A stretch of 58,542 bases of DNA from Candidatus Hodarchaeum mangrovi (GTDB lineage: Archaea > Asgardarchaeota > Heimdallarchaeia > Hodarchaeales > Hodarchaeaceae): NCBI GenBank assembly GCA_016839515.1, contig JAEOUE010000121.1:1-58542 (forward strand), read 5' to 3'. A program made the position numbers and the translations under genes. Shown here piece by piece: positions 1 to 58,542 of the stretch (position 1 is the stretch's first letter; every line of letters begins with the position of its first letter). Below the pieces are notes generated by a model that saw only the letters and a program-made list of their open reading frames with translations, ran no database searches and was not told the DNA's origin.

Positions 1-806
1 TGACTGGACATACAACAATTGAGGATTTTCGGAATAGTTTTCTTTTTTCAAATAGAATAGATCCAATATTAAGCCCATATCTTCGGAAATACTATTCCTA
101 TGCTGATTATCTTATTGCTGTCAGTGATTACAATAAAAAGATTCTACTTGGATATGGTTATGATCCTTCTAGAATCAAAATAATCTCAAATGGAATTGAT
201 CTTTTAAAAGTAAGAAAAAAGCTTGATTTGAGAAAAAAAACGCGTAAATTTCTTGGAATTAATGAAAAACAACTCTTAGTTGTTACAGTAGGCATATGTA
301 TATATCGAAAAGCCCCTGATATATTTATTGATGTTGCTAGGACTATTCCAGAACAACAATTTCTATGGATTGGAAAATATCTTCCTTTAGGGACAATCGC
401 TCACTCAAATTATTTACGCAAAAAATTTGAGCTCTCCAGACAGCTGAAAAACATGCAATTTACTGGATATGTGTCTAAGTTTACCCTGGAAGGACTTTTA
501 AACGCGGCAGATGTTTTTCTTTATGTAAGTCGGGAAGAGAATCAAGGAATCGCGCTTTTAGAAGCTATCGCTTATGGATTAGTCCCTGTAGTTCATGACC
601 ATCCTGTATTCAGCTGGCTAACCCATGAAATAGATTGTTTAAAAGGAAAATCAGTCCAAGATTATTCAGAACAGATCAATCGATTATTAAATGATTATAA
701 TCTCCGACAAATACTACAAAAAAAAGGAGAACAGACATTAAAAGACCATGATATTAATTATTCAATCAATCAATTAGCTGATCTTTATTCATATCTTGAA
801 TCATAA
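1..806 (+). CDS. Glycosyltransferase family 4, 5'-truncated
   Basis: This is the C-terminal part of a GT-B fold, GT4-type glycosyltransferase that would move a sugar from a nucleotide-sugar donor, probably in glycan or surface polysaccharide synthesis. The frame is open from the first complete codon at position 3, so the gene begins before the window; the TTG at 228 is internal. The upstream part carries the typical linker text AVSDYNKK then ISNGID, just before the donor-binding Rossmann half. Near the C-terminus the EX7E donor-site motif is present (EENQGIALLE). The stop is at 804-806, and the next gene converges on it across 40 bases. The acceptor and donor cannot be told from this fragment. 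Confidence 0.85.
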   Translation, partial: TGHTTIEDFRNSFLFSNRIDPILSPYLRKYYSYADYLIAVSDYNKKILLGYGYDPSRIKIISNGIDLLKVRKKLDLRKKTRKFLGINEKQLLVVTVGICIYRKAPDIFIDVARTIPEQQFLWIGKYLPLGTIAHSNYLRKKFELSRQLKNMQFTGYVSKFTLEGLLNAADVFLYVSREENQGIALLEAIAYGLVPVVHDHPVFSWLTHEIDCLKGKSVQDYSEQINRLLNDYNLRQILQKKGEQTLKDHDINYSINQLADLYSYLES

Positions 807-846
807 AAAAAGGAAAAAGAAGTAAAGAAAGAACTAATATAAACGT

Positions 847-3708
847 TTATAGTCCTTTATTTACTCGAAACATCCCAAATACAATTATAACAGCAACAAG
901 AGCAAAAAAACCAAAGCCAAGAAGGGAAATAATAATATCTAGACCTGAATCTTGATCAGAACCAGTTGTAGTTTTTTCAATTATTTTAAAATTAATAGTA
1001 CCAATGGGATCTAACCGTTTGTCCAAAAATAAATCAATGATGTAGGTTGCTGGTGGTGAATCAAGATCGATTGATAGATCAATTTTATAAACACCATCCT
1101 CTTCATAGGCAATAAACCTGCCGGAAGTAAGATTTCCTGAAACACGACATGATAAATCTAACCCACCAATCTTTTTTCCTGTTTCTAATAATCGAACTGT
1201 AAAATTAATAGTTTTAGAATCTCCCTGTTTTATTTCGGGAATATCTAAAGAGATAATTTCAAATGTACCACTGATTGTAATTTGATGGAGACTCATATTC
1301 AAATAAGCTTGATCTTGAATATCGAATATATGAGGAGTACTCCAACGGACTTTGAAACTATAGTTTCCAGGCATGAGTGCTGGATTAACAGGATCTAACC
1401 AAAGTACTGTTTGCTCAATAAAGTGAAAATGAAATGTCTGTTTTATTTCTACTTCAGGAGTAGCTGTTTCATCCAGAAAGAAGATAAGGTCGAGATCTGT
1501 CATAGGAATTTCTAGTTCTGATGTAATATTTCGATTAGGATAATTCACTTCAAGTGTATCATTGTAGTTTAAAAATTTTAAAGTTAAATTACCACCTAAT
1601 AATTCTGTAATATAATAACTTGTTCTAGGTAAATTTTCTTCAACAACAACAGTTCTAAACCTAACTGTAGGAATATCAATAGGTATTACAATTTTTACTG
1701 GAGCACCTCCACTAGTTGATGTCACAGTTATAGTTAAGTTAGCAGTTATATTACCAAAAATACCTCTCTTAGGAATTTCAAAATTTAATCCCATGGTATT
1801 AACCCTTGAAAAAGGATCGCTAAAATTCCCATCTAATATTGTTTCTCCTTCACTATTATAAGGAATAAAACCAAAAGTTTTCCAAGTGATGTTCTCACGA
1901 GAGGTCCATTTACTATTCCATATATAAACTACCTCTGCAGAACTAATAATAAGATAATCTAAAGAATAAAACTCTCCTTGAGACGAATTAGCTTCAAGGT
2001 AGCCTAGAAGGGTAATATTATCACCTGGTGAAATTGTTTGAAGATCAGTTTCCTGTTCATAATAGATACGATAATCTGAAGTGTTATCAGGAGCAGTCTG
2101 ATTCGTAGACCCGCGTAATATATAGAGATCCTGTTTGACATAATTCATCTCATCTTTTATTACATAGGTTATGTTCACGGTTTTATCGTCGATAAAATCA
2201 CCTTGTGAGTCTGCACGATGGATAATAAAAACAAAGGTCCATGTTCCAAAGTACACCTGATGTGTAGGCAATTGTAACTCGATTGTAGCAGTACTATCTC
2301 CACCCACAGAAGTATTTACAGCCTCTTCAGCTTTTATACGATATTTACTTTCTAATGTCTCATTATAGCCTTGATGAAACCAGGTAGAATAAACGCTTCC
2401 AGTTTTTAAGGGAGCTCCTGGATCAATAATAGTTGTTTTTTCAGCTATTACTGCATAATTCACAATAAAATTATCAATGAACCAATATGAAGTTTGATTA
2501 TTTGAATAGGAGTTTGTATCTGGTAAGATTAATCTAAACGTTTTGGTAATAGGTGTAGAGGTTGCCTCTGTATCAACTGGAAAGGTAATAGAATTCCATT
2601 TGTGATTGCCTACACCTACGTCAGGAATTGTTTCATTTTTCCAAGATGTTCCTTTCCAGTATGAAAATGTCAATCTAGGAGGTACAATTGCCAAATAACA
2701 ATCATCTAACCATCCAGTATATAAAGTATCAGCTGCAGCTCCAGCGTCAATTCCCCAAAAGACCACCCGTAAGTAACTTGAATTTATTGGTGTTGTCCAA
2801 CGTAGAATCATATTATAGATATAACCTAGGTCATCTTCTACTAAAGTTCTCGAATCAGTAGAATCTATTTGGCCAATGTTAAATCCACTAGCATTATATG
2901 CCTCAATTCTTAGTTTCCAATAATTTGCCTCTGTTTTTCCAGTAGCTTTAGCAGAAAGAGAAATAGTCCGTCCTCCTGCAATTGTAATGTTTTGTGTTAC
3001 TAAAAAGCCTTCAGTTCCATTTATTTTTGCATAATTGGAACCATCAGCTGCATTATCTGGATCAGATACGATTTGAACAAAAGATGAATTTACATCCCAG
3101 CCAGTTGTGTCACCAGTTTCAAAGCTTGGGTTTAGTAAAAGATTTTCTCCCTTTGACATGTAATCAAATGAAACATAATAACGACTTGAATTTAAGAGAG
3201 TTGTTTCATTATAAAAGATTTCTGCAGCAATCTTATCTGCATCCATCCCTTCTGTTAACGTAAGATATCCCTCAGAGGTAGTTACAGAATCAAAATTAGC
3301 ATTATACCAATCAGGAACGGATAAATTATCGAAATAAGGATCTTTTAAGATATTCTGATAATTACTCCTGAAATCAAAAGCAACCTCATCAATTGGGGAT
3401 TCTAGTTGCCATTCTAATGATCCGTTCATCTCAGAATATTTACTATCAGCAGTGATTTCTAACCATTCACCCGGAGCATAAATATCTTTATTAGTAGTTA
3501 ATGTTGTTAATCCAGATGTCACAGAAGTCCCTATTCTTGATTGAATCATTGGTTCGTTATTATTTTCTGCTGAATAAGTTTCTTTTAGCGTATTTTGTCT
3601 CGAATAAGAAATTGTTTGGGAATTCTGGTAAATTATTAAGGAACTTGGAATACTAAATATTATTATTGTAAGAATGCTTAGAATTAATAAATTTCGAATT
3701 ATGTTCAT
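847..3708 (-). CDS. Large surface protein with signal peptide, carbohydrate-binding-like regions and C-terminal membrane anchor
   Basis: About 953 residues. I place the start at the ATG at 3708 because GGTGA lies five bases upstream; an in-frame TTG at 3726 is an alternative. The N-terminus is a hydrophobic signal or anchor segment, and the C-terminus has one membrane helix (about the last 30 residues) followed by a short basic tail, so nearly all of it should face outwards. The ectodomain is rich in Asn, Thr and Ser with many N-x-S/T sites. A stretch starting NPSFETGDTTGW resembles carbohydrate-binding jelly-roll modules (CBM4/9-like), and later parts look like Ig-like beta domains. The family is not recognised. 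A role as a cell-surface or S-layer-associated glycoprotein is inference from architecture. It is a single gene with its own divergent promoter. Confidence 0.7.
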   Translation of the reverse strand: MNIIRNLLILSILTIIIFSIPSSLIIYQNSQTISYSRQNTLKETYSAENNNEPMIQSRIGTSVTSGLTTLTTNKDIYAPGEWLEITADSKYSEMNGSLEWQLESPIDEVAFDFRSNYQNILKDPYFDNLSVPDWYNANFDSVTTSEGYLTLTEGMDADKIAAEIFYNETTLLNSSRYYVSFDYMSKGENLLLNPSFETGDTTGWDVNSSFVQIVSDPDNAADGSNYAKINGTEGFLVTQNITIAGGRTISLSAKATGKTEANYWKLRIEAYNASGFNIGQIDSTDSRTLVEDDLGYIYNMILRWTTPINSSYLRVVFWGIDAGAAADTLYTGWLDDCYLAIVPPRLTFSYWKGTSWKNETIPDVGVGNHKWNSITFPVDTEATSTPITKTFRLILPDTNSYSNNQTSYWFIDNFIVNYAVIAEKTTIIDPGAPLKTGSVYSTWFHQGYNETLESKYRIKAEEAVNTSVGGDSTATIELQLPTHQVYFGTWTFVFIIHRADSQGDFIDDKTVNITYVIKDEMNYVKQDLYILRGSTNQTAPDNTSDYRIYYEQETDLQTISPGDNITLLGYLEANSSQGEFYSLDYLIISSAEVVYIWNSKWTSRENITWKTFGFIPYNSEGETILDGNFSDPFSRVNTMGLNFEIPKRGIFGNITANLTITVTSTSGGAPVKIVIPIDIPTVRFRTVVVEENLPRTSYYITELLGGNLTLKFLNYNDTLEVNYPNRNITSELEIPMTDLDLIFFLDETATPEVEIKQTFHFHFIEQTVLWLDPVNPALMPGNYSFKVRWSTPHIFDIQDQAYLNMSLHQITISGTFEIISLDIPEIKQGDSKTINFTVRLLETGKKIGGLDLSCRVSGNLTSGRFIAYEEDGVYKIDLSIDLDSPPATYIIDLFLDKRLDPIGTINFKIIEKTTTGSDQDSGLDIIISLLGFGFFALVAVIIVFGMFRVNKGL

Positions 3709-3764
3709 ATGGCTCACCGTAATCAAGGTTTCTTAGATAGATTAATTTTTCTTTTAGAAAATCT

Positions 3765-3774
3765 CTATAAATAG
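3765..3774 (-). promoter_or_regulatory. Possible TATA box for the surface protein gene
   Basis: On the minus strand this reads CTATTTATAG. It lies about 57-66 bases before the ATG at 3708, leaving room for a 30-40 base leader that holds the GGTGA site. It matches an archaeal TATA element, but in such AT-rich DNA the match is weak evidence. The divergent gene at 3892 has its own AT-rich element, a small palindrome GTTTATTAAAC at 3839-3849. Confidence 0.3.
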
Positions 3775-3891
3775 TTGTATTATATCCTAAATCTCCATTG
3801 TGGGGTCTGATTGGTTTGATCCAACCTTATTTTTTTAAGTTTATTAAACGCTTAGTTGGCAAAAAATTAAAGACATTTATTCTGTACAAAA

Positions 3892-5793
3892 ATGAAAAAA
3901 TACGAAAGCTTTAATTTATTGGTGATCTTTAGATTAAATGATAACATGATAGGTCTTAGAGAACAGTTAGGGCAGCGAATTCAAGAAGGAAAACTAGCAA
4001 TTAGTAACGAAGATTATTCTTTAGCTATCTTTTCCTTCCAAAAAGCTATAAAACTAGCTTCAGACCAATCTCCAGTTCTCAATAATATTATTGGGGTTTC
4101 TTATGCATATTTAGCTCTTTCTTTTTTCTATAAAGGGGATGAAATGCAAGCTCGTACCAATATAGATAAGATTGAACCATTTTTTGACCATAAACCAATT
4201 AATACTCAAGGATATGCTGCAATTTTATTGAGTATTGGACTGGATTTTCAACGTTTAAAGGCATATGAATTCTCAATAATTCCAATGAAAGTGGCTTTAA
4301 AACTTACTAGAGAAAGTTCTTTAACTGAAGACTTAGAAGCAATTTCAATAATCTCACGAAATCTCGCATATTCTTACTATAAAATGCAAAAACAGACAGC
4401 TGCTGCTAAGTTGTTTAGAATAGCAGGTGATCTAGAAGAAAATCCGAAAATAGCGATTGAACTATATCAAAATTCGTCTTATCTTTATTATCAAGAAAAT
4501 ATGAAAGAAGAGGCTCTTAATATTCTTGAAACAGCTTTTAATAAAGTTGACATTGCAGAAAACTCAGGTTTAATTAATTATCCTTTAAAACTAAAGAAAG
4601 AAATTGCTCATTTTCAAGCAATAATCGCATACGAAATTTATCAACATTATATTTCTTATAACGATCTTAATCAATCCTTAGATTACATAAACCTTAGTCA
4701 ATCAAAATTTTCTTTTATTGATAAGGAGTTTTGGCCAACTAAAACACTTTATGAAGAAGCCATGATTTATAATAAATTAGACAAAATTAATAAACGTGAC
4801 AAATTACTTGAAAAGGTAGTAGAACATAAATACACCGAAGATACTAACATTTTCATCATAAGAGCAGGACTTCTTCTTTTAATATCTTCTCTCGAAAAAA
4901 ATAACTTCCCAAAAGTTGGGTATTATCTTCAAATTCTTTCAAATATAGAAATGGAGTATTTAAATCCTTCAATAGCTAATATAATTTCACAGATTCGAGA
5001 AATTTCGAGAAAATCATTAAAGAGAGGGCAAATTCAAACAAATCTTCGATTTACATTAAAAGATCTAGATTTACCAGTTGAAAAGTTAATAGAACAAAAC
5101 GAGTCTCTCTTCGAGGAAAGATCATTAACATTTACTCAATTCAAAGAGAAATCTCAGAAAGAAATTGATCATTCTATTGGTTTAACTGGAAAAATGTCTC
5201 AGTTTTCTGGAAAATTAAAACCCCCCTCTCTTGAGAGATTACAGGAATTATTTGAGGTAAAAGAAACAACAATTGAACCAAAAATGGAAGAAAGAGAAGC
5301 AATTCCCGAAACTATTCCAACAACTCAGGAAGAGTATGAGGAGGGACGTATTTCCCCCTCAGCTGAAACACTAAGTAATTTATTCCGTGAACACCGTATC
5401 CTCCAAGAAGAAGATAATATAAGCGAAATTAATATAACTACAGCAGAAGATACAGAAAATAAAGAAATTCAAGAAAGAATATCATTAGAAAACATTCCTA
5501 CTCAAGCGGGAAGGTACTTTCAAAGAGCAGGATGGACTGTTCGATTTAACTTAACAACAGGACAACGTAGAGGAGCAGAACCAGATATAATAGCTGAAAA
5601 AGGGTTAATTCGGAGAAGAAAAAAATTAATCTTTTTTGCAGAGAATCCTACTGATGCGGAAATTTGTGGTTTTCTCCTTCAATCGAGCTTAGAAGAAGGA
5701 GAAAAACTAGTTTTTTTAATGAGTGGAGACCCACGAACCGTGAAGCTCTCACGAAAAGTAAAGCTCATAACTCACATTGATCAATTATTTTAA
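3892..5793 (+). CDS. TPR-repeat protein with C-terminal restriction-endonuclease-like domain
   Basis: 633 residues; a second possible start is the ATG at 3946 (residue 19), where the helical repeats begin. Residues about 20-380 are amphipathic helical repeats of TPR type, for example around AISNEDYSLAIFSFQKAI. A charged, low-complexity linker follows (about 400-540). The last 95 residues form an alpha/beta domain with GAEPDII, a basic loop, then LIFFAEN and a later strand LVFLMSGD. This order resembles the PD-(D/E)xK fold of Mrr-like nucleases, but the E-x-K position reads E-x-N-P, so catalysis is doubtful. Its partner is unknown. It is a single gene, convergent with adenylate kinase. The TPR part is confident; the nuclease-like call is inference. 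Confidence 0.6.
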   Translation: MKKYESFNLLVIFRLNDNMIGLREQLGQRIQEGKLAISNEDYSLAIFSFQKAIKLASDQSPVLNNIIGVSYAYLALSFFYKGDEMQARTNIDKIEPFFDHKPINTQGYAAILLSIGLDFQRLKAYEFSIIPMKVALKLTRESSLTEDLEAISIISRNLAYSYYKMQKQTAAAKLFRIAGDLEENPKIAIELYQNSSYLYYQENMKEEALNILETAFNKVDIAENSGLINYPLKLKKEIAHFQAIIAYEIYQHYISYNDLNQSLDYINLSQSKFSFIDKEFWPTKTLYEEAMIYNKLDKINKRDKLLEKVVEHKYTEDTNIFIIRAGLLLLISSLEKNNFPKVGYYLQILSNIEMEYLNPSIANIISQIREISRKSLKRGQIQTNLRFTLKDLDLPVEKLIEQNESLFEERSLTFTQFKEKSQKEIDHSIGLTGKMSQFSGKLKPPSLERLQELFEVKETTIEPKMEEREAIPETIPTTQEEYEEGRISPSAETLSNLFREHRILQEEDNISEINITTAEDTENKEIQERISLENIPTQAGRYFQRAGWTVRFNLTTGQRRGAEPDIIAEKGLIRRRKKLIFFAENPTDAEICGFLLQSSLEEGEKLVFLMSGDPRTVKLSRKVKLITHIDQLF

Positions 5794-5807
5794 TTTATCG
5801 AAAAGCT

Positions 5808-6455
5808 CTAATAAAAAGTCTCTTTAAGTAATGATTCGACTTTTAGTCTCATCATATCTATTGTACTATCACTCACTAAAGTTCTTAATTTTCCTTTCTT
5901 TAAAAAATACTCAATTAAAGGTTTAGTTTGAGTCTCATAAGTCTTAAGTCTTTTTTTAACTGTTTCTTCAGTATCATCATCACGTTGATACAATTCTCCA
6001 GAACAATTATTACAAAGTGCTTTTCTCTTTGGAGGACTGTAAATAATGTGATAGATTGCTCCACATGTTTTACATGTTCGACGACCAGTTATTCTTTCAA
6101 CTAGCAGATTAAAATCCACTTCTATATTTATAACTAAATCGATCTCAGTTATTCTTTCTAAGTCTGTAGCTTGAGCGATATTCCGTGGGTAACCGTCAAG
6201 AATAAACCCAGCTTCACAATCTGGTTCAGCTAAACGAGCTTCCAGAAGTTCAAGAACTAATTTGTCAGGAACTAATTTCCCCTCATCCATGAAAACCTTA
6301 GCCTTTTTTCCCACCTCAGTTTGGTCTTTAACAGCATTACGTAGAAGATCTCCTGTAGAAATCTGGGGAATATTGTATTTTTCTGTAATAAATTTTGCCT
6401 GTGTTCCTTTTCCTGATCCAGGAGCACCTAGCAAAATTAATTTAATTTGAGTCAA
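5808..6455 (-). CDS. adk: Adenylate kinase with zinc-binding lid
   Basis: Converts ATP and AMP to two ADP in the cytoplasm. I choose the TTG at 6455 as start: AAGGTGG lies just upstream and the product (215 residues) then has normal adenylate kinase length; the ATG at 6488 would overlap the upstream gene. Visible are the P-loop GAPGSGKGT (residues 10-18), the AMP-binding GDLLR, the LDGYPRN motif, and a LID with four cysteines (C128, C131, C148, C151) spaced to bind zinc. This is the long bacterial/eukaryotic adk type, not the short archaeal AdkA type of methanogens. The stop codon of the upstream ACT-like gene is only 13 bases before the start, so the two are probably co-transcribed. Confidence 0.93.
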   Translation of the reverse strand: MTQIKLILLGAPGSGKGTQAKFITEKYNIPQISTGDLLRNAVKDQTEVGKKAKVFMDEGKLVPDKLVLELLEARLAEPDCEAGFILDGYPRNIAQATDLERITEIDLVINIEVDFNLLVERITGRRTCKTCGAIYHIIYSPPKRKALCNNCSGELYQRDDDTEETVKKRLKTYETQTKPLIEYFLKKGKLRTLVSDSTIDMMRLKVESLLKETFY

Positions 6456-6468
6456 AAGATTCCACCTT

Positions 6469-7209
6469 TTAGCTCTTTTGAATATCATTATTTAACTTAA
6501 GAAGTATATCTCTAGCTTTTGATGCATTTTGTTCATTAATAACAAATATGAGTTGAAGATGGTCTGAATGATGTGATACTAATGTATCATAAAGAGAAAT
6601 CGCTTGGTCTGCTAATAAAGAAGAGACATGTGCAAGAATTCCAGGGATTTGTTGAGCTTGTCGAGGTAAAATAAGTTTCAATAAACTCAAAGAATCTTGG
6701 AGTTTAAGAACATCAAGTCCCTTGTATCCATTTATTTTATCTAAGAATTTATTTTCAGCCATTTTTTTTACATATAATCCCAAATTATTCTGATTTAGAT
6801 ATGCTGAACTGATGTCCTTTGTATTTAATAAGTCTAATATTGCTTTAACAACAATAAATGGATCAGCATCTTCGTGAAATTGAATTTTATAATGTTTCAA
6901 ACCATCTGTAACCTCAGTGGTTCCCTTCTTTAATATATCCTGAACTCTTTTTACTCCAAGTATTTCTTCTTGTTGCTCCCGCATTTTTTTAAGGTATCGA
7001 GTTATAGCAACAGCAACATTACCCTCTAACTTAAGTGGATCCTTATCAGAAAATTGACCACCTTGTAACAATTTATTTTTTATCTCTTTGGCAATTTCAC
7101 GCTGAGCTGTTTTACGTTGTTGGAGTTCATGGACAAGAGATGGATCTTGATCTAACATTTCACGAACGAATTTCGAAACGGATTTAGAATCGGGTTTATC
7201 ATCACTCAT
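6469..7209 (-). CDS. Unknown protein with C-terminal ACT-like domain
   Basis: 246 residues from the ATG at 7209, supported by GAGG about ten bases upstream; an in-frame codon at 7233 is less likely. The N-terminal half is charged and helical. The middle carries LNTKDISSAYLNQNNLGLYV and the C-terminal 70 residues read IPGILAHVSSLL then LQLIFVINEQNASKA, with the strand-helix order of ACT domains that bind amino acids or other small ligands. This recalls the regulatory tails of aspartate kinase or homoserine dehydrogenase, but no kinase or dehydrogenase domain is present. It ends 13 bases before adk, so the pair likely forms one transcript. The function is unknown; a ligand-sensing role is inference. 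Confidence 0.5.
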   Translation of the reverse strand: MSDDKPDSKSVSKFVREMLDQDPSLVHELQQRKTAQREIAKEIKNKLLQGGQFSDKDPLKLEGNVAVAITRYLKKMREQQEEILGVKRVQDILKKGTTEVTDGLKHYKIQFHEDADPFIVVKAILDLLNTKDISSAYLNQNNLGLYVKKMAENKFLDKINGYKGLDVLKLQDSLSLLKLILPRQAQQIPGILAHVSSLLADQAISLYDTLVSHHSDHLQLIFVINEQNASKARDILLKLNNDIQKS

Positions 7210-7567
7210 ATATCTTCTTCCTCTAGCTATCACTTTTATCGTATTTAAAAACCGGTATAAATACAGAGTTGATCATTAATAATTAAAATGATTTACAAGA
7301 GTTTCAAATGAAAAGCCTGAAGCATCTTCAAAGTGAAGAGCACAATTCAAACTCAATAATCTACTTTTATCTAACTTTTTTATAATTATGTAATTCAAAT
7401 TGAAACATTGAAAATTATGACGATTAATGAAGTATTTAAGAAAAATTTGTATTATATCAATTCGTTAATTAGTGTATTTTAAAACAATTTATATTTAGAA
7501 GGGAAAAAAGTCTATTAAAGCTCGGATAAACAATAAAAGACCAAGTTAAATGTATATGTGAGATGTT
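7210..7567. other. Intergenic, AT-rich, divergent promoters
   Basis: About 358 bases between the ACT-like gene and the GT2 gene, which point away from each other. It should hold both promoters; AT runs at 7380-7460 are candidates but none stands out. I see no RNA gene, repeat or convincing small reading frame. Confidence 0.4.
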
Positions 7568-8311
7568 TTGATAACAAATGACCTTATAATTCTGATCCCC
7601 TCATTTAATGAAGAAGAAAATCTATCAGATATCCTATCTAAGGTTATGAAGTTTGTACCACGAGAACAAATCATCCTTGCAGATGATGGTTCAACAGATT
7701 GTACAATGCAAATAGCGAAAGAGTATCAGATTCGGATTATTAGATCAAAAATAAATGTGGGAAAGGGCTACATACTTAAAAATGCCTTTAAAGCGATTAT
7801 AAAGTACTTACCACATTATAAATGGATTATAACACTTGATGCTGATGGTCAACATAATCCTAAAGACCTAATATCATTCTTTAAATCCAAAAAGAATGAT
7901 GAGAACGTAAGTATCTTCGTAGGAAGTAGGGACTTTAGGAAAATGCCTAAATCTAATTATATATCTAATATTTTAACCTCAAATTGGTGTAAATTCTGGT
8001 TAAAATGGGAATTGGAAGATTTACAGTGTGGATACCGTTGTTACAATACAAAGAGATTAAAACAGTTACTACAATACGGATTGTCCAAAAAAAACTTTGA
8101 TTTTGAAACAGAAATATTATTTGTAGCATGGTTCTTAGATATGAAGATAAAAGAATTACCCATTCAAACAGTTTATTTCTTTCGACATAGGAAATCCCGA
8201 GTTCTTCCATCTATAGACACTTTGCGTTGGATTTGGTTAATTATATCTTTTGGACTGAATACTCAATTCATGCGTAAAATTCTCTTGAAAAAAGGTTTTA
8301 TTAGATCATAA
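7568..8311 (+). CDS. GT2 glycosyltransferase, polyprenyl-phosphate sugar synthase-like
   Basis: 247 residues, TTG start with GTGAGA a few bases upstream. A GT-A fold GT2 enzyme: LIPSFNEEENL at residues 9-19, ADDGSTD at 38-44, and the metal-binding DxD as LDADGQH at 90-96. The short length and these motifs match the dolichol-phosphate mannose/glucose synthase group, which loads a sugar from GDP- or UDP-sugar onto a polyprenyl phosphate at the inner membrane face. There is no clear C-terminal membrane helix pair, only a moderately hydrophobic stretch around residues 218-230. A second GT2 gene of the same group lies at 47268-47975. The donor sugar cannot be told. Confidence 0.8.
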   Translation: MITNDLIILIPSFNEEENLSDILSKVMKFVPREQIILADDGSTDCTMQIAKEYQIRIIRSKINVGKGYILKNAFKAIIKYLPHYKWIITLDADGQHNPKDLISFFKSKKNDENVSIFVGSRDFRKMPKSNYISNILTSNWCKFWLKWELEDLQCGYRCYNTKRLKQLLQYGLSKKNFDFETEILFVAWFLDMKIKELPIQTVYFFRHRKSRVLPSIDTLRWIWLIISFGLNTQFMRKILLKKGFIRS

Positions 8312-8539
8312 ATTCAAAATATCTTTAGAATATTTCTTTCTAGGGAAAATAAAAAATCTAATAATCTATTATGGAGCTTAAAAGAATTAGGAAGGACTTT
8401 TTATCATTTATACTTGCTGCCAAACAACTTAAATGTTCAATTTCGAAAGAGAATTAAAGAACCTTTAAATTAGTTTATTCATCAAAACCAGAAGGAAGCG
8501 AAAAGAATTAGCTATAAAGCTGGATCCGGTGTCCAACTA

Positions 8540-9088
8540 ATGAAACAAAAATTAGTACTTAAATTAGTCCTCCTAGGTGATCCTGGTGTGGGAAAAACAA
8601 GTTTAATTAGTCAGTTTGTACACTCACGGTTTAGACATTCGTATCAATTGACTGTGGGTCTTGATATTTCTTCAAAACAAGTCAAACTTAAAGATGGAAG
8701 AACTGTTACCCTCTCTATAAATGATATAGGAGGACAAGCAAGATTTGCTGCTATTCGACATATGTTTTTTAAAGGTGCTCATTTAGCTATGTTTGTTTAT
8801 GATGTCACCCGTTCTGAGACTCTAAGCAATATCAAAAGTCCTTGGTATAGTGAATTAATGGAATTTTGCTCACAACCTGATACTACTAAATCTGCAATCA
8901 AAACTATACTCGTTGGAAATAAAGCTGACCTAGAAGATTATCGTATGATTGAAGAAGATGAGGGGGAAGCTTTAGCAAAAGAAATTCAAGCTATAGATCA
9001 TATTTCTGCTTCAGCTAAAGAGAATCATCATGTAAACGAGGCATTCCATAAACTAGCACAAAGTTTTTTTGACGAAATCGAACATTAA
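8540..9088 (+). CDS. Ras/Rab/Arf-like small GTPase
   Basis: 182 residues, start ATG at 8540 with GGTG upstream. All G motifs are visible: P-loop GDPGVGKT (13-20), switch I Thr at 38 (LTVG), G3 as DIGGQ (62-66), G4 NKAD (127-130) and G5 SASAK (156-160). The catalytic glutamine is kept. There is no C-terminal cysteine, so no prenylation signal, as is usual for archaeal small GTPases. The DIGGQ form, with Gly before Gly-Gln, recalls Arf/Sar/Gtr proteins more than Rab. An unknown 290-residue gene follows 32 bases downstream and is a likely partner. Such GTPases are greatly expanded in Asgard archaea; the cellular role here is unknown. Confidence 0.88.
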   Translation: MKQKLVLKLVLLGDPGVGKTSLISQFVHSRFRHSYQLTVGLDISSKQVKLKDGRTVTLSINDIGGQARFAAIRHMFFKGAHLAMFVYDVTRSETLSNIKSPWYSELMEFCSQPDTTKSAIKTILVGNKADLEDYRMIEEDEGEALAKEIQAIDHISASAKENHHVNEAFHKLAQSFFDEIEH

Positions 9089-9120
9089 GAAATTTTTCAC
9101 CTGAATAACAGGAGATATTC

Positions 9121-9993
9121 TTGTTGAGTATTGAGATAGATTATGAAGTGCTTGCAAACATTCCCAGTTCTTTATTCCAACGGTTAATTGAACAATGGCA
9201 AAATAATATTGTGAACCTTGAACCTTCAAATATATTTTCGTCTGCAAATGAAGGAACAACCAAATCTATCCTCGCTACACTACCCCAGGCAAAACTACGA
9301 AATTTACAAAAACTTGGTAGGATACTAGAAATAAAAGATATATGGTGGGAATCTTATTTAGTTCCCAAAATTAAATCATTTTCTAATTTTGAAGGAAGAA
9401 TTAAGACCTTTGAAGTTGATAAATATATAGATACAAGTGGATCAAAAGCTAAAGCGTTCCTAAATGTTATAGAGCTAAGTAGAAATGCATTATTGGTATT
9501 AATTGAATTTTCTTCACGTTCTCCTAGTTTAAGAAGAATTTATCGATATATTTTCTTTCCAGCTGTTAAAATAATTCTTCTTGAACCTCAGGAGTATGCT
9601 GTTGAATTATTCCAAGATCAGGTTTTGCCCTTTATTTCAAATGAAAGTCAAATCACACTCAAACCGGTCCGTGCTAAATTAATAAAACAATTTACAAAAA
9701 TAAGTGATAATAAAGAAGCCTCCATTATTCTCACACATTTAAAGATACGAATTTCCCTTGAAACCTCAGGAATAGAAGGTTTAAGTCAGATAATAATCGA
9801 AGGAAAAGACGTTATAAGAGGAGCTGAAACTCTAGAACAACGTCATGAAATTTCTCTTAAATTCATGCAATCAGGGCCTTGGGTCGGAGCTGGAACAGAT
9901 GATTTTATTATTGAAGTCGGAAAAGGTATCCAGATCATTCAGATTGAAGAACAATCTCTTAAGAACATTGCTACAGTGCTAAGCTGGTTATAA
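9121..9993 (+). CDS. Unknown protein, likely partner of the adjacent small GTPase
   Basis: 290 residues, TTG start (two adjacent TTG codons at 9121 and 9124) with GGAG six bases upstream. I do not recognise the family. The N-terminal 65 residues are helical; the middle (about 115-160) is hydrophobic with ALLVLIEFSSRSPSLRRIYRYIFFPAVKIILLEP, which looks like a buried alpha/beta core rather than a clean membrane helix. The C-terminal 90 residues are beta-rich and end FIIEVGKGIQIIQIEEQ. It starts 32 bases after the GTPase and 21 bases before the subtilase, so all three may be on one transcript. A regulatory or effector role towards the GTPase is inference from position only. Confidence 0.55.
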   Translation: MLSIEIDYEVLANIPSSLFQRLIEQWQNNIVNLEPSNIFSSANEGTTKSILATLPQAKLRNLQKLGRILEIKDIWWESYLVPKIKSFSNFEGRIKTFEVDKYIDTSGSKAKAFLNVIELSRNALLVLIEFSSRSPSLRRIYRYIFFPAVKIILLEPQEYAVELFQDQVLPFISNESQITLKPVRAKLIKQFTKISDNKEASIILTHLKIRISLETSGIEGLSQIIIEGKDVIRGAETLEQRHEISLKFMQSGPWVGAGTDDFIIEVGKGIQIIQIEEQSLKNIATVLSWL

Positions 9994-10014
9994 TTTCCTT
10001 TTTGAGGCGAAAAA

Positions 10015-12504
10015 ATGTTTAATCTAAATTTTCTAAAATCAAAAATATTTTTTCTAAGCTTAATTTTCCTTTTATGTACCATAGTCATTCCTTTGCAGAC
10101 AAACTTAGAAATTGGGTATTTAACTTCCCAAAATAGCACAAAAATCATCAATGGGAATTATCCTATAAATTCAAACTTTTTAGTTTTTTTTAAAACAAAA
10201 GTTCCAGGATTAAAAAATTATGAAAATAATCTCATTAAACGATACAAGACTTTTCCAGCTATTTATATTAATTTTCAAGAAAAATCCAGTATGGAAACTT
10301 TCCTCACCTCCTTTAAAGATGAAATAATAGAAATTGAGTTAAATAAAGCAATAAGAACGTCTTTAGCTAGTGTAAAAGAAACCTATCCCCCAAATTTAGC
10401 TGCAACAAGTCCTGAGCTAAGGAGTTATACAGGTACTTCATATCTTCATCAAATTGGGCTTACAGGATTCGGTGTCAAAATAGGAATCATTGATTCAGGA
10501 GTAACAAATCATTCAGAATTTGGAAATAGAATTATAGAAAGAGCTTCTTTTGTTTCACAAGAAAATGGATATTCCCAAGATATTTCTAGTGTTTCTGATG
10601 ATTATCTTACTTCAGGACATGGTACTCAAATCGCAGGGATTGCAGCAGGATCATCAACAGGTATTGCTCCCCAAGCAGAAATATATAGCGCAAAAATTAT
10701 TCATAATCCAACGGTATTGGGAGCAGGTGGGGGGGGTGGAGAAGAAACTACTGCAGGAATACTAGATGCGATTGATTTTTTGGTTAATAAGTCAATTGAC
10801 ATTATAAATTTATCTATTGGACAATATCACAACCTCCCTGGAGGTATAAGGGATGAAGTGATAAATTTTATCTCAGAGGCATATGATATATTAGTCACAG
10901 TTTCTGCTGGTAATTCAGGATCTTCGTATGGAGATAGAGGAACCCTCCATAATCCAGGAACGGCCTTGGAATGCATATCAGTTGCTGCAAGTGATGTAAC
11001 AGGTACCTCTATGGCAAGTTTTTCTTCTAGTGGACTCAAAGTTGATTATTCATTAAAACCAGACCTTTCAGCACCAGGAATTTCTATTCCAGGACCTAAT
11101 GGAGATGGTTCGGGTTATGTAACCAAATCAGGAACATCAATTGCAGCACCTGTTGTAGCAGGCGGAGCTGCTTTACTAATTGAATATCTTCGAGATCATG
11201 GAATAAGCTATACAAGTGGGACTTTGAAAGCTGCTCTCCTTGAAGGAGCCCAAGAAATGAATGCTCCTGTTTGGAAAAGAGGTGCAGGTTTCTTAAATCT
11301 TACAAAATCATTAAATGTTTTAAATTCGTCTAAAATAGTAGAGAATTATCCAGAATTAATAATAGCTCATCCAAAACGCTTACCGATAGACCCATATGAA
11401 GTTTTGTTTACAGGAAGCTCAATAGAATTTAATCTAACAGTTATAAGCAGTAGAAAGACAGAATATGCCTTGGAAATATCAGAACCCTTACAGAATTTTG
11501 TGAAAATAAAACCAAACAATATTCTAATTAATGGATCTTCTTTACTTCCAATAAATTTCACAATCCCGAATAATACTGTCCCTAGGTTTATAAATGATAC
11601 TATTAATATTGGAAACTCTAAATTACAGGTTCAATTTGAAATTAGAAAACCTTTGGCTAGAATATTATTTGATGAGAGCCTTAATAGTATAGTACGACAC
11701 GGATATGGTACAGGAATGTATGATACACAAGGAGATTCTTCAAACACAGTAGGAATGTATTCTTCTTTCACTAAGTTTTTAGTAGAGAACAATTACTGTG
11801 TGATTCCGCATTTAAGCAGAGAATTTTCTCTTTCTGAATTAATTAAATATGATGTTCTTGTTTTAGCAAATCCATTCTCTTTAATTTCTGATATTTATAT
11901 GGATTGGGTTATAGATCCTGGAAAAGACTATTTTTCACTAACTGAATCCTCTTTAACCTCAATTCTCCAATTTTTTGAACTTGGAGGAGGCATTTTAATC
12001 TTAAGTTCGGTTGTAGATTATTATAATATAACAGAATTTAATGTTTTTTTAGCATATTTTGGTCTAGCTATAGACGAGACGGTGTCTTATGGGGTACAAC
12101 AATCCATCATCAATAATCCACAAAAATTTACAAAAGAAATAACAGAGTTCCCCTTTCGAGGTAACTATTTGAAAGTTCTTGTACCTTCGAATCAAACCAA
12201 GATTATAGCAGATGTGGAAGGTAAACCAACACTGATTAGTCACGAGGGAATATCGGGAGGAAGAATTTTATTATTTGCCACTGATTTAATATTTGATAAT
12301 ATTGGATTTTCTAGCTTTGCTTATGGAGGAAATTCCGAGTTTAATCGTATCTTGGCTTTTAATTCAGTTGCATGGTTAGTAGAAGGTGAATTCAAGGAAA
12401 CATCTACTATTCCAGAATATCCTGAATTATTCTTCTTCTTTCTTCTTATCATCTGTGTTTTTGCATTATTTATAATTTACACTCAATTTTTAAAGAAAAA
12501 CTAG
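10015..12504 (+). CDS. Subtilisin-like serine protease (S8), secreted and membrane-anchored
   Basis: 829 residues, ATG start with GAGG upstream. An N-terminal signal peptide (about residues 8-28) is followed by a propeptide-like region to about 130. The catalytic set is complete: Asp160 in GIIDSG, His202 in SGHGT, oxyanion Asn300 in SAGNSG and Ser375 in SGTSIAAP. After the peptidase domain (about 140-420) come about 380 residues of beta-rich and alpha/beta sequence, then one C-terminal membrane helix (about 803-825) with a short KK tail. It should therefore act outside the cell, tethered to the membrane, perhaps in surface protein processing or peptide use. Its stop shares a CTAG with the stop of the convergent dcd gene. 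Confidence 0.9.
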   Translation: MFNLNFLKSKIFFLSLIFLLCTIVIPLQTNLEIGYLTSQNSTKIINGNYPINSNFLVFFKTKVPGLKNYENNLIKRYKTFPAIYINFQEKSSMETFLTSFKDEIIEIELNKAIRTSLASVKETYPPNLAATSPELRSYTGTSYLHQIGLTGFGVKIGIIDSGVTNHSEFGNRIIERASFVSQENGYSQDISSVSDDYLTSGHGTQIAGIAAGSSTGIAPQAEIYSAKIIHNPTVLGAGGGGGEETTAGILDAIDFLVNKSIDIINLSIGQYHNLPGGIRDEVINFISEAYDILVTVSAGNSGSSYGDRGTLHNPGTALECISVAASDVTGTSMASFSSSGLKVDYSLKPDLSAPGISIPGPNGDGSGYVTKSGTSIAAPVVAGGAALLIEYLRDHGISYTSGTLKAALLEGAQEMNAPVWKRGAGFLNLTKSLNVLNSSKIVENYPELIIAHPKRLPIDPYEVLFTGSSIEFNLTVISSRKTEYALEISEPLQNFVKIKPNNILINGSSLLPINFTIPNNTVPRFINDTINIGNSKLQVQFEIRKPLARILFDESLNSIVRHGYGTGMYDTQGDSSNTVGMYSSFTKFLVENNYCVIPHLSREFSLSELIKYDVLVLANPFSLISDIYMDWVIDPGKDYFSLTESSLTSILQFFELGGGILILSSVVDYYNITEFNVFLAYFGLAIDETVSYGVQQSIINNPQKFTKEITEFPFRGNYLKVLVPSNQTKIIADVEGKPTLISHEGISGGRILLFATDLIFDNIGFSSFAYGGNSEFNRILAFNSVAWLVEGEFKETSTIPEYPELFFFFLLIICVFALFIIYTQFLKKN

Positions 12505-13043
12505 ATTTGAGGATCATTCAATCCAATATATCTACTTTTAGGTCGATCATCATAACCAACGGTTGCAGGAGAAGAAAGGCGATGATAGATTATTTGAATT
12601 ATTGGCATCCCTGGAATTAATTCTACTGGAGAGTTTGCTTGATGAGCGATTTCTAGAGTTAAAGTTGTGGGGTCATTTAGTCCTGTTCCTGGATTTACTA
12701 ATCCTGCTGCTTGGACAACTATACCCAATCGTGCTATGGAGGATTTTCCTTCTAATGTTGCTGCATATTTCTTTGAAATTGATATTTTTTCTAACGTAGA
12801 GGCTAAAACAAACTGATTGGGAGATAATACGAAAGGTTCATCATCAACTCGAATTATTTCAGTATTTTTATGAATTGCTGTTCGATCATTTGGTCTAAAC
12901 ATTCTTCCATGACGAAAAACCAAAAATGTATTACCTAGTTTTAGATCTACTGAACAAGGTCCAATTGCATTTTCATCAAGCGGATTTATTGATATTTCTT
13001 TTTCCTTTATAGCAGTAATAATGTCCTGATTAGACAGAATCAT
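12501..13043 (-). CDS. dcd: dCTP deaminase
   Basis: 180 residues. Deaminates dCTP to dUTP (and in some archaea also hydrolyses it to dUMP), for thymidylate synthesis. The trimeric dUTPase-like fold is visible: CSVDLKLGN near the N-terminus, the nucleotide-binding EGKSSIARLGI, VNPGTGLNDP, and TLEIAH with the catalytic glutamate. These are the signature blocks of Dcd rather than plain dUTPase. Since a separate dUTPase gene lies at 42339, a single-function deaminase is likely, but the DCD-DUT double activity is not excluded. It is convergent with the subtilase gene, overlapping by four bases at a shared CTAG. No obvious Shine-Dalgarno site precedes the ATG. Confidence 0.9.
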   Translation of the reverse strand: MILSNQDIITAIKEKEISINPLDENAIGPCSVDLKLGNTFLVFRHGRMFRPNDRTAIHKNTEIIRVDDEPFVLSPNQFVLASTLEKISISKKYAATLEGKSSIARLGIVVQAAGLVNPGTGLNDPTTLTLEIAHQANSPVELIPGMPIIQIIYHRLSSPATVGYDDRPKSRYIGLNDPQI

Positions 13044-13174
13044 GCTTTTTATTGCTCCTGATGCATTAATTTTGCTTTGAATAGACTAATTACAGATTAT
13101 CCATAAACTTTTCAATTGATTGATTGAATTAGATTTATGAAGTAACATAAGGTCTTATTTTTAGGAAGATTTTT

Positions 13175-14236
13175 ATGCAAGATGAACGTAATTCTCGTCT
13201 TCAAAAAGTATTAATGGGAATTATTGAAGGATTTTCCGATTATTTTGTGTCTGTTTTAACAAAATATCATGGAAGAGCACCCTCTAAAATTGAAGTTAGT
13301 AATATTACTGTTGAAAAGCGATTAGGTGCCACAGGTATTCATATAGTTAAGGTCCTCTTAGAGTCAGATCTAGGTAGTGACGAGGCTAGTATTGCTGTAA
13401 AAATATATGAAGAAAATTCCCAAGCAACAACTGTAGTAAAAAAAATTAATTTCTTAGAAAAGAGAATTATGCCATATAAGAAATTGGGGATATTTTCAGC
13501 TTCAGTTATCTTTTTTTCAGGAAGTGTTGTAATAATGGAGGGTATTCAGGGTGACGATTTCCGTGATTCTAAAATTCCAAAACCTCAAAAATATCGATAT
13601 GCGGGTAAGTGCTTATCAGCATTCCATAGTACATCGATCACCAAACCATGGTTTGATAAATATAAACTATTAAGTAATAGAAGTATTGAAGAAATCCCTG
13701 TGGATGATTATACAAGGCAAAAAATTAAGGAAATGTTTAATTCACAAATACCCATGGTGGAAAAGAACTCCATAAATTCAGGATCAGTTAGTTTTGGTGA
13801 TTTTCATCCTGGTAATCTAATCTTTGATGTAAAAATTGGGCAAAAACCAATGATTCAAACATATATAATTGATCCTGAATTTTTAGATATTAATAGTGAA
13901 CATGATCGACTTGAAGACATAGCGAATTTTTTTACAGTCGAGGCAGTAGATCAGTATCGATTAGATAAGTCATTAAGCAGATTAACTACAAATATGAAAT
14001 CATTTTTAAGTGGTTATAATGAAATTCTTGCACTTGAGCAACTATCTTTAAATTCGCTTTATCCCTCAGATTATATCCCTTTAAATTTTCATCTAGCTCT
14101 TATGATACTAATGAGTATCCTAAATATTCAAGGGATGCTAGATATATTTGATACAGAGTTGGCAATGGCCAATGAGATATCACTTCGATGCGAACTTATT
14201 CAAAAGCTCCTTGAATGGCAAACATTCCCTGATTAG
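13175..14236 (+). CDS. APH-like small-molecule kinase
   Basis: 353 residues. Belongs to the aminoglycoside phosphotransferase/choline kinase/methylthioribose kinase superfamily. Seen are a nucleotide-lobe strand with Lys (SIAVKIYEE, about 72-80), the catalytic loop GDFHPGN (208-214, replacing HGDxHxxN) and the metal-binding IIDPEF (Asp233). These support an active ATP-dependent kinase for a small hydroxylated substrate, which cannot be named. The C-terminal 100 residues are helical. The following hydrolase gene starts 14 bases downstream, so the two likely form an operon. It is not evidence of antibiotic resistance. Confidence 0.72.
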   Translation: MQDERNSRLQKVLMGIIEGFSDYFVSVLTKYHGRAPSKIEVSNITVEKRLGATGIHIVKVLLESDLGSDEASIAVKIYEENSQATTVVKKINFLEKRIMPYKKLGIFSASVIFFSGSVVIMEGIQGDDFRDSKIPKPQKYRYAGKCLSAFHSTSITKPWFDKYKLLSNRSIEEIPVDDYTRQKIKEMFNSQIPMVEKNSINSGSVSFGDFHPGNLIFDVKIGQKPMIQTYIIDPEFLDINSEHDRLEDIANFFTVEAVDQYRLDKSLSRLTTNMKSFLSGYNEILALEQLSLNSLYPSDYIPLNFHLALMILMSILNIQGMLDIFDTELAMANEISLRCELIQKLLEWQTFPD

Positions 14237-14250
14237 GTATTGTAATAAAA

Positions 14251-14937
14251 ATGAAACATCAGCTCCTTTTTTCTTCTGCTGGTATTGCAACCCAAATCTT
14301 AATTTCTAGCGAAAAAGACACTATTCTACTAGATATTGGGGATGGAATTATACGAGATCTCTTAAAAACAGAAATTAATTTTTCAAAAAGTCAATCGTGG
14401 CACATTTTTATTAGTCATGGGCACTATGATCATTGTGGAGGATTATTTTCGTTCTTAGGGTTTTTACGCATGTTAGGATTACCATCTAATATCAATATTT
14501 ACTACCCCAGTGAGAGTATTGAGGTGGAATCTTTATTAGATGTATTTACATCAATCTATAAGGATTCGTTACCTTTTAAGCTAAAAAATCGTCCCCTTAA
14601 AAACAATGAAACAGTAAGAATTTCCCGGAGTATTTATGTGAAATCTTATCCAATGGTTCACTATGGATCAATTGTAAACCAAGGCCTCTTAGCGAGAGTA
14701 CCAACCTATGGTTATGCCATATTTCACAACAAAATTAAATATTTAGCTTTTACAGGAGATACAGGCATAAATAATAATTTAGTCGATCTTGTAAAAGACG
14801 CAGAATATGCCTTTATAGAAGCTACAAATCCTGAGGATATAAGCTCGAAAAATCATCTCAATGAAGAGGAAGCTCTCAATTTAGGAAAACTTGCTAAAAG
14901 ATTTTTATTAATTCATACTAAATACGATTCTCGATAG
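14251..14937 (+). CDS. Metallo-beta-lactamase fold hydrolase, RNase Z-like
   Basis: 228 residues. Metal motif HGHYDH gives His56, His58, Asp60 and His61; AFTGDTG carries the bridging Asp; LIHTKYDSR at the very C-terminus recalls the final His and Arg/Tyr of RNase Z. The start LFSSAGIATQILI and LLDIGDG also fit the RNase Z/arylsulfatase-like group. At 228 residues it is shorter than tRNase Z (about 300) and no clear exosite arm is seen, so tRNA 3'-end processing is possible but a hydrolase of another phosphodiester is as likely. It follows the APH-like kinase by 14 bases. Confidence 0.65.
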   Translation: MKHQLLFSSAGIATQILISSEKDTILLDIGDGIIRDLLKTEINFSKSQSWHIFISHGHYDHCGGLFSFLGFLRMLGLPSNINIYYPSESIEVESLLDVFTSIYKDSLPFKLKNRPLKNNETVRISRSIYVKSYPMVHYGSIVNQGLLARVPTYGYAIFHNKIKYLAFTGDTGINNNLVDLVKDAEYAFIEATNPEDISSKNHLNEEEALNLGKLAKRFLLIHTKYDSR

Positions 14938-15119
14938 TTAAAACACATAAAATCTTACCATCTTAATGGATATGAATTATCAAATCGGCAATTTGACTAG
15001 TATTAAACAATAGGTTGATAATTGAACAGCTTTCTTGGTTAGAAAGTAGTTAATAAAACTGTAAATGAAAAATAACACTTACGAATTATAATTATTAAAT
15101 ATTTAAGGAACTTAAGAGT

Positions 15120-16115
15120 TTGTTATCTAAAATATTTATGAAATCAGTTGAAACCATCAACAATGATACTCAAAATGGTGCAACGCAAATCGCAGAGGAC
15201 AGCCTTCGTGCCTTAAAAAGAGAATGTCTAAGAATTGGAACCCAACTTGATGAATCAATACTGAAAACAGCTATTCAACTCCTTCTAGATACTCATCCCA
15301 TGGCTACTATCGAAAATGCTCTACTACCTATATACATTAGACTGGTTGATCTAATAGATTCAGAAGGATTGAAATCAGGAAACGCAAAAGCATCAATCGA
15401 AATGATTTTTGCAACTCGGAAAGAACAGATGCGGGTTGGTGAAATAAATACAATTAATCGTCTAGTAGAAGAGTTAAGAGAAAAAAAATCGATATTAACA
15501 TTTTCTCACTCTTCTACTGTTATAAAAGCATTATTACAGTTAGCTAAAGATGGCTTTAATGATAAGGAAATATACGTCCTAGAATCGAGACCTTTAAAAG
15601 AAGGAGAAAGAACAGCTCATTCACTAGCTAATGCTGGGTATAGAAAAACTCATCTAGGTATTGATTTCTCAATAAATGAATTTTCAGAATTAGCAGAAAC
15701 CGCTGTTATTGGAGCTGACATGGTTCATTTTGATGGCCATATCTTAAATAAGATTGGTTCAGCTACAATTGCTAAACTTTTTCACTCACAAACAAAGGAA
15801 GTTATTGTAGGCGCTTCACTATCAAAAATTTGTCTTCGTGGGATTATAAATCAAAAGAAAGACTGGAATCCACTTATTCCTAACAGAAATCCCAAAGAAG
15901 TAAGTTCTATCTCCAATCCTAATTTAAAAATTTGTAATAAGTACTTTGAAATAATTGAGCCAAAATTTATTTCCACATTAATAATGGATAAAAATAAGTT
16001 TTCACGTCCTATTTCTTCGACATTGAAAGAATTTATTCTTAAAAATCCAGCAATAACAAAACAAGTGAGGGCTCTTCACAAATTATGGTATAATGTTAAT
16101 TTTATTATGGTTTAA
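15120..16115 (+). CDS. eIF2B alpha/beta/delta-like (IF-2B family) protein
   Basis: 331 residues from TTG at 15120 with AAGGA about ten bases upstream; the ATG at 15138 is an alternative. The Rossmann-like core carries ILTFSHSSTV, YVLESRPLKEG, GADMVHFDG and NKIGSATIA, the signature blocks of the eIF2B regulatory subunit and ribose-1,5-bisphosphate isomerase/methylthioribose-1-phosphate isomerase family. Archaeal members are either AMP-pathway R15P isomerases or eIF2-binding homologues. I cannot decide which; no other gene of the AMP salvage pathway (AMP phosphorylase, type III RuBisCO) lies in this window. A nine-T run directly after the stop codon is a plausible terminator. Confidence 0.75.
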   Translation: MLSKIFMKSVETINNDTQNGATQIAEDSLRALKRECLRIGTQLDESILKTAIQLLLDTHPMATIENALLPIYIRLVDLIDSEGLKSGNAKASIEMIFATRKEQMRVGEINTINRLVEELREKKSILTFSHSSTVIKALLQLAKDGFNDKEIYVLESRPLKEGERTAHSLANAGYRKTHLGIDFSINEFSELAETAVIGADMVHFDGHILNKIGSATIAKLFHSQTKEVIVGASLSKICLRGIINQKKDWNPLIPNRNPKEVSSISNPNLKICNKYFEIIEPKFISTLIMDKNKFSRPISSTLKEFILKNPAITKQVRALHKLWYNVNFIMV

Positions 16116-16124
16116 TTTTTTTTT
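16116..16124 (+). terminator. Poly-T terminator after the eIF2B-like gene
   Basis: Nine consecutive T residues start immediately after the TAA of the eIF2B-like gene. Archaeal RNA polymerase stops on such U-tracts. The convergent PIN gene ends inside the same stretch (its TAA is the complement of 16123-16125). Confidence 0.4.
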
Positions 16125-17910
16125 ACCATGGTTTGATCATTTCAGGTTGAATTGCAGGATTATGAAAGATGATTGTACCTCTGAAGATTTGACCTTTTTT
16201 TGCAGGTCTAATGTCTTTAATTGTACCTGATGTAATTTTGATCTTTACACTCTCTTCTAATGCTGGCTTATAAGCAGCATCTAAAACTAAATTCCAAGTA
16301 GAATTATTTCCTTCATTCCATACTATTGCATTTAATTCATCACGATCATGAACTTCCTTAATATCTAAAATATGATAGAATCCCTTGAACTCCTCATTTG
16401 GTCCTTTGTCCTCTGCAGGAGATAATTCTATTGGAAGATTATTTCTTAAGGCTGTAGAAATTCCTATCTTCGTGTTATCTTGGGAGTCCTTTCTTAATTT
16501 TTGTTTAAAGATCTTTTGAACTTTAAGATCTAAATCAACAAGATCTGTTCTTAACCTTGTTAATATAAATAATCTTTTTATAGATCTTTCAATTTCCTCT
16601 CTGTCTGTATAATTCTTTACAATAAATTTTAATATTTCTATGGCTAGTTCACGTTGATCATGTGAATATAAATCATTTGCATAGGTATGCATTGAAATTA
16701 ACATGCCATCTAAATGAGTTCGATGTTTATTTAACAGAAAAAATGCTTCGTTGAGCTGTTTATTAGCTATCAAAGATATAGTAAGTCCTAATAACTGTGT
16801 AGTCGAAATTTCATTATCTTGTGGTAGTACTCTTTTAAATAGACTGAGAGCTTGCTCATAACGTCCAAGTAATAAATATAAAAGCCCTTGCAATGAAATT
16901 AAATTTTCAATTGCTTCTTTTCCAACCGATATAAAGTTCATATAGACACGACAAGCTTCAGCATGCACCAAAGCTTCAATAATTTGATTATGTGTTAACT
17001 TAAAATCAAGTAACCATGAGTGATGTTCAAAAAGTTCAGATCGAAGCATACGTTCAACAATTACCCGTTGTTCTAGTCCATCAATCTTATAAATAAGTTC
17101 AGAGCTTTTTAATAGAATCTCTAAAACCATATTCTCCGCTTCTTGAAGATTGAATTTATCACGAGATTCCCGTGCTTTTATTATAAGCTGTTGGGCAATA
17201 ATCAGGGTATCTTCAGGTTGTATTATCTCAAGTTCCTTCTTAGGGGATAATATTCCAGAAGACGCAGTATCACTTCCTACTTGAGCTGCAGACCTAACAA
17301 ATCGGGCTGTATCGGTAAGATCATCAATAAGCATGGCAACATCAATATATCTACGAGTTTTTTTCTTATAACTCCAAGAAGCTTTAAACACACGCTCTAC
17401 TGTATCATCTAGGATCTTTCGCATTCCAATATCAGAAACAGAGGCAGCTAAAACAGAAACAAAAGATCCACAAGAGAGATGTTCAATTGAATTAAATTGT
17501 TTATTTTCTTTGATGATACGTGCAACACCTTCATCATCAGAAACTAAAGCCACACGATGGTTATTTCGAAGACTAAATTTCTTTGCGAGTATTACAATAT
17601 CAATATCAGCAGGATCCTCATTCACACGAACCATTCTTTCGTGAATTGCATATCTTGCAGTATTTTTCCAAAGCTTTGAATCACGATTTACTGGTTCCAT
17701 TTGGATATACTTTGGTACCAAGGTTCTAAGCTCTCTGTACTTCCCTGGAATATCTGACTTCGGAATTTCTTCGGGAATCATCACAGTCATACCCACAGAA
17801 CTAGCAATATCAGTCAAATTCGGAAGAAGCGACTCAATAACTCCAGCGTTTAACAAAGAAATGAAGAAATTTGTATCGATAACAACTACATCGAATAATT
17901 GAGTAGACAT
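16123..17910 (-). CDS. PIN-domain protein with long TPR-like middle and C-terminal beta domain
   Basis: 595 residues from the ATG at 17910, which has GGAG eight to nine bases upstream; an ATG at 17925 is in frame. Residues about 5-150 are a PIN nuclease domain: VVIDTNFFISLL with the first Asp, NEDPADIDIVILAKKF with the middle acidic residues, and VALVSDDEGV with the last pair. A linker and then about 300 residues of TPR-like helices follow (about 220-470). The C-terminal 90 residues are beta-rich (VKIKITSGTIKDI, then KGQIFRGTIIFHNP) and recall TRAM/OB-like RNA-binding modules. The product is probably an RNase or RNA-binding scaffold; no antitoxin gene lies next to it, which argues against a VapC toxin. 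Confidence 0.65.
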   Translation of the reverse strand: MSTQLFDVVVIDTNFFISLLNAGVIESLLPNLTDIASSVGMTVMIPEEIPKSDIPGKYRELRTLVPKYIQMEPVNRDSKLWKNTARYAIHERMVRVNEDPADIDIVILAKKFSLRNNHRVALVSDDEGVARIIKENKQFNSIEHLSCGSFVSVLAASVSDIGMRKILDDTVERVFKASWSYKKKTRRYIDVAMLIDDLTDTARFVRSAAQVGSDTASSGILSPKKELEIIQPEDTLIIAQQLIIKARESRDKFNLQEAENMVLEILLKSSELIYKIDGLEQRVIVERMLRSELFEHHSWLLDFKLTHNQIIEALVHAEACRVYMNFISVGKEAIENLISLQGLLYLLLGRYEQALSLFKRVLPQDNEISTTQLLGLTISLIANKQLNEAFFLLNKHRTHLDGMLISMHTYANDLYSHDQRELAIEILKFIVKNYTDREEIERSIKRLFILTRLRTDLVDLDLKVQKIFKQKLRKDSQDNTKIGISTALRNNLPIELSPAEDKGPNEEFKGFYHILDIKEVHDRDELNAIVWNEGNNSTWNLVLDAAYKPALEESVKIKITSGTIKDIRPAKKGQIFRGTIIFHNPAIQPEMIKPW

Positions 17911-18007
17911 TAATTCAAACTCCATAAATGCAATATGTTCTCTCTTTTTAATACTCTTTTAAAAAAATATAGTTTAAAAAATTTCAAGATTTAGTGGAAA
18001 AGAGGAG

Positions 18008-18109
18008 AGCGGAGGGTGCGATTTGAACGCACGTAATACGGCTATCTAGAAGGAAATAGAACTTATTTCCTTCTTGCAGGCCGCTCCATAGCCACTTTGG
18101 TACCTCCGC
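18008..18109 (-). tRNA. tRNA-Cys (GCA) with a 30-base intron
   Basis: Read on the minus strand it folds as a full cloverleaf: acceptor GCGGAGG/CCTCCGC, D stem CCA/TGG, anticodon stem GCGGC/GCCGT, variable loop ATTAC, T arm GTGCG-TTCAAAT-CGCAC, and discriminator T (U73), which is the known identity base of tRNA-Cys. The anticodon loop begins CTGCAA, giving anticodon GCA, and is interrupted after position 37. The intron is the complement of 18044-18073; its ends pair as GAAGGAAATA/TATTTCCTTC, fitting a bulge-helix-bulge substrate of the archaeal splicing endonuclease. The exact cut sites could shift by a base or two. No CCA is encoded. Confidence 0.88.
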
Positions 18110-18582
18110 TTAGGATTTAAGGTTCTTTTAACTTTCATATACTCAATAAACATTGTAGAGAATAGTGGTTATCTATTTATCACTTTAATTCTTCAATTTT
18201 TTAAAGTTTATTTATATAGTTTAAATTACCATGTTATTGTTTCCTATTTATGATTATCACAATTATTATATTTTAAAATTTCTAAATCAAATTGTATTTG
18301 ACAGAAAAATATTCAAAAAGGTAAATTATAACAGTAAGTATTAATCGTTTAAATTCTAATTCATGTATCATAAGTTTTCTACTTTTTAAGCAAACTTCTT
18401 TTACCATATTTTTTAATATAAATTGTATTATCTGATAGGATAGCTCTTTTTATAAATTTCTTCAGAATTTTGACTTTTTATTTGCAAACCTTAAATAAGT
18501 ACACATTTCATTGTCTTTTTGTAAAAATTCTACGTAGTTTTCCTTTTAATAAACTGTATGAACCTCAAAAGTAGGGATATAA
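18110..18582. other. Intergenic, strongly AT-rich
   Basis: Besides the tRNA promoter and the promoter of the gelsolin-like gene (a candidate TATA, TTTTAATAAA, at about 18544-18553), I see no gene, RNA fold or repeat here. Confidence 0.4.
18136..18142 (-). promoter_or_regulatory. Possible TATA box of tRNA-Cys
   Basis: On the minus strand GTATATG lies about 30 bases before the first base of the tRNA, close to the normal archaeal TATA spacing for a transcript that starts at or near the mature 5' end. Confidence 0.4.
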
Positions 18583-19446
18583 ATGGACTCACAACGTGCT
18601 TATGCTTTTATGCCATCCCCAGACGGGGAATACATCCCAGTAAAATTTAAGTCTCCAAAAGATCTTAAAGAAACCGAAGTAATTATTTTTCTTGATGAAG
18701 AAGATCGTCAGATATTTATTTGGACTGGTTCAAAATCAAATGTCCGTAAGCGATTTATTTCTAGTCAAATTGCACGTCAAATGCGATTAGAAAAAGGTTT
18801 AACACATAGAATATCTACAGAAGATCAGGGGAATGAAACCTCAAAATTTCTAGAATTTATTAATATAGTATCTGAGAAAGGTCTATTATCTGCGAATACA
18901 CTATTAGAAGTTACTCCTACTTCCTCATTTGACGTAATTGATGAAAAAGATATGAAAAACAAAAAGACTATTCCAGAGTCTATAATCCCTAAATTAGCCC
19001 CAGAGACCCCCCAAACGTCAATCACGAAAATTCCATTTGATACTATTAATAAATCAAAAACTATAGAAGCGGAGAAAGAATCTATTAGTTTGGAGAGAGA
19101 GGAGATTGAAGAATTTGAGGATGTTCAATATTTCTCCTCTGATAATGTTGAAGAAGTTTTGGATTCAAAAGCAAAACTACTTTCACCTCCAAGCGAAAAA
19201 GATCTTATTTTTACTAATTTAATTCTGTCCTCAGCTTCTTTAGGAGGAAAGCTTTCATTCTATTGTGCACCAAAGGATTCTAAAATTCTAGATTGCAAGT
19301 CTCAAGCACCAATTTTAGCGATATATATTCAAAAAAACTCATCCACCATTGAACTTGATGATCTTTTTATACCAATTCCTAAAGGGAATTCTATTTATTT
19401 TTCAAGTCCTGCTTCCACATTTATTGGAATTAACCTAACAAGCTAG
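18583..19446 (+). CDS. Gelsolin-like domain protein
   Basis: 287 residues, ATG with GGGAT just upstream. Residues about 30-105 match a gelsolin/villin-type domain: VIIFLDEEDRQIFIWTG (the usual strand with acidic residues and the aromatic-Trp-x-Gly turn), then a long basic helix RKRFISSQIARQMRLEKGL and a last strand HRISTEDQGNE. A low-complexity, acidic Ser/Glu-rich linker follows (about 125-205) and a small C-terminal beta-rich region (about 210-287). Asgard gelsolin-like proteins are known actin-binding factors; known ones have one, two or more domains. Actin binding here is inference, and no actin or profilin gene is in the window. Single gene. Confidence 0.7.
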   Translation: MDSQRAYAFMPSPDGEYIPVKFKSPKDLKETEVIIFLDEEDRQIFIWTGSKSNVRKRFISSQIARQMRLEKGLTHRISTEDQGNETSKFLEFINIVSEKGLLSANTLLEVTPTSSFDVIDEKDMKNKKTIPESIIPKLAPETPQTSITKIPFDTINKSKTIEAEKESISLEREEIEEFEDVQYFSSDNVEEVLDSKAKLLSPPSEKDLIFTNLILSSASLGGKLSFYCAPKDSKILDCKSQAPILAIYIQKNSSTIELDDLFIPIPKGNSIYFSSPASTFIGINLTS

Positions 19447-19624
19447 TTAGAATTCTATTAGAAGTATATAAACTACCTGTTTATGTAATTAGGATAGATC
19501 TTATCATTTTAAAATCTCGATTTCAAGAAATTTTCAACTAAAAGAAATATTAAGAGTGATCCTTTTATGATTTTATAATCAATTAAGAATAATTTTATTC
19601 TAGGATTTTGATTTAGGTGGATAA

Positions 19625-20938
19625 ATGATGAATAAAAGAAAAATTAATTCAAGAATTACAGGATTTTTTAAAAAAAATGTAGAAGAAAGGCAAAAATTAA
19701 TGAAGGAACTATGTAATCTGAGTTCAGACGAATTACAATGTCTTAAAGATTCTACATCTATCCTAGACAAAGCAGGACATGGTCATTATATTGAAAATAC
19801 AATTGGAGTGATGCAAATCCCTTTAGGAATTGCAACAAACTTTACAATTAACAAAAAGGATTATTTAATTCCTATGGCGGTTGAAGAAGCTTCTGTAGTG
19901 GCAGCTGCCACAAATAGTGCAAAAGTGGCAAGAGAAAGCGGTGGGTTTTTTACAAGTAATACCGCACCTATAATGATTGGTCAAATTCAACTAACAGATA
20001 TTCCTGATCCTTTTAATGCACGAAATAAGCTTCTAGAAAAGGAAAAAGAGATAATTGAGATAGCCAATCTACAAGATCCTATACTCTTGAAATTTGGAGG
20101 AGGTTGTAAAGGAATTATGGTTAAAGTTCTTCCAGATACCCCACAGGGAGCTATGGTTATTCTAGAGCTGTTAGTTGATGTACGTGATGCAATGGGAGCT
20201 AATGCAGTTAATACAATGAATGAATCAGTTTCTATCTTAGCTCAGGAAATTACAGGAGGAAAAGCTCTCCTAAGAATAATATCAAATCTTGCTGATAAAC
20301 GAATAGTGCGTGCAAGAGCAATTTTTAAAAAGGATGATCTAGCGACAAAGGAATTTCGTGGAGAGGAAGTTGTTGATGGTATATTAAAAGCTTATGCGTT
20401 TGCAGAAGCTGATCCTTATCGCTGTGCAACACACAATAAAGGTATAATGAATGGTATCGATGCGGTTGCACTTGCTACAGCTCAAGATTGGAGAGCGATT
20501 GAAGCAGGTGCACATACTTATGCAGCTACAAAAATACCTGAAAAATATTCTTCATTAACAACATGGGAAAAAAATAATACGGGAGATCTTGTTGGTACAA
20601 TTGAGCTACCTTTAGCTGTAGGTTTAGTAGGAGGAGTTGCTCGTATTCATCCTATAGCTCAAATTTCCTTCAAAATCCTTAACCTTAGCATTCCTGGTGG
20701 TGCTCTGGAATTGGCTGAAATAATGGCTGCTGTTGGATTAGCACAGAATTTTGGGGCTTTAAGAGCATTAGCTACGGTTGGAATACAAACAGGCCATATG
20801 AAACTTCATGCAAGGAACTTAGCTGCCTCTTTAGGGGCTAAAGGAGAAATGATTGAAAAAATTCTTAGTTTAGTGGAAGAAAGAAATCTAAAAGTTACCT
20901 TTGATAATATAAAAGAAATCTATGAGGAATTAAAGTAA
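19625..20938 (+). CDS. Hydroxymethylglutaryl-CoA reductase, class II type
   Basis: 437 residues, ATG at 19625 with TAGGTGG upstream. Converts HMG-CoA to mevalonate, the first committed step to archaeal isoprenoid lipids. Class II signatures: ENTIGVMQIPLGIATNF near residue 57, the EEASVVAAA block (catalytic Glu about 88), NTMNES, NKGIMNG (Lys272), AQDWRA (Asp288) and GHMKLHARN (His391). No membrane segment, as expected. Class II enzymes are common in bacteria and known in some archaea such as Archaeoglobus, while most archaea use class I, so this points to replacement by transfer at some point. NADH or NADPH preference is not visible to me. It is a single gene, convergent with a Nudix gene. 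Confidence 0.93.
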   Translation: MMNKRKINSRITGFFKKNVEERQKLMKELCNLSSDELQCLKDSTSILDKAGHGHYIENTIGVMQIPLGIATNFTINKKDYLIPMAVEEASVVAAATNSAKVARESGGFFTSNTAPIMIGQIQLTDIPDPFNARNKLLEKEKEIIEIANLQDPILLKFGGGCKGIMVKVLPDTPQGAMVILELLVDVRDAMGANAVNTMNESVSILAQEITGGKALLRIISNLADKRIVRARAIFKKDDLATKEFRGEEVVDGILKAYAFAEADPYRCATHNKGIMNGIDAVALATAQDWRAIEAGAHTYAATKIPEKYSSLTTWEKNNTGDLVGTIELPLAVGLVGGVARIHPIAQISFKILNLSIPGGALELAEIMAAVGLAQNFGALRALATVGIQTGHMKLHARNLAASLGAKGEMIEKILSLVEERNLKVTFDNIKEIYEELK

Positions 20939-20955
20939 TTTAAATTTCCTTTTCA

Positions 20956-21642
20956 TTATTCTAATTCAAGAGGATATGTTGAATAAAGAGACTTATCATT
21001 GGTTTCCCTTAATATCCAAGAATCATGTTTCATTAGATTAATCTTGCATCCAATGTCAAGTTTCTTTAATAGATTAAATAAATTAACTAATATTCTACCA
21101 GTAGCTCCCCAAATAATTTCTTCTTGGAAATTAAAGAATGGAACATGAAATTTAATTCTGTTTTTATAGGTAACTTCCTTAAAAGAGAAATACTTAGGTT
21201 GGTTCAAAACATTTAGAGGTGCTTCTATAACATAATTTGTTTCTGCTAAATCAAAGCATTTTCGATCCAGTTCTTCGTTTGCTTGGATGAATCCTATCAC
21301 TGGAGTTACAACATATTTACTAATAGTGAAAATATCATCAATTATCCCAAGAATGTCGATTGTTTTTACTCCGATTTCTTCAAATGCTTCTCTTAAAGCC
21401 GTATCAACAAGATCTTTATCTTTATCGGGTTCATATCGTCCTCCTGGAAAAGAAATTTCGTTTTTATGATTAGTTACGATTTCTGTACGACGAATGAATA
21501 TAAGTTTCCATTCTTTATTTCTTAGAAAAAAAGGTACTAAAACCGAGGCTCGTTGAAACCCTTTAGGTAAATTAATAATAGTTCTGGTATAGCTTGAAAG
21601 TAAAAAATGTAATTTTTGAAGACATAATGGTCGTTGAATCAC
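20956..21642 (-). CDS. Nudix hydrolase, CoA pyrophosphatase-like
   Basis: 228 residues, GTG start with GAGGT a few bases upstream. The Nudix box is complete (GGRYEPD, then TALREAFEEIG, residues about 67-91), and the preceding FIRRTEIVTNHKNEISFPGG matches the extra motif of the YeaB/NUDT7-type CoA diphosphatases, which split CoA into 3',5'-ADP and phosphopantetheine. The substrate remains a family-level guess. It converges on the HMG-CoA reductase gene with 17 bases between the stop codons. Confidence 0.82.
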   Translation of the reverse strand: MIQRPLCLQKLHFLLSSYTRTIINLPKGFQRASVLVPFFLRNKEWKLIFIRRTEIVTNHKNEISFPGGRYEPDKDKDLVDTALREAFEEIGVKTIDILGIIDDIFTISKYVVTPVIGFIQANEELDRKCFDLAETNYVIEAPLNVLNQPKYFSFKEVTYKNRIKFHVPFFNFQEEIIWGATGRILVNLFNLLKKLDIGCKINLMKHDSWILRETNDKSLYSTYPLELE

Positions 21643-21744
21643 TTAATAACCTCATTACAATTATTAAAGGAATTTACGGTTTTATGTTTGTTTAGCTAGG
21701 TATTTAATAAATTTCCAGTGTTATTTTTTATGAGGATTCCCTAA

Positions 21745-22128
21745 GTGCCATTCATAAATATCTCCTTTGCTGAAGCTAAGAATTCCTTAGAAGATTCAAA
21801 TATAATACTTGAACTTCTGAAAAGTAAAAAAATTAATCCTAAGGAAGGAGATTTGTTAGAAAGGCTTGGTGAGTATTCTCGTAATCAATCAGAAGAAATT
21901 ATAAACGATATAAAAGAAATGTGTTATTTATATTTCGGTGAAGATGGAAAAGACGCATTTGAAAAACTTTCAAGATTTATTGAAAGTGAAAATAAACGTG
22001 TCTCTTGGGTTATTTTTTCAAGACACTACCAATCAGTAAAATATGATTATAGTGATCCACTGGCTAGCTACACACCAAGAATCACTGAAGTTCTCACAAT
22101 TAAATCAAAATATCGGCTAATTGAATAA
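21745..22128 (+). CDS. Small unknown protein, first gene of the longin/TPR set
   Basis: 127 residues, GTG start with TGAGGA eight bases upstream. Mostly helical and charged, ending with a beta-like tail (ITEVLTIKSKYRLIE). No motif, membrane segment or known family is recognised. It is followed 16 bases later by a TPR/beta-repeat protein and then the longin-like/TPR protein, so it is probably the first gene of a three-gene operon. Confidence 0.6.
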   Translation: MPFINISFAEAKNSLEDSNIILELLKSKKINPKEGDLLERLGEYSRNQSEEIINDIKEMCYLYFGEDGKDAFEKLSRFIESENKRVSWVIFSRHYQSVKYDYSDPLASYTPRITEVLTIKSKYRLIE

Positions 22129-22144
22129 TTCGTTGGTCAATTAA

Positions 22145-23905
22145 ATGCTAAAAAATTCTAGATGTGACGAATTAGCAAAAAATGGATTAGCTGCAGCTAA
22201 AAATAACTTAGAATTAGCCGCAAGTATTTTGGAAGAAACAGCTAGCTGTTTTGATAGCTCTGGAAACAGAAAAAAAGCTGGACAATATTTAACTTTGGCT
22301 GGCGATTTCCATATGGATCTTAATGATCTAGAAAAAGCAGCTAGCTGTTATGGAAAGGCAATATTAAGATATTTAATGATTGAAGATTTCGATACAGCTC
22401 AATTATTACTCAAAAAAGGCAAAGAATATGGATTTACTTCTTCCTTTCATCAATTCAGTATTGCTCAAGATGCAATAGAGAGAAAATTTGCTACAACACA
22501 AGATAATCAACTAAAAAAAACTGATGAAAAAGAGGTGCAAGAAGAGGTATTTGACATTGATATCGTCCCACTTGAATCTGAACACACAATTGTATCTATA
22601 AAATTTGATGAAATTCATGAAAATGATGAAGTCATTCAAGATACAAAAGACTATATAATTCCTCAATTACAGGAAAGCAAAACTAAGTTAGATACTTTTA
22701 ATGTTATGACTGCTGTTTCTAAAGCGACAAGACAGAAGAAAAAGACAAATTTTCAAGCCAATGCAGTTTTTAGAGATAAAAAAGGGGAAACACGATTAAC
22801 GGAACCTTTTACGACTTTAAATCGTGGTAAAAGAACAAATAAGGAATTAAAAATTGTTGATCTTATCAATGAAGATAATATAGAGCTAGAAAAAGAGAAT
22901 GAACAATTTTTAATGGATTTTTCAGAACCAGATATATTAGACCTAAATTATACAGCACGAACTGAATTTATCAACGAATATGAAGAAGAATTAGCTGATA
23001 TTGAGCTTGTGGATACTATACCATTTCAATGGCAGGTTATTGATGTAAAATCAGACTTTAATCTAGAAACAAAAGAACCAACGCAAACTGGAATGGTTTT
23101 TACATGGAAAGCAGATAAAATCGACCCTGGTTCAAAGCTTGCAGTAGAATATGTCCTTAGAAAAAGAGTAGAAAGATCAATTCTATTAAGAAGAGAAACC
23201 CAAGTCTCGGTTATCACGACCTATCATTCTATAAAACAAGATTTACAAGCAAACCTAGATTTTGTGAATACAACGGGGAAAATCTATAATGAAATCTTAA
23301 TAGAAGATGTTATTCCTCCAGAACTAATTGTGACTGATTTTAAGTCATCTCAAAATCTCAAACCATATACAATTCCCACTCATGATTCCACATTATTTAG
23401 ATGGACCTTTAATACATTTAATCCTGGTGATAACTTTCAAATTTTATATAAATTCCGGGAAAAACCGATAACGAGACATTATATTGAGGAAATTATAACT
23501 AATACTGGTTTAATCAAAATAGAAAAAATTTCTCAACCTCTACATGACTCCATAACTTATGATTATATTTGGTATTATTCAATAAAGAACTCTTCTGATA
23601 ATAAATTCATCTTAACTGATCGAATACCACCGGAATTTGATATAGAATTAATAGATCCTATTTATCTAAAACCATCATTGAAAAAGGAAAAAAATCAAAA
23701 AATTCTCAAATGGAATTTTTTAGATAAAAAAGAACATCATTCGTTTATCATTTTGCGAATCAGAGGAAGTGAATCTTTTACTCCAGTTGGACCAACAATT
23801 ATTGTTCCAGGAAAAGAGGAACTCTTTTTATTAGAAAGAAATTCAATTTCAGAGAAGAAGCTTATAGATTTAAGAAAGTTGAAGAAAATAGAAGAGACAG
23901 AATAA
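22145..23905 (+). CDS. TPR (alpha-SNAP-like) protein with three tandem beta repeats
   Basis: 586 residues. Residues 1-110 are alpha-SNAP/TPR-like helices (AASILEETASCF, KKAGQYLTLAGDF, KAASCYGKAI). A charged linker runs to about 270. Then three copies of a beta domain follow at a period near 103 residues: VDTIPFQW (about 289), EDVIPPEL (about 387) and TDRIPPEF (about 492), each with a later W-x-x-x...PG or similar turn and a closing strand. They resemble conserved-repeat (DUF11-like) Ig-type modules, though the protein has no signal peptide. Its stop overlaps the start of the next gene by one base (TAATG), so translation is probably coupled. The role is unknown; the context suggests a membrane-traffic or scaffold complex. 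Confidence 0.65.
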   Translation: MLKNSRCDELAKNGLAAAKNNLELAASILEETASCFDSSGNRKKAGQYLTLAGDFHMDLNDLEKAASCYGKAILRYLMIEDFDTAQLLLKKGKEYGFTSSFHQFSIAQDAIERKFATTQDNQLKKTDEKEVQEEVFDIDIVPLESEHTIVSIKFDEIHENDEVIQDTKDYIIPQLQESKTKLDTFNVMTAVSKATRQKKKTNFQANAVFRDKKGETRLTEPFTTLNRGKRTNKELKIVDLINEDNIELEKENEQFLMDFSEPDILDLNYTARTEFINEYEEELADIELVDTIPFQWQVIDVKSDFNLETKEPTQTGMVFTWKADKIDPGSKLAVEYVLRKRVERSILLRRETQVSVITTYHSIKQDLQANLDFVNTTGKIYNEILIEDVIPPELIVTDFKSSQNLKPYTIPTHDSTLFRWTFNTFNPGDNFQILYKFREKPITRHYIEEIITNTGLIKIEKISQPLHDSITYDYIWYYSIKNSSDNKFILTDRIPPEFDIELIDPIYLKPSLKKEKNQKILKWNFLDKKEHHSFIILRIRGSESFTPVGPTIIVPGKEELFLLERNSISEKKLIDLRKLKKIEETE

Positions 23906-25848
23906 TGATTGATCCTTTAAACTTAGGTGTGAGCATTCTCGCAGTTAGATGGGATGATATTACTGGTCCGTCAATAATTTCTCTTTTTCCTCCTACTGAA
24001 CTTGTTGATCCCGAGTCTATCGCCCTTCAAATATATCTTGCATCAGTTACAGTATTTGGTCAACATGGTCAATCTCAAAGAACAGAATTTTCCGTTCCTA
24101 TGTTAAGCTTAGGACATGGAGTTACAGCTAGAGTAGCTTTTGATGCGTGGCCAGATCAAAACCTTCGTGGAAAGGAACGACCATTCTTTTTAGCTTTCAT
24201 CCTTGAACAAGAGACTGAAAAATATCTTCATGAACATCTGGATCTCTTCATATTTAATTATCTTGATATTTTAAAAATTAAGGAAGATGAATTTAATTCT
24301 CAAGAAATTTGGAATAAACTTATTGAGACTTTTACTACTCATGAAGATAAGAAATATACTAAATTAGATGAAAACAACCTCAATATTGAGTATTCAATTC
24401 CTCGTGCAACTCAAGATGTTGATTTAGCCTATCATGCTTGGACAAAGACACACGACCGTAATCAATTATGGACCGCTTTAAAGGCAGCAAATAGACTAGA
24501 GCACGTAAATGATAACAAGGCGGGGGAGGCATTTAAGCTTGCAGGACATATATTCTTTGAGGGAAGAAACTATCACGACGCAAAAGATGCATATGAAAAA
24601 GGATCAAATGCATTTGCTAGAGCAAGAACTTTCGAAATGGCTGGAGAATGTTCTGCGTTAGCAGGAAGATGTGCTTATCTCCTTCAAGAATATCAAAAGG
24701 CTATAGAACTATTACAAGCGGGATCTTTATGGATCAATGATTCGAGTAATACCGCAGCTCTAAACTATGACATGGGTATAGTTCTTCACGAGCAAAATCG
24801 ATTTGAAGAAGCATATTCCTGTTTTGAAAAGGCAATTAAGCTTATTTCTGAACTGGACGCTTTAAATGCAGCAAAATATTCAGCTACATTTGCCAGTAAA
24901 TTGTTCATTCACTCTGAAACGGAAAAAAAAGAGAATATTGACTATTCCTTAAGTTTATTAAGAAGATCAGCAGCTCAAAGAGAAAAAGTAGCTAAATTTC
25001 TACTCAAAATTGATGGAAAGATAAAAAATGCTGCTAGCTCTTTAATTCTAGCAACATCATCTTATTTTGCTTTAGGGGAATATAATAAAGCTATTGAGCT
25101 TCTTGAAGAATCAACTCGTCTTTTTATAGAGATTGAAGATTATACTTCTGCTTCAAAATCATTATATGAAGGTGCAAGAGCTGTAAAAAATGATTTAGAA
25201 AGTTCTTTAAGATTGTTAAATCAAGCCACGAGTTTGGTTAATAAAATGGAGGAAGGAATTCATAAATTCAGACTATTAGGGTCAATATTTTTTGAGATTG
25301 GACAAATTGAGAGAAAAAAAAATAGAACTCTTCCTGCTTTCAATGCTTTCAAATCTGCTCTAGAGAACTTAAAAAAATCATCTGCTGCAGAAGTAGACTT
25401 AATCCCTGTTCACATCCAAATTGCTAATTATTATTTTGCCTTTGAAGAATTTGAAGAAGCAGCAAGATTTTTCTTAGAAGCGAACGAATTGTTAAAATCA
25501 TTACCTGAAGATCAGATACAAAATTTCCAGCAAGAAAAAGTAATTCTAAACGCGGCAATAAGTTTAAGGAGAGCAAGTAATGCTTATCATTATGCTGCAT
25601 TCATTGTACTCAAAACAGGGGATGAATTAAAATCAATTGACCTTTTTACTCGTTCAATTGCATTATTACTTGAATGGAGAGAATTAGCCATTCATAAATC
25701 TCCTGAAGAAGTAATTAAAGTATTTAATGATAGAATTTCAGTACTTTCGATAAAAAAAGACTTTTTATTACTCGCTGAATCAAAATATAAAGTTGAAACA
25801 TTGATAAATAGCTTAAAGATTGCCCAGGTATTAACTGACGAAAATTAA
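23905..25848 (+). CDS. Longin-like N-terminal domain fused to alpha-SNAP-like TPRs
   Basis: 647 residues, ATG overlapping the previous stop by one base. Residues 1-130 form an alpha/beta domain that opens LGVSILAVRWDDITGPSIISLFPP and continues with strands and helices in longin order; the strand-D-x-x-x-GP turn recalls longin and DENN/Nprl-type domains of trafficking proteins. From about 165 to 640 there are more than ten helical hairpins of TPR/SNAP type (LAGHIFFEGRNYHDAKDAYEKG, LAGRCAYLLQEYQKAIELLQAG). No membrane segment. The TPR call is strong, the longin call moderate. It is the last gene of the set, convergent with the multi-pass protein. Confidence 0.65.
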   Translation: MIDPLNLGVSILAVRWDDITGPSIISLFPPTELVDPESIALQIYLASVTVFGQHGQSQRTEFSVPMLSLGHGVTARVAFDAWPDQNLRGKERPFFLAFILEQETEKYLHEHLDLFIFNYLDILKIKEDEFNSQEIWNKLIETFTTHEDKKYTKLDENNLNIEYSIPRATQDVDLAYHAWTKTHDRNQLWTALKAANRLEHVNDNKAGEAFKLAGHIFFEGRNYHDAKDAYEKGSNAFARARTFEMAGECSALAGRCAYLLQEYQKAIELLQAGSLWINDSSNTAALNYDMGIVLHEQNRFEEAYSCFEKAIKLISELDALNAAKYSATFASKLFIHSETEKKENIDYSLSLLRRSAAQREKVAKFLLKIDGKIKNAASSLILATSSYFALGEYNKAIELLEESTRLFIEIEDYTSASKSLYEGARAVKNDLESSLRLLNQATSLVNKMEEGIHKFRLLGSIFFEIGQIERKKNRTLPAFNAFKSALENLKKSSAAEVDLIPVHIQIANYYFAFEEFEEAARFFLEANELLKSLPEDQIQNFQQEKVILNAAISLRRASNAYHYAAFIVLKTGDELKSIDLFTRSIALLLEWRELAIHKSPEEVIKVFNDRISVLSIKKDFLLLAESKYKVETLINSLKIAQVLTDEN

Positions 25849-25869
25849 GTGGTTATTAACAGAATTATT

Positions 25870-28029
25870 CTATAAATATTCCTTTTGTTCTTTAATTTTG
25901 TATAATTTATCTAAGAGCTGAGATTTTCTTTCCTCTAATCTTGTAACTATCTCTGTATGTTTATTTTCAGAGATTTGCATTGATAGAAATTTATCATCAG
26001 CCTCATTAATTAATGATTCAACCTGATATATTTCTTTTTCAATATCTTCAATCGCTATCTTTTTATTATCCTGAACCGTTCCAATTACTATTTTTTTACC
26101 AACTACTAATGTTTTACTTTCATCGATTTTTGGCCTAGACCGAAGAGGTTTAGGAGGAGGAGGAGGAGAAGGAGGAGGAAGAATTTTACTAGGTTGTAAT
26201 TGTTCTGCAGAACTATCATTGAGCAAGCTATCTTCTCCAACTAGGAATCCTAGTCGCTCTCCTTTTGATTCAGTTAATAGAAGTTGAGGATTAGTCTCAA
26301 ATAATCTCTCCAATCGGGCCGTAAATAATTGATTAAATTTAGAGTGATCGGTAATGATTTTCTCACGAAATTCAGCTAAATCAATTTTTTCTCCATCCTG
26401 AATGTCGATTCCAAAAACTCTTACCATTTCACCTTTTGGTGTGTCTATTACTGAAACAACAGGAGTTTGTACAAATGTATAATCTCCTTTCTCTATTACG
26501 GTTACAATTCCTCCTAATATTTGTACATACGTACCTATTTCTTTTATTTCAATCACTTTAACTACTCCACCTAAAATATTAACCAATTCAAATTGTTTCG
26601 ACTCGAAAACCTGTATACCAGGTAAACGAACTGAAGTATAATCCTTGGTCTCAGTTATAGCATATTTAGAAGGGGTAGGATCAAAAAAGGAGTTAAATAT
26701 ACCTTGGGGCCCTTTCCAATTTTTAAGAGTATTAAACGCGCTTTCTGCTTTAGCTGAAAGTTCATTCTTCGTGTTGATTCCTACTTGCAAAAGTTCAGAT
26801 TCAGATATAGTTGATAAATTTTTTATAGTGAGCTGATTTTTAATTTTAGCCCACTCTTCGGGATTTAACCAAATAGTTGTAGTACCATCAATTTCCTTTG
26901 CTTCGTGCTTGTTTGAATCATCTGTTGTCTCCATTTCAGACTTTCCGACTAAAACAAGAGCTGTTCCCTTATCAGTAACTGTCGGAATAGCTATTGCTCC
27001 TTTATTTGCCTTAAGTATTGTCTTTCCTTTATCAAGTAAAGTAACTTTATCATCTGATATGGTATAAATCGTTTCAGGCTTTTGAAAAGATGTTTGCTGA
27101 ATTGTTTTAACAAAATTGTGGACTCGCGATCCTAAATCGCTATTGGGATCGAAACTGCCCCCTGATAAGGAACCTAAGAAATTTTTTACTCCGTTTTGTT
27201 CTTTAGGAGCAAAGATAAAGACAAAACCAAGGATTAAACTAATCACAGCTATATAAGAAAAGAAACTCTGATTTTCTGGTTGAATCCACCCTAGTACATT
27301 TAGAATAATGATAATAATCCCACTTATAAGAAAAACATCTCTTACTCTCTCTCCTGGAGACTGGAATGCTTGGTATTGTTCAAGAATTGTTTCAGCAGAA
27401 ATTTTAACCTTTTTTCGAGAAATTGGTAAAAAACTACTGAAAACATATAAAATATAAGCGATGAACAAAACTATGTCAAAATTAAATGGGATATTAGTTG
27501 GAGGTATAAAAATGTTTAATCCTTTGAAGATAAAAATAATTATAAGAGCTTTCCAAAATGACCTTAAGATCTGACTTAAGTAATAGAAATATCCCAAATT
27601 TAATGATTCAAGTGAAAAAGATTTTAAAATAACAACAAAAGGTATAATAAAACAGATAATAAACCGTTCAATTTCTGCATATGTAAGAATAAATAGATTA
27701 TCAAATTCAGAGAATATTGGTGTTTGGGGAGAGGTTAATTGAATAAATATAAAAAAAATTACGAGTTTAATTGCTCGATTCATCATACTAGCCGAAGATT
27801 TTTCAGGTTTCCAAAGCATCATATAAATTGGTGTAAAGAAAAAAATCGTTAACACTACAAAAAATAAAGTTGAGCGTATATATGAATTAAAAGCAAAGAG
27901 CCACCATAGAATTAAAAATAGAGTATAAATTAAATCAAGGAAAGTACGCGGTTTCATGAATTTTTCAGTTTGATCTAAAGCTATACTCTCAAGAGAACGA
28001 AAATTAGGAAATAAACCTTGATTTGTCAC
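25870..28029 (-). CDS. Multi-pass membrane protein with cytoplasmic beta-repeat, poly-proline and coiled-coil tail
   Basis: 719 residues, GTG start with GGAAG upstream. The first 275 residues hold about seven or eight membrane helices. A soluble part follows, with a beta-repeat region around residues 480-560 in which LGGVVKVIE, LGGIVTVIE and related strands recur about every 20-25 residues, next a Pro-rich stretch (PPPSPPPPPKP, about 630-640), and last a helical, coiled-coil-like 55 residues (VESLINEADDKFLSMQ and on) of SHOCT-like character. I do not recognise the family. A membrane platform with a cytoplasmic assembly tail is inference. It is convergent with the longin/TPR gene by 21 bases. 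Confidence 0.6.
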   Translation of the reverse strand: MTNQGLFPNFRSLESIALDQTEKFMKPRTFLDLIYTLFLILWWLFAFNSYIRSTLFFVVLTIFFFTPIYMMLWKPEKSSASMMNRAIKLVIFFIFIQLTSPQTPIFSEFDNLFILTYAEIERFIICFIIPFVVILKSFSLESLNLGYFYYLSQILRSFWKALIIIFIFKGLNIFIPPTNIPFNFDIVLFIAYILYVFSSFLPISRKKVKISAETILEQYQAFQSPGERVRDVFLISGIIIIILNVLGWIQPENQSFFSYIAVISLILGFVFIFAPKEQNGVKNFLGSLSGGSFDPNSDLGSRVHNFVKTIQQTSFQKPETIYTISDDKVTLLDKGKTILKANKGAIAIPTVTDKGTALVLVGKSEMETTDDSNKHEAKEIDGTTTIWLNPEEWAKIKNQLTIKNLSTISESELLQVGINTKNELSAKAESAFNTLKNWKGPQGIFNSFFDPTPSKYAITETKDYTSVRLPGIQVFESKQFELVNILGGVVKVIEIKEIGTYVQILGGIVTVIEKGDYTFVQTPVVSVIDTPKGEMVRVFGIDIQDGEKIDLAEFREKIITDHSKFNQLFTARLERLFETNPQLLLTESKGERLGFLVGEDSLLNDSSAEQLQPSKILPPPSPPPPPKPLRSRPKIDESKTLVVGKKIVIGTVQDNKKIAIEDIEKEIYQVESLINEADDKFLSMQISENKHTEIVTRLEERKSQLLDKLYKIKEQKEYL

Positions 28030-28243
28030 TTTAAGTGCTTCCTTTTAAAATAGTATTATTAGATCACTTCTTGAATTATTATGACCTCTTTTGAGGAATT
28101 ATCTGAGATTTCAAGGTGAAATTTAACAATATTAGGTGTGATTTTTGTAAATTCCTATCCATTTAATAATAGATAGTACTTGTAATTTTCTTACATTTTT
28201 TTGTAAAGATGTTTTTATGGTTATCTATTACGGTAGGGAAATA

Positions 28244-31200
28244 TTATATTTTCCTCTCTCCACAAAAAGGACAACCCGTTGGTAAGAGGTCATTAATATT
28301 TATTAGGGTTCCACATTCAGAACAGAACATTTTAAAGTCATCAGAAGGCTGATTTGATTCTTTGTCAATCCTTAATAAATTTACTCCTTTGGTAAATAAA
28401 TTTTCGCTTTCCAATTCAGATATTTCAGAGGATGATAATTCTAATTCCTCAATCATCGATGCTTCTTGCTTCATATCATTTTTTTCTAGAATGTTAATTC
28501 CTAGCATTTGATCTAAACCAACATGCTTTATTCCAGATTTTTTACTTTTTTGGCTTTTCTTATCTACTTTTATTTGGTGAGGAGTACTCTCTCTGATTTT
28601 CGATTCTTCAATAATTAAATTTTCCTCTTGACTAATTATTGAATCATTAGATACTTCCGTTTCAATTTCAAAAGATGATTCAACATAGTCTAAATCAGAA
28701 AATTCTAATTCTTTTTGTTCTTCAATTATTGCTTGTTGTATTTCCATTGGGTATTTTATCATGCGATCAAATATTCTAGAGGGACCAAAAATCTCTTTTA
28801 TATACTGATTTACATCGATCAGACTTTTTACATCAGCTACAGTCTTAAATGAGTCTATCTCGAAACTCAATCTGGCAATATCATGATTCATCAAAATACG
28901 TTTAATAGTTGAAAAGTCAAAATCAAAGACTTGCTTTGGAATGACACGATTTCCTTTTATATTAAGCATCTGAACTCTTGTACCTAGATCAACGGAAAAA
29001 CCTAAATCAATTAGTATCTTCGCTGCGTCTACTTGTGGTAATTTAGATTTATAGTCTGTTAATGATTTGTTAATGGCTTTGGGTTTTACTAAATAAGAGA
29101 TATCAATTTCTCCATTAGTTATTTCAGAATGAATACGATCAGAAACCTTATTTGCTTCTTGATATAGTTGAGAAAGACTCAGAGGAGAATCAGGATTATA
29201 ATTCTCTAAATATGCCCTAATAATTTCTTCTTGAAAGTATTTTTGTAATTCTGAAAAGTCAGCTCGTTTTGACTCTAGTCCAGTAAGCTCCTTTTCTTCC
29301 CAACTCTTATTATCTTTATCGTAATTATAAACAATATACTTCTTTTTTCCCATGACAAATTGAAAATCATAGGGACCATCCTGCTCAAATCCTATAAGCG
29401 AATTACTTGTTCTTTTGATTGTTTTACCGTCATTTATCCAATAATTATCATTTTGTGAGACGCATTTAACTTTACTATTAAGAATACTATCAATTAGGTT
29501 AATTTCCATGTTTAAAATTTCCTTTTTACCTCCTGATGGATATGAAACTGAAACAGGAAAATCATGGGGAAAATCTTTTGGTATCCAGAGCCATATACCA
29601 TCTGTGTCTAATTCAGTCACCAAACCTATTTTTTCTAATTCTTCTGCTGCCCAATGAATTAAATCTGCAGATAACTTCGTAGTTATTCCTGCACATGGGG
29701 TACTGGCGTTTCTAACTCCAGCCTTCATTCCTAAAAGACCATAAATACTATTAAGAGGTACTTTCATTCCTAATTGTGTACTATCATGGAATTTCTGTTG
29801 ACGAATTAATTCAGCGGGAACTTCTTGATTTAAAGTATTTCTGTGAGTTATTATAGAGTAAAGTCTTTTAGCTTCAACCTTATGACGAACTCTTTTTTCA
29901 AAAAACTCATCCATTATTCGAGCAACAAAATTGTACGATTTTTGACATACTCGAGAATAAACAGAGAGAAGTACTGTTATATTTTTCTTCCGAACATCAA
30001 CACTCATGAAAATTTTCTGTGGTAAGGTAATACTAGCTGGTAAATCGTCAAAAATATCAAAATGATTTTGATCCAAAGTTGCAATAATTTGTGCTCCCTC
30101 GATCGAATCCCGAATCCATTTTTGGAGTACTGAATAAGGATCTTTCGTCATTATGGATCCAAGATAAGTTTTATTTAGGGGAACTTTTCTAATTTTATTT
30201 CTTTTTATTTTATAAGCTTCAGTAGTGACCCCATCATTCGTGAAAATTTCCTGTGACCGTGTTATTCCATTTAATAATGGTTCATATTTTTTACATTTAA
30301 CTTCATCTTGATTCCTACATTTGGAGGGATCACATGGCCCCGAACTCACTTGTTTGTGACGACATGGACGAAGAGCAGTTAGTTTAACGACCCAATCCTT
30401 TTCAATAAAGCAGCTTTTGTCCGATTCATAATGTTCACACCTACCACAACGACTAAGTGGAATAATAGCTGATGGTTGAAGCTTGTATTGCCGGATTTGT
30501 GAGGGATACATTGATGTAACGTCTACATGAATCCCCTTTAGTTGAGTTTCATCTTTTAACTCACTGATTTTATTGAGTTTGTCAATAACATCATTAATTG
30601 TCTCATTTTCTCCGAAAATCTGGAATTTTGATAAATCTTCAAGAATATTACTAACAAGAGATAAAGACCCCTTGAGAGCATCACTAGATATACCATTTCG
30701 TAAAAATTCTCTTTCTACTTCATGTAAAATATAGGGTGAATTAGTAGAAAGATCTATTCCATCTAATTCTATTCGTGTTCCAAGATCTTGAAGAACCCTC
30801 TTGTCGAATTCCTCTTTGATAATTTTTTTTAGATAATTTTCACTTTCATTTCTAATTATTTGTGGTAATAACTCTTTTAAATCATCTAATGCCTTTTTAT
30901 TTGGATTGTATTTATAAAAAAGATCACTTCGCCAGATACCAGGTCTTTTAGCTTCTACTAGCCCTCCAGTATATGCCAATGATTTTACATTTATATTTGA
31001 GGAGAAATTATCAATGGATTCCTTTTCAATACGTCTTTTGGACACTATATTATTAATAAAGCCCTCTGCATCAATTAATAGGTCATCTAGAGACCCTGCT
31101 CTACGTGTAAGTATCTCACTTGAGGGTACGGGAAACATTTGACCTATTGAAATGAAAAAATCGAGTACAATTTCTCGTACATACTTCCAAGTAATTAAAC

Positions 31201-32566
31201 CATCACAACTAGCATATGCTGCTGCATTTACTGGATCGTCTTTAATAGCAAATAATGCTTCTCTTCCTATTGGAATAATTTTGAGTTTTTTTTCTACACT
31301 TGGTTTTAAACCTAGATCTTTTTTGGGAAGATAACTATATTTTTCATTGAAAAGATAAGCATCGAGGTGGATCACTCCTCCTCCTTTGACATGATCAATA
31401 CTCCCAGGAGAATATCGTTGTTCAGTTGTTTCCAGATGCTTAGACTTACTTCCTTTGTATTTTATAATAAACCCTGTCTCTTTTTCCCATGAAAATCCAT
31501 GTCTTTGCGATCTGTATGCAAGGAATGGAATATCAAATTGACTACCAAAAAAATCAGCGATTACATCTGGTTTATAATCTATTAAAAATTTATAAAAAAT
31601 TTGTAGAAGTTCTTTCTCATTCCTTGAGATATAAACTTTAACAGTGTGTCTTTCTATAATATCTTTAGGTGATTTTAGAGAATCTAAATAAATCCAGTCA
31701 ATCCATGGTTTGGAATGTTCATCATCATTCTTCCTTATAAGAATCTCCATATCCTGCATATCTTTGGCTTCAACCTCCTCAGAATTAATTATTAATAAAT
31801 TTTTATAACCTGTAAACAGTGATATCATGGTTATCGAATCTTTTTCGGGATTTGGATCTCTAGTTTGCTCAAAAACTGTTTCAATATCGAAAGCAAGAAT
31901 TTTTAAATCGGGTGGTGCTTTGTTTGGAATCAATTCTAAATTCTGAATTTCACAATTTCGTATTTGAGCTTTGTACCAATATCCTACATGTAGTTGATGA
32001 TCAATTGCCGTTCGGTGATGAAAAAGAACATCAGCTTCTCTCCACTCTACAACTCCTAGGATTTCTTCGCAATTTTTTCTTAATTCAGGTACGGATCCAG
32101 GATGATTTACGGTTATTTTTAAAAAAAATTTCTTACGTAAAAAAGTTAAATCTGCAGCATCATAACTAAGCTGATTCTCAATTTTTGTGACACGATATCC
32201 TCCAATGTTTTGAATTTGAGTTATAATGTTCCCTATTTCGTATTTACTTAAATCATCACGAAGTAGTAGATAAAAATACGGATCGTGACGTAAAAAGGCT
32301 TTATGTTTTTCATGGTTTTCATCTAGGAAATACACTTGAACACCATTGACTCTTTTTGAGCGACGTCGATACTCATTCTCATAATCAGGAGATTCAAGAG
32401 TATTATCATCTAAATGATTCGTTTCATCATCCTTACTATCAGTTTCATAATCTAAAATGAAAATTAAGAATTCTCCTCTTTCTTTATTAGTATAGGAAGC
32501 GAACCAAGAACGATATCCGAGATTTGAAGTTATTTTAATATCTAAAGTTGACATTATATCGACCAT
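28244..32566 (-). CDS. Family B DNA polymerase, Pol epsilon-like catalytic subunit
   Basis: 1440 residues. Replicative-type polymerase with 3'-5' exonuclease. Exo I is AFDIET (Asp227, Glu229), Exo III YASCDG; polymerase motif A DVTSMYPS (Asp682), motif B NSIYGLLG (about 935) and motif C ELDTDGIW (Asp987, Asp989). Several features are those of eukaryotic Pol epsilon: DTDGIW instead of DTDS, LQPSAI after motif A, an IPxSSEILTRRAGSL block after Exo III, and C707-x2-C710-x8-C719 placed 25 residues after the motif A Asp, as in the Fe-S site of yeast Pol2. A further Cys cluster (735-758) and a C-terminal zinc ribbon (CSECG...CPFCG) follow an acidic, low-complexity linker. No Shine-Dalgarno site is seen; start could be Met5. 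Confidence 0.9.
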   Translation of the reverse strand: MVDIMSTLDIKITSNLGYRSWFASYTNKERGEFLIFILDYETDSKDDETNHLDDNTLESPDYENEYRRRSKRVNGVQVYFLDENHEKHKAFLRHDPYFYLLLRDDLSKYEIGNIITQIQNIGGYRVTKIENQLSYDAADLTFLRKKFFLKITVNHPGSVPELRKNCEEILGVVEWREADVLFHHRTAIDHQLHVGYWYKAQIRNCEIQNLELIPNKAPPDLKILAFDIETVFEQTRDPNPEKDSITMISLFTGYKNLLIINSEEVEAKDMQDMEILIRKNDDEHSKPWIDWIYLDSLKSPKDIIERHTVKVYISRNEKELLQIFYKFLIDYKPDVIADFFGSQFDIPFLAYRSQRHGFSWEKETGFIIKYKGSKSKHLETTEQRYSPGSIDHVKGGGVIHLDAYLFNEKYSYLPKKDLGLKPSVEKKLKIIPIGREALFAIKDDPVNAAAYASCDGLITWKYVREIVLDFFISIGQMFPVPSSEILTRRAGSLDDLLIDAEGFINNIVSKRRIEKESIDNFSSNINVKSLAYTGGLVEAKRPGIWRSDLFYKYNPNKKALDDLKELLPQIIRNESENYLKKIIKEEFDKRVLQDLGTRIELDGIDLSTNSPYILHEVEREFLRNGISSDALKGSLSLVSNILEDLSKFQIFGENETINDVIDKLNKISELKDETQLKGIHVDVTSMYPSQIRQYKLQPSAIIPLSRCGRCEHYESDKSCFIEKDWVVKLTALRPCRHKQVSSGPCDPSKCRNQDEVKCKKYEPLLNGITRSQEIFTNDGVTTEAYKIKRNKIRKVPLNKTYLGSIMTKDPYSVLQKWIRDSIEGAQIIATLDQNHFDIFDDLPASITLPQKIFMSVDVRKKNITVLLSVYSRVCQKSYNFVARIMDEFFEKRVRHKVEAKRLYSIITHRNTLNQEVPAELIRQQKFHDSTQLGMKVPLNSIYGLLGMKAGVRNASTPCAGITTKLSADLIHWAAEELEKIGLVTELDTDGIWLWIPKDFPHDFPVSVSYPSGGKKEILNMEINLIDSILNSKVKCVSQNDNYWINDGKTIKRTSNSLIGFEQDGPYDFQFVMGKKKYIVYNYDKDNKSWEEKELTGLESKRADFSELQKYFQEEIIRAYLENYNPDSPLSLSQLYQEANKVSDRIHSEITNGEIDISYLVKPKAINKSLTDYKSKLPQVDAAKILIDLGFSVDLGTRVQMLNIKGNRVIPKQVFDFDFSTIKRILMNHDIARLSFEIDSFKTVADVKSLIDVNQYIKEIFGPSRIFDRMIKYPMEIQQAIIEEQKELEFSDLDYVESSFEIETEVSNDSIISQEENLIIEESKIRESTPHQIKVDKKSQKSKKSGIKHVGLDQMLGINILEKNDMKQEASMIEELELSSSEISELESENLFTKGVNLLRIDKESNQPSDDFKMFCSECGTLININDLLPTGCPFCGERKI

Positions 32567-33144
32567 AAAGATTTCAATAAGTTTTAATCTTTTTATTACG
32601 TTTGGAATACCTTTCTTTAAATTTAATAACTATTTTTTCTCTTTTCAATTATTTAAAACCGTTTATGAAAAATTATTGTAATTTTCAACTTTACTGTAAG
32701 TAGAAAATAAATATAGAGAATAATCATTGACAGAAGGGTTTTGAGATCAGGTGAAAGACAGATAAACCACCATCTAATTATATTATAAAAATATATCTCT
32801 GATTTTTAATACCCTAGAAGTACTTTATAAGTAGTACATGTTTATTAACTAATGAATTACGTGATACCGGCTTTTATAAATAAAATCCTTTTCCTTTATA
32901 AAGACTTATAGAAATTCTTTTAGATCAAGGGATTAATTACATTAACATTCTAAAGTTTGAATAATTCAAACTTCCTAAGACAAAATGTCGGATTAAATTA
33001 ACTTTTAATAAGAAAGAAGATAAAATATTAATAATTATCTTTAAACAATCATTAGATCTAATATGTACGAATAAACCTTTGAGGCAAAAGATTATTCACA
33101 AAATGAATATAGCTCTAAAAATATAATCAAGAGGATTGACGATT
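32567..33144. other. Intergenic, AT-rich, divergent promoter region
   Basis: About 578 bases between the polymerase gene and a small membrane protein gene. TATA-like stretches TTTATAAATA (about 32874) and CTTTATAAAG (about 32896) and a small inverted repeat TACTT-TAT-AAGTA (32821-32833) are visible. No RNA gene or conserved fold is recognised. Confidence 0.4.
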
Positions 33145-33405
33145 ATGGCATTTCAAAGATTAGGTGAGTTTAAAACCGAATTTGTGGCAACCTTGATCGC
33201 TATCATATTTATTATTGCAGGTTTAATGATACCAGAAATTTTACCTGATACATTTCCATTCGCAGTTCCAGGTTTTCAAGACACAACTTGGTTTAAGACT
33301 ATAATCTCAGTATTATTAATTGGGATGGGAGTTGTAGCCTTCGTTTGGCTTGTTGTTATTCACAGGTTTATTTTAAGAAAATCAAAGAAAGATTATATGT
33401 ATTAA
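33145..33405 (+). CDS. Small two-helix membrane protein
   Basis: 86 residues from the ATG at 33145, which has AGAGGA about ten bases upstream; the in-frame TTG at 33136 would sit too close to that site. Two membrane helices (about residues 13-32 and 53-74) are joined by a loop with DTFPFAVPGFQDTTW, and the tail is basic (RKSKKDYMY). The family is unknown. The next gene starts 20 bases after the stop. Confidence 0.55.
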   Translation: MAFQRLGEFKTEFVATLIAIIFIIAGLMIPEILPDTFPFAVPGFQDTTWFKTIISVLLIGMGVVAFVWLVVIHRFILRKSKKDYMY

Positions 33406-33425
33406 TTTTAGGAATTGAGAATTCG

Positions 33426-33803
33426 ATGAGTAAGAAAGTTAAAGTAACAGAACCACTTAGAGTCTCCTCAACGGTTTGGAAAACCTTACTAGAAATTGAA
33501 GCGTTAAGAACTCGGGAACGAAAAATAATTCGCAATCTCTGGCGCGATTTAAAAGAATATAAAACTCAGACAATCCACCAACTTGTATTTGAACAAGCGA
33601 TGTCCTCAAGTTCAGCATTTCCATCAGTCTCCAAGAAAGAATTAGAAGATTGGATTATTGAAAATATTTCAACCGTAATTATCACACTAATCGAACAAGG
33701 AGATATCATAGTCTTAGAACAAGAACCAAATAGGACAGTGAAATGGTTGAAGAACCAATTAACGAAGATAACTGAACGTAAAGAAGAGAAAAAAGCCGAA
33801 TAA
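33426..33803 (+). CDS. Small helical protein of unknown function
   Basis: 125 residues from the ATG at 33426. The same frame is open back to 33345, but that part overlaps the upstream gene and is unlikely to be used. The product is charged and helical: RTRERKIIRNLWRDLKEYKT, then a segment KKELEDWIIENISTVIITLIEQGDIIVLEQE that could be a winged-helix-like unit, and a basic Lys/Glu tail. No family is recognised. It is likely co-transcribed with the small membrane protein and converges on the methyltransferase gene. Confidence 0.5.
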   Translation: MSKKVKVTEPLRVSSTVWKTLLEIEALRTRERKIIRNLWRDLKEYKTQTIHQLVFEQAMSSSSAFPSVSKKELEDWIIENISTVIITLIEQGDIIVLEQEPNRTVKWLKNQLTKITERKEEKKAE

Positions 33804-33813
33804 TTTGATAATT

Positions 33814-36282
33814 TTATCTTTTTGCTTTTTCTAAACGATTCTGTACCATTTTATTAAAATCAATAAGTAAATCTGAGACAATATTATTTTCAATATTTAA
33901 AATTTCATTCAATTTAAAACTAAGTTTCCAAACTGGGGAAGTTTCATTGATTTTAATTATAGGTTCAATTGGATATAGGAAGATGTCATTGAACAGTTTA
34001 TTAATTCTTGGATCTTGATTTAATACGCTAAGTACTTTGATGGGAATTTTAAGAAGACCATACTCATACACCTTAATATCTAATCCCCCTTCTCCAAGAT
34101 TAACTCGCCCAAGCAATTCTAATTGTATAAAGGTAAAAATTGAATTAAGATATAGAAATAATATCTGATAATTCGTTTTAAAGTCTTTTTGTAACCTGAT
34201 ACCATAAAATCGAGCATCAAAATAAAGGTTTAAAGGATTATTAAAGAATATAAACCTATTATTGATGGTCATCAAACACAAAAAATCAAAAGTATTATTA
34301 TTAAAAGAAGGTAGCTCAAACCAAGAACTACGAGTCTTACATGTTGATCTCTCGTAATAAGGTTTTCCATTAATAGGTTTCCATGATTCACCCCATTTTA
34401 TGTATTCTAAGATACCAGACTTAAGTAATAATCCATTATTTACTAGAAGAACAACGAATTGAGTATCTTTTTCTAATATGTTAATGAAATGGAGGTTTTT
34501 TGGGGATTTAATTAGGTAATTAGGAATCCATTTAATACCCTCTGGATCGGTAAATGAAATCTCCCAGTTATAATTGTTAGATTTCTTTATTGGATGCATC
34601 CAATATTCCTTTTCAATTACAAAATTTGGTGAATTTGATCCTAATTGTTCGACAAATAATTCTATGGTTTGATCATCTTTGACGGTTAAAATCAGATCTC
34701 CATTATTTGGATTCCATTCAGATCGAAAGTATTTATTAGAAAAACCTGGTTTACCTAAATAAAAGAAGTCATTAGCTCCAGTAGTAAAACCTCTTTTTAA
34801 CACAGAAATTTCTGAAAGTTCCACATTCCCTAAATCGAGAATTTTATGGAATAAATAATAATTATAGGGGGCTCTAAAATACTTTCCCCATTTATTATCA
34901 TTCATTAGTATTCTAGATTTTATAACATTTGATTCAATAGTCTTATCTCTTTTATTTAGGTTTTCTAATAAAGATTTATCTGTGAATAAAGTTTTTAATC
35001 CAGCTTCACCAATTATAGAAGTAAATTGAATATCATATATTATACTAGGAATTGTTGGATTACACCTTTTCAGTGAAACAATTACTGTATTTACATCAAC
35101 TGAGGGAATTAATCTCTCATACTCACTTATTACCAAAGATTTAATCTGATAAAATCTTAGAAGAAAATTCTGTATCATTCGTCCATAATCAACATCTAAC
35201 CATGAATTAGGGATAATAACACCCATTGTATCATCTGTTTTTAGAAAAATCGTTGCATGAATTATAAAATATATATAAAAACTGATTCTCTTTGATAATA
35301 GATTAAAACTGGCAGAATAATCCAATGTCTGAAGATCTTGTTTAATTGTGTTTATTACAGCAGATTTATAGTCTTTTGGGATTTTTTCATGTCTTGTGTA
35401 AGGAGGATTCATCAGTATAGTAGTTTTATGAAATTTTAAATAAGATAAAACGTTTTTTGGAGTGCATTTAAAGAAGTCTGTTCTAATAATTTGTACATCC
35501 ACATTTTTTGAATTTTTTAAGCTCAATCGGAAATTTAATGCACTCTCTGCAATATCTGCTAGGAACTCATCATTCTCGATTCCCAGTAATATAACCTTGT
35601 TTGATTGAGAAATAATCTGTTCTAATGCAGTTAATAAGAGTATACCCGAGCCACAACAAGGATCTATAATTTGAGACGAATTTTTTATAATATTTTCTTG
35701 ACATAAGAATCTAGAAACATTTAATGGTGTAAAAACTTGTCCAGTAGTCTGTTTACGATAATCAGGTATAAAATTGTCCACTAAATATGGCAAAACTAAA
35801 CTATCTATTTCTTCTTTTCCTATTCGTTTTAAATATTTATTAATTTCCAAAAGTATTTTAAAATCAGATAATAGATAACTTATAACTTTATATAAGGCGA
35901 ACTCAGGTGCTAAAATGGTAAAATATGTACTTTCATCGTAAATACTTGACCATATATTTGTTAAATAAGTTGAAAAGCTAGAAAAATCCTTTATCGAAAT
36001 CATATATGTCAAATCTGAAGAGATTTTATGAAACTCAGATGAAGACATTGACTTCATTCGTAGAATAGTTAGTTTATCAAATAAATATACAGTTATCAAT
36101 CTTGATAAATTATAAAGAGAGAAATCTTCTTTGTTGTAACAAACATTCCATTTTAATTGGTTAAGAACAGATTGAATGGTCTTTTGCCCATTAACAGACG
36201 TTAAAGTTTTCTTAAGAATAATCTGAATCCTAGAAATAATTACTGACTCAAATTCTAAATACTTACTTACCAGAGAGTTCAT
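33814..36282 (-). CDS. Orphan adenine-specific DNA methyltransferase, Eco57I/type IIG-like
   Basis: 822 residues. Methylates adenine N6 in a specific DNA site using S-adenosylmethionine. The N-terminal 180 residues are helical with no visible PD-(D/E)xK nuclease. Next come GQVFTPLNVSRF, motif I DPCCGSG (Asp207) and motif IV NPPY (Asn292), as in Eco57I-like and type I M-subunit enzymes. The C-terminal 350 residues, starting near KRGFTTGANDFFYLG, look like a target-recognition region. No restriction gene, BREX or DISARM partner lies next to it. Its base content seems even more AT-rich than its neighbours, which fits transfer. A nuclease-less, solitary methylase is the best reading; an in-trans nuclease outside the window is possible. 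Confidence 0.8.
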   Translation of the reverse strand: MNSLVSKYLEFESVIISRIQIILKKTLTSVNGQKTIQSVLNQLKWNVCYNKEDFSLYNLSRLITVYLFDKLTILRMKSMSSSEFHKISSDLTYMISIKDFSSFSTYLTNIWSSIYDESTYFTILAPEFALYKVISYLLSDFKILLEINKYLKRIGKEEIDSLVLPYLVDNFIPDYRKQTTGQVFTPLNVSRFLCQENIIKNSSQIIDPCCGSGILLLTALEQIISQSNKVILLGIENDEFLADIAESALNFRLSLKNSKNVDVQIIRTDFFKCTPKNVLSYLKFHKTTILMNPPYTRHEKIPKDYKSAVINTIKQDLQTLDYSASFNLLSKRISFYIYFIIHATIFLKTDDTMGVIIPNSWLDVDYGRMIQNFLLRFYQIKSLVISEYERLIPSVDVNTVIVSLKRCNPTIPSIIYDIQFTSIIGEAGLKTLFTDKSLLENLNKRDKTIESNVIKSRILMNDNKWGKYFRAPYNYYLFHKILDLGNVELSEISVLKRGFTTGANDFFYLGKPGFSNKYFRSEWNPNNGDLILTVKDDQTIELFVEQLGSNSPNFVIEKEYWMHPIKKSNNYNWEISFTDPEGIKWIPNYLIKSPKNLHFINILEKDTQFVVLLVNNGLLLKSGILEYIKWGESWKPINGKPYYERSTCKTRSSWFELPSFNNNTFDFLCLMTINNRFIFFNNPLNLYFDARFYGIRLQKDFKTNYQILFLYLNSIFTFIQLELLGRVNLGEGGLDIKVYEYGLLKIPIKVLSVLNQDPRINKLFNDIFLYPIEPIIKINETSPVWKLSFKLNEILNIENNIVSDLLIDFNKMVQNRLEKAKR

Positions 36283-36373
36283 TTTTATTCAGATAAGGTG
36301 ATTTTGTTTTATAGATTTACTAGAAACTACTTGAATAAATATAATGATTAAAATTTCCTTGTAAATTTATCAA

Positions 36374-37132
36374 TTAATTATTAAAAAAATTATCTAAAGG
36401 AATTATTTTAGGAACGACTTGATTATAATACTTACAAAAATCCTTCATCGGGCAAATCAGGCACTTTGGATTTTTTGAAATGCAGATGAGAGCTCCCAAA
36501 TCCATTATGCCTTGATTTATTTCCCAAACATTTTTTTCATCAAGCATATCTTCCGAGAGTCTCCATATTATCTTATTAAAGTTGGAATTCTTTTCTAAAT
36601 CCCATACCCCAAAAACACGACTTAAAACTCGTTCTACATTAACATCAACTATAGCTGCTGTTCGTTCATTTACCCCAAAGGCAAAACTCAAAATTGCACC
36701 TGCAGTATATCGACCTATACCTTTAAGGGAAAGAAGACCCTCTAAAGTTTTCGGAAATTCACCATTAAAGTCATCCATTATCTGTTTAGCAATTCGATGT
36801 AAATATTCCCCTCTTTTTTTGTATCCTAGCTGGTCAGTTAATATTTTAACTTGTGATAAGGGAGCTTGTGATAAGGTTTGTAAAGTAGGAAATTTTTTTA
36901 TAAATTTTAAATAAATTGGAATCACTATTCCAACATTAGTCTGTTGTAACATTATTTCACTAACTAAAATGTGATAAGGATCTCTAGTATGTCTCCAAGG
37001 TAAATCACGACCTTCCTTACTAAACCATGAGATGAGAGATGTTCTAAAACGATCCATTAAAATATTATTATCTTCAGATGAGGAATTCATTGAGTCTTTC
37101 TCAACGGTTTTAATTTTTAATTTATCATTCAT
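36374..37132 (-). CDS. mutY: MutY-like A/G-specific DNA glycosylase
   Basis: 252 residues. Removes adenine mispaired with 8-oxoguanine (or a related mismatched base). The HhH-GPD core is complete: LPWRHTRDPYHILVSEIMLQQT with catalytic Glu59, the hairpin LKGIGRYTAGA (Tyr142), and Asp163 in VDVNVERV. The Fe-S loop is C217-x6-C224-x2-C227-x5-C233. The C-terminal Nudix-like domain that recognises 8-oxoG in bacterial MutY is absent, so an archaeal T/G or A/G mismatch glycosylase of the MIG type is an alternative. The first 25 residues are low-complexity and translation may begin at Met26. It follows no operon partner closely; the methyltransferase gene lies 91 bases downstream. Confidence 0.85.
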   Translation of the reverse strand: MNDKLKIKTVEKDSMNSSSEDNNILMDRFRTSLISWFSKEGRDLPWRHTRDPYHILVSEIMLQQTNVGIVIPIYLKFIKKFPTLQTLSQAPLSQVKILTDQLGYKKRGEYLHRIAKQIMDDFNGEFPKTLEGLLSLKGIGRYTAGAILSFAFGVNERTAAIVDVNVERVLSRVFGVWDLEKNSNFNKIIWRLSEDMLDEKNVWEINQGIMDLGALICISKNPKCLICPMKDFCKYYNQVVPKIIPLDNFFNN

Positions 37133-37387
37133 TTATATTACCATTTAAGAAATCAAGCTACTAGGTACTTGAGTTAGTTTATTAGTCCTTTATAATGACA
37201 TCCAAAATTCAAAAGGATGTAATGTGATGATTTTATTTCAATTAAAAGCGAGCTTTTTCATAACGATATATAGATTCCATGGGTCAAAAAGAGATCTTAT
37301 TAAAACTCATTTTCATTCACCCTCAAATGAACACTTAAATAGGTTTACTCCCAACAATAAAGAAAATCACTAGGAATTGAGTGGAAG

Positions 37388-38203
37388 ATGAGTGAGAAGA
37401 AAGAAAGTACTACAAAAAAATTAGGCCGATATATTGGTAAGAAAGCTGTCGATGCTAGTCGTCTTATTGACCATGAAATGAGAAAAGCAGGAAGAATAGC
37501 AAGAGAAGAGTTGAAAGATCTTGATATTGGAAATATTATAGTTGAGCCAATAAAAAGACCTAAAAATGAATCTAGAATCCAATTTACGAATCGGACACGA
37601 CCTACAAAGACTTATACTCAAGCAAATAAAACTTTACAATTCTTTAGCAGGAATCCAGAAAAAGAAGTGATGAATCCAGGAATTGATGGATTGGTGAGCT
37701 TTTCCTTATTAATCGCCCCTTTTGCTGCATTTGTCGGAATTCTAATTCTTGTACTTGAATTCCCAAAAACAATTGCAATCTTACTCCTATTTCTATATAC
37801 TCTTCTTATTGCCATACCTGGAGCTTATTTAGGTGTAGATGCAATTTTAGCTGGGGCTCGTTCAGTTATAGTAGGTAGTACAACTACTATTATGATGATA
37901 CTACGTGGATTTGGAGAATTCATCTTTTTAATGGCTAAAGGATTTGTAGAATTATGCGTTCTTCTGTTGACGAATATATTTGGCTTTGCACGAGGTGCAT
38001 TTGAGACAATTACAGATTATATCGCATTTATCTTAGTTTATGGAATATTTACTGTCGGGTTATGGATTTTACTCCTAAATATAGGACTCGAGACAAGCGA
38101 TTTTATCATTATCAGTTTTATAGTCCTACTACCTGCTCTCCTACCAGCGAGTATTGCTCATAGGTATTGGGTCTTATGGAGAATGAATAGAAGGAGTAAT
38201 TAA
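37388..38203 (+). CDS. Membrane protein with four to six helices, unknown
   Basis: 271 residues, ATG start with a GAGTG-like site upstream. The N-terminal 95 residues are basic and helical (KKLGRYIGKKAVDASRLIDHEMRKAG) and should be cytoplasmic; the rest has about five hydrophobic segments (about 102-122, 126-148, 160-200 region, 212-232, 236-256). No catalytic motif or known family is recognised. It is followed 46 bases later by an Lrp-type regulator, which may or may not share its transcript. Confidence 0.55.
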   Translation: MSEKKESTTKKLGRYIGKKAVDASRLIDHEMRKAGRIAREELKDLDIGNIIVEPIKRPKNESRIQFTNRTRPTKTYTQANKTLQFFSRNPEKEVMNPGIDGLVSFSLLIAPFAAFVGILILVLEFPKTIAILLLFLYTLLIAIPGAYLGVDAILAGARSVIVGSTTTIMMILRGFGEFIFLMAKGFVELCVLLLTNIFGFARGAFETITDYIAFILVYGIFTVGLWILLLNIGLETSDFIIISFIVLLPALLPASIAHRYWVLWRMNRRSN

Positions 38204-38249
38204 CTATTCTTACTATTCTTATACCAGAAATAAACAGGATTTATAACTC

Positions 38250-38711
38250 ATGAAATTTGATACTATTGATACACAAGATACCACAATAATCCGCTTACTA
38301 AGTAAAGATGGCAAGACTACATATCAAGAAATTGCAAGTCTTCTGAATTTCTCGCCACAAACAATATCCGATCGTGTTGATAAATTAGTCAAAAAAGGAA
38401 TTATAAAACGTTTTACTATAGAAGTAGATCCTGAAACAATTGGGTATGAAATAGAATTCATCTGTGAGCTAGATATTGATGCTAGTGTCATGGAAGAAGT
38501 ACTTGAAGTGCTACAAAAGATACCCGAAATCCACATGATAAGAATCACTACAGGGATTCATGACATCTTATGCATTGGCAATGCTTCTTCGATACAGAAT
38601 CTTCATGATGTGGTAGAAAAGAAAATTTCAACCATAAAGGGAGTGAGAAAAACTTATACCTCAATAACACTCCGAAAAGTAAAAACTAGTCAAGTGATGA
38701 ATCTGGTTTAA
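38250..38711 (+). CDS. Lrp/AsnC family transcriptional regulator
   Basis: 153 residues, ATG with AGGAT upstream. N-terminal winged-helix DNA-binding unit (DTIIRLLSKDGKTTYQEIA, then SPQTISDRVDKLVKKGII, residues about 11-55) and a C-terminal RAM/ACT-like sensing domain (about 65-140) with VLQKIPEIHMIRITTG. Members sense amino acids or related ligands and bind as dimers or octamers. The target genes are unknown; the ornithine aminotransferase 1.6 kb downstream is a speculative candidate. Confidence 0.88.
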   Translation: MKFDTIDTQDTTIIRLLSKDGKTTYQEIASLLNFSPQTISDRVDKLVKKGIIKRFTIEVDPETIGYEIEFICELDIDASVMEEVLEVLQKIPEIHMIRITTGIHDILCIGNASSIQNLHDVVEKKISTIKGVRKTYTSITLRKVKTSQVMNLV

Positions 38712-38930
38712 GGATAAAAAGTAACTAATATTACTTGTTGACTATGAATATATAGATGAATTTACACTTCTGATTCAACATGAACTATTACGTTTTCTTC
38801 ATATCCTATCACACTTTCTAGAGTGGTGGATCTTATTATCTCCACTTTTTAAACTGAGAAAGGTCAGAGCGGGATTAATTGTTTTATTTAGGTCTAAGAA
38901 TATAAAAAGGAGACTAAAGAAGGAAAAAGT

Positions 38931-39932
38931 ATGCTTGAAAGTAGAAGACTTTATCAGGAGATCCAAAAGACAGTTCCCGAAACAACTTCCATACTGGAAA
39001 ACTATGTCCTGATCACCGCCAACGGAGAATTCTATAAATGTTATTTACACCCCACAGCAGTCGAAAGCTACCCTCAATTCTATGGAGGTTATGAGAATAT
39101 CCATACACAAGATTCTGAACCATTTCCAGACCCATTAGTAGACCATATCTATGGAATAGAAACAAATACAGGGAAAAATTTGTTACTAGACCGATATGGA
39201 ACGGTTTTTTGTACAATAGAGGAGGTAAGGCAAGCAAAAGAGCGAATCCATCCAGAATATCAACAATATATTGAAATATTTTCTTTAAAAGATTTTTCAG
39301 ATCGAGGTTGGTATGATGAAAATGAAATTTTCTTTCATAGAGCACGGTGGTCTTACCTCTGGTATAAATACCAAGTCACTAAAACAATCCTAATGGATTC
39401 TACGATAAGTTATGGATTATTTCTGCCTAATAACATTTTTCACGCTCTATGGGAACGAAAAGTAAGAAAATCTCTTCCTATTAAATCAGTGGAGCATTTT
39501 TCTAGGGATGTTTTCGGATATCGAGTAAATAACACCATCTATCTGGATTTCGAGGAGATAGAAAAAATCGAATTGAAAAAATTGGTGAAATTAATTCCTT
39601 ATGGGTTTAGTAATATTGGAAAACCCCCTTTGATATTTGATTCGGTAGAGGAAGCATTAAAATTCGAAAATATCCCAGAATATTTCAACCTTGACAAATA
39701 TAAAGAAGAATATGCTGAAAGAATAGAACTTGATAGAGAATATGACCAACATCCGATTTTAGGAAGAATTACACTCACTAAAGAAGATCCAACGCTGAAA
39801 ACAAATAAACTGACGGTATTTCCCCATACCTTGATCCTGTTTCGGTTTCTAGGCTTTCCAGCAGAGAAAATGATCATCCCTTCAGATCTGGAGAAAAAAA
39901 TGTTAACTCCGTGTCATCGGATTAATATATAA
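38931..39932 (+). CDS. Unknown 333-residue protein in a locally richer G+C stretch
   Basis: 333 residues, ATG with GAAGGA upstream. No family recognised. No signal peptide or membrane helix. The sequence has many Tyr, Phe, Glu and Pro residues (for example FYKCYLHPTAVESYPQFYGGYENI and YIEIFSLKDFSDRGWYDENEIFFHRARW), like soluble alpha/beta proteins of mobile or accessory gene content. Base composition and codon choice look richer in G+C than in the surrounding genes, by eye, which suggests recent acquisition. Flanked by 219 and 376 bases without genes, so it is a single gene. Confidence 0.55.
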   Translation: MLESRRLYQEIQKTVPETTSILENYVLITANGEFYKCYLHPTAVESYPQFYGGYENIHTQDSEPFPDPLVDHIYGIETNTGKNLLLDRYGTVFCTIEEVRQAKERIHPEYQQYIEIFSLKDFSDRGWYDENEIFFHRARWSYLWYKYQVTKTILMDSTISYGLFLPNNIFHALWERKVRKSLPIKSVEHFSRDVFGYRVNNTIYLDFEEIEKIELKKLVKLIPYGFSNIGKPPLIFDSVEEALKFENIPEYFNLDKYKEEYAERIELDREYDQHPILGRITLTKEDPTLKTNKLTVFPHTLILFRFLGFPAEKMIIPSDLEKKMLTPCHRINI

Positions 39933-40308
39933 GACTAGTAAGGTTTACGTAGAAGCAAATCAGATTATGCTTCAAGCAGAATCAGTATAACTATCAGAAT
40001 GAGTGTAAAAATCGACGTAATGGGACCTTGAATGGAATCGGAAGAATAGAAGGGGAAAAAAATTACCTCTAAACTTCATTAGACACCGTTTCAAGTAATT
40101 ATAAGTAAAGGATGGAATACCTTAAAAGAAACCTTTCCTTATTTGATCAAGTAATAAAGCAAATATTCGAATTAGTTGTATTTATTTCGTATCTATTTTT
40201 AAACTCCTTTTCTGGAAAAATTTATATCTCTTCTTGATTTTATTATAGTTTGAAGGTTATTTTATTCTCCAAATCTATTTTGGTATGTTTCTTAAGATGT
40301 GATCATAT
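39933..40308. other. Intergenic, 376 bases, no recognised element
   Basis: AT-rich towards its 3' end, where the promoter of the aminotransferase gene should lie; a TATA-like TTTATAT is near 40219. No RNA gene, repeat or attachment site is seen. Confidence 0.4.
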
Positions 40309-41508
40309 TTGTATACTTCTCGTGACTATATTAATATCGATGAGCAATTTGGTGCCCATAATTATCATCCCATTGCTGTTGTGATAGCCAAGGCCAAGGG
40401 CCCCTGGGTTTGGGATGTGGAAGGGAAAAAATATCTTGATTGTCTTTCTGCTTACTCTGCGGTTAATCAGGGTCATCTTCATCCTAAAATTGTCAAAGCC
40501 TTAACTGATCAATTATCCCGTGTCGCTCTTACTTCTCGTGCTTTTCATAATGATCGTATGGGTCTCTATCTTAAGCGTCTTTTAGCGGTATGTGGTGAAG
40601 GCTTTGATATGGCTTTGCCTATGAATACGGGGGCTGAGGCGGTTGAAACTGCTATTAAGATGGCCCGTCGATGGGGTTATGAAATTAAGGGGGTTGAGAA
40701 GGACAAAGCTGAAATCATTGTCTGTAATGATAACTTTCATGGTCGCACCACTACTATTGTTGGTTTTTCCACTGATCCTGATGCCTTTACTAATTATGGC
40801 CCTTATACTCCTGGTTTTAAATTGATTCCTTTTAATGATATTCCCGCTCTTGAACAAGCTATTACCAAAAATACTGTGGCTTTTCTCGTGGAGCCTATTC
40901 AAGGTGAAGCAGGGGTAATTGTTCCTTCTCTTGGTTATTTAAAGAAAATCAGGGAAATTTGTACTCAAAATAATATTTTATTGATTTTAGATGAAATTCA
41001 AACTGGTTTCTGTCGTACAGGTAAAATGTTTTGTCATCAACATGAGGGGATTGTGCCCGATGTGATGACTCTAGGAAAAGCATTGGGAGGTGGACTTCTT
41101 CCAGTTTCGGCAGTTGTTTCACGAAAAGAAATAATGAAAGTTTTTACTCCTGGAAGCCATGGTTCAACTTTTGGTGGATTTCCACTAGCCTGTGCTGTCG
41201 GAGAAGCAGCTTTAGAAGTTTTAATTGAGGAAAAACTAGCTGACAGAGCTTTACAACTCGGAGAATTTTTTATTTCAGAACTTAAAAAAATCAGGCATCC
41301 CCGAATAAAAGAAATTAGGGGTAAAGGTCTGTTGGTTGCGGTCGAATTGCATGAAAAATCACGACCTTTTACCGAACAATTAATTAAACGGGGTATTTTA
41401 GCTAAAGAAACGCATGATTATACAATTCGATTTGCCCCTCCGCTTGTAGTTCAAAAAGAAGATCTTGCTTGGGCTCTTGAACATATAAAGGAAGTTTTAG
41501 GCTCATAG
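40309..41508 (+). CDS. rocD: Ornithine aminotransferase, class III PLP-dependent
   Basis: 399 residues, TTG start with TGTGATC upstream. Moves the delta-amino group of ornithine to 2-oxoglutarate, giving glutamate semialdehyde/pyrroline carboxylate. Motifs: PMNTGAEAVETAIK (103-117), FHGRTT, EPIQGEAGV, ILDEIQTG (Asp228) and the PLP lysine in TLGKALGGG (Lys257). The AYSAVNQGHLHPKI region and lack of an N-terminal extension favour ornithine over acetylornithine or GABA aminotransferase. The 5' half uses CGT for Arg and GC-richer codons, while the 3' half uses the local AGA/AGG/CGA style, which is odd for one gene. Single gene. Confidence 0.88.
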   Translation: MYTSRDYINIDEQFGAHNYHPIAVVIAKAKGPWVWDVEGKKYLDCLSAYSAVNQGHLHPKIVKALTDQLSRVALTSRAFHNDRMGLYLKRLLAVCGEGFDMALPMNTGAEAVETAIKMARRWGYEIKGVEKDKAEIIVCNDNFHGRTTTIVGFSTDPDAFTNYGPYTPGFKLIPFNDIPALEQAITKNTVAFLVEPIQGEAGVIVPSLGYLKKIREICTQNNILLILDEIQTGFCRTGKMFCHQHEGIVPDVMTLGKALGGGLLPVSAVVSRKEIMKVFTPGSHGSTFGGFPLACAVGEAALEVLIEEKLADRALQLGEFFISELKKIRHPRIKEIRGKGLLVAVELHEKSRPFTEQLIKRGILAKETHDYTIRFAPPLVVQKEDLAWALEHIKEVLGS

Positions 41509-41528
41509 GCTGGACGAATATTTAGATC

Positions 41529-42182
41529 CTACCATTGATAGATTACTAAAAGAAGTATAGCCAATAAACTGGCTAGTATTCCATTGAAAAATAACCACCA
41601 GCGTGAAACATTTAAGGAAAAAGTCCTTCTAGATTCCCATTTACTTCCTTTCTTTTCACTTTTTACCTTCATTTTAAAGGGAAGATGAATTAAGTAAGTC
41701 CCTTTAAGAGCTTTAATCGTTTCTACACCTGTAAGTCCCGAAAGAAATCCTTTTAACAACAACGCTGTAGTATGAGTAATTCCTCCTTTCTTCATCTCTT
41801 TTTCAGGATTAATATTTGGAAATAGATCGAGTAAAAGATGAGAAGAAAATCCGAATAGAAGGGGCGAAAAGATTAATGTCAAGAATAGACTAGGATCATC
41901 AGGAGTAAGAAATTTCTGAACTATAAATGCGCCTGTAATAAAAAGAGGAATTAAAATGGAATGTGTGATTATGTCACGATGTTGTAACCAATTTAATAAT
42001 AAATCCCAATCAGGAGCCTCAGATCCAATTAATGTTAATAAAAAAGCTGTAATTAGTAACACAGGAGTTAGTTCAGGTAAATTAAAATAGTTAGAGTTAT
42101 CGAATAACCAGTATAGTAAGATATAAACCAAAAATACAGGAATAGATGCAAATAAATGCCATTTTCGTGAAGCCAATTTCAA
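41529..42182 (-). CDS. DUF457/YdjM-like membrane-bound putative hydrolase
   Basis: 217 residues, TTG start at 42182 or at the next in-frame TTG (42176), which is better spaced from AAGTGAT. About five membrane helices. The conserved polar residues of the LexA-regulated YdjM/DUF457 group are present: an acidic SEAPDWD, HRDIITHS, and SHLLLDLFP, suggesting a metal site in the membrane. The reaction is unknown; some relatives are grouped with phospholipase-like metal hydrolases. It converges on the aminotransferase gene and lies 156 bases from the divergent dut gene. Confidence 0.75.
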   Translation of the reverse strand: MKLASRKWHLFASIPVFLVYILLYWLFDNSNYFNLPELTPVLLITAFLLTLIGSEAPDWDLLLNWLQHRDIITHSILIPLFITGAFIVQKFLTPDDPSLFLTLIFSPLLFGFSSHLLLDLFPNINPEKEMKKGGITHTTALLLKGFLSGLTGVETIKALKGTYLIHLPFKMKVKSEKKGSKWESRRTFSLNVSRWWLFFNGILASLLAILLLVIYQW

Positions 42183-42338
42183 ATCACTTCTTGTTACTAT
42201 GTAAATTCAAGTGCAATGTATTACTCTTTAATTAATTTCTCAAGTATCACTAAATCGGAAAGGCTCCTTCAAAATTATTTTAAATAATAAAAAAAGGATT
42301 TCAAATTAATGAATGAAATCAAATAAGGATGACAACTC

Positions 42339-42758
42339 ATGGAAATTAAGATCAAAAAAATACATCCAAACGCCAAAATACCTACTAAACACGACCAAAA
42401 TGACGCAGGATATGATATATATTCAGTTGAAAGCAAAACAATTAAGCCAAAAGAAACAGTTGTTGTGCATACAGGTATTTGTATGGAAATTAAGCAAGGT
42501 TATTATGGACAAATTGAAACACGAAGTTCAATGGCTATAAAGGGTATTTTCACCACTGGTGGAGTAGTAGACGCAGGATACCGCCATGAGATCCTTATCA
42601 TTCTAAATAATATAACAAATTCTTCATATTCAGTCAATATAGGGGATAGAATTGCTCAAATCATCTTTCATAAAGTTAATTTTTTAAATTTAGTCGAAGT
42701 TAAATCTCTAGATATTGATTCGGATAGAAAAGGAGGGTTTGGGAGTAGTGGGGAATAA
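42339..42758 (+). CDS. dut: dUTP diphosphatase (trimeric dUTPase)
   Basis: 139 residues, ATG with AGGATG seven bases upstream. Hydrolyses dUTP to dUMP and pyrophosphate, keeping uracil out of DNA. All five motifs are seen: AGYDIYS, RSSMA, GGVVDAGYRHEI, GDRIAQIIF and the C-terminal RKGGFGSSG that closes over the active site. It complements the dcd gene at 12501. The downstream regulator gene converges on it with eight bases between the stop codons. Confidence 0.95.
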   Translation: MEIKIKKIHPNAKIPTKHDQNDAGYDIYSVESKTIKPKETVVVHTGICMEIKQGYYGQIETRSSMAIKGIFTTGGVVDAGYRHEILIILNNITNSSYSVNIGDRIAQIIFHKVNFLNLVEVKSLDIDSDRKGGFGSSGE

Positions 42759-42766
42759 ATTTAGGA

Positions 42767-43069
42767 TCAAGCAAGGGTTATCCGAAAATTTTGAGGATCT
42801 ATCCGCTCTGAATGACATTTTGGGCACTTATGTGGATCAGAGATTCTTGTTCTCCCGATGAAGATATAATTACAAGCTTTGCATTTAGCAGGTTGAACCT
42901 CAATTTGTTTGCCCTCTGATCGAATTGTTTTTCTCACAGAATCTAGATCTTGAGTAACAGTCTTTACTGGAAGATTTAATATATCAGCCATTTCTTTAAT
43001 AGACATGGAATGTTCTTCTAACATTTGGATAATTAGTTCTCTTCTCGTTTTCAAGGTTTTATCCTCCAT
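42767..43069 (-). CDS. Transcriptional regulator with winged-HTH and zinc ribbon
   Basis: 100 residues from the ATG at 43069; the frame stays open upstream to 43243 but that part looks non-coding (basic, hydrophobic, AT-driven). N-terminal HTH: TRRELIIQMLEEHSMSIKEMADILNLPVKTVTQDLDSV. C-terminal zinc ribbon: CKACNYIF and CPKCHSE. This matches the archaeal family of short HTH/Zn-ribbon regulators (COG3357 type). There is no Shine-Dalgarno site; an AAAATATTT element about 27 bases before the ATG suggests a leaderless mRNA. Targets unknown. Confidence 0.75.
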   Translation of the reverse strand: MEDKTLKTRRELIIQMLEEHSMSIKEMADILNLPVKTVTQDLDSVRKTIRSEGKQIEVQPAKCKACNYIFIGRTRISDPHKCPKCHSERIDPQNFRITLA

Positions 43070-43288
43070 TGAATATTTAACATCGTTTAAAAGAAATATT
43101 TTTAATCTAAGAGATTTTAGGTTCTTAGCGGCTTCAATGAAGCATATTATTCTTACTCGTAAAACGCTTTTTAGTAGGTTAATTTTTTGATTTATATAGT
43201 GGATAAATCCCTGAATTCCCTTAAAGCAAGATTTGTAATACATTTTCTAATTTCTTAAGATTACGAAAGTGAATTAAAAGAGTTTTGA

Positions 43289-44650
43289 ATGGTTCTGACT
43301 ATGCTTGAAACAATTGTTATTGGCATTGCATTATTTATCATCTTTTATATTATATTTTTTTGGTTTTATTCAACAGTTAAATCTGAAAAAGATTTTGCAA
43401 ACCAGGTTTATTGGTATTTGGTAAGGCGTTATAAAGAAACAACAATTGTAGATTATGGAGGGATTTCAACTGACCCTATAATTCAATGCAGAAATGCAGG
43501 ACCTTTTAATATAATCGAAGTGAAAGTTGTTACTGACAAAAGCAAAAATAAAATTGATCAAGATATAATAATTAGGGGAGAGGTAGATGGAACTAAATAT
43601 CAGAGAGGATCTTATCCTTCTACAAATCTCAATCTACATCTTGCAAGTAGTTATGTTGGTTATACAAATAAAATCCCATTAGGAGCCGGTATGGAGGATT
43701 TTGATCAGAGGTTCCTCATCTTATCCGATGATCATATTTTCAACAGTCAATTACTTTATAAAACTCATTTGAGTGATTTAATGATGAAAACATTTGATTT
43801 AGAGGGTTATAGTATCAGATGGGAATTAGATGGATCCCCAACAATACAAATTCGGATGGAAACTATGAGCTCGAATAGTTTTATGCAAGCTTTTAACATT
43901 TTACTCGGAACTGTAGGATTATTAACTGAAAAAGGGTTTATTTCTAGACTAGATTCAGGTATCCAATTAAAAGAGGTTAAAATTCCCACCTCAAAAGAAT
44001 TACCTGTATATGAGGATAAAAAAATTGTTATTCCATCAGCAAAATGGGATGTATCGGATGAAAAACAAACAAAATATTCCCAAACTAGTATAGAAAGGCA
44101 ATTGATTACCAATTCTATACCTTCTCATAATGAATCTCAGAGTTATACCGTTAATAATAAGTTAAGCGAATCTTTATCGATAGAAAAAACGCATAGAGAA
44201 TTATTTAACTCTCTTAAATATCAAGCAAAGGATATTATCTATGAAGAAAATCAAGTAAGAGTATTAGGATATTCAAGTACGGTTAAGGAATTTATTTTCA
44301 CCTTTCCAGGATTTGATACAATTCAGATAAATGCATTATCAAATCGACCTCCTACTCAATCATTCGAATTAAAGATTGATTTAAATCAACGTCAAAAAAG
44401 CAGGAACTGGAGTGATCCATGGTCTGGTATAGAAATTAAAGGATCTCCAGAGCTTCTTGAAAAACTTCGGATACGATCAAGTATAGCAAATCGAATACAA
44501 GAGTTTGAAAAGCTTTCCATTAAAGTCCAAGGATTGGCACATCAAAATGTTGATTTTGTATTAACTATTCCACGTAATAAAGAAGGAGTAAACGGTGGGT
44601 ACTCTATTCTAAAGGATCTTATTTGGTTTATAGAAATGAGTTCCTTTTAA
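43289..44650 (+). CDS. Membrane-anchored protein with two similar beta-alpha halves, unknown
   Basis: 453 residues, ATG at 43289 (Met5 at 43301 is an alternative). One N-terminal membrane helix (about 8-28) is followed by a soluble body. It appears to contain two related halves: about 35-225 and about 300-453. Each has a run of beta strands, then a segment such as DQRFLILSDDHIFNSQLL (first) and SDPWSGIEIKGSPELLEKL (second), an amphipathic helix and two closing strands. A Ser/Thr/Asn-rich linker joins them. No family is recognised and the side of the membrane is unclear. It is a single gene. Confidence 0.5.
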   Translation: MVLTMLETIVIGIALFIIFYIIFFWFYSTVKSEKDFANQVYWYLVRRYKETTIVDYGGISTDPIIQCRNAGPFNIIEVKVVTDKSKNKIDQDIIIRGEVDGTKYQRGSYPSTNLNLHLASSYVGYTNKIPLGAGMEDFDQRFLILSDDHIFNSQLLYKTHLSDLMMKTFDLEGYSIRWELDGSPTIQIRMETMSSNSFMQAFNILLGTVGLLTEKGFISRLDSGIQLKEVKIPTSKELPVYEDKKIVIPSAKWDVSDEKQTKYSQTSIERQLITNSIPSHNESQSYTVNNKLSESLSIEKTHRELFNSLKYQAKDIIYEENQVRVLGYSSTVKEFIFTFPGFDTIQINALSNRPPTQSFELKIDLNQRQKSRNWSDPWSGIEIKGSPELLEKLRIRSSIANRIQEFEKLSIKVQGLAHQNVDFVLTIPRNKEGVNGGYSILKDLIWFIEMSSF

Positions 44651-44828
44651 GTAATTAATCGTAACCTAACAAAAGTAAAATTCTTAAACTTCTCTAATTT
44701 CGTCTTTTGTCTTCCAATTGAAACTGTTTTGAATTTTTAAAGGATAAGTTAAATCTTTAGAATTCTTAATAATGTTTACTTTTGGTGTAAATAGATTAAT
44801 TTACTTTTAGTTATTTGGTGAATAGAAT

Positions 44829-46253
44829 TTGAACAATAATATAACAGTGAGAGATACAGGATCTTTACGTTATACTTTACTCATTGGATTAGGTTTCATG
44901 ACTACTGGATTAAGTTGGAGCATGTATAATACTTATGTACCATATATGTTAGAGACAACTTGGTTTCTAAAAGGTCAAACTTACTTCCTCCTCCCAGCTC
45001 TTCTTATTATTGGCTTTATTATGACTTTAGACAATATAGCAGCATGGATTATTCAGCCTTGGATAGGAGCAAGAAGTGATAATACATGGTATCCTCGTTG
45101 GGGTCGTAGAATGCCCTATTTATTAGTTGGTATCCCTATTTCTGCGTTAGCTTTTATATTAATCCCAATATTCTGGTGGTTTTTTCCAGGAGAAGAATTT
45201 TCTCTAGTATTGGGCTCACTACTTCCACTTTTCCTATTCATGATCGTGATTAATATTTTTAATATCTTTATGGCATTTTATCGATCTCCTGTTGTTGCTT
45301 TAATGCCTGATTTAATCCCCCCGAGAGATCGAACTAAAGCCAATGGAGCAATAAATTTGATGGGAGGATTGGGATCAGTAATTGCTTTTTTTGGTGGTCG
45401 TATTATTGTTGGAATTGGTCGTTCAATTGGTGATCCACATGGAACAAATCAGCTTCTAGGAGATCAAGTTGGGTTTTCTTTTGGATTCTTTGTAACAGCA
45501 ATAATTATGGTATTAGCTTTGATCCTCTTACGACTGACAATTCATGAACCGAAAACTCCTTTTGAACATGAAATTAAGGAAGAAGTGAAACTAGCCAAGG
45601 CCTTTAATGAGGTTTTTTCTTCACAAGATAAATCTGGTGTTTTTATTCTGCTTGCTATTTTCCTTTGGTTCACAGGATATCAAGCAATGGAAACATTTTT
45701 CTCTTTGTATGGTGTTTATACTTTAGGGTTTGAAAATGTTGAAGATGTAGCGTTCTATTTAAACGCATTTGCTATTCCTTTTTTATTGGCTGCAGTACCA
45801 GCTGGTTTAATTGCCAATCGTTTCGGTAGAGCCAATACAATTAAAGTTGGATTGATTGGAATCCTTTTAGCTTTATCTCCTATCGCTTTACTTCCAATGA
45901 GGGATATTGCACTAACTAATCAAAATTCTGCCCTTTTTATCATAATCATTTGTCTAGCTATTGGAGGTACTAGCTGGGCTTTAGTAAATATCAATTCTAT
46001 TGTAATAGTTTGGGAAATAGGTGGTGAAAAGCGAGGTGCATACACAGGACTTTATTATTTCTTCTCAATGATGGCAGCTGTACTTGGACCGCCTCTTGTT
46101 GGAATGTTATTGACTATCACGAATAGTTTAATAGGCGGACCTGGTCGTGAAATGGATAATTTGTTTCTAGTTTCAATAATATTCCTGTTCCTTGCATTTC
46201 TAGCCATGTTTAAAGTGAAAGCTGGTGAACTTGGACAACAATTAAAGAAATAG
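44829..46253 (+). CDS. GPH/MFS-type sugar:cation symporter
   Basis: 474 residues, TTG start with GGTGA seven bases upstream. About 12 membrane helices. The loop after helix 2 reads IGARSDNTWYPRWGRRMPYLLVG, the MFS/GPH loop motif, and the charged DNIAAW in helix 2 resembles the cation-site Asp of MelB and plant sucrose transporters. Import of a sugar or glycoside with H+ or Na+ is a family-level inference. A second, distantly similar transporter is at 51031-52515 on the other strand. Confidence 0.8.
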   Translation: MNNNITVRDTGSLRYTLLIGLGFMTTGLSWSMYNTYVPYMLETTWFLKGQTYFLLPALLIIGFIMTLDNIAAWIIQPWIGARSDNTWYPRWGRRMPYLLVGIPISALAFILIPIFWWFFPGEEFSLVLGSLLPLFLFMIVINIFNIFMAFYRSPVVALMPDLIPPRDRTKANGAINLMGGLGSVIAFFGGRIIVGIGRSIGDPHGTNQLLGDQVGFSFGFFVTAIIMVLALILLRLTIHEPKTPFEHEIKEEVKLAKAFNEVFSSQDKSGVFILLAIFLWFTGYQAMETFFSLYGVYTLGFENVEDVAFYLNAFAIPFLLAAVPAGLIANRFGRANTIKVGLIGILLALSPIALLPMRDIALTNQNSALFIIIICLAIGGTSWALVNINSIVIVWEIGGEKRGAYTGLYYFFSMMAAVLGPPLVGMLLTITNSLIGGPGREMDNLFLVSIIFLFLAFLAMFKVKAGELGQQLKK

Positions 46254-46403
46254 ATTAATAATTTATTATGATGAAAAAAGTTTTATTCTCCTCTCCTTCA
46301 TTATATATATAACTATTAAAAAGGAAATTTATCTTAAAAATTATATTACAAATAACCCTTTCTACAGTAAAACTTCATTAAAGATAAATCTATTAAGATT
46401 CAA

Positions 46404-46416
46404 TGTGTGTTGTTTA
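46404..46416 (+). repeat. Direct repeat, copy 1 (TGTGTGTTGTTTA)
   Basis: Exact 13-base match to copy 2 at 46485-46497, 81 bases apart; both are followed by AGC or AAGC. Unlike the surrounding A/T runs these are G/T-rich, so chance is less likely. A regulatory role is inference. Confidence 0.6.
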
Positions 46417-46462
46417 GCTAATATTACAGGTTATTAAGTAAATTTATGTATTTCAAATAAAC

Positions 46463-46476
46463 TATATTTAAATATA
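46463..46476. promoter_or_regulatory. Perfect 14-base AT palindrome, possible TATA element
   Basis: TATATTTAAATATA reads the same on both strands and lies between the two 13-base repeats, followed by AAAAGAG. It could be a TATA box or a regulator site, about 165 bases before the GTPase start. Confidence 0.3.
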
Positions 46477-46484
46477 AAAGAGAT

Positions 46485-46497
46485 TGTGTGTTGTTTA
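46485..46497 (+). repeat. Direct repeat, copy 2 (TGTGTGTTGTTTA)
   Basis: Second copy of the 13-base repeat seen at 46404-46416; it lies about 145 bases before the TTG start of the Rab-like GTPase. Confidence 0.6.
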
Positions 46498-46640
46498 AGC
46501 CTTTAATAAAGATAAATTCGGATTTGACTAAATTTTTTCGAAGAAATTCACTAGAGAAAAGAGCAAACTCTCTAGGAAGTTTTATTAAAATGTCCAACAT
46601 AGATTAAATAAGTAGTAACTAGAATTAAGAGAGGAATTCC

Positions 46641-47252
46641 TTGACAGTTTTAAAAATTGTTCTCATTGGTGATGGAGGCGTAGGAAAGACGGCCATTCGG
46701 GAAAGATATCTTGGAAAGGGATTCAAAGCACAATATCTTCTTACTATCGGCGCAGATTTTGCAATGCGTGATGATCAAGCGAGTGGTATGCCAATTAGAT
46801 ATCAAATTTGGGACTTGGCAGGTCAACAGCGGTTTGATGCCGTACGTGAAGTATATTACAAGGGATGTGTTGGAGCGTTATTAGTTTATGATGTAACACG
46901 CCCTGATTCATATTTTAATACCCCAAAATGGATTAATGAGCTATGGACCAATAATGGTCGTGGAAGAGTACCTCTTGTAGTTGTTGCAAATAAGATAGAC
47001 ATGCGTGAACTATCTGATGATACTGTTTCAGAAGAACAAGGAAGAATTTTTACAGATCGATTAAGCAAACTTACTAAGCCTGAAGGATTTATCTGTAACT
47101 ACATTGAAACATCTGCCAAAACAGGAGTGAATATTCAAAAGGCATTTACTTTACTTGGGGATAACATCATGAAATTTGTGGATAATCAAAGAAAAACTAG
47201 CCGTGCTACAAGTAGATTATCTACCACTTCTCCACAACAACGTCAAATCTAA
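46641..47252 (+). CDS. Rab/Ras-like small GTPase
   Basis: 203 residues, TTG start with GAGAGGAA upstream. P-loop GDGGVGKT (10-17), switch I Thr35 (TIG), G3 WDLAGQ (57-62, with catalytic Gln62), G4 NKID (117-120) and G5 ETSAKTG (156-162). Of the four GTPases in the window it is the closest to eukaryotic Rab/Ras proteins. A Ser/Thr/Arg-rich tail of about 25 residues ends the protein and has no cysteine for prenylation. A single gene with a repeat-bearing upstream region; the GT2 gene downstream converges on it with 15 bases between. Confidence 0.92.
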   Translation: MTVLKIVLIGDGGVGKTAIRERYLGKGFKAQYLLTIGADFAMRDDQASGMPIRYQIWDLAGQQRFDAVREVYYKGCVGALLVYDVTRPDSYFNTPKWINELWTNNGRGRVPLVVVANKIDMRELSDDTVSEEQGRIFTDRLSKLTKPEGFICNYIETSAKTGVNIQKAFTLLGDNIMKFVDNQRKTSRATSRLSTTSPQQRQI

Positions 47253-47267
47253 TATTTCAGTTTAATT

Positions 47268-47975
47268 TTAGAACAAAGATCGGAAAAATATTCTAATTTG
47301 TTTCATCCCAATTTTTGATTCTCCAAATTTTCTAACATTAAATACATAAGAGAATTCACCTATTGGTGTGTCTCCAGGAAGAACTTTTAATAGGTCGAAA
47401 AGCAATTTATATCCTCTAGGGGAGATAGTCTGAGGATGATTATTTATTAAATTACTAATGAATAATGTTTCTCCTCCAAAATAACCACTCATTATATCTC
47501 TCGGTCGTTGACGTCGCCTGAAAAATAGAGAAAGTTTTCCAAGTGTTGTAGCTCCCCAAGATATTATTTTTCGTTTCAAACTCCATCCTTCAACGCTAGA
47601 CCGAGTTCCAATAACAAGTTTGTTTCCTGCTATTAATAATTTAAACCCTTCAGCGATTTTATCTGGTGGATGCTGAAAATCACAATCAAGAATAAAAAAG
47701 TATTTTGTTTTTACCTCTTTTAAAGCATCAACCACCGAAATCGTTAAACCCTTGATTAGTTTATCTTTTCGATTAAGTAAATAAATGGATGGATTTTTTC
47801 TATTCCATTCAGCTACAATCTCTACAGTTCCATCCGTTGACCCGTCATCAGCTACTATGATCGATATTGGAGGGTAAAATTTAAGCAATTGCTCTATTAA
47901 TTTTCCAATATTACTACTTTCATTTAATGTTGGTGTGATAACTGTTAATTCGGATAATGAAGATAAGTTATTCAT
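47268..47975 (-). CDS. GT2 glycosyltransferase, dolichol-phosphate mannose synthase-like
   Basis: 235 residues. Visible are VITPTLNESSNI (12-23), VADDGSTDGT (41-50) and the metal-binding DCDFQHPP (97-104), then GTRSSVEGWS and RPRDIMSGYFGG, all characteristic of DPM synthase-type GT2 enzymes. It lacks the C-terminal membrane helices of the longer forms. It would load mannose or another hexose onto a polyprenyl phosphate for glycosylation. No Shine-Dalgarno site; possibly leaderless. Compare the related gene at 7568-8311. Confidence 0.85.
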   Translation of the reverse strand: MNNLSSLSELTVITPTLNESSNIGKLIEQLLKFYPPISIIVADDGSTDGTVEIVAEWNRKNPSIYLLNRKDKLIKGLTISVVDALKEVKTKYFFILDCDFQHPPDKIAEGFKLLIAGNKLVIGTRSSVEGWSLKRKIISWGATTLGKLSLFFRRRQRPRDIMSGYFGGETLFISNLINNHPQTISPRGYKLLFDLLKVLPGDTPIGEFSYVFNVRKFGESKIGMKQIRIFFRSLF

Positions 47976-48099
47976 AAATAAGAATAATAAAATTGTTATA
48001 TTTAGACCTTTTTACAATATCTCATAAATAGCATTCTTTAAGAGTTAGATCCATATTTTTTAGCTAAATAATTTTTAGTTTTGGTTTTTGGGATTTTTT

Positions 48100-48525
48100 A
48101 TGAGTTTGAAAGAACTTCTAGAGAAGTTTGCCACAGGATTTTCTGTAAAAGGAATTTATCTTCAAACATCTCAAGAATTAATACCAATTGTTCAGGAATC
48201 ATCAGAACTTTTATTAATGCTTAAAAGACACCCGAATTTACCTGACGGTATTATAAATCTTTTATATGAAGAACAAGAAATTGGAACTCTTGTAGAAACT
48301 CTTGAAAATGGCATTAAACTCATAATATTAACAGATTTTAAGCATATTCAAGAAGTTTCAGCAAATTGGAAACGTTTTACCCCAATAATTAAAAAACAAA
48401 TGGATATTGAGCAGTTCTTGAACCAAGAAAGTGTTGAAACACGTTTAATCAATCGTTTAGAAGATATTAGGATATCGATTGAGAAATCCATAAGCATACT
48501 CAAGGAGAAAATTAATCATGGCTGA
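48100..48525 (+). CDS. Small alpha/beta protein, first gene of the coiled-coil/GTPase operon
   Basis: 141 residues from the ATG at 48100, with TTGGGAT upstream. An alpha/beta core (GIYLQTSQELIPIVQ, then LYEEQEIGTLVETLENGIKLIIL and a helix) recalls the strand-helix order of roadblock/longin-type GTPase partner modules, but this is a shape-level guess and no family is recognised. The C-terminal 40 residues are a helix (ETRLINRLEDIRISIEKSISILKEKI) that could form a coiled coil with the next product. Its end overlaps the next start by eight bases, so translation is probably coupled. Confidence 0.55.
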   Translation: MSLKELLEKFATGFSVKGIYLQTSQELIPIVQESSELLLMLKRHPNLPDGIINLLYEEQEIGTLVETLENGIKLIILTDFKHIQEVSANWKRFTPIIKKQMDIEQFLNQESVETRLINRLEDIRISIEKSISILKEKINHG

Positions 48526-49861
48526 AATACCACCAGCAGCAGCAGAAGAAGAAGAAGAATTAAAACTAGCTAAACGTATATTTGACTTAAATAAGATAAT
48601 TGAAGAGAATTCTTCCTTATTAATGAATTTAAAAGCAGAGCTATCAGAAATCAGAACTGATCATCAAAAATGGATTAAAAAAATTGAAGATTTGGATGTA
48701 AGACTGGATTCAAAGTTTTCTGAAATAACAAATGAATTTAATGAAATAAATAACAATTACTCTATTGAAACTAGAAGAATTGAAGAGAAAATCAATACAA
48801 AAGTTCTAGAACTAGAACCAAAAATCCAAGAACTTTCTGAAAAAGCATCAAATAATTATTCGGAAATTTCTGAAAGGATTACAGCAATTCAAGAAGAGTT
48901 AAATAAAAAAGTAACTTCCGATACTTTTGAAGACATAAAAAATGGATTTTCAGAAAGAATAAATGATCTAAATCAAAAAATTGAAGCCTTAGAGAACAAT
49001 CTAAACTTTAAATACAATACTATAGAAACTGTAATAGGGGAAAAAGAACAAAAAATAATATCATCCTATGATGAGAAATTCCTTGGGATTCGGAAGGATT
49101 TTGATGAAGAAAATTCAAAAATCTCAAATGAATTGAATTTGGTCTCTGAAACACTGCAGATGTTGGTTGAATCAGTTCAAAATATCAATAAAGTAAATGA
49201 AAATCATAATGATGTTCTGGATTCATATCAATCTGCATTTTCTGATCTTAAAGATACTATTAAGGAAATCATTAGTATTTCAAAAGAAGATCAAAAGGAA
49301 CTTTTTGATAGTTTTTCTACTATCATGGAGAGTAATAATGAAGATATAAGAACTGAAATAACAGTTACGACACAAACACTTCTAGATAGTGATAAAAATA
49401 TTATCGACAAATCTAAAGAACTTTTTATGCAGAAAAAATCAGGTGATGAACTTAAACAAACAATAATTGAATTAGCAGGAGAAATACGGTCAGAATCTCA
49501 AAAAACTCGTGATGATCTCTTGAAAGGTCTTCAATCTAATGTCGAGGAGTATGAAAAAGTGATTACAGAACAAAATATAAACATCAAATCCTTTCAAGAG
49601 GAATTAGAGCTATTCAAAAAAGAAATACATGCAATAATTGATCGAAAGGTAAATGAAAAATATGAAGTTGTTTACAAGCTTCTAGGAAGAGTATTAACAC
49701 TCTCTGAAGAGCATGCACTTCTATTAAAAGCGTCAGAGATAAAATTACCTTTAAAATCGAAAAGATTACCAGAAATCACTACTAACCTTTCACAAAGCGA
49801 AGATGAAGCTTCCTCTTCTGACTCCTTAGAGGATGAGGATGAAAAAGAAAAAGGAATATAA
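48518..49861 (+). CDS. Long coiled-coil protein
   Basis: 447 residues, ATG inside the end of the previous gene. After a short acidic start (PPAAAEEEEELK) nearly the whole protein, about 15-400, is predicted by eye to be heptad-rich coiled coil with little Pro or Gly. The C-terminal 45 residues are Ser/Asp/Glu-rich and disordered. No ATPase heads and no membrane segment, so it is not an SMC and not a transmembrane SNARE. A tether or scaffold role in the same complex as the adjacent GTPases is inferred from the operon layout. Confidence 0.65.
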   Translation: MAEIPPAAAEEEEELKLAKRIFDLNKIIEENSSLLMNLKAELSEIRTDHQKWIKKIEDLDVRLDSKFSEITNEFNEINNNYSIETRRIEEKINTKVLELEPKIQELSEKASNNYSEISERITAIQEELNKKVTSDTFEDIKNGFSERINDLNQKIEALENNLNFKYNTIETVIGEKEQKIISSYDEKFLGIRKDFDEENSKISNELNLVSETLQMLVESVQNINKVNENHNDVLDSYQSAFSDLKDTIKEIISISKEDQKELFDSFSTIMESNNEDIRTEITVTTQTLLDSDKNIIDKSKELFMQKKSGDELKQTIIELAGEIRSESQKTRDDLLKGLQSNVEEYEKVITEQNINIKSFQEELELFKKEIHAIIDRKVNEKYEVVYKLLGRVLTLSEEHALLLKASEIKLPLKSKRLPEITTNLSQSEDEASSSDSLEDEDEKEKGI

Positions 49862-49913
49862 AGAAGGAATAGTATGTAACGTTATTTGAGACAAACGCGA
49901 AGGGAAATTAATA

Positions 49914-50429
49914 TTGTCATTAGATAGCCCATTAAAAATTGTTATTGCAGGAGAAAAGCATGTGGGAAAGTCTTCTCTTGTACATAGGTTTATTTATGAA
50001 CAATTTCCCTTAAAAGGGCTCTATTCCACGGTAGGATTCGATTTTACGCTAAAGACTATCATTCTTGATAACAATACAAATGTAGTTATTCATATTTATG
50101 ATTTTGGAGGAGAACCACGATTTAGGATGATTTTTCCTCAATATGCTTCAGATTGTGATGGACTTATTCTAGCTTTTGATCCAACGCGAGAAGAGACATT
50201 TAATGCTTTGAATGAATGGATTGAAGTTTACGGTCGTAAAGAGGAGACTATTAATTTCTTAATATCAACAAAAGCTGATTTAGGAATTTCTACCTCCCCA
50301 TTAAAAATAAATGACTTCAGAAACAAGCATAATATTTCAAGGTACTTTCAAACAAGTGCTGTGACGGGTGAGAATACGCAAGAATTATTTAAAATAATAG
50401 CAGGAGAAATAATTCAAAAGAAATTATAA
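49914..50429 (+). CDS. Divergent small GTPase (G3 Gln replaced by Glu)
   Basis: 171 residues, TTG start. P-loop GEKHVGKS (13-20), switch I Thr39 (STVG), G3 DFGGEP (63-68) and G5 TSA (147-149). Two departures from the standard set: the catalytic Gln is Glu67, and G4 reads TKAD (119-122) rather than NKxD. The FGGEPRF form recalls Arf/Gtr-like members. No prenylation cysteine. It lies 52 bases after the coiled-coil gene and 13 bases before another GTPase, so the four genes likely form one operon. Guanine binding is expected; hydrolysis rate may be altered. Confidence 0.85.
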   Translation: MSLDSPLKIVIAGEKHVGKSSLVHRFIYEQFPLKGLYSTVGFDFTLKTIILDNNTNVVIHIYDFGGEPRFRMIFPQYASDCDGLILAFDPTREETFNALNEWIEVYGRKEETINFLISTKADLGISTSPLKINDFRNKHNISRYFQTSAVTGENTQELFKIIAGEIIQKKL

Positions 50430-50442
50430 AAACTAAGTTATC

Positions 50443-51021
50443 ATGGGACAGGTTTTTCGAATGGGTGAATCAAAGTTCTTTGTAGACTCGAATATTCTAA
50501 CTGTAAAAGTCATTGTAGCTGGACCTGGAGGGGTAGGTAAAACAACATTACTAAAACGCTATGAAACAAATAATTACATCCCTGCAATTTCAACAATAGG
50601 GATTAACTTCCTAGTAAGAGATATTGAAGTAGGGGATTCAATTTTACGTATAGCTTATTGGGATTATGCAGGAGAGGATAGATTCAAAATATTGTTTCCA
50701 GGTTATTGTCAAGGTTCATCGGGTGCAATATTAGCATTTGATACCTCTCGAATGCAAACTTTATCAGAACTCCCTGAATGGTTAAAAGTGATCCGAACAC
50801 ATAATGATCCAGAAATCCCTATAATCCTGCTAGGAAATAAGATCGATGCAATTTCCGAGGAAAAAAGGGATTTAGCTAGAGAATCTGCAAATATCTTTGC
50901 TAAAGAATTTCAATTATCAGGATATTATTTCTGTTCTGCAAAAGAAGGAGATGGTATTGAAGCTCCCTTCTCTCACCTAGGTATATTAATAAGTGAAAGA
51001 AATAAAAAGAGAAGGAAATAA
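50443..51021 (+). CDS. Divergent small GTPase, second of a pair (G3 Gln replaced by Glu)
   Basis: 192 residues from the ATG at 50443; Met7 at 50461 is possible. P-loop GPGGVGKT (27-34), switch I Thr51 (STIG), G3 WDYAGE (73-78, Glu78 in place of the catalytic Gln), G4 NKID (132-135) and G5 CSAK (164-167). An extra 20 N-terminal residues precede the first strand, and the tail is basic (RNKKRRK) without cysteine, which could bind acidic lipids. It follows the other divergent GTPase by 13 bases. Paired, unequal GTPases recall Rag/Gtr-type heterodimers, but that is only an analogy. Confidence 0.87.
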   Translation: MGQVFRMGESKFFVDSNILTVKVIVAGPGGVGKTTLLKRYETNNYIPAISTIGINFLVRDIEVGDSILRIAYWDYAGEDRFKILFPGYCQGSSGAILAFDTSRMQTLSELPEWLKVIRTHNDPEIPIILLGNKIDAISEEKRDLARESANIFAKEFQLSGYYFCSAKEGDGIEAPFSHLGILISERNKKRRK

Positions 51022-51030
51022 TTTCTCTTT

Positions 51031-52515
51031 TTATAATATTGAATCCACAAAGCTATCGATCTTTTTCTCAAAGAAACCTTTTGTCGCTAGATAACGATGA
51101 TAGAACTTTTGATATTCCTCCTTCATCATCTTCTCATAAGAAATTAAGAATAACAATCCTGTCGCAATAAATGAGGAGATGGTTGCTAATAAAAATAGAA
51201 TAGCGGTTGCAGAATATTCCCATGAGCTAAACGTTGAAATTATCATTCCACCTAGAATAGAAACTATTGGTTGAGTCCAAGTAGATCCAAATTTATTTAT
51301 TCCCATGAATTGAGCCTCTTTCCCCTCTGGTACTAAATCTGCTGGTAAAGAGACTCTTACCGATTCAATAAAGACAGCTCCTAGCCCTCCAAGAGCTGCA
51401 ATGGGGATTAAAAAACCATAATAATCGCCAATCTCCATTCCACTCATTAAAAGAGCAAAAAAAGCATATATTATTGATCCAACAATAGCAGTCCTTACTT
51501 TTCCAAATTTCTGAATAAAAAAGCCAGCAGGAATCGCCATAATAACAGAGACAATGCCTGTTACCATTAACACTGCAGGTACTTCTTCAGGTAAGATTCC
51601 CATGGGAGTTGTTAAATGGATCACCAAATAAATAGCAATAATTTCACTTGAGAATCCCCAAAACGATTGTACAAAAAACATTTTCCCAAAATCGGATCCA
51701 GAAATATTCAAAAGATAATTGGGAGTTTGAAGAATATCTGTAACGGGGGAATCAATAGGAGGAAAAGGAGGATTTGCTTTTTCGACTAGAAAGAAGATTA
51801 AGATCCCAACAACAGTAATAATAAGTGCTGGAAATAAAAAAAACCCTACTTCAATCAAGATACTTAGACTAAACAACGTTGCAAGTTCTAAAAGAAAATT
51901 CGAAATAGGGGAAAAAAATAGCAGACCAATCATACTACCTAGTGTAGTAAAACCAGCTAATATTAAACCAACCCATCCTCGCTGTTCCTTCGTAAATAAT
52001 TCAGAAAGTAATGCCCCATAAGGAGAAGAAGCCAATCCTAAACCAACATAAATTAAGAAAAAACAAACTGGGAAGAGTACAACCATCAACTCACCAGGGG
52101 CTCCACCAGCAAAAATTGGAGTCATAATTAGCATAAATCCAGCTATCAAACATCCACTTAAAATATAAGGAGCTCGTGCCCCATATTTTGATCGATAGTC
52201 GTCTGAAAAGGCCCCACCTATAATAACAGTTATAAGATAAGCAATAGAACCAGCAGCAACTGAAAATGAGAAAATTGTATCAGCAGTTTCATTTGTAATA
52301 GTGTGTTCAAGATCAACTAAATATCCATGCAAGTAAGAGAGATTAAAATGAGTAATAATGAAATTTACAATAATTGCATTTGCCATAGCAAAAAGTCCAA
52401 GTGCGATAATATTTCGATATTTTTGTACTGCTTCTCGTTCCTCTCGCAGCTCTCTTGTTGTTAAAAATTTAAATTTTCCTCTTATTTTTTGCCTATGTTC
52501 TGATCCAGTTGCCAA
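51031..52515 (-). CDS. MFS/GPH-type transporter
   Basis: 494 residues, TTG start with GAGTGATC upstream. About 12 membrane helices and the loop after helix 2 reads GGAFSDDYRSKYGARAPYILSG, the MFS/GPH loop motif with Asp-Asp and Arg. The N-terminus is a basic cytoplasmic 35 residues. The substrate is unknown; sugar or related solute uptake is the family default. It converges on the GTPase operon with nine bases between stop codons. Confidence 0.78.
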   Translation of the reverse strand: MATGSEHRQKIRGKFKFLTTRELREEREAVQKYRNIIALGLFAMANAIIVNFIITHFNLSYLHGYLVDLEHTITNETADTIFSFSVAAGSIAYLITVIIGGAFSDDYRSKYGARAPYILSGCLIAGFMLIMTPIFAGGAPGELMVVLFPVCFFLIYVGLGLASSPYGALLSELFTKEQRGWVGLILAGFTTLGSMIGLLFFSPISNFLLELATLFSLSILIEVGFFLFPALIITVVGILIFFLVEKANPPFPPIDSPVTDILQTPNYLLNISGSDFGKMFFVQSFWGFSSEIIAIYLVIHLTTPMGILPEEVPAVLMVTGIVSVIMAIPAGFFIQKFGKVRTAIVGSIIYAFFALLMSGMEIGDYYGFLIPIAALGGLGAVFIESVRVSLPADLVPEGKEAQFMGINKFGSTWTQPIVSILGGMIISTFSSWEYSATAILFLLATISSFIATGLLFLISYEKMMKEEYQKFYHRYLATKGFFEKKIDSFVDSIL

Positions 52516-53017
52516 TTTTGATCACTCATCTTTTATTTAGCGAATGGATTTGCTTAAATTATCAAAGTACTTTACTTTTTTTTCTCTCAAAACTTGCCTT
52601 TTTAACTTTTAACTGCTCAATTAAACATACAACCACTATAAATATGTATAGTTTCAATTTAGTCTTTTTGGTATTTAAATCGTGAATCTAGCATTCTACC
52701 AAAATTTTTGATAACAAAAACCTTTTTTTACAGCTCTACGCTTAAAAAGTACTATAAATTTTTTTGTTAATGCAGGATTACCATTTAGATAATCTCGGAA
52801 TTCAATTATCTACTATTAAAATAATTCTTGTTTAAAAAAATTGTAAAATAAGAGAATATCAGTTAATTTACATTGTTGGAATATATTTATTAATAATTGG
52901 TTTGAACAAAATTAACAAGTAAGAAGGATTTTGAAATACACCCATTCCTTTATTGAGAGAAAAGATCGTTAGATAACTGTAATTTTGGAGTAATGCTCAT
53001 TTCTTAGAGGTATTAGC
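52516..53017. other. Intergenic, divergent promoters of a transporter gene and smc
   Basis: About 500 AT-rich bases. Candidate elements are ACTATAAATATG near 52636 (near-palindrome CTATAAATATGTATAG), TACTATAAATTTTTTT near 52751 and ATATATTTATTAATAA near 52880, the last about 130 bases before smc. The smc start has AGAGGT seven bases upstream. No RNA gene seen. Confidence 0.4.
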
Positions 53018-56000
53018 TTGGTTCATATTAAAGAAATACGTATGACTGGATGGAAAAGTTATGGCTCGGGTACAGTCCGAATGCCTTTAGCTAAAGGATT
53101 TACTGTCATAGTAGGACCAAATGGGAGTGGTAAATCTAATTCAATTGATGGGGTAAATTTCTGTTTAGGAACCCTTTCCACTAAGAGTATGCGAGCAGAA
53201 AAAATGGTAGGATTAATTTATAATGGAATTGGCGGACAGAAACCTGCAGAAAGAGCCAATGTTGAAATTGTTTTTGATAATTCAGATTATGCTATTCCTC
53301 TAAAGGAAGCAGAAGTAATTGTGAGTAGAGAATTAAAGCGAAACGGTTCAACAACATATCGTTTGAATGGAAAAAGAACAACACGAACTGATATTCTTGA
53401 TAAATTGCGTATTGCAGGTATTGATGTTATTAATAGTTATAATATAATCGCCCAAGGGCAAGTAGGGGAAATAGTTGGGATGAATCCGATCCAAAGACGC
53501 CAGCTAATGGAAAACTTAGCTGGTGTTGGTCAATTTGATGAAAAGAAAAAATCAGCACTTTCAGAACTTGATGAAGCTAATAGAAGAATGGATGAGCTTC
53601 AATTATTAGTGAATGAGGTCTCGAAACGAGTTGATTCCCTTCGCAGGGAAAAAGATGATGCTGAGCGATGGACTTTATTAGATCAAGAAGTGAATCAACT
53701 CCGAGCATTATTAATATCATACAATTTTCACAATTTCACAGAGAAAATTTCTACTTTTGATGAAGAAATAACAAAAATTAGATCAGAACAAGATTCTCTC
53801 ATCAATGAACGAGACGAAAAAAGTATTAAGATCGATGAGGTTACCCTAAAAATTCGTGAATTAGAGAATCAGCTTATTCAACTAGAGACTGAAATTAAAG
53901 AAATAAGAACCTCCTCTGAAGAGAAGAATATTGAAAAAACAAAAGTTGAAGAAAAGATTGAATATAATAAAAAAACAATAAACTCTAATGAGAATAGAAT
54001 AACTCAACTAACAACACGAATAGAGCAAATCCAAGAAAAACGTGAGGAGGATATCCAAACAAAAGATAAACTCGAAGAAGCAAAAAAAGAACTTTTAATA
54101 AAAATTGAAGAGATTAAAGAAGATAAGAAAACAATAGAAAATGAATTAGAAGAAAAAAATCAACAATATGATGAAATTAAAAATGAATTTGATGATACAG
54201 AAAGAAGATATAAAGTAGAAAATGATCGTTTAACAAAAACACAGGTTCAATTTGAAGTATCTCAAAATATGGTTACTGCATTTGAAAATAATGTGAAAGA
54301 ATATGAAAAACGAAAGGATGAGATGAACGAGCAAATTTCAGCTTCTAAAGAAAAGTCAATTAACCTACAAGAATTAATAAACGATGAATCTAGGCAGCTT
54401 GAGGAAGCAAAGAGTAAAATAGGAGATGTAGAAGAAAAAAAACAAAATATTGAATCTCGTATCCAAGATTTAGAGATTCAAAACAGAGAATTAAATGATA
54501 AGTATTTAGTTCAAAAAGCACGAATAGAAACAATTTCATCATTTTTAAAAGCTGAATCCGGAAAAGAGAATCCAGCGGTTTCATTTATTAATAGCAAAAA
54601 AAATAGTGGAGAACTAACAGGAATTTTAGGGGAATTTCAAAATCTTTCTGTTGGGGGTCAACATCTTCCTTCTGAAGTAGGTCATCTCTCAGATGCTATT
54701 ATTACAGTGTCCATTTCTGATTCCTTACGATGTATCCATCTCTTAAAAGAACAGGCTATTGGAGCTGCAAATTTTATCCCATTAGAAAAGTTTAAACTCA
54801 AATCTGATGAGAAATTTGATAAAATTGTCAATAAAATTAGGGAACAAAATGAAATTGTCTCAAATCTATCTGAAGCAGCTGAAATCTGGAAAAAGAATAA
54901 TCAAACAGTTTCTACTAATGATGGAGATGTTTTTTATTCCAATGGAATTATTTATGGAGGTTTTCACCTTGTTTCTGCTCAGGAATCCGTCGACAAATTA
55001 ACTACAGAGATGGAAACTACAAAAGAAAATTTAAATAATGTTAAACAGAAATTGAAGGAAGAAGAAGAAAACAAAAAACGATTAATACAACTTGAGAAAG
55101 TGATCACGGAGTCAATAAATAAATTAGAGAAAAATATTAGAGATGCTTCTATTGAACTTACTCAGCAGGAAAATGAGGTAAAATTATACCAAGATAATTT
55201 AGAAAAGATAATTCAGGAATTGACACCTCTCAAAAGCCAATTAGAAGAAAGAATGAAATCAAGAGAAGTACAACGAAATGAAATGGAATTTTATGAAAAA
55301 AATCTAGAAAAAATCGCTATTGAAATGACAGAAGTAGAAAAACACCTAGAAGCTGCTGATACACGTCCTATTTTAGAGAAAATGAACCAAGTTGAACAAC
55401 AATTAGGCCAAATACAAGGGAAGCTCACTGGAATTGAATCACGAATTGAAGGATTGATTACAAGAAAAGATGAAAAAGAACAAAGATTAATAGAAACTAA
55501 AGATGAAATAAATAGTGTAGAAATCGAAACAGCTAATCTTAAAGGAGAGATTCAAATACTTGAGGGTCAGTTAACCCAACTTGAAAGTCAATTAGTTAAA
55601 ATTATTGAAAAAGAGGAAGAGGTGTCTACGAAAACAAAGGACGTAAGATCTGACCTTTCAACCCAGAAAAAATATCAAGGACAAATGGTAAAAGATAAGG
55701 AAAAATTAAATGAAAAAATATCAATTTATGAAGAACAGATCACTGATATTAAGCTCCAAAGAGAACGATTTGCAGTAGAACTTGAAAAAATACAAAATGA
55801 ATCTTTAGAAAATAATATAACAATTATAGCAGCAGATTCGGAAGAATTGAAAAATATAAACGAAAGAAAAATCAACAATGACATCAATGGAAAGAGTGAG
55901 GAAAAGAAAAGACTTGAACCAGTCAATATGCGAGCTTTAAAAGAATTTCAAGAAGAAAATGCACGATTTATTGAACTATTAGACCGTAGAGATATTTTAA

Positions 56001-56596
56001 TTGAGGAACGACAAATTATTCTGGATTTTATTGAGGATATCGAGACAGAGAAATATTCAGTCTTCATGAAAGTGTTCAATGGAGTCAATAAACATTTTGG
56101 TTCTATCTTCAACGAACTGTCAGGAGGAAGTGCACGTCTGATATTAGAGAAGGATCCAAAGAAAGGAGAAGATATCTTTGAAGGTGGAATGTTTATTGAA
56201 GCACACCCTGCAGGGAAAAAAGTAGCCTCAATAGAAGCAATGTCAGGAGGAGAAAAAGCTCTAACTGCGTTAGCTTTCATATTCGCTGTTCAAACAGTTG
56301 ATGCGCAGCCATTCTATATATTAGATGAAATTGACGCGGCTTTAGATCCAATGAATGTTCGGAGAGTCGCTAAATTACTTCATAGAATGAGTAGAACGGT
56401 GGGCCAAGATGAAGAAGGAATTAAGAAAACTAAATCATCATCTCCTGGAGCTCAATTCCTTGTAATCAGTCATCGTGATATTTTAATGGCATGGGCAGAT
56501 CGTTTATATGGTTGTACAAATGTTAAGGGACTAAGCTCTGTATTTTCGATTCAAATGAGTGAAGATAAACAACTCGAAAGGGCTGAAAGCTTCTAA
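53018..56596 (+). CDS. smc: Chromosome segregation protein SMC
   Basis: 1192 residues, TTG start with AGAGGT upstream. The ATPase motor of the condensin-like complex that organises and separates chromosomes. N-terminal head with Walker A GPNGSGKS (33-40), a coiled coil (about 170-500), the hinge (about 514-650; GELTGILGEFQNL, then SNGIIYGGFHL), a second coiled coil (about 660-960) and the C-terminal head with the ABC signature SGGEK (1076-1080) and Walker B FYILDEIDAALD (about 1098-1109). Length and order are those of bacterial and archaeal SMC. The scpA-like gene follows 15 bases later, forming an operon. No scpB gene is seen within the window. Confidence 0.95.
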   Translation: MVHIKEIRMTGWKSYGSGTVRMPLAKGFTVIVGPNGSGKSNSIDGVNFCLGTLSTKSMRAEKMVGLIYNGIGGQKPAERANVEIVFDNSDYAIPLKEAEVIVSRELKRNGSTTYRLNGKRTTRTDILDKLRIAGIDVINSYNIIAQGQVGEIVGMNPIQRRQLMENLAGVGQFDEKKKSALSELDEANRRMDELQLLVNEVSKRVDSLRREKDDAERWTLLDQEVNQLRALLISYNFHNFTEKISTFDEEITKIRSEQDSLINERDEKSIKIDEVTLKIRELENQLIQLETEIKEIRTSSEEKNIEKTKVEEKIEYNKKTINSNENRITQLTTRIEQIQEKREEDIQTKDKLEEAKKELLIKIEEIKEDKKTIENELEEKNQQYDEIKNEFDDTERRYKVENDRLTKTQVQFEVSQNMVTAFENNVKEYEKRKDEMNEQISASKEKSINLQELINDESRQLEEAKSKIGDVEEKKQNIESRIQDLEIQNRELNDKYLVQKARIETISSFLKAESGKENPAVSFINSKKNSGELTGILGEFQNLSVGGQHLPSEVGHLSDAIITVSISDSLRCIHLLKEQAIGAANFIPLEKFKLKSDEKFDKIVNKIREQNEIVSNLSEAAEIWKKNNQTVSTNDGDVFYSNGIIYGGFHLVSAQESVDKLTTEMETTKENLNNVKQKLKEEEENKKRLIQLEKVITESINKLEKNIRDASIELTQQENEVKLYQDNLEKIIQELTPLKSQLEERMKSREVQRNEMEFYEKNLEKIAIEMTEVEKHLEAADTRPILEKMNQVEQQLGQIQGKLTGIESRIEGLITRKDEKEQRLIETKDEINSVEIETANLKGEIQILEGQLTQLESQLVKIIEKEEEVSTKTKDVRSDLSTQKKYQGQMVKDKEKLNEKISIYEEQITDIKLQRERFAVELEKIQNESLENNITIIAADSEELKNINERKINNDINGKSEEKKRLEPVNMRALKEFQEENARFIELLDRRDILIEERQIILDFIEDIETEKYSVFMKVFNGVNKHFGSIFNELSGGSARLILEKDPKKGEDIFEGGMFIEAHPAGKKVASIEAMSGGEKALTALAFIFAVQTVDAQPFYILDEIDAALDPMNVRRVAKLLHRMSRTVGQDEEGIKKTKSSSPGAQFLVISHRDILMAWADRLYGCTNVKGLSSVFSIQMSEDKQLERAESF

Positions 56597-56611
56597 AAAG
56601 GAGTTGAGTTC

Positions 56612-57481
56612 ATGAATGAGCCTGAAAACGATCAATCTGAGACTTTTGACGAAGAAGATGATTCTGATGAAGATGACTATATCCGTATGTTCAGTCATTC
56701 AGGCCAATTTTTCTTAGACGAACCTTATGTTTATTTAATAAATCCCGATTTATTTCCCGAGAGAGTAGCCTATATAAAGGATTTTAAATTGAAGGAGATA
56801 CTACCCGAGTTCTATAAAAAACTCCTTGAACAAGGACTTGATTTTCGGATTTTGGGACAATCAATTTATTCTGCTGCCCGAATTCATAAAAAGAAGGTAA
56901 GTATGGCTATTCAATATGAAAAAAAGCAAGAGGAGAAAATTGCTATACGAGCAAAAAGAAGAGAATTTCAATTTAAAATACCCCTTGAGAATTTTGTAAC
57001 ACGAGATTTATTATCCCTTGCAGAGTCTGCAAATCCTGAATCTTTTTATGCAGAGCTCCTTTTAGCTCTTCAAGAAGAGGATGAAAAAAGGAAATTAGAA
57101 AAAATAAAAGAAGAAAAGAAGAAACAAGAGAAAAAAGGAGATGAGAAAGCTCGTCGTCGAAGACTTGAATTAGCAGATTTTGAAAACTTTCAATATGAAC
57201 TTGATTTGGACAGAGTAGCAATTGAAGAGGTCGTGGAAAAAACATTTGAGGTTATCAAGCAAATTGCGAAGAAAGATAAGAACAAAGAAGCTGAATTTTC
57301 TAAAGTTGTAACTCAAATGGAAAAAAAATTCAAATCCGACGAAGAACGACGGTTATCAAGAGCAAGAGTTCTCATCTCCTGTCTATATCTATTCAGAGAT
57401 GAACTAATAACCGCAGAACAAGAACTAAATCCGCCCTATGAGATTTATATCCAAGTCATTAAAGAAAAAAAGAATAAATAA
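56612..57481 (+). CDS. scpA: ScpA-like kleisin
   Basis: 289 residues, ATG with AAGGAG upstream, 15 bases after smc. The kleisin bridges the two SMC heads. After an acidic start (residues 1-25), residues about 45-100 fit the ScpA N-terminal helices (IKDFKLKEILPEFYKKLLEQGLDFRILGQSIYSAARIHKKK). A charged linker of Lys/Glu repeats (about 150-185) follows, and the C-terminal 85 residues fit the winged-helix that touches the SMC head (SRARVLISCLYLFRDELITAEQE). The match is distant but operon position makes the call firm. Confidence 0.8.
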   Translation: MNEPENDQSETFDEEDDSDEDDYIRMFSHSGQFFLDEPYVYLINPDLFPERVAYIKDFKLKEILPEFYKKLLEQGLDFRILGQSIYSAARIHKKKVSMAIQYEKKQEEKIAIRAKRREFQFKIPLENFVTRDLLSLAESANPESFYAELLLALQEEDEKRKLEKIKEEKKKQEKKGDEKARRRRLELADFENFQYELDLDRVAIEEVVEKTFEVIKQIAKKDKNKEAEFSKVVTQMEKKFKSDEERRLSRARVLISCLYLFRDELITAEQELNPPYEIYIQVIKEKKNK

Positions 57482-57498
57482 AAATGGATCAGGATGTT

Positions 57499-58542
57499 TT
57501 ACATCCCAACCTCTGCACGAGTTATTTCTTGAGATCTTGCTAAGAAGTAATCCCCTAATACTATCTTTCCCATCAAATTGATAAAGGCATCTGCAAGGCT
57601 AGCAATAGCGACAACTTCTCCTTGATCCTCTTTAACAGCAACAAGAACTTCCTCTCCATCACGATCTGCAGCAATATAGTTCTCAACTCCAACAAACTTA
57701 GCAGCATCAACACTACGAACCCTAACATTTGGTTTTTGGAATAATTTCTTCAAGAGATCACGATGTGCAGTAGGATCTATAATTGTGACTAAATTTACTC
57801 TTTGATGACTCTTCGTCTGCAAAATCTCTTGGATAGGTATGTCTGCTAATACAGGCAACAAAAGGGTAATCCCACCCTTCATCCGTGCCATCATTTCCCT
57901 GATATAAATTAATGTTGCATTTTTAGATACAATTGGAGCTGTTTGTACTGGGGGCTGTTTTGTATCCTTCACTAGAGAAGCTATTTTATCTAATGAATAA
58001 AGGTAATTCTTGAAAATTTCCTCATTCTTAGCTGTTACATCTTTAAACTTTGTTGAGTAATCTGATAATTCTTTCTCTAGAGTTGCTATTTCAGTTTGAA
58101 AACTGGATTGAATGATTTCATTGGTTGCATCTAGGTGTTCGATAGATGTTTTATGAAGTTCATCTACAACAGAGAAGATTTTCGTCTGAAATTCTCGTGT
58201 TTGACTTATTAAATGTTCAGAACTTTTAACTAATTCTCCTGAAATCGTACTGTGAAAATTAGAATCATAAGATTGAAATTGAGAAGTTAAATTGGAAATT
58301 AAATTGTCAATTTCAGATTTTAATATTGTGATCTCTTCTGAAATTACTTTCTCATTTTCTGCTTTTTTTGTAATAATTGAGGATTTCAGTTCGCTAATTA
58401 AAGCATTAAAATTGCTCATAGATTGGTTTTGCATGTCATTAAAGAATTGCTTAAACCTTTGAAGGATTTCATTAAGCTCTTCCTCTTGAGGAACGAGAGT
58501 AGAATTGAACTCATTTATCTGCGATTCTAATTCCTTTTTCAA
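57499..58542 (-). CDS. Coiled-coil protein with C-terminal PLD/TrmB-like domain, 5'-truncated
   Basis: The frame is open to the window edge, so the gene starts beyond 58542; 347 residues are seen. The first 200 are heptad-rich coiled coil (FQTEIATLEKELSDYSTKF and similar). From about 205 a globular domain follows: ATLIYIREMMARMKGGITLLLPVLADIP, then VNLVTIIDPTAHRDLLKKLF, VRVRSVDAAKFVG, and DRDGEEVLVAVK, the fold order of the phospholipase D-like sensor domains at the C-terminus of TrmB-type archaeal regulators. The catalytic HxK of active PLD is not seen. It converges on scpA with 17 bases between the stops. The role is unknown; a sensor or scaffold is possible. Confidence 0.55.
   Translation of the reverse strand: MKKELESQINEFNSTLVPQEEELNEILQRFKQFFNDMQNQSMSNFNALISELKSSIITKKAENEKVISEEITILKSEIDNLISNLTSQFQSYDSNFHSTISGELVKSSEHLISQTREFQTKIFSVVDELHKTSIEHLDATNEIIQSSFQTEIATLEKELSDYSTKFKDVTAKNEEIFKNYLYSLDKIASLVKDTKQPPVQTAPIVSKNATLIYIREMMARMKGGITLLLPVLADIPIQEILQTKSHQRVNLVTIIDPTAHRDLLKKLFQKPNVRVRSVDAAKFVGVENYIAADRDGEEVLVAVKEDQGEVVAIASLADAFINLMGKIVLGDYFLARSQEITRAEVGM

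What the first reader, a model, noticed from the sequence alone, without database searches (positions are those of the whole stretch)
28244..32566. Archaeal family B polymerase with Pol epsilon hallmarks, including an Fe-S cysteine motif
Seen: motif C is DTDGIW, LQPSAI follows motif A, a SSEILTRRAGSL block follows Exo III, and C707-x2-C710-x8-C719 begins 25 residues after the motif A aspartate. From memory, yeast Pol2 has C665-x2-C668-x8-C677 at the same offset from D640, with C763 as the fourth ligand of its 4Fe-4S cluster. Archaeal PolB enzymes normally have DTDS or DTDG without this cysteine set. This could be a close archaeal relative of the Pol epsilon catalytic half, with an extra cysteine cluster and zinc ribbon.
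Basis: partly seen in the sequence, partly recalled or inferred. Interest (0 to 1): 0.82.

Follow-up and report, generated by a model that had tools for sequence, protein, structure and literature searches.

The report
Pol epsilon-like polymerase in Hodarchaeal archaeon
This Asgard archaeon carries a DNA polymerase that groups with the active half of the eukaryotic leading-strand polymerase (Pol epsilon) and shares the four cysteines that hold an iron-sulphur cluster there, so it likely holds one too; its ordinary archaeal replicase has lost a key catalytic residue, so this enzyme has likely taken over genome copying.

Summary
Window 28244-32566 (minus strand) encodes a 1440-aa family B polymerase with intact exonuclease and polymerase residues. 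Its best PDB matches are all Pol epsilon (E 1e-59; archaeal PolB 1e-14). It forms one clade with Pol epsilon, apart from Pol delta and the archaeal PolBs sampled; grouping Pol epsilon with delta instead is rejected (p-AU 0.0001). C707/C710/C719/C874 are complete in 63 of 63 Hodarchaeal-type rows that span them. C735/C745/C750/C758 form a second C4 set, absent from Pol epsilon, inside an insert larger than the eukaryotic P-domain and without detectable match to it. A C-terminal C4 ribbon is the third site. The gene is in 13 of 14 genomes of the order and, at E <= 1e-20, in none of 213 other Asgard genomes. In the same 13 genomes PolD's polymerase subunit has lost its first catalytic aspartate; 50 of 50 control sequences read keep both. 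Hodarchaeal Pol epsilon homologues are already published (B10, 2020; Eme 2023). In what I could search, the complete CysX set, the extra C4 set and order-wide PolD inactivation were not described. Metal content and replicative role are inferred.

The parts
28244..32566 (-). ORF, 1440 aa, Pol epsilon-like family B DNA polymerase of the Hodarchaeal type (group 'B10' of Kazlauskas 2020)
32045..32566 (-). N-terminal part, residues 1-174
   Evidence: lies before the exonuclease match; aligned range of the fold comparison starts at residues 8-13 for Pol epsilon chains
31313..32044 (-). 3'-5' exonuclease domain, residues 175-418 (D227, E229, D345; D455 of Exo III lies just after)
   Evidence: Pfam PF03104 E 7e-26; residues intact across the family
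30503..30523 (-). Motif A DVTSMYP, residues 682-688 (V683/M686 as in Pol epsilon; F and L in the archaeal PolB and Pol delta rows)
30446..30448 (-). C707, first ligand of the predicted CysX 4Fe-4S site
   Evidence: 64 of 64 rows; codon checked
30437..30439 (-). C710, second CysX ligand
   Evidence: 64 of 64 rows
30410..30412 (-). C719, third CysX ligand
   Evidence: 64 of 64 rows
29945..29947 (-). C874 (VCQK), fourth CysX ligand, at the position of yeast C763
   Evidence: 63 of 63 rows that reach it; pairwise alignment
29948..30409 (-). Insert between the third and fourth CysX ligands, residues 720-873, in the place of the Pol epsilon P-domain but larger and without detectable match to it
   Evidence: C719-C874 distance median 156 against 84 in eukaryotes; no profile match; no fold match
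30293..30364 (-). Second C4 set C735/C745/C750/C758, predicted metal site of its own
   Evidence: 63 of 64 rows; positions 745 and 750 are gaps in 25 of 25 eukaryotic rows; the one row without the set keeps all four CysX cysteines
29738..29776 (-). Motif B region QLGMKVPLNSIYG, residues 931-943
29591..29611 (-). Motif C LDTDGIW, residues 986-992
   Evidence: same as Pol epsilon (LDTDGIW in 25 of 25)
28784..29914 (-). Pfam DNA_pol_B match, residues 885-1261
28250..28336 (-). C-terminal C4 ribbon, residues 1411-1439 (C1415, C1418, C1432, C1435), predicted zinc site
   Evidence: 49 of the 51 rows with letters there; sub-threshold DUF7130 match

Best explanation
The gene encodes a family B DNA polymerase that forms one clade with the catalytic half of eukaryotic Pol epsilon, is predicted to copy and proofread DNA with a 4Fe-4S cluster held by C707, C710, C719 and C874, and has likely taken over chromosome replication in its order (likely Hodarchaeales), whose PolD has lost the catalytic aspartate D956 in all 13 genomes where its polymerase subunit was found. 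Shown here: the sequence, its place in the tree, intact polymerase (D682, D987, D989) and exonuclease (D227, E229, D345, D455) residues, the complete CysX set, a second C4 set and a C-terminal C4 ribbon, the gene in 13 of 14 genomes of the order with recurrent neighbours, and the changed PolD site. Inferred: that CysX binds 4Fe-4S and braces an insert at its base that helps hold the DNA duplex, as proposed for Pol epsilon; that the second C4 set binds zinc (or a second cluster) and stiffens the enlarged insert; that the C-terminal ribbon docks a partner; and that this enzyme does the bulk of synthesis on at least one strand, with the catalytically dead DP2 and its DP1 kept as a scaffold.
Confidence: 0.68

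Rival explanations
1. The enzyme is related to Pol epsilon but is an auxiliary or repair polymerase; one of the two DTDS-type PolBs of the genome replicates the chromosome, as PolB1 does in archaea without PolD (the PolB1 case is recalled).
For: Two ~860-aa PolBs with YGDTDS motifs in the own genome; PolBs of about this length recur in the order, one of them in G009, where the eps-like gene was not found.
Against: Eps-like enzyme and changed PolD coincide in 13 of 13 genomes, whereas I did not test whether the other PolBs are special to the order; the eps-like enzyme keeps its polymerase and proofreading residues.
Confidence: 0.27
2. The four CysX cysteines bind zinc, not a 4Fe-4S cluster.
For: Sequence cannot tell the metals apart; Fe-S sites can take up zinc in overexpressed protein (recalled, not from a call).
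Against: Spacing and ligand positions equal those of Pol epsilon, where the cluster is seen in the catalytic core (titles of 6h1v and 6qib; PMC8499023 and PMC9581978, passages).
Confidence: 0.15
3. [quoted passage not shown]
For: Not found in the other 213 Asgard genomes searched; long branches on both sides (1.18 and 1.55); argued in PMC12395588 (passage).
Against: The Hodarchaeal-type rows are sister to, not nested in, the Pol epsilon rows sampled; recurrent neighbours and near-universal presence fit long vertical descent inside the order; two IMG/VR scans gave only four distant PolBs at 25-26% identity. These do not decide the direction.
Confidence: 0.4
4. Artefact: eukaryotic contamination or misassembly.
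For: Draft bin with 348 contigs and 6.1% estimated contamination.
Against: One uninterrupted ORF; relatives mostly at 34-87% identity (P0010 is listed at 31% over 7% of the query), those with names being Asgard archaea; single-contig genomes with the same gene; recurrent neighbours.
Confidence: 0.01

Closest known systems
Eukaryotic DNA polymerase epsilon, catalytic half of Pol2/POLE
   Same: Motifs A and C, exonuclease and polymerase residues, complete CysX cysteine set with the same spacings, overall fold, sister place in the tree
   Different: No match to the C-terminal Pol epsilon Pfam domains or to the PF22634 thumb; larger insert with no detectable match to the P-domain; extra C4 set; a single C-terminal C4 ribbon
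Archaeal PolB group B10 (Kazlauskas et al. 2020, PMC7544198)
   Same: The LC_3 protein (P0062) and a B3_Heim locus (L127) fall among the relatives found; glutamate before motif C (E985); one C-terminal metal motif, as that paper describes (passages)
   Different: [quoted passage not shown] here CysX is complete in 63 of 63 spanning rows
Hodarchaeales epsilon polymerase named in Eme et al. 2023 (PMC10307638); Asgard clade near Pol epsilon in PMC12198294
   Same: Same restriction to Hodarchaeales in the first, same tree neighbourhood in the second; that they mean this very family is my reading
   Different: The passages I read give presence and tree place only, no metal sites and no PolD status
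Archaeal PolB1/PolB2/PolB3
   Same: Family B fold and catalytic residues
   Different: F683/L686 in motif A, mostly DTDS in motif C (24 of 31 rows), no complete CysX, other side of the tree

Membership tests
Pol epsilon catalytic subunit (N-terminal, active half) | Groups with Pol epsilon to the exclusion of Pol delta and archaeal PolB | tested here: met
   Pol alpha, Pol zeta and bacterial PolBs were not in the tree
Pol epsilon catalytic subunit (N-terminal, active half) | CysX: four cysteines, C-x2-C-x8-C plus a distant fourth | tested here: met
   63 of 63 rows spanning the site; C874 at the yeast C763 position
Pol epsilon catalytic subunit (N-terminal, active half) | A bound 4Fe-4S cluster | not testable with these tools
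   needs spectroscopy
Pol epsilon catalytic subunit (N-terminal, active half) | P-domain inserted at the CysX base | tested here: inconclusive
   an insert sits at the same place but is larger; no profile match (hhalign probability 0.03) and no fold match; a missing match does not show different folds
Pol epsilon catalytic subunit (N-terminal, active half) | POL2_thumb (PF22634) | tested here: not met
   not among the matches at E <= 1; it rings in P0067 (1.7e-74)
Complete Pol epsilon (Pol2/POLE) | Inactivated C-terminal exonuclease-polymerase module and CysA/CysB CTD | tested here: not met
   1440 aa; PF08490 and PF22912 not among the matches; one C4 ribbon only
Archaeal group B10 | Clusters with the Heimdallarchaeota LC_3 and B3 sequences | tested here: met
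   P0062 (LC_3) in the clade; L127 (B3_Heim) 56% identical in its best segment
Archaeal group B10 | Conserved glutamate at motif C and one C-terminal metal motif | tested here: met
   ELDTDGIW read in the ORF, the position of the glutamate being my reading of the text; C1415/C1418/C1432/C1435; criteria from passages
Archaeal PolB1 or PolB3 | Motif A DF..LYP with archaeal-type motif C and a place among archaeal PolBs | tested here: not met

The most novel reading that the evidence does not exclude
Hodarchaeales keep a living intermediate between the archaeal and the eukaryotic replication fork: an active Pol epsilon-type enzyme with its Fe-S base has taken over DNA synthesis, while PolD survives as a catalytically dead DP2-DP1 scaffold acting in trans, much as the dead C-terminal half of eukaryotic Pol epsilon and its dead DP1-like B subunit tether the active half to the fork. 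The insert on the Fe-S base, with its own C4 site, would be an independently built processivity domain.
Probability: 0.35. Interest if true: 0.88.

Novelty: new variant of a known kind. Interest (0 to 1): 0.64.

Why it matters
Where Pol epsilon and its Fe-S cluster came from is an open question of eukaryogenesis. Two papers seen here treat the cluster or its cysteine motif as unique to Pol epsilon (PMC9581978, passages; PMC7544198, passage). A complete CysX set in a prokaryotic sister group puts the cysteine set before, or at, the split of the two lineages (or its transfer) and gives a simple protein in which to test it. Loss of the PolD catalytic aspartate in the same 13 genomes that hold this enzyme makes it testable in an archaeon whether a Pol epsilon-type enzyme replaced PolD before, or alongside, eukaryotes.

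Tried and rejected

PCNA-binding motif in the C-terminal linker: no conserved QxxL-type motif seen in the 18 rows printed.

The 1288-aa PolB of contig C47 as a relative of the inactivated Pol epsilon half: rejected; its best PDB matches are archaeal PolB (5.8e-27), it reads VDSIW at motif C, and it carries an intein.

Viral origin: two IMG/VR scans gave no close relative; plasmids were not searched. The Lokiarchaeum homologue mentioned in PMC12395588 was not recovered at E <= 1e-20 among 213 non-order genomes, where the listing shows at most two candidates scored per genome; that genome may not be held.

First genome-contig scan found no relative; the second, with alignment A1, found 12 named loci.

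Limits of the tree: 73 rows chosen from what I held (18 of 64 Hodarchaeal-type, 14 of 25 Pol epsilon, 31 of 31 listed archaeal PolB plus two of the own genome, 8 of 120 Pol delta); no Pol alpha, zeta or bacterial group. The first tree was flagged for long branches meeting (own-genome PolBs), and the archaeal PolBs are not one clade there, since delta lies among them. The second tree dropped 12 rows: the two own-genome PolBs, P0096, P0115, P0100, P0101, P0102, P0110, P0111, P0112, P0114 and P0059. Two CysX columns (C710, C874) were among the 747 and 739 columns used; the other six cysteine columns were not. The quick method (SH-aLRT only) was used.

Limits of the PolD control: the 30 loci are the best-scoring ones; the 20 were picked by me from genomes without the exact DNA pattern but with an unsplit match. 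Of 199 non-order genomes with a DP2 catalytic match, 146 hold the exact pattern and 20 more were read; the other 33 were not read.
Full report
What is there. The ORF at 28244-32566 on the minus strand (1440 aa) matches Pfam DNA_pol_B_exo1 (7e-26) and DNA_pol_B (2.7e-15). Exonuclease residues D227, E229, D345, D455 and polymerase residues D682, Y687, K935, N939, D987, D989 are kept in all or all but one of the 64 rows that have letters there, so both activities are predicted to be live.

What it is related to. In one search (120 best of 207) the query finds 64 proteins of its own type (P0001 is the window itself; those with an organism name are called Hodarchaeales, Hodarchaeota, Heimdallarchaeota, Thorarchaeota, Hermodarchaeota or Promethearchaeota), then 25 proteins with the Pol epsilon thumb domain, then archaeal-type PolB far behind. 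In the PDB the first 24 of 60 sequences are Pol epsilon; archaeal-type PolB comes 45 orders of magnitude later in E-value than the best, and Pol delta last. A tree of 73 rows on 747 columns joins the 18 Hodarchaeal-type and 14 Pol epsilon rows with SH-aLRT 100, each group being one clade, with Pol delta and archaeal PolB on the other side. Two of the 747 columns are CysX columns. After leaving out 12 long-branched or near-identical rows the joint clade stays at SH-aLRT 100, and forcing Pol epsilon together with Pol delta costs 158.7 log units, p-AU 0.000123. V683 and M686 of motif A are in 64 of 64 Hodarchaeal-type and 25 of 25 Pol epsilon rows, F and L in 31 of 31 archaeal rows; motif C reads D[TS]DG[IV]W in 57 of the 61 Hodarchaeal-type rows with letters and DTDGIW in 25 of 25 Pol epsilon rows, against DTDS in 24 of 31 archaeal rows and DTDG without W in 7.

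The cysteines. Twelve of the window's cysteine positions are at least 90% conserved in the family and they fall into three fours: C707/C710/C719/C874, C735/C745/C750/C758, and C1415/C1418/C1432/C1435. C874 is present in 63 of 63 rows that reach it and its column is C in 25 of 25 Pol epsilon rows; 24 of 25 Pol epsilon rows show all four in my alignment, the other has N at the first column. The two sets separate in nature: Pol epsilon has the first without the second, and so does one archaeal-type row, P0059. So the second set is predicted to be a metal site of its own. The models give no coordinates here, so distances are not measured.

The insert. C719 and C874 lie a median of 156 residues apart (126-191), against 84 (25-119) in the Pol epsilon rows. 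The insert sits where the Pol epsilon P-domain sits, but I found no profile match for its interior and no fold match for a separate model. Its bracing or processivity role is inferred from position only. PMC9581978 (abstract and passages) proposes that the Pol epsilon cluster governs the P-domain as a gatekeeper and reports that mutating two ligands of the human enzyme abolished template-primer binding; it also notes that in yeast the exonuclease was not affected.

Distribution and surroundings. The gene is in 13 of 14 genomes of the order; the miss, G009, is a 1.4-Mb genome. It is in none of the 213 other Asgard genomes at E <= 1e-20. The 12 named loci found are labelled Hodarchaeota, Heimdallarchaeota or just archaeon, so the order is taken to be Hodarchaeales (inference). 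Of the 12 loci, 9 hold a relative of the adjacent unknown gene (25870), 9 of the TPR gene (23905), 8 of the Eco57I-like methylase and 6 of the MutY-like gene. This fits a chromosomal core gene of the order. Three database proteins carry intein domains, and two genomes have split matches in long frames that look alike.

PolD. The own genome has one DP2 and one DP1 match. Its DP2 reads RNCNGDID where the P. abyssi chain aligns as RNC-x-GD-x-D (the chain's own line is cut off in the output, and RNCDGDED is what 30 control loci read); by my count from the chain coordinates the changed residue is D956. D956 and D958 are the two invariant aspartates shown to be critical (PMC4996933, passage). Over the order: RNCNGDID in 5, RSCNG with both aspartates gone in 5, RNCSGNID in 1, RTANGDID in 1, and no recognisable motif in 1; 13 of 13 have lost the first aspartate and 7 of 13 also the second. 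The Pfam catalytic-domain match also stops at position 204-251 of 299 in the 13, against 299 in the 30 control loci. Controls keep both aspartates: 30 of 30 and 20 of 20; the exact NCDGDED DNA pattern is in 146 of 213 other genomes and 0 of 14 of the order. DP2 is nonetheless kept at 46-54% identity in open frames of 1,108-1,128 aa in the four other members of the genus compared, so it is probably not decaying freely; in the other family it is at 23-27%. DP1 reads PGE[HR]D in 10 of 10 order genomes with a match, where 16 of 20 other loci of the class read PGNHD, two read PGQK[DE] and two gave no result; whether its exonuclease works is open. Four of 14 genomes, both of the other family among them, have no DP1 match.

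What was known. Kazlauskas et al. 2020 (PMC7544198; passages and sections 19 and 20 read) named group B10 from two MAGs, related it to Pol epsilon and saw its C-terminal metal motif. It already linked B10 to inactivation of DP1 in those MAGs, listed lack of active DP2 among the traits of such groups, and noted that another Heimdallarchaeon (AB125) has active DP2 and DP1 and that DP1 of B3 might be active. [quoted passage not shown] Eme et al. 2023 (PMC10307638, one passage) lists the epsilon polymerase as found only in Hodarchaeales. PMC12198294 (passages) puts Pol epsilon near a small Asgard clade. PMC12395588 (passages) argues for lateral transfer. Feng et al. 2025 on Asgard replisomes is cited in PMC12993045 and PMC12770985; I did not find it in one search and have not read it. 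In searches and the passages read I saw no description of CysX in archaea, of the extra C4 set, or of PolD inactivation across the order; the library is partial and supplements could not be opened, so this is a limited claim.

Verdict. A real gene of a known family, ordinary for its order, with features that make it a new variant: a complete Pol epsilon CysX in a prokaryotic sister group, a second C4 set on a different insert, and a PolD that has lost its catalytic aspartate in each of the 13 genomes where both genes were found.

Noticed in passing
L048 (G000:C138), L060-L072: DP2, the PolD polymerase subunit, has lost the first catalytic aspartate in 13 of 13 genomes of the order, and both aspartates in 7 (controls).
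   Followed up: yes
L007, L039-L047: DP1 of the order has GE[HR]D in place of GNHD in its phosphoesterase motif in 10 of 10 genomes with a match; one (G002) has R in place of the histidine.
   Followed up: partly
P0012, P0017, P0027; G004:C130, G006:C117: Inteins in the Pol epsilon-like gene (domains); in three aligned proteins an insertion splits the DTDG of motif C, and two genomes have split matches.
   Followed up: partly
P0059 (1147 aa, 53-kb contig): A divergent family member that keeps the four CysX cysteines but lacks the second C4 set and ends before the C-terminal ribbon; its source organism is unknown.
   Followed up: partly
L058 (G000:C47): A 1288-aa PolB with VDSIW at motif C and an intein, likely the PolB2 type (type name recalled).
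   Followed up: partly
window 36374-37132 (-): HhH-GPD (MutY/EndoIII-type) glycosylase with an EndIII iron-sulphur motif; a relative lies near the polymerase gene in 6 of 12 named loci.
   Followed up: partly
window 33814-36282 (-): Eco57I/N6-methylase-like protein; a relative lies near the polymerase gene in 8 of 12 named loci.
   Followed up: partly
window 8540-9088, 46641-47252, 49914-50429, 50443-51021: Four Ras/Rab-like small GTPases by eye, as is common in Asgard archaea (recalled).
   Followed up: no
window 53018-57481: SMC-like ATPase followed by a protein that looks like an ScpA-type partner (by eye).
   Followed up: no
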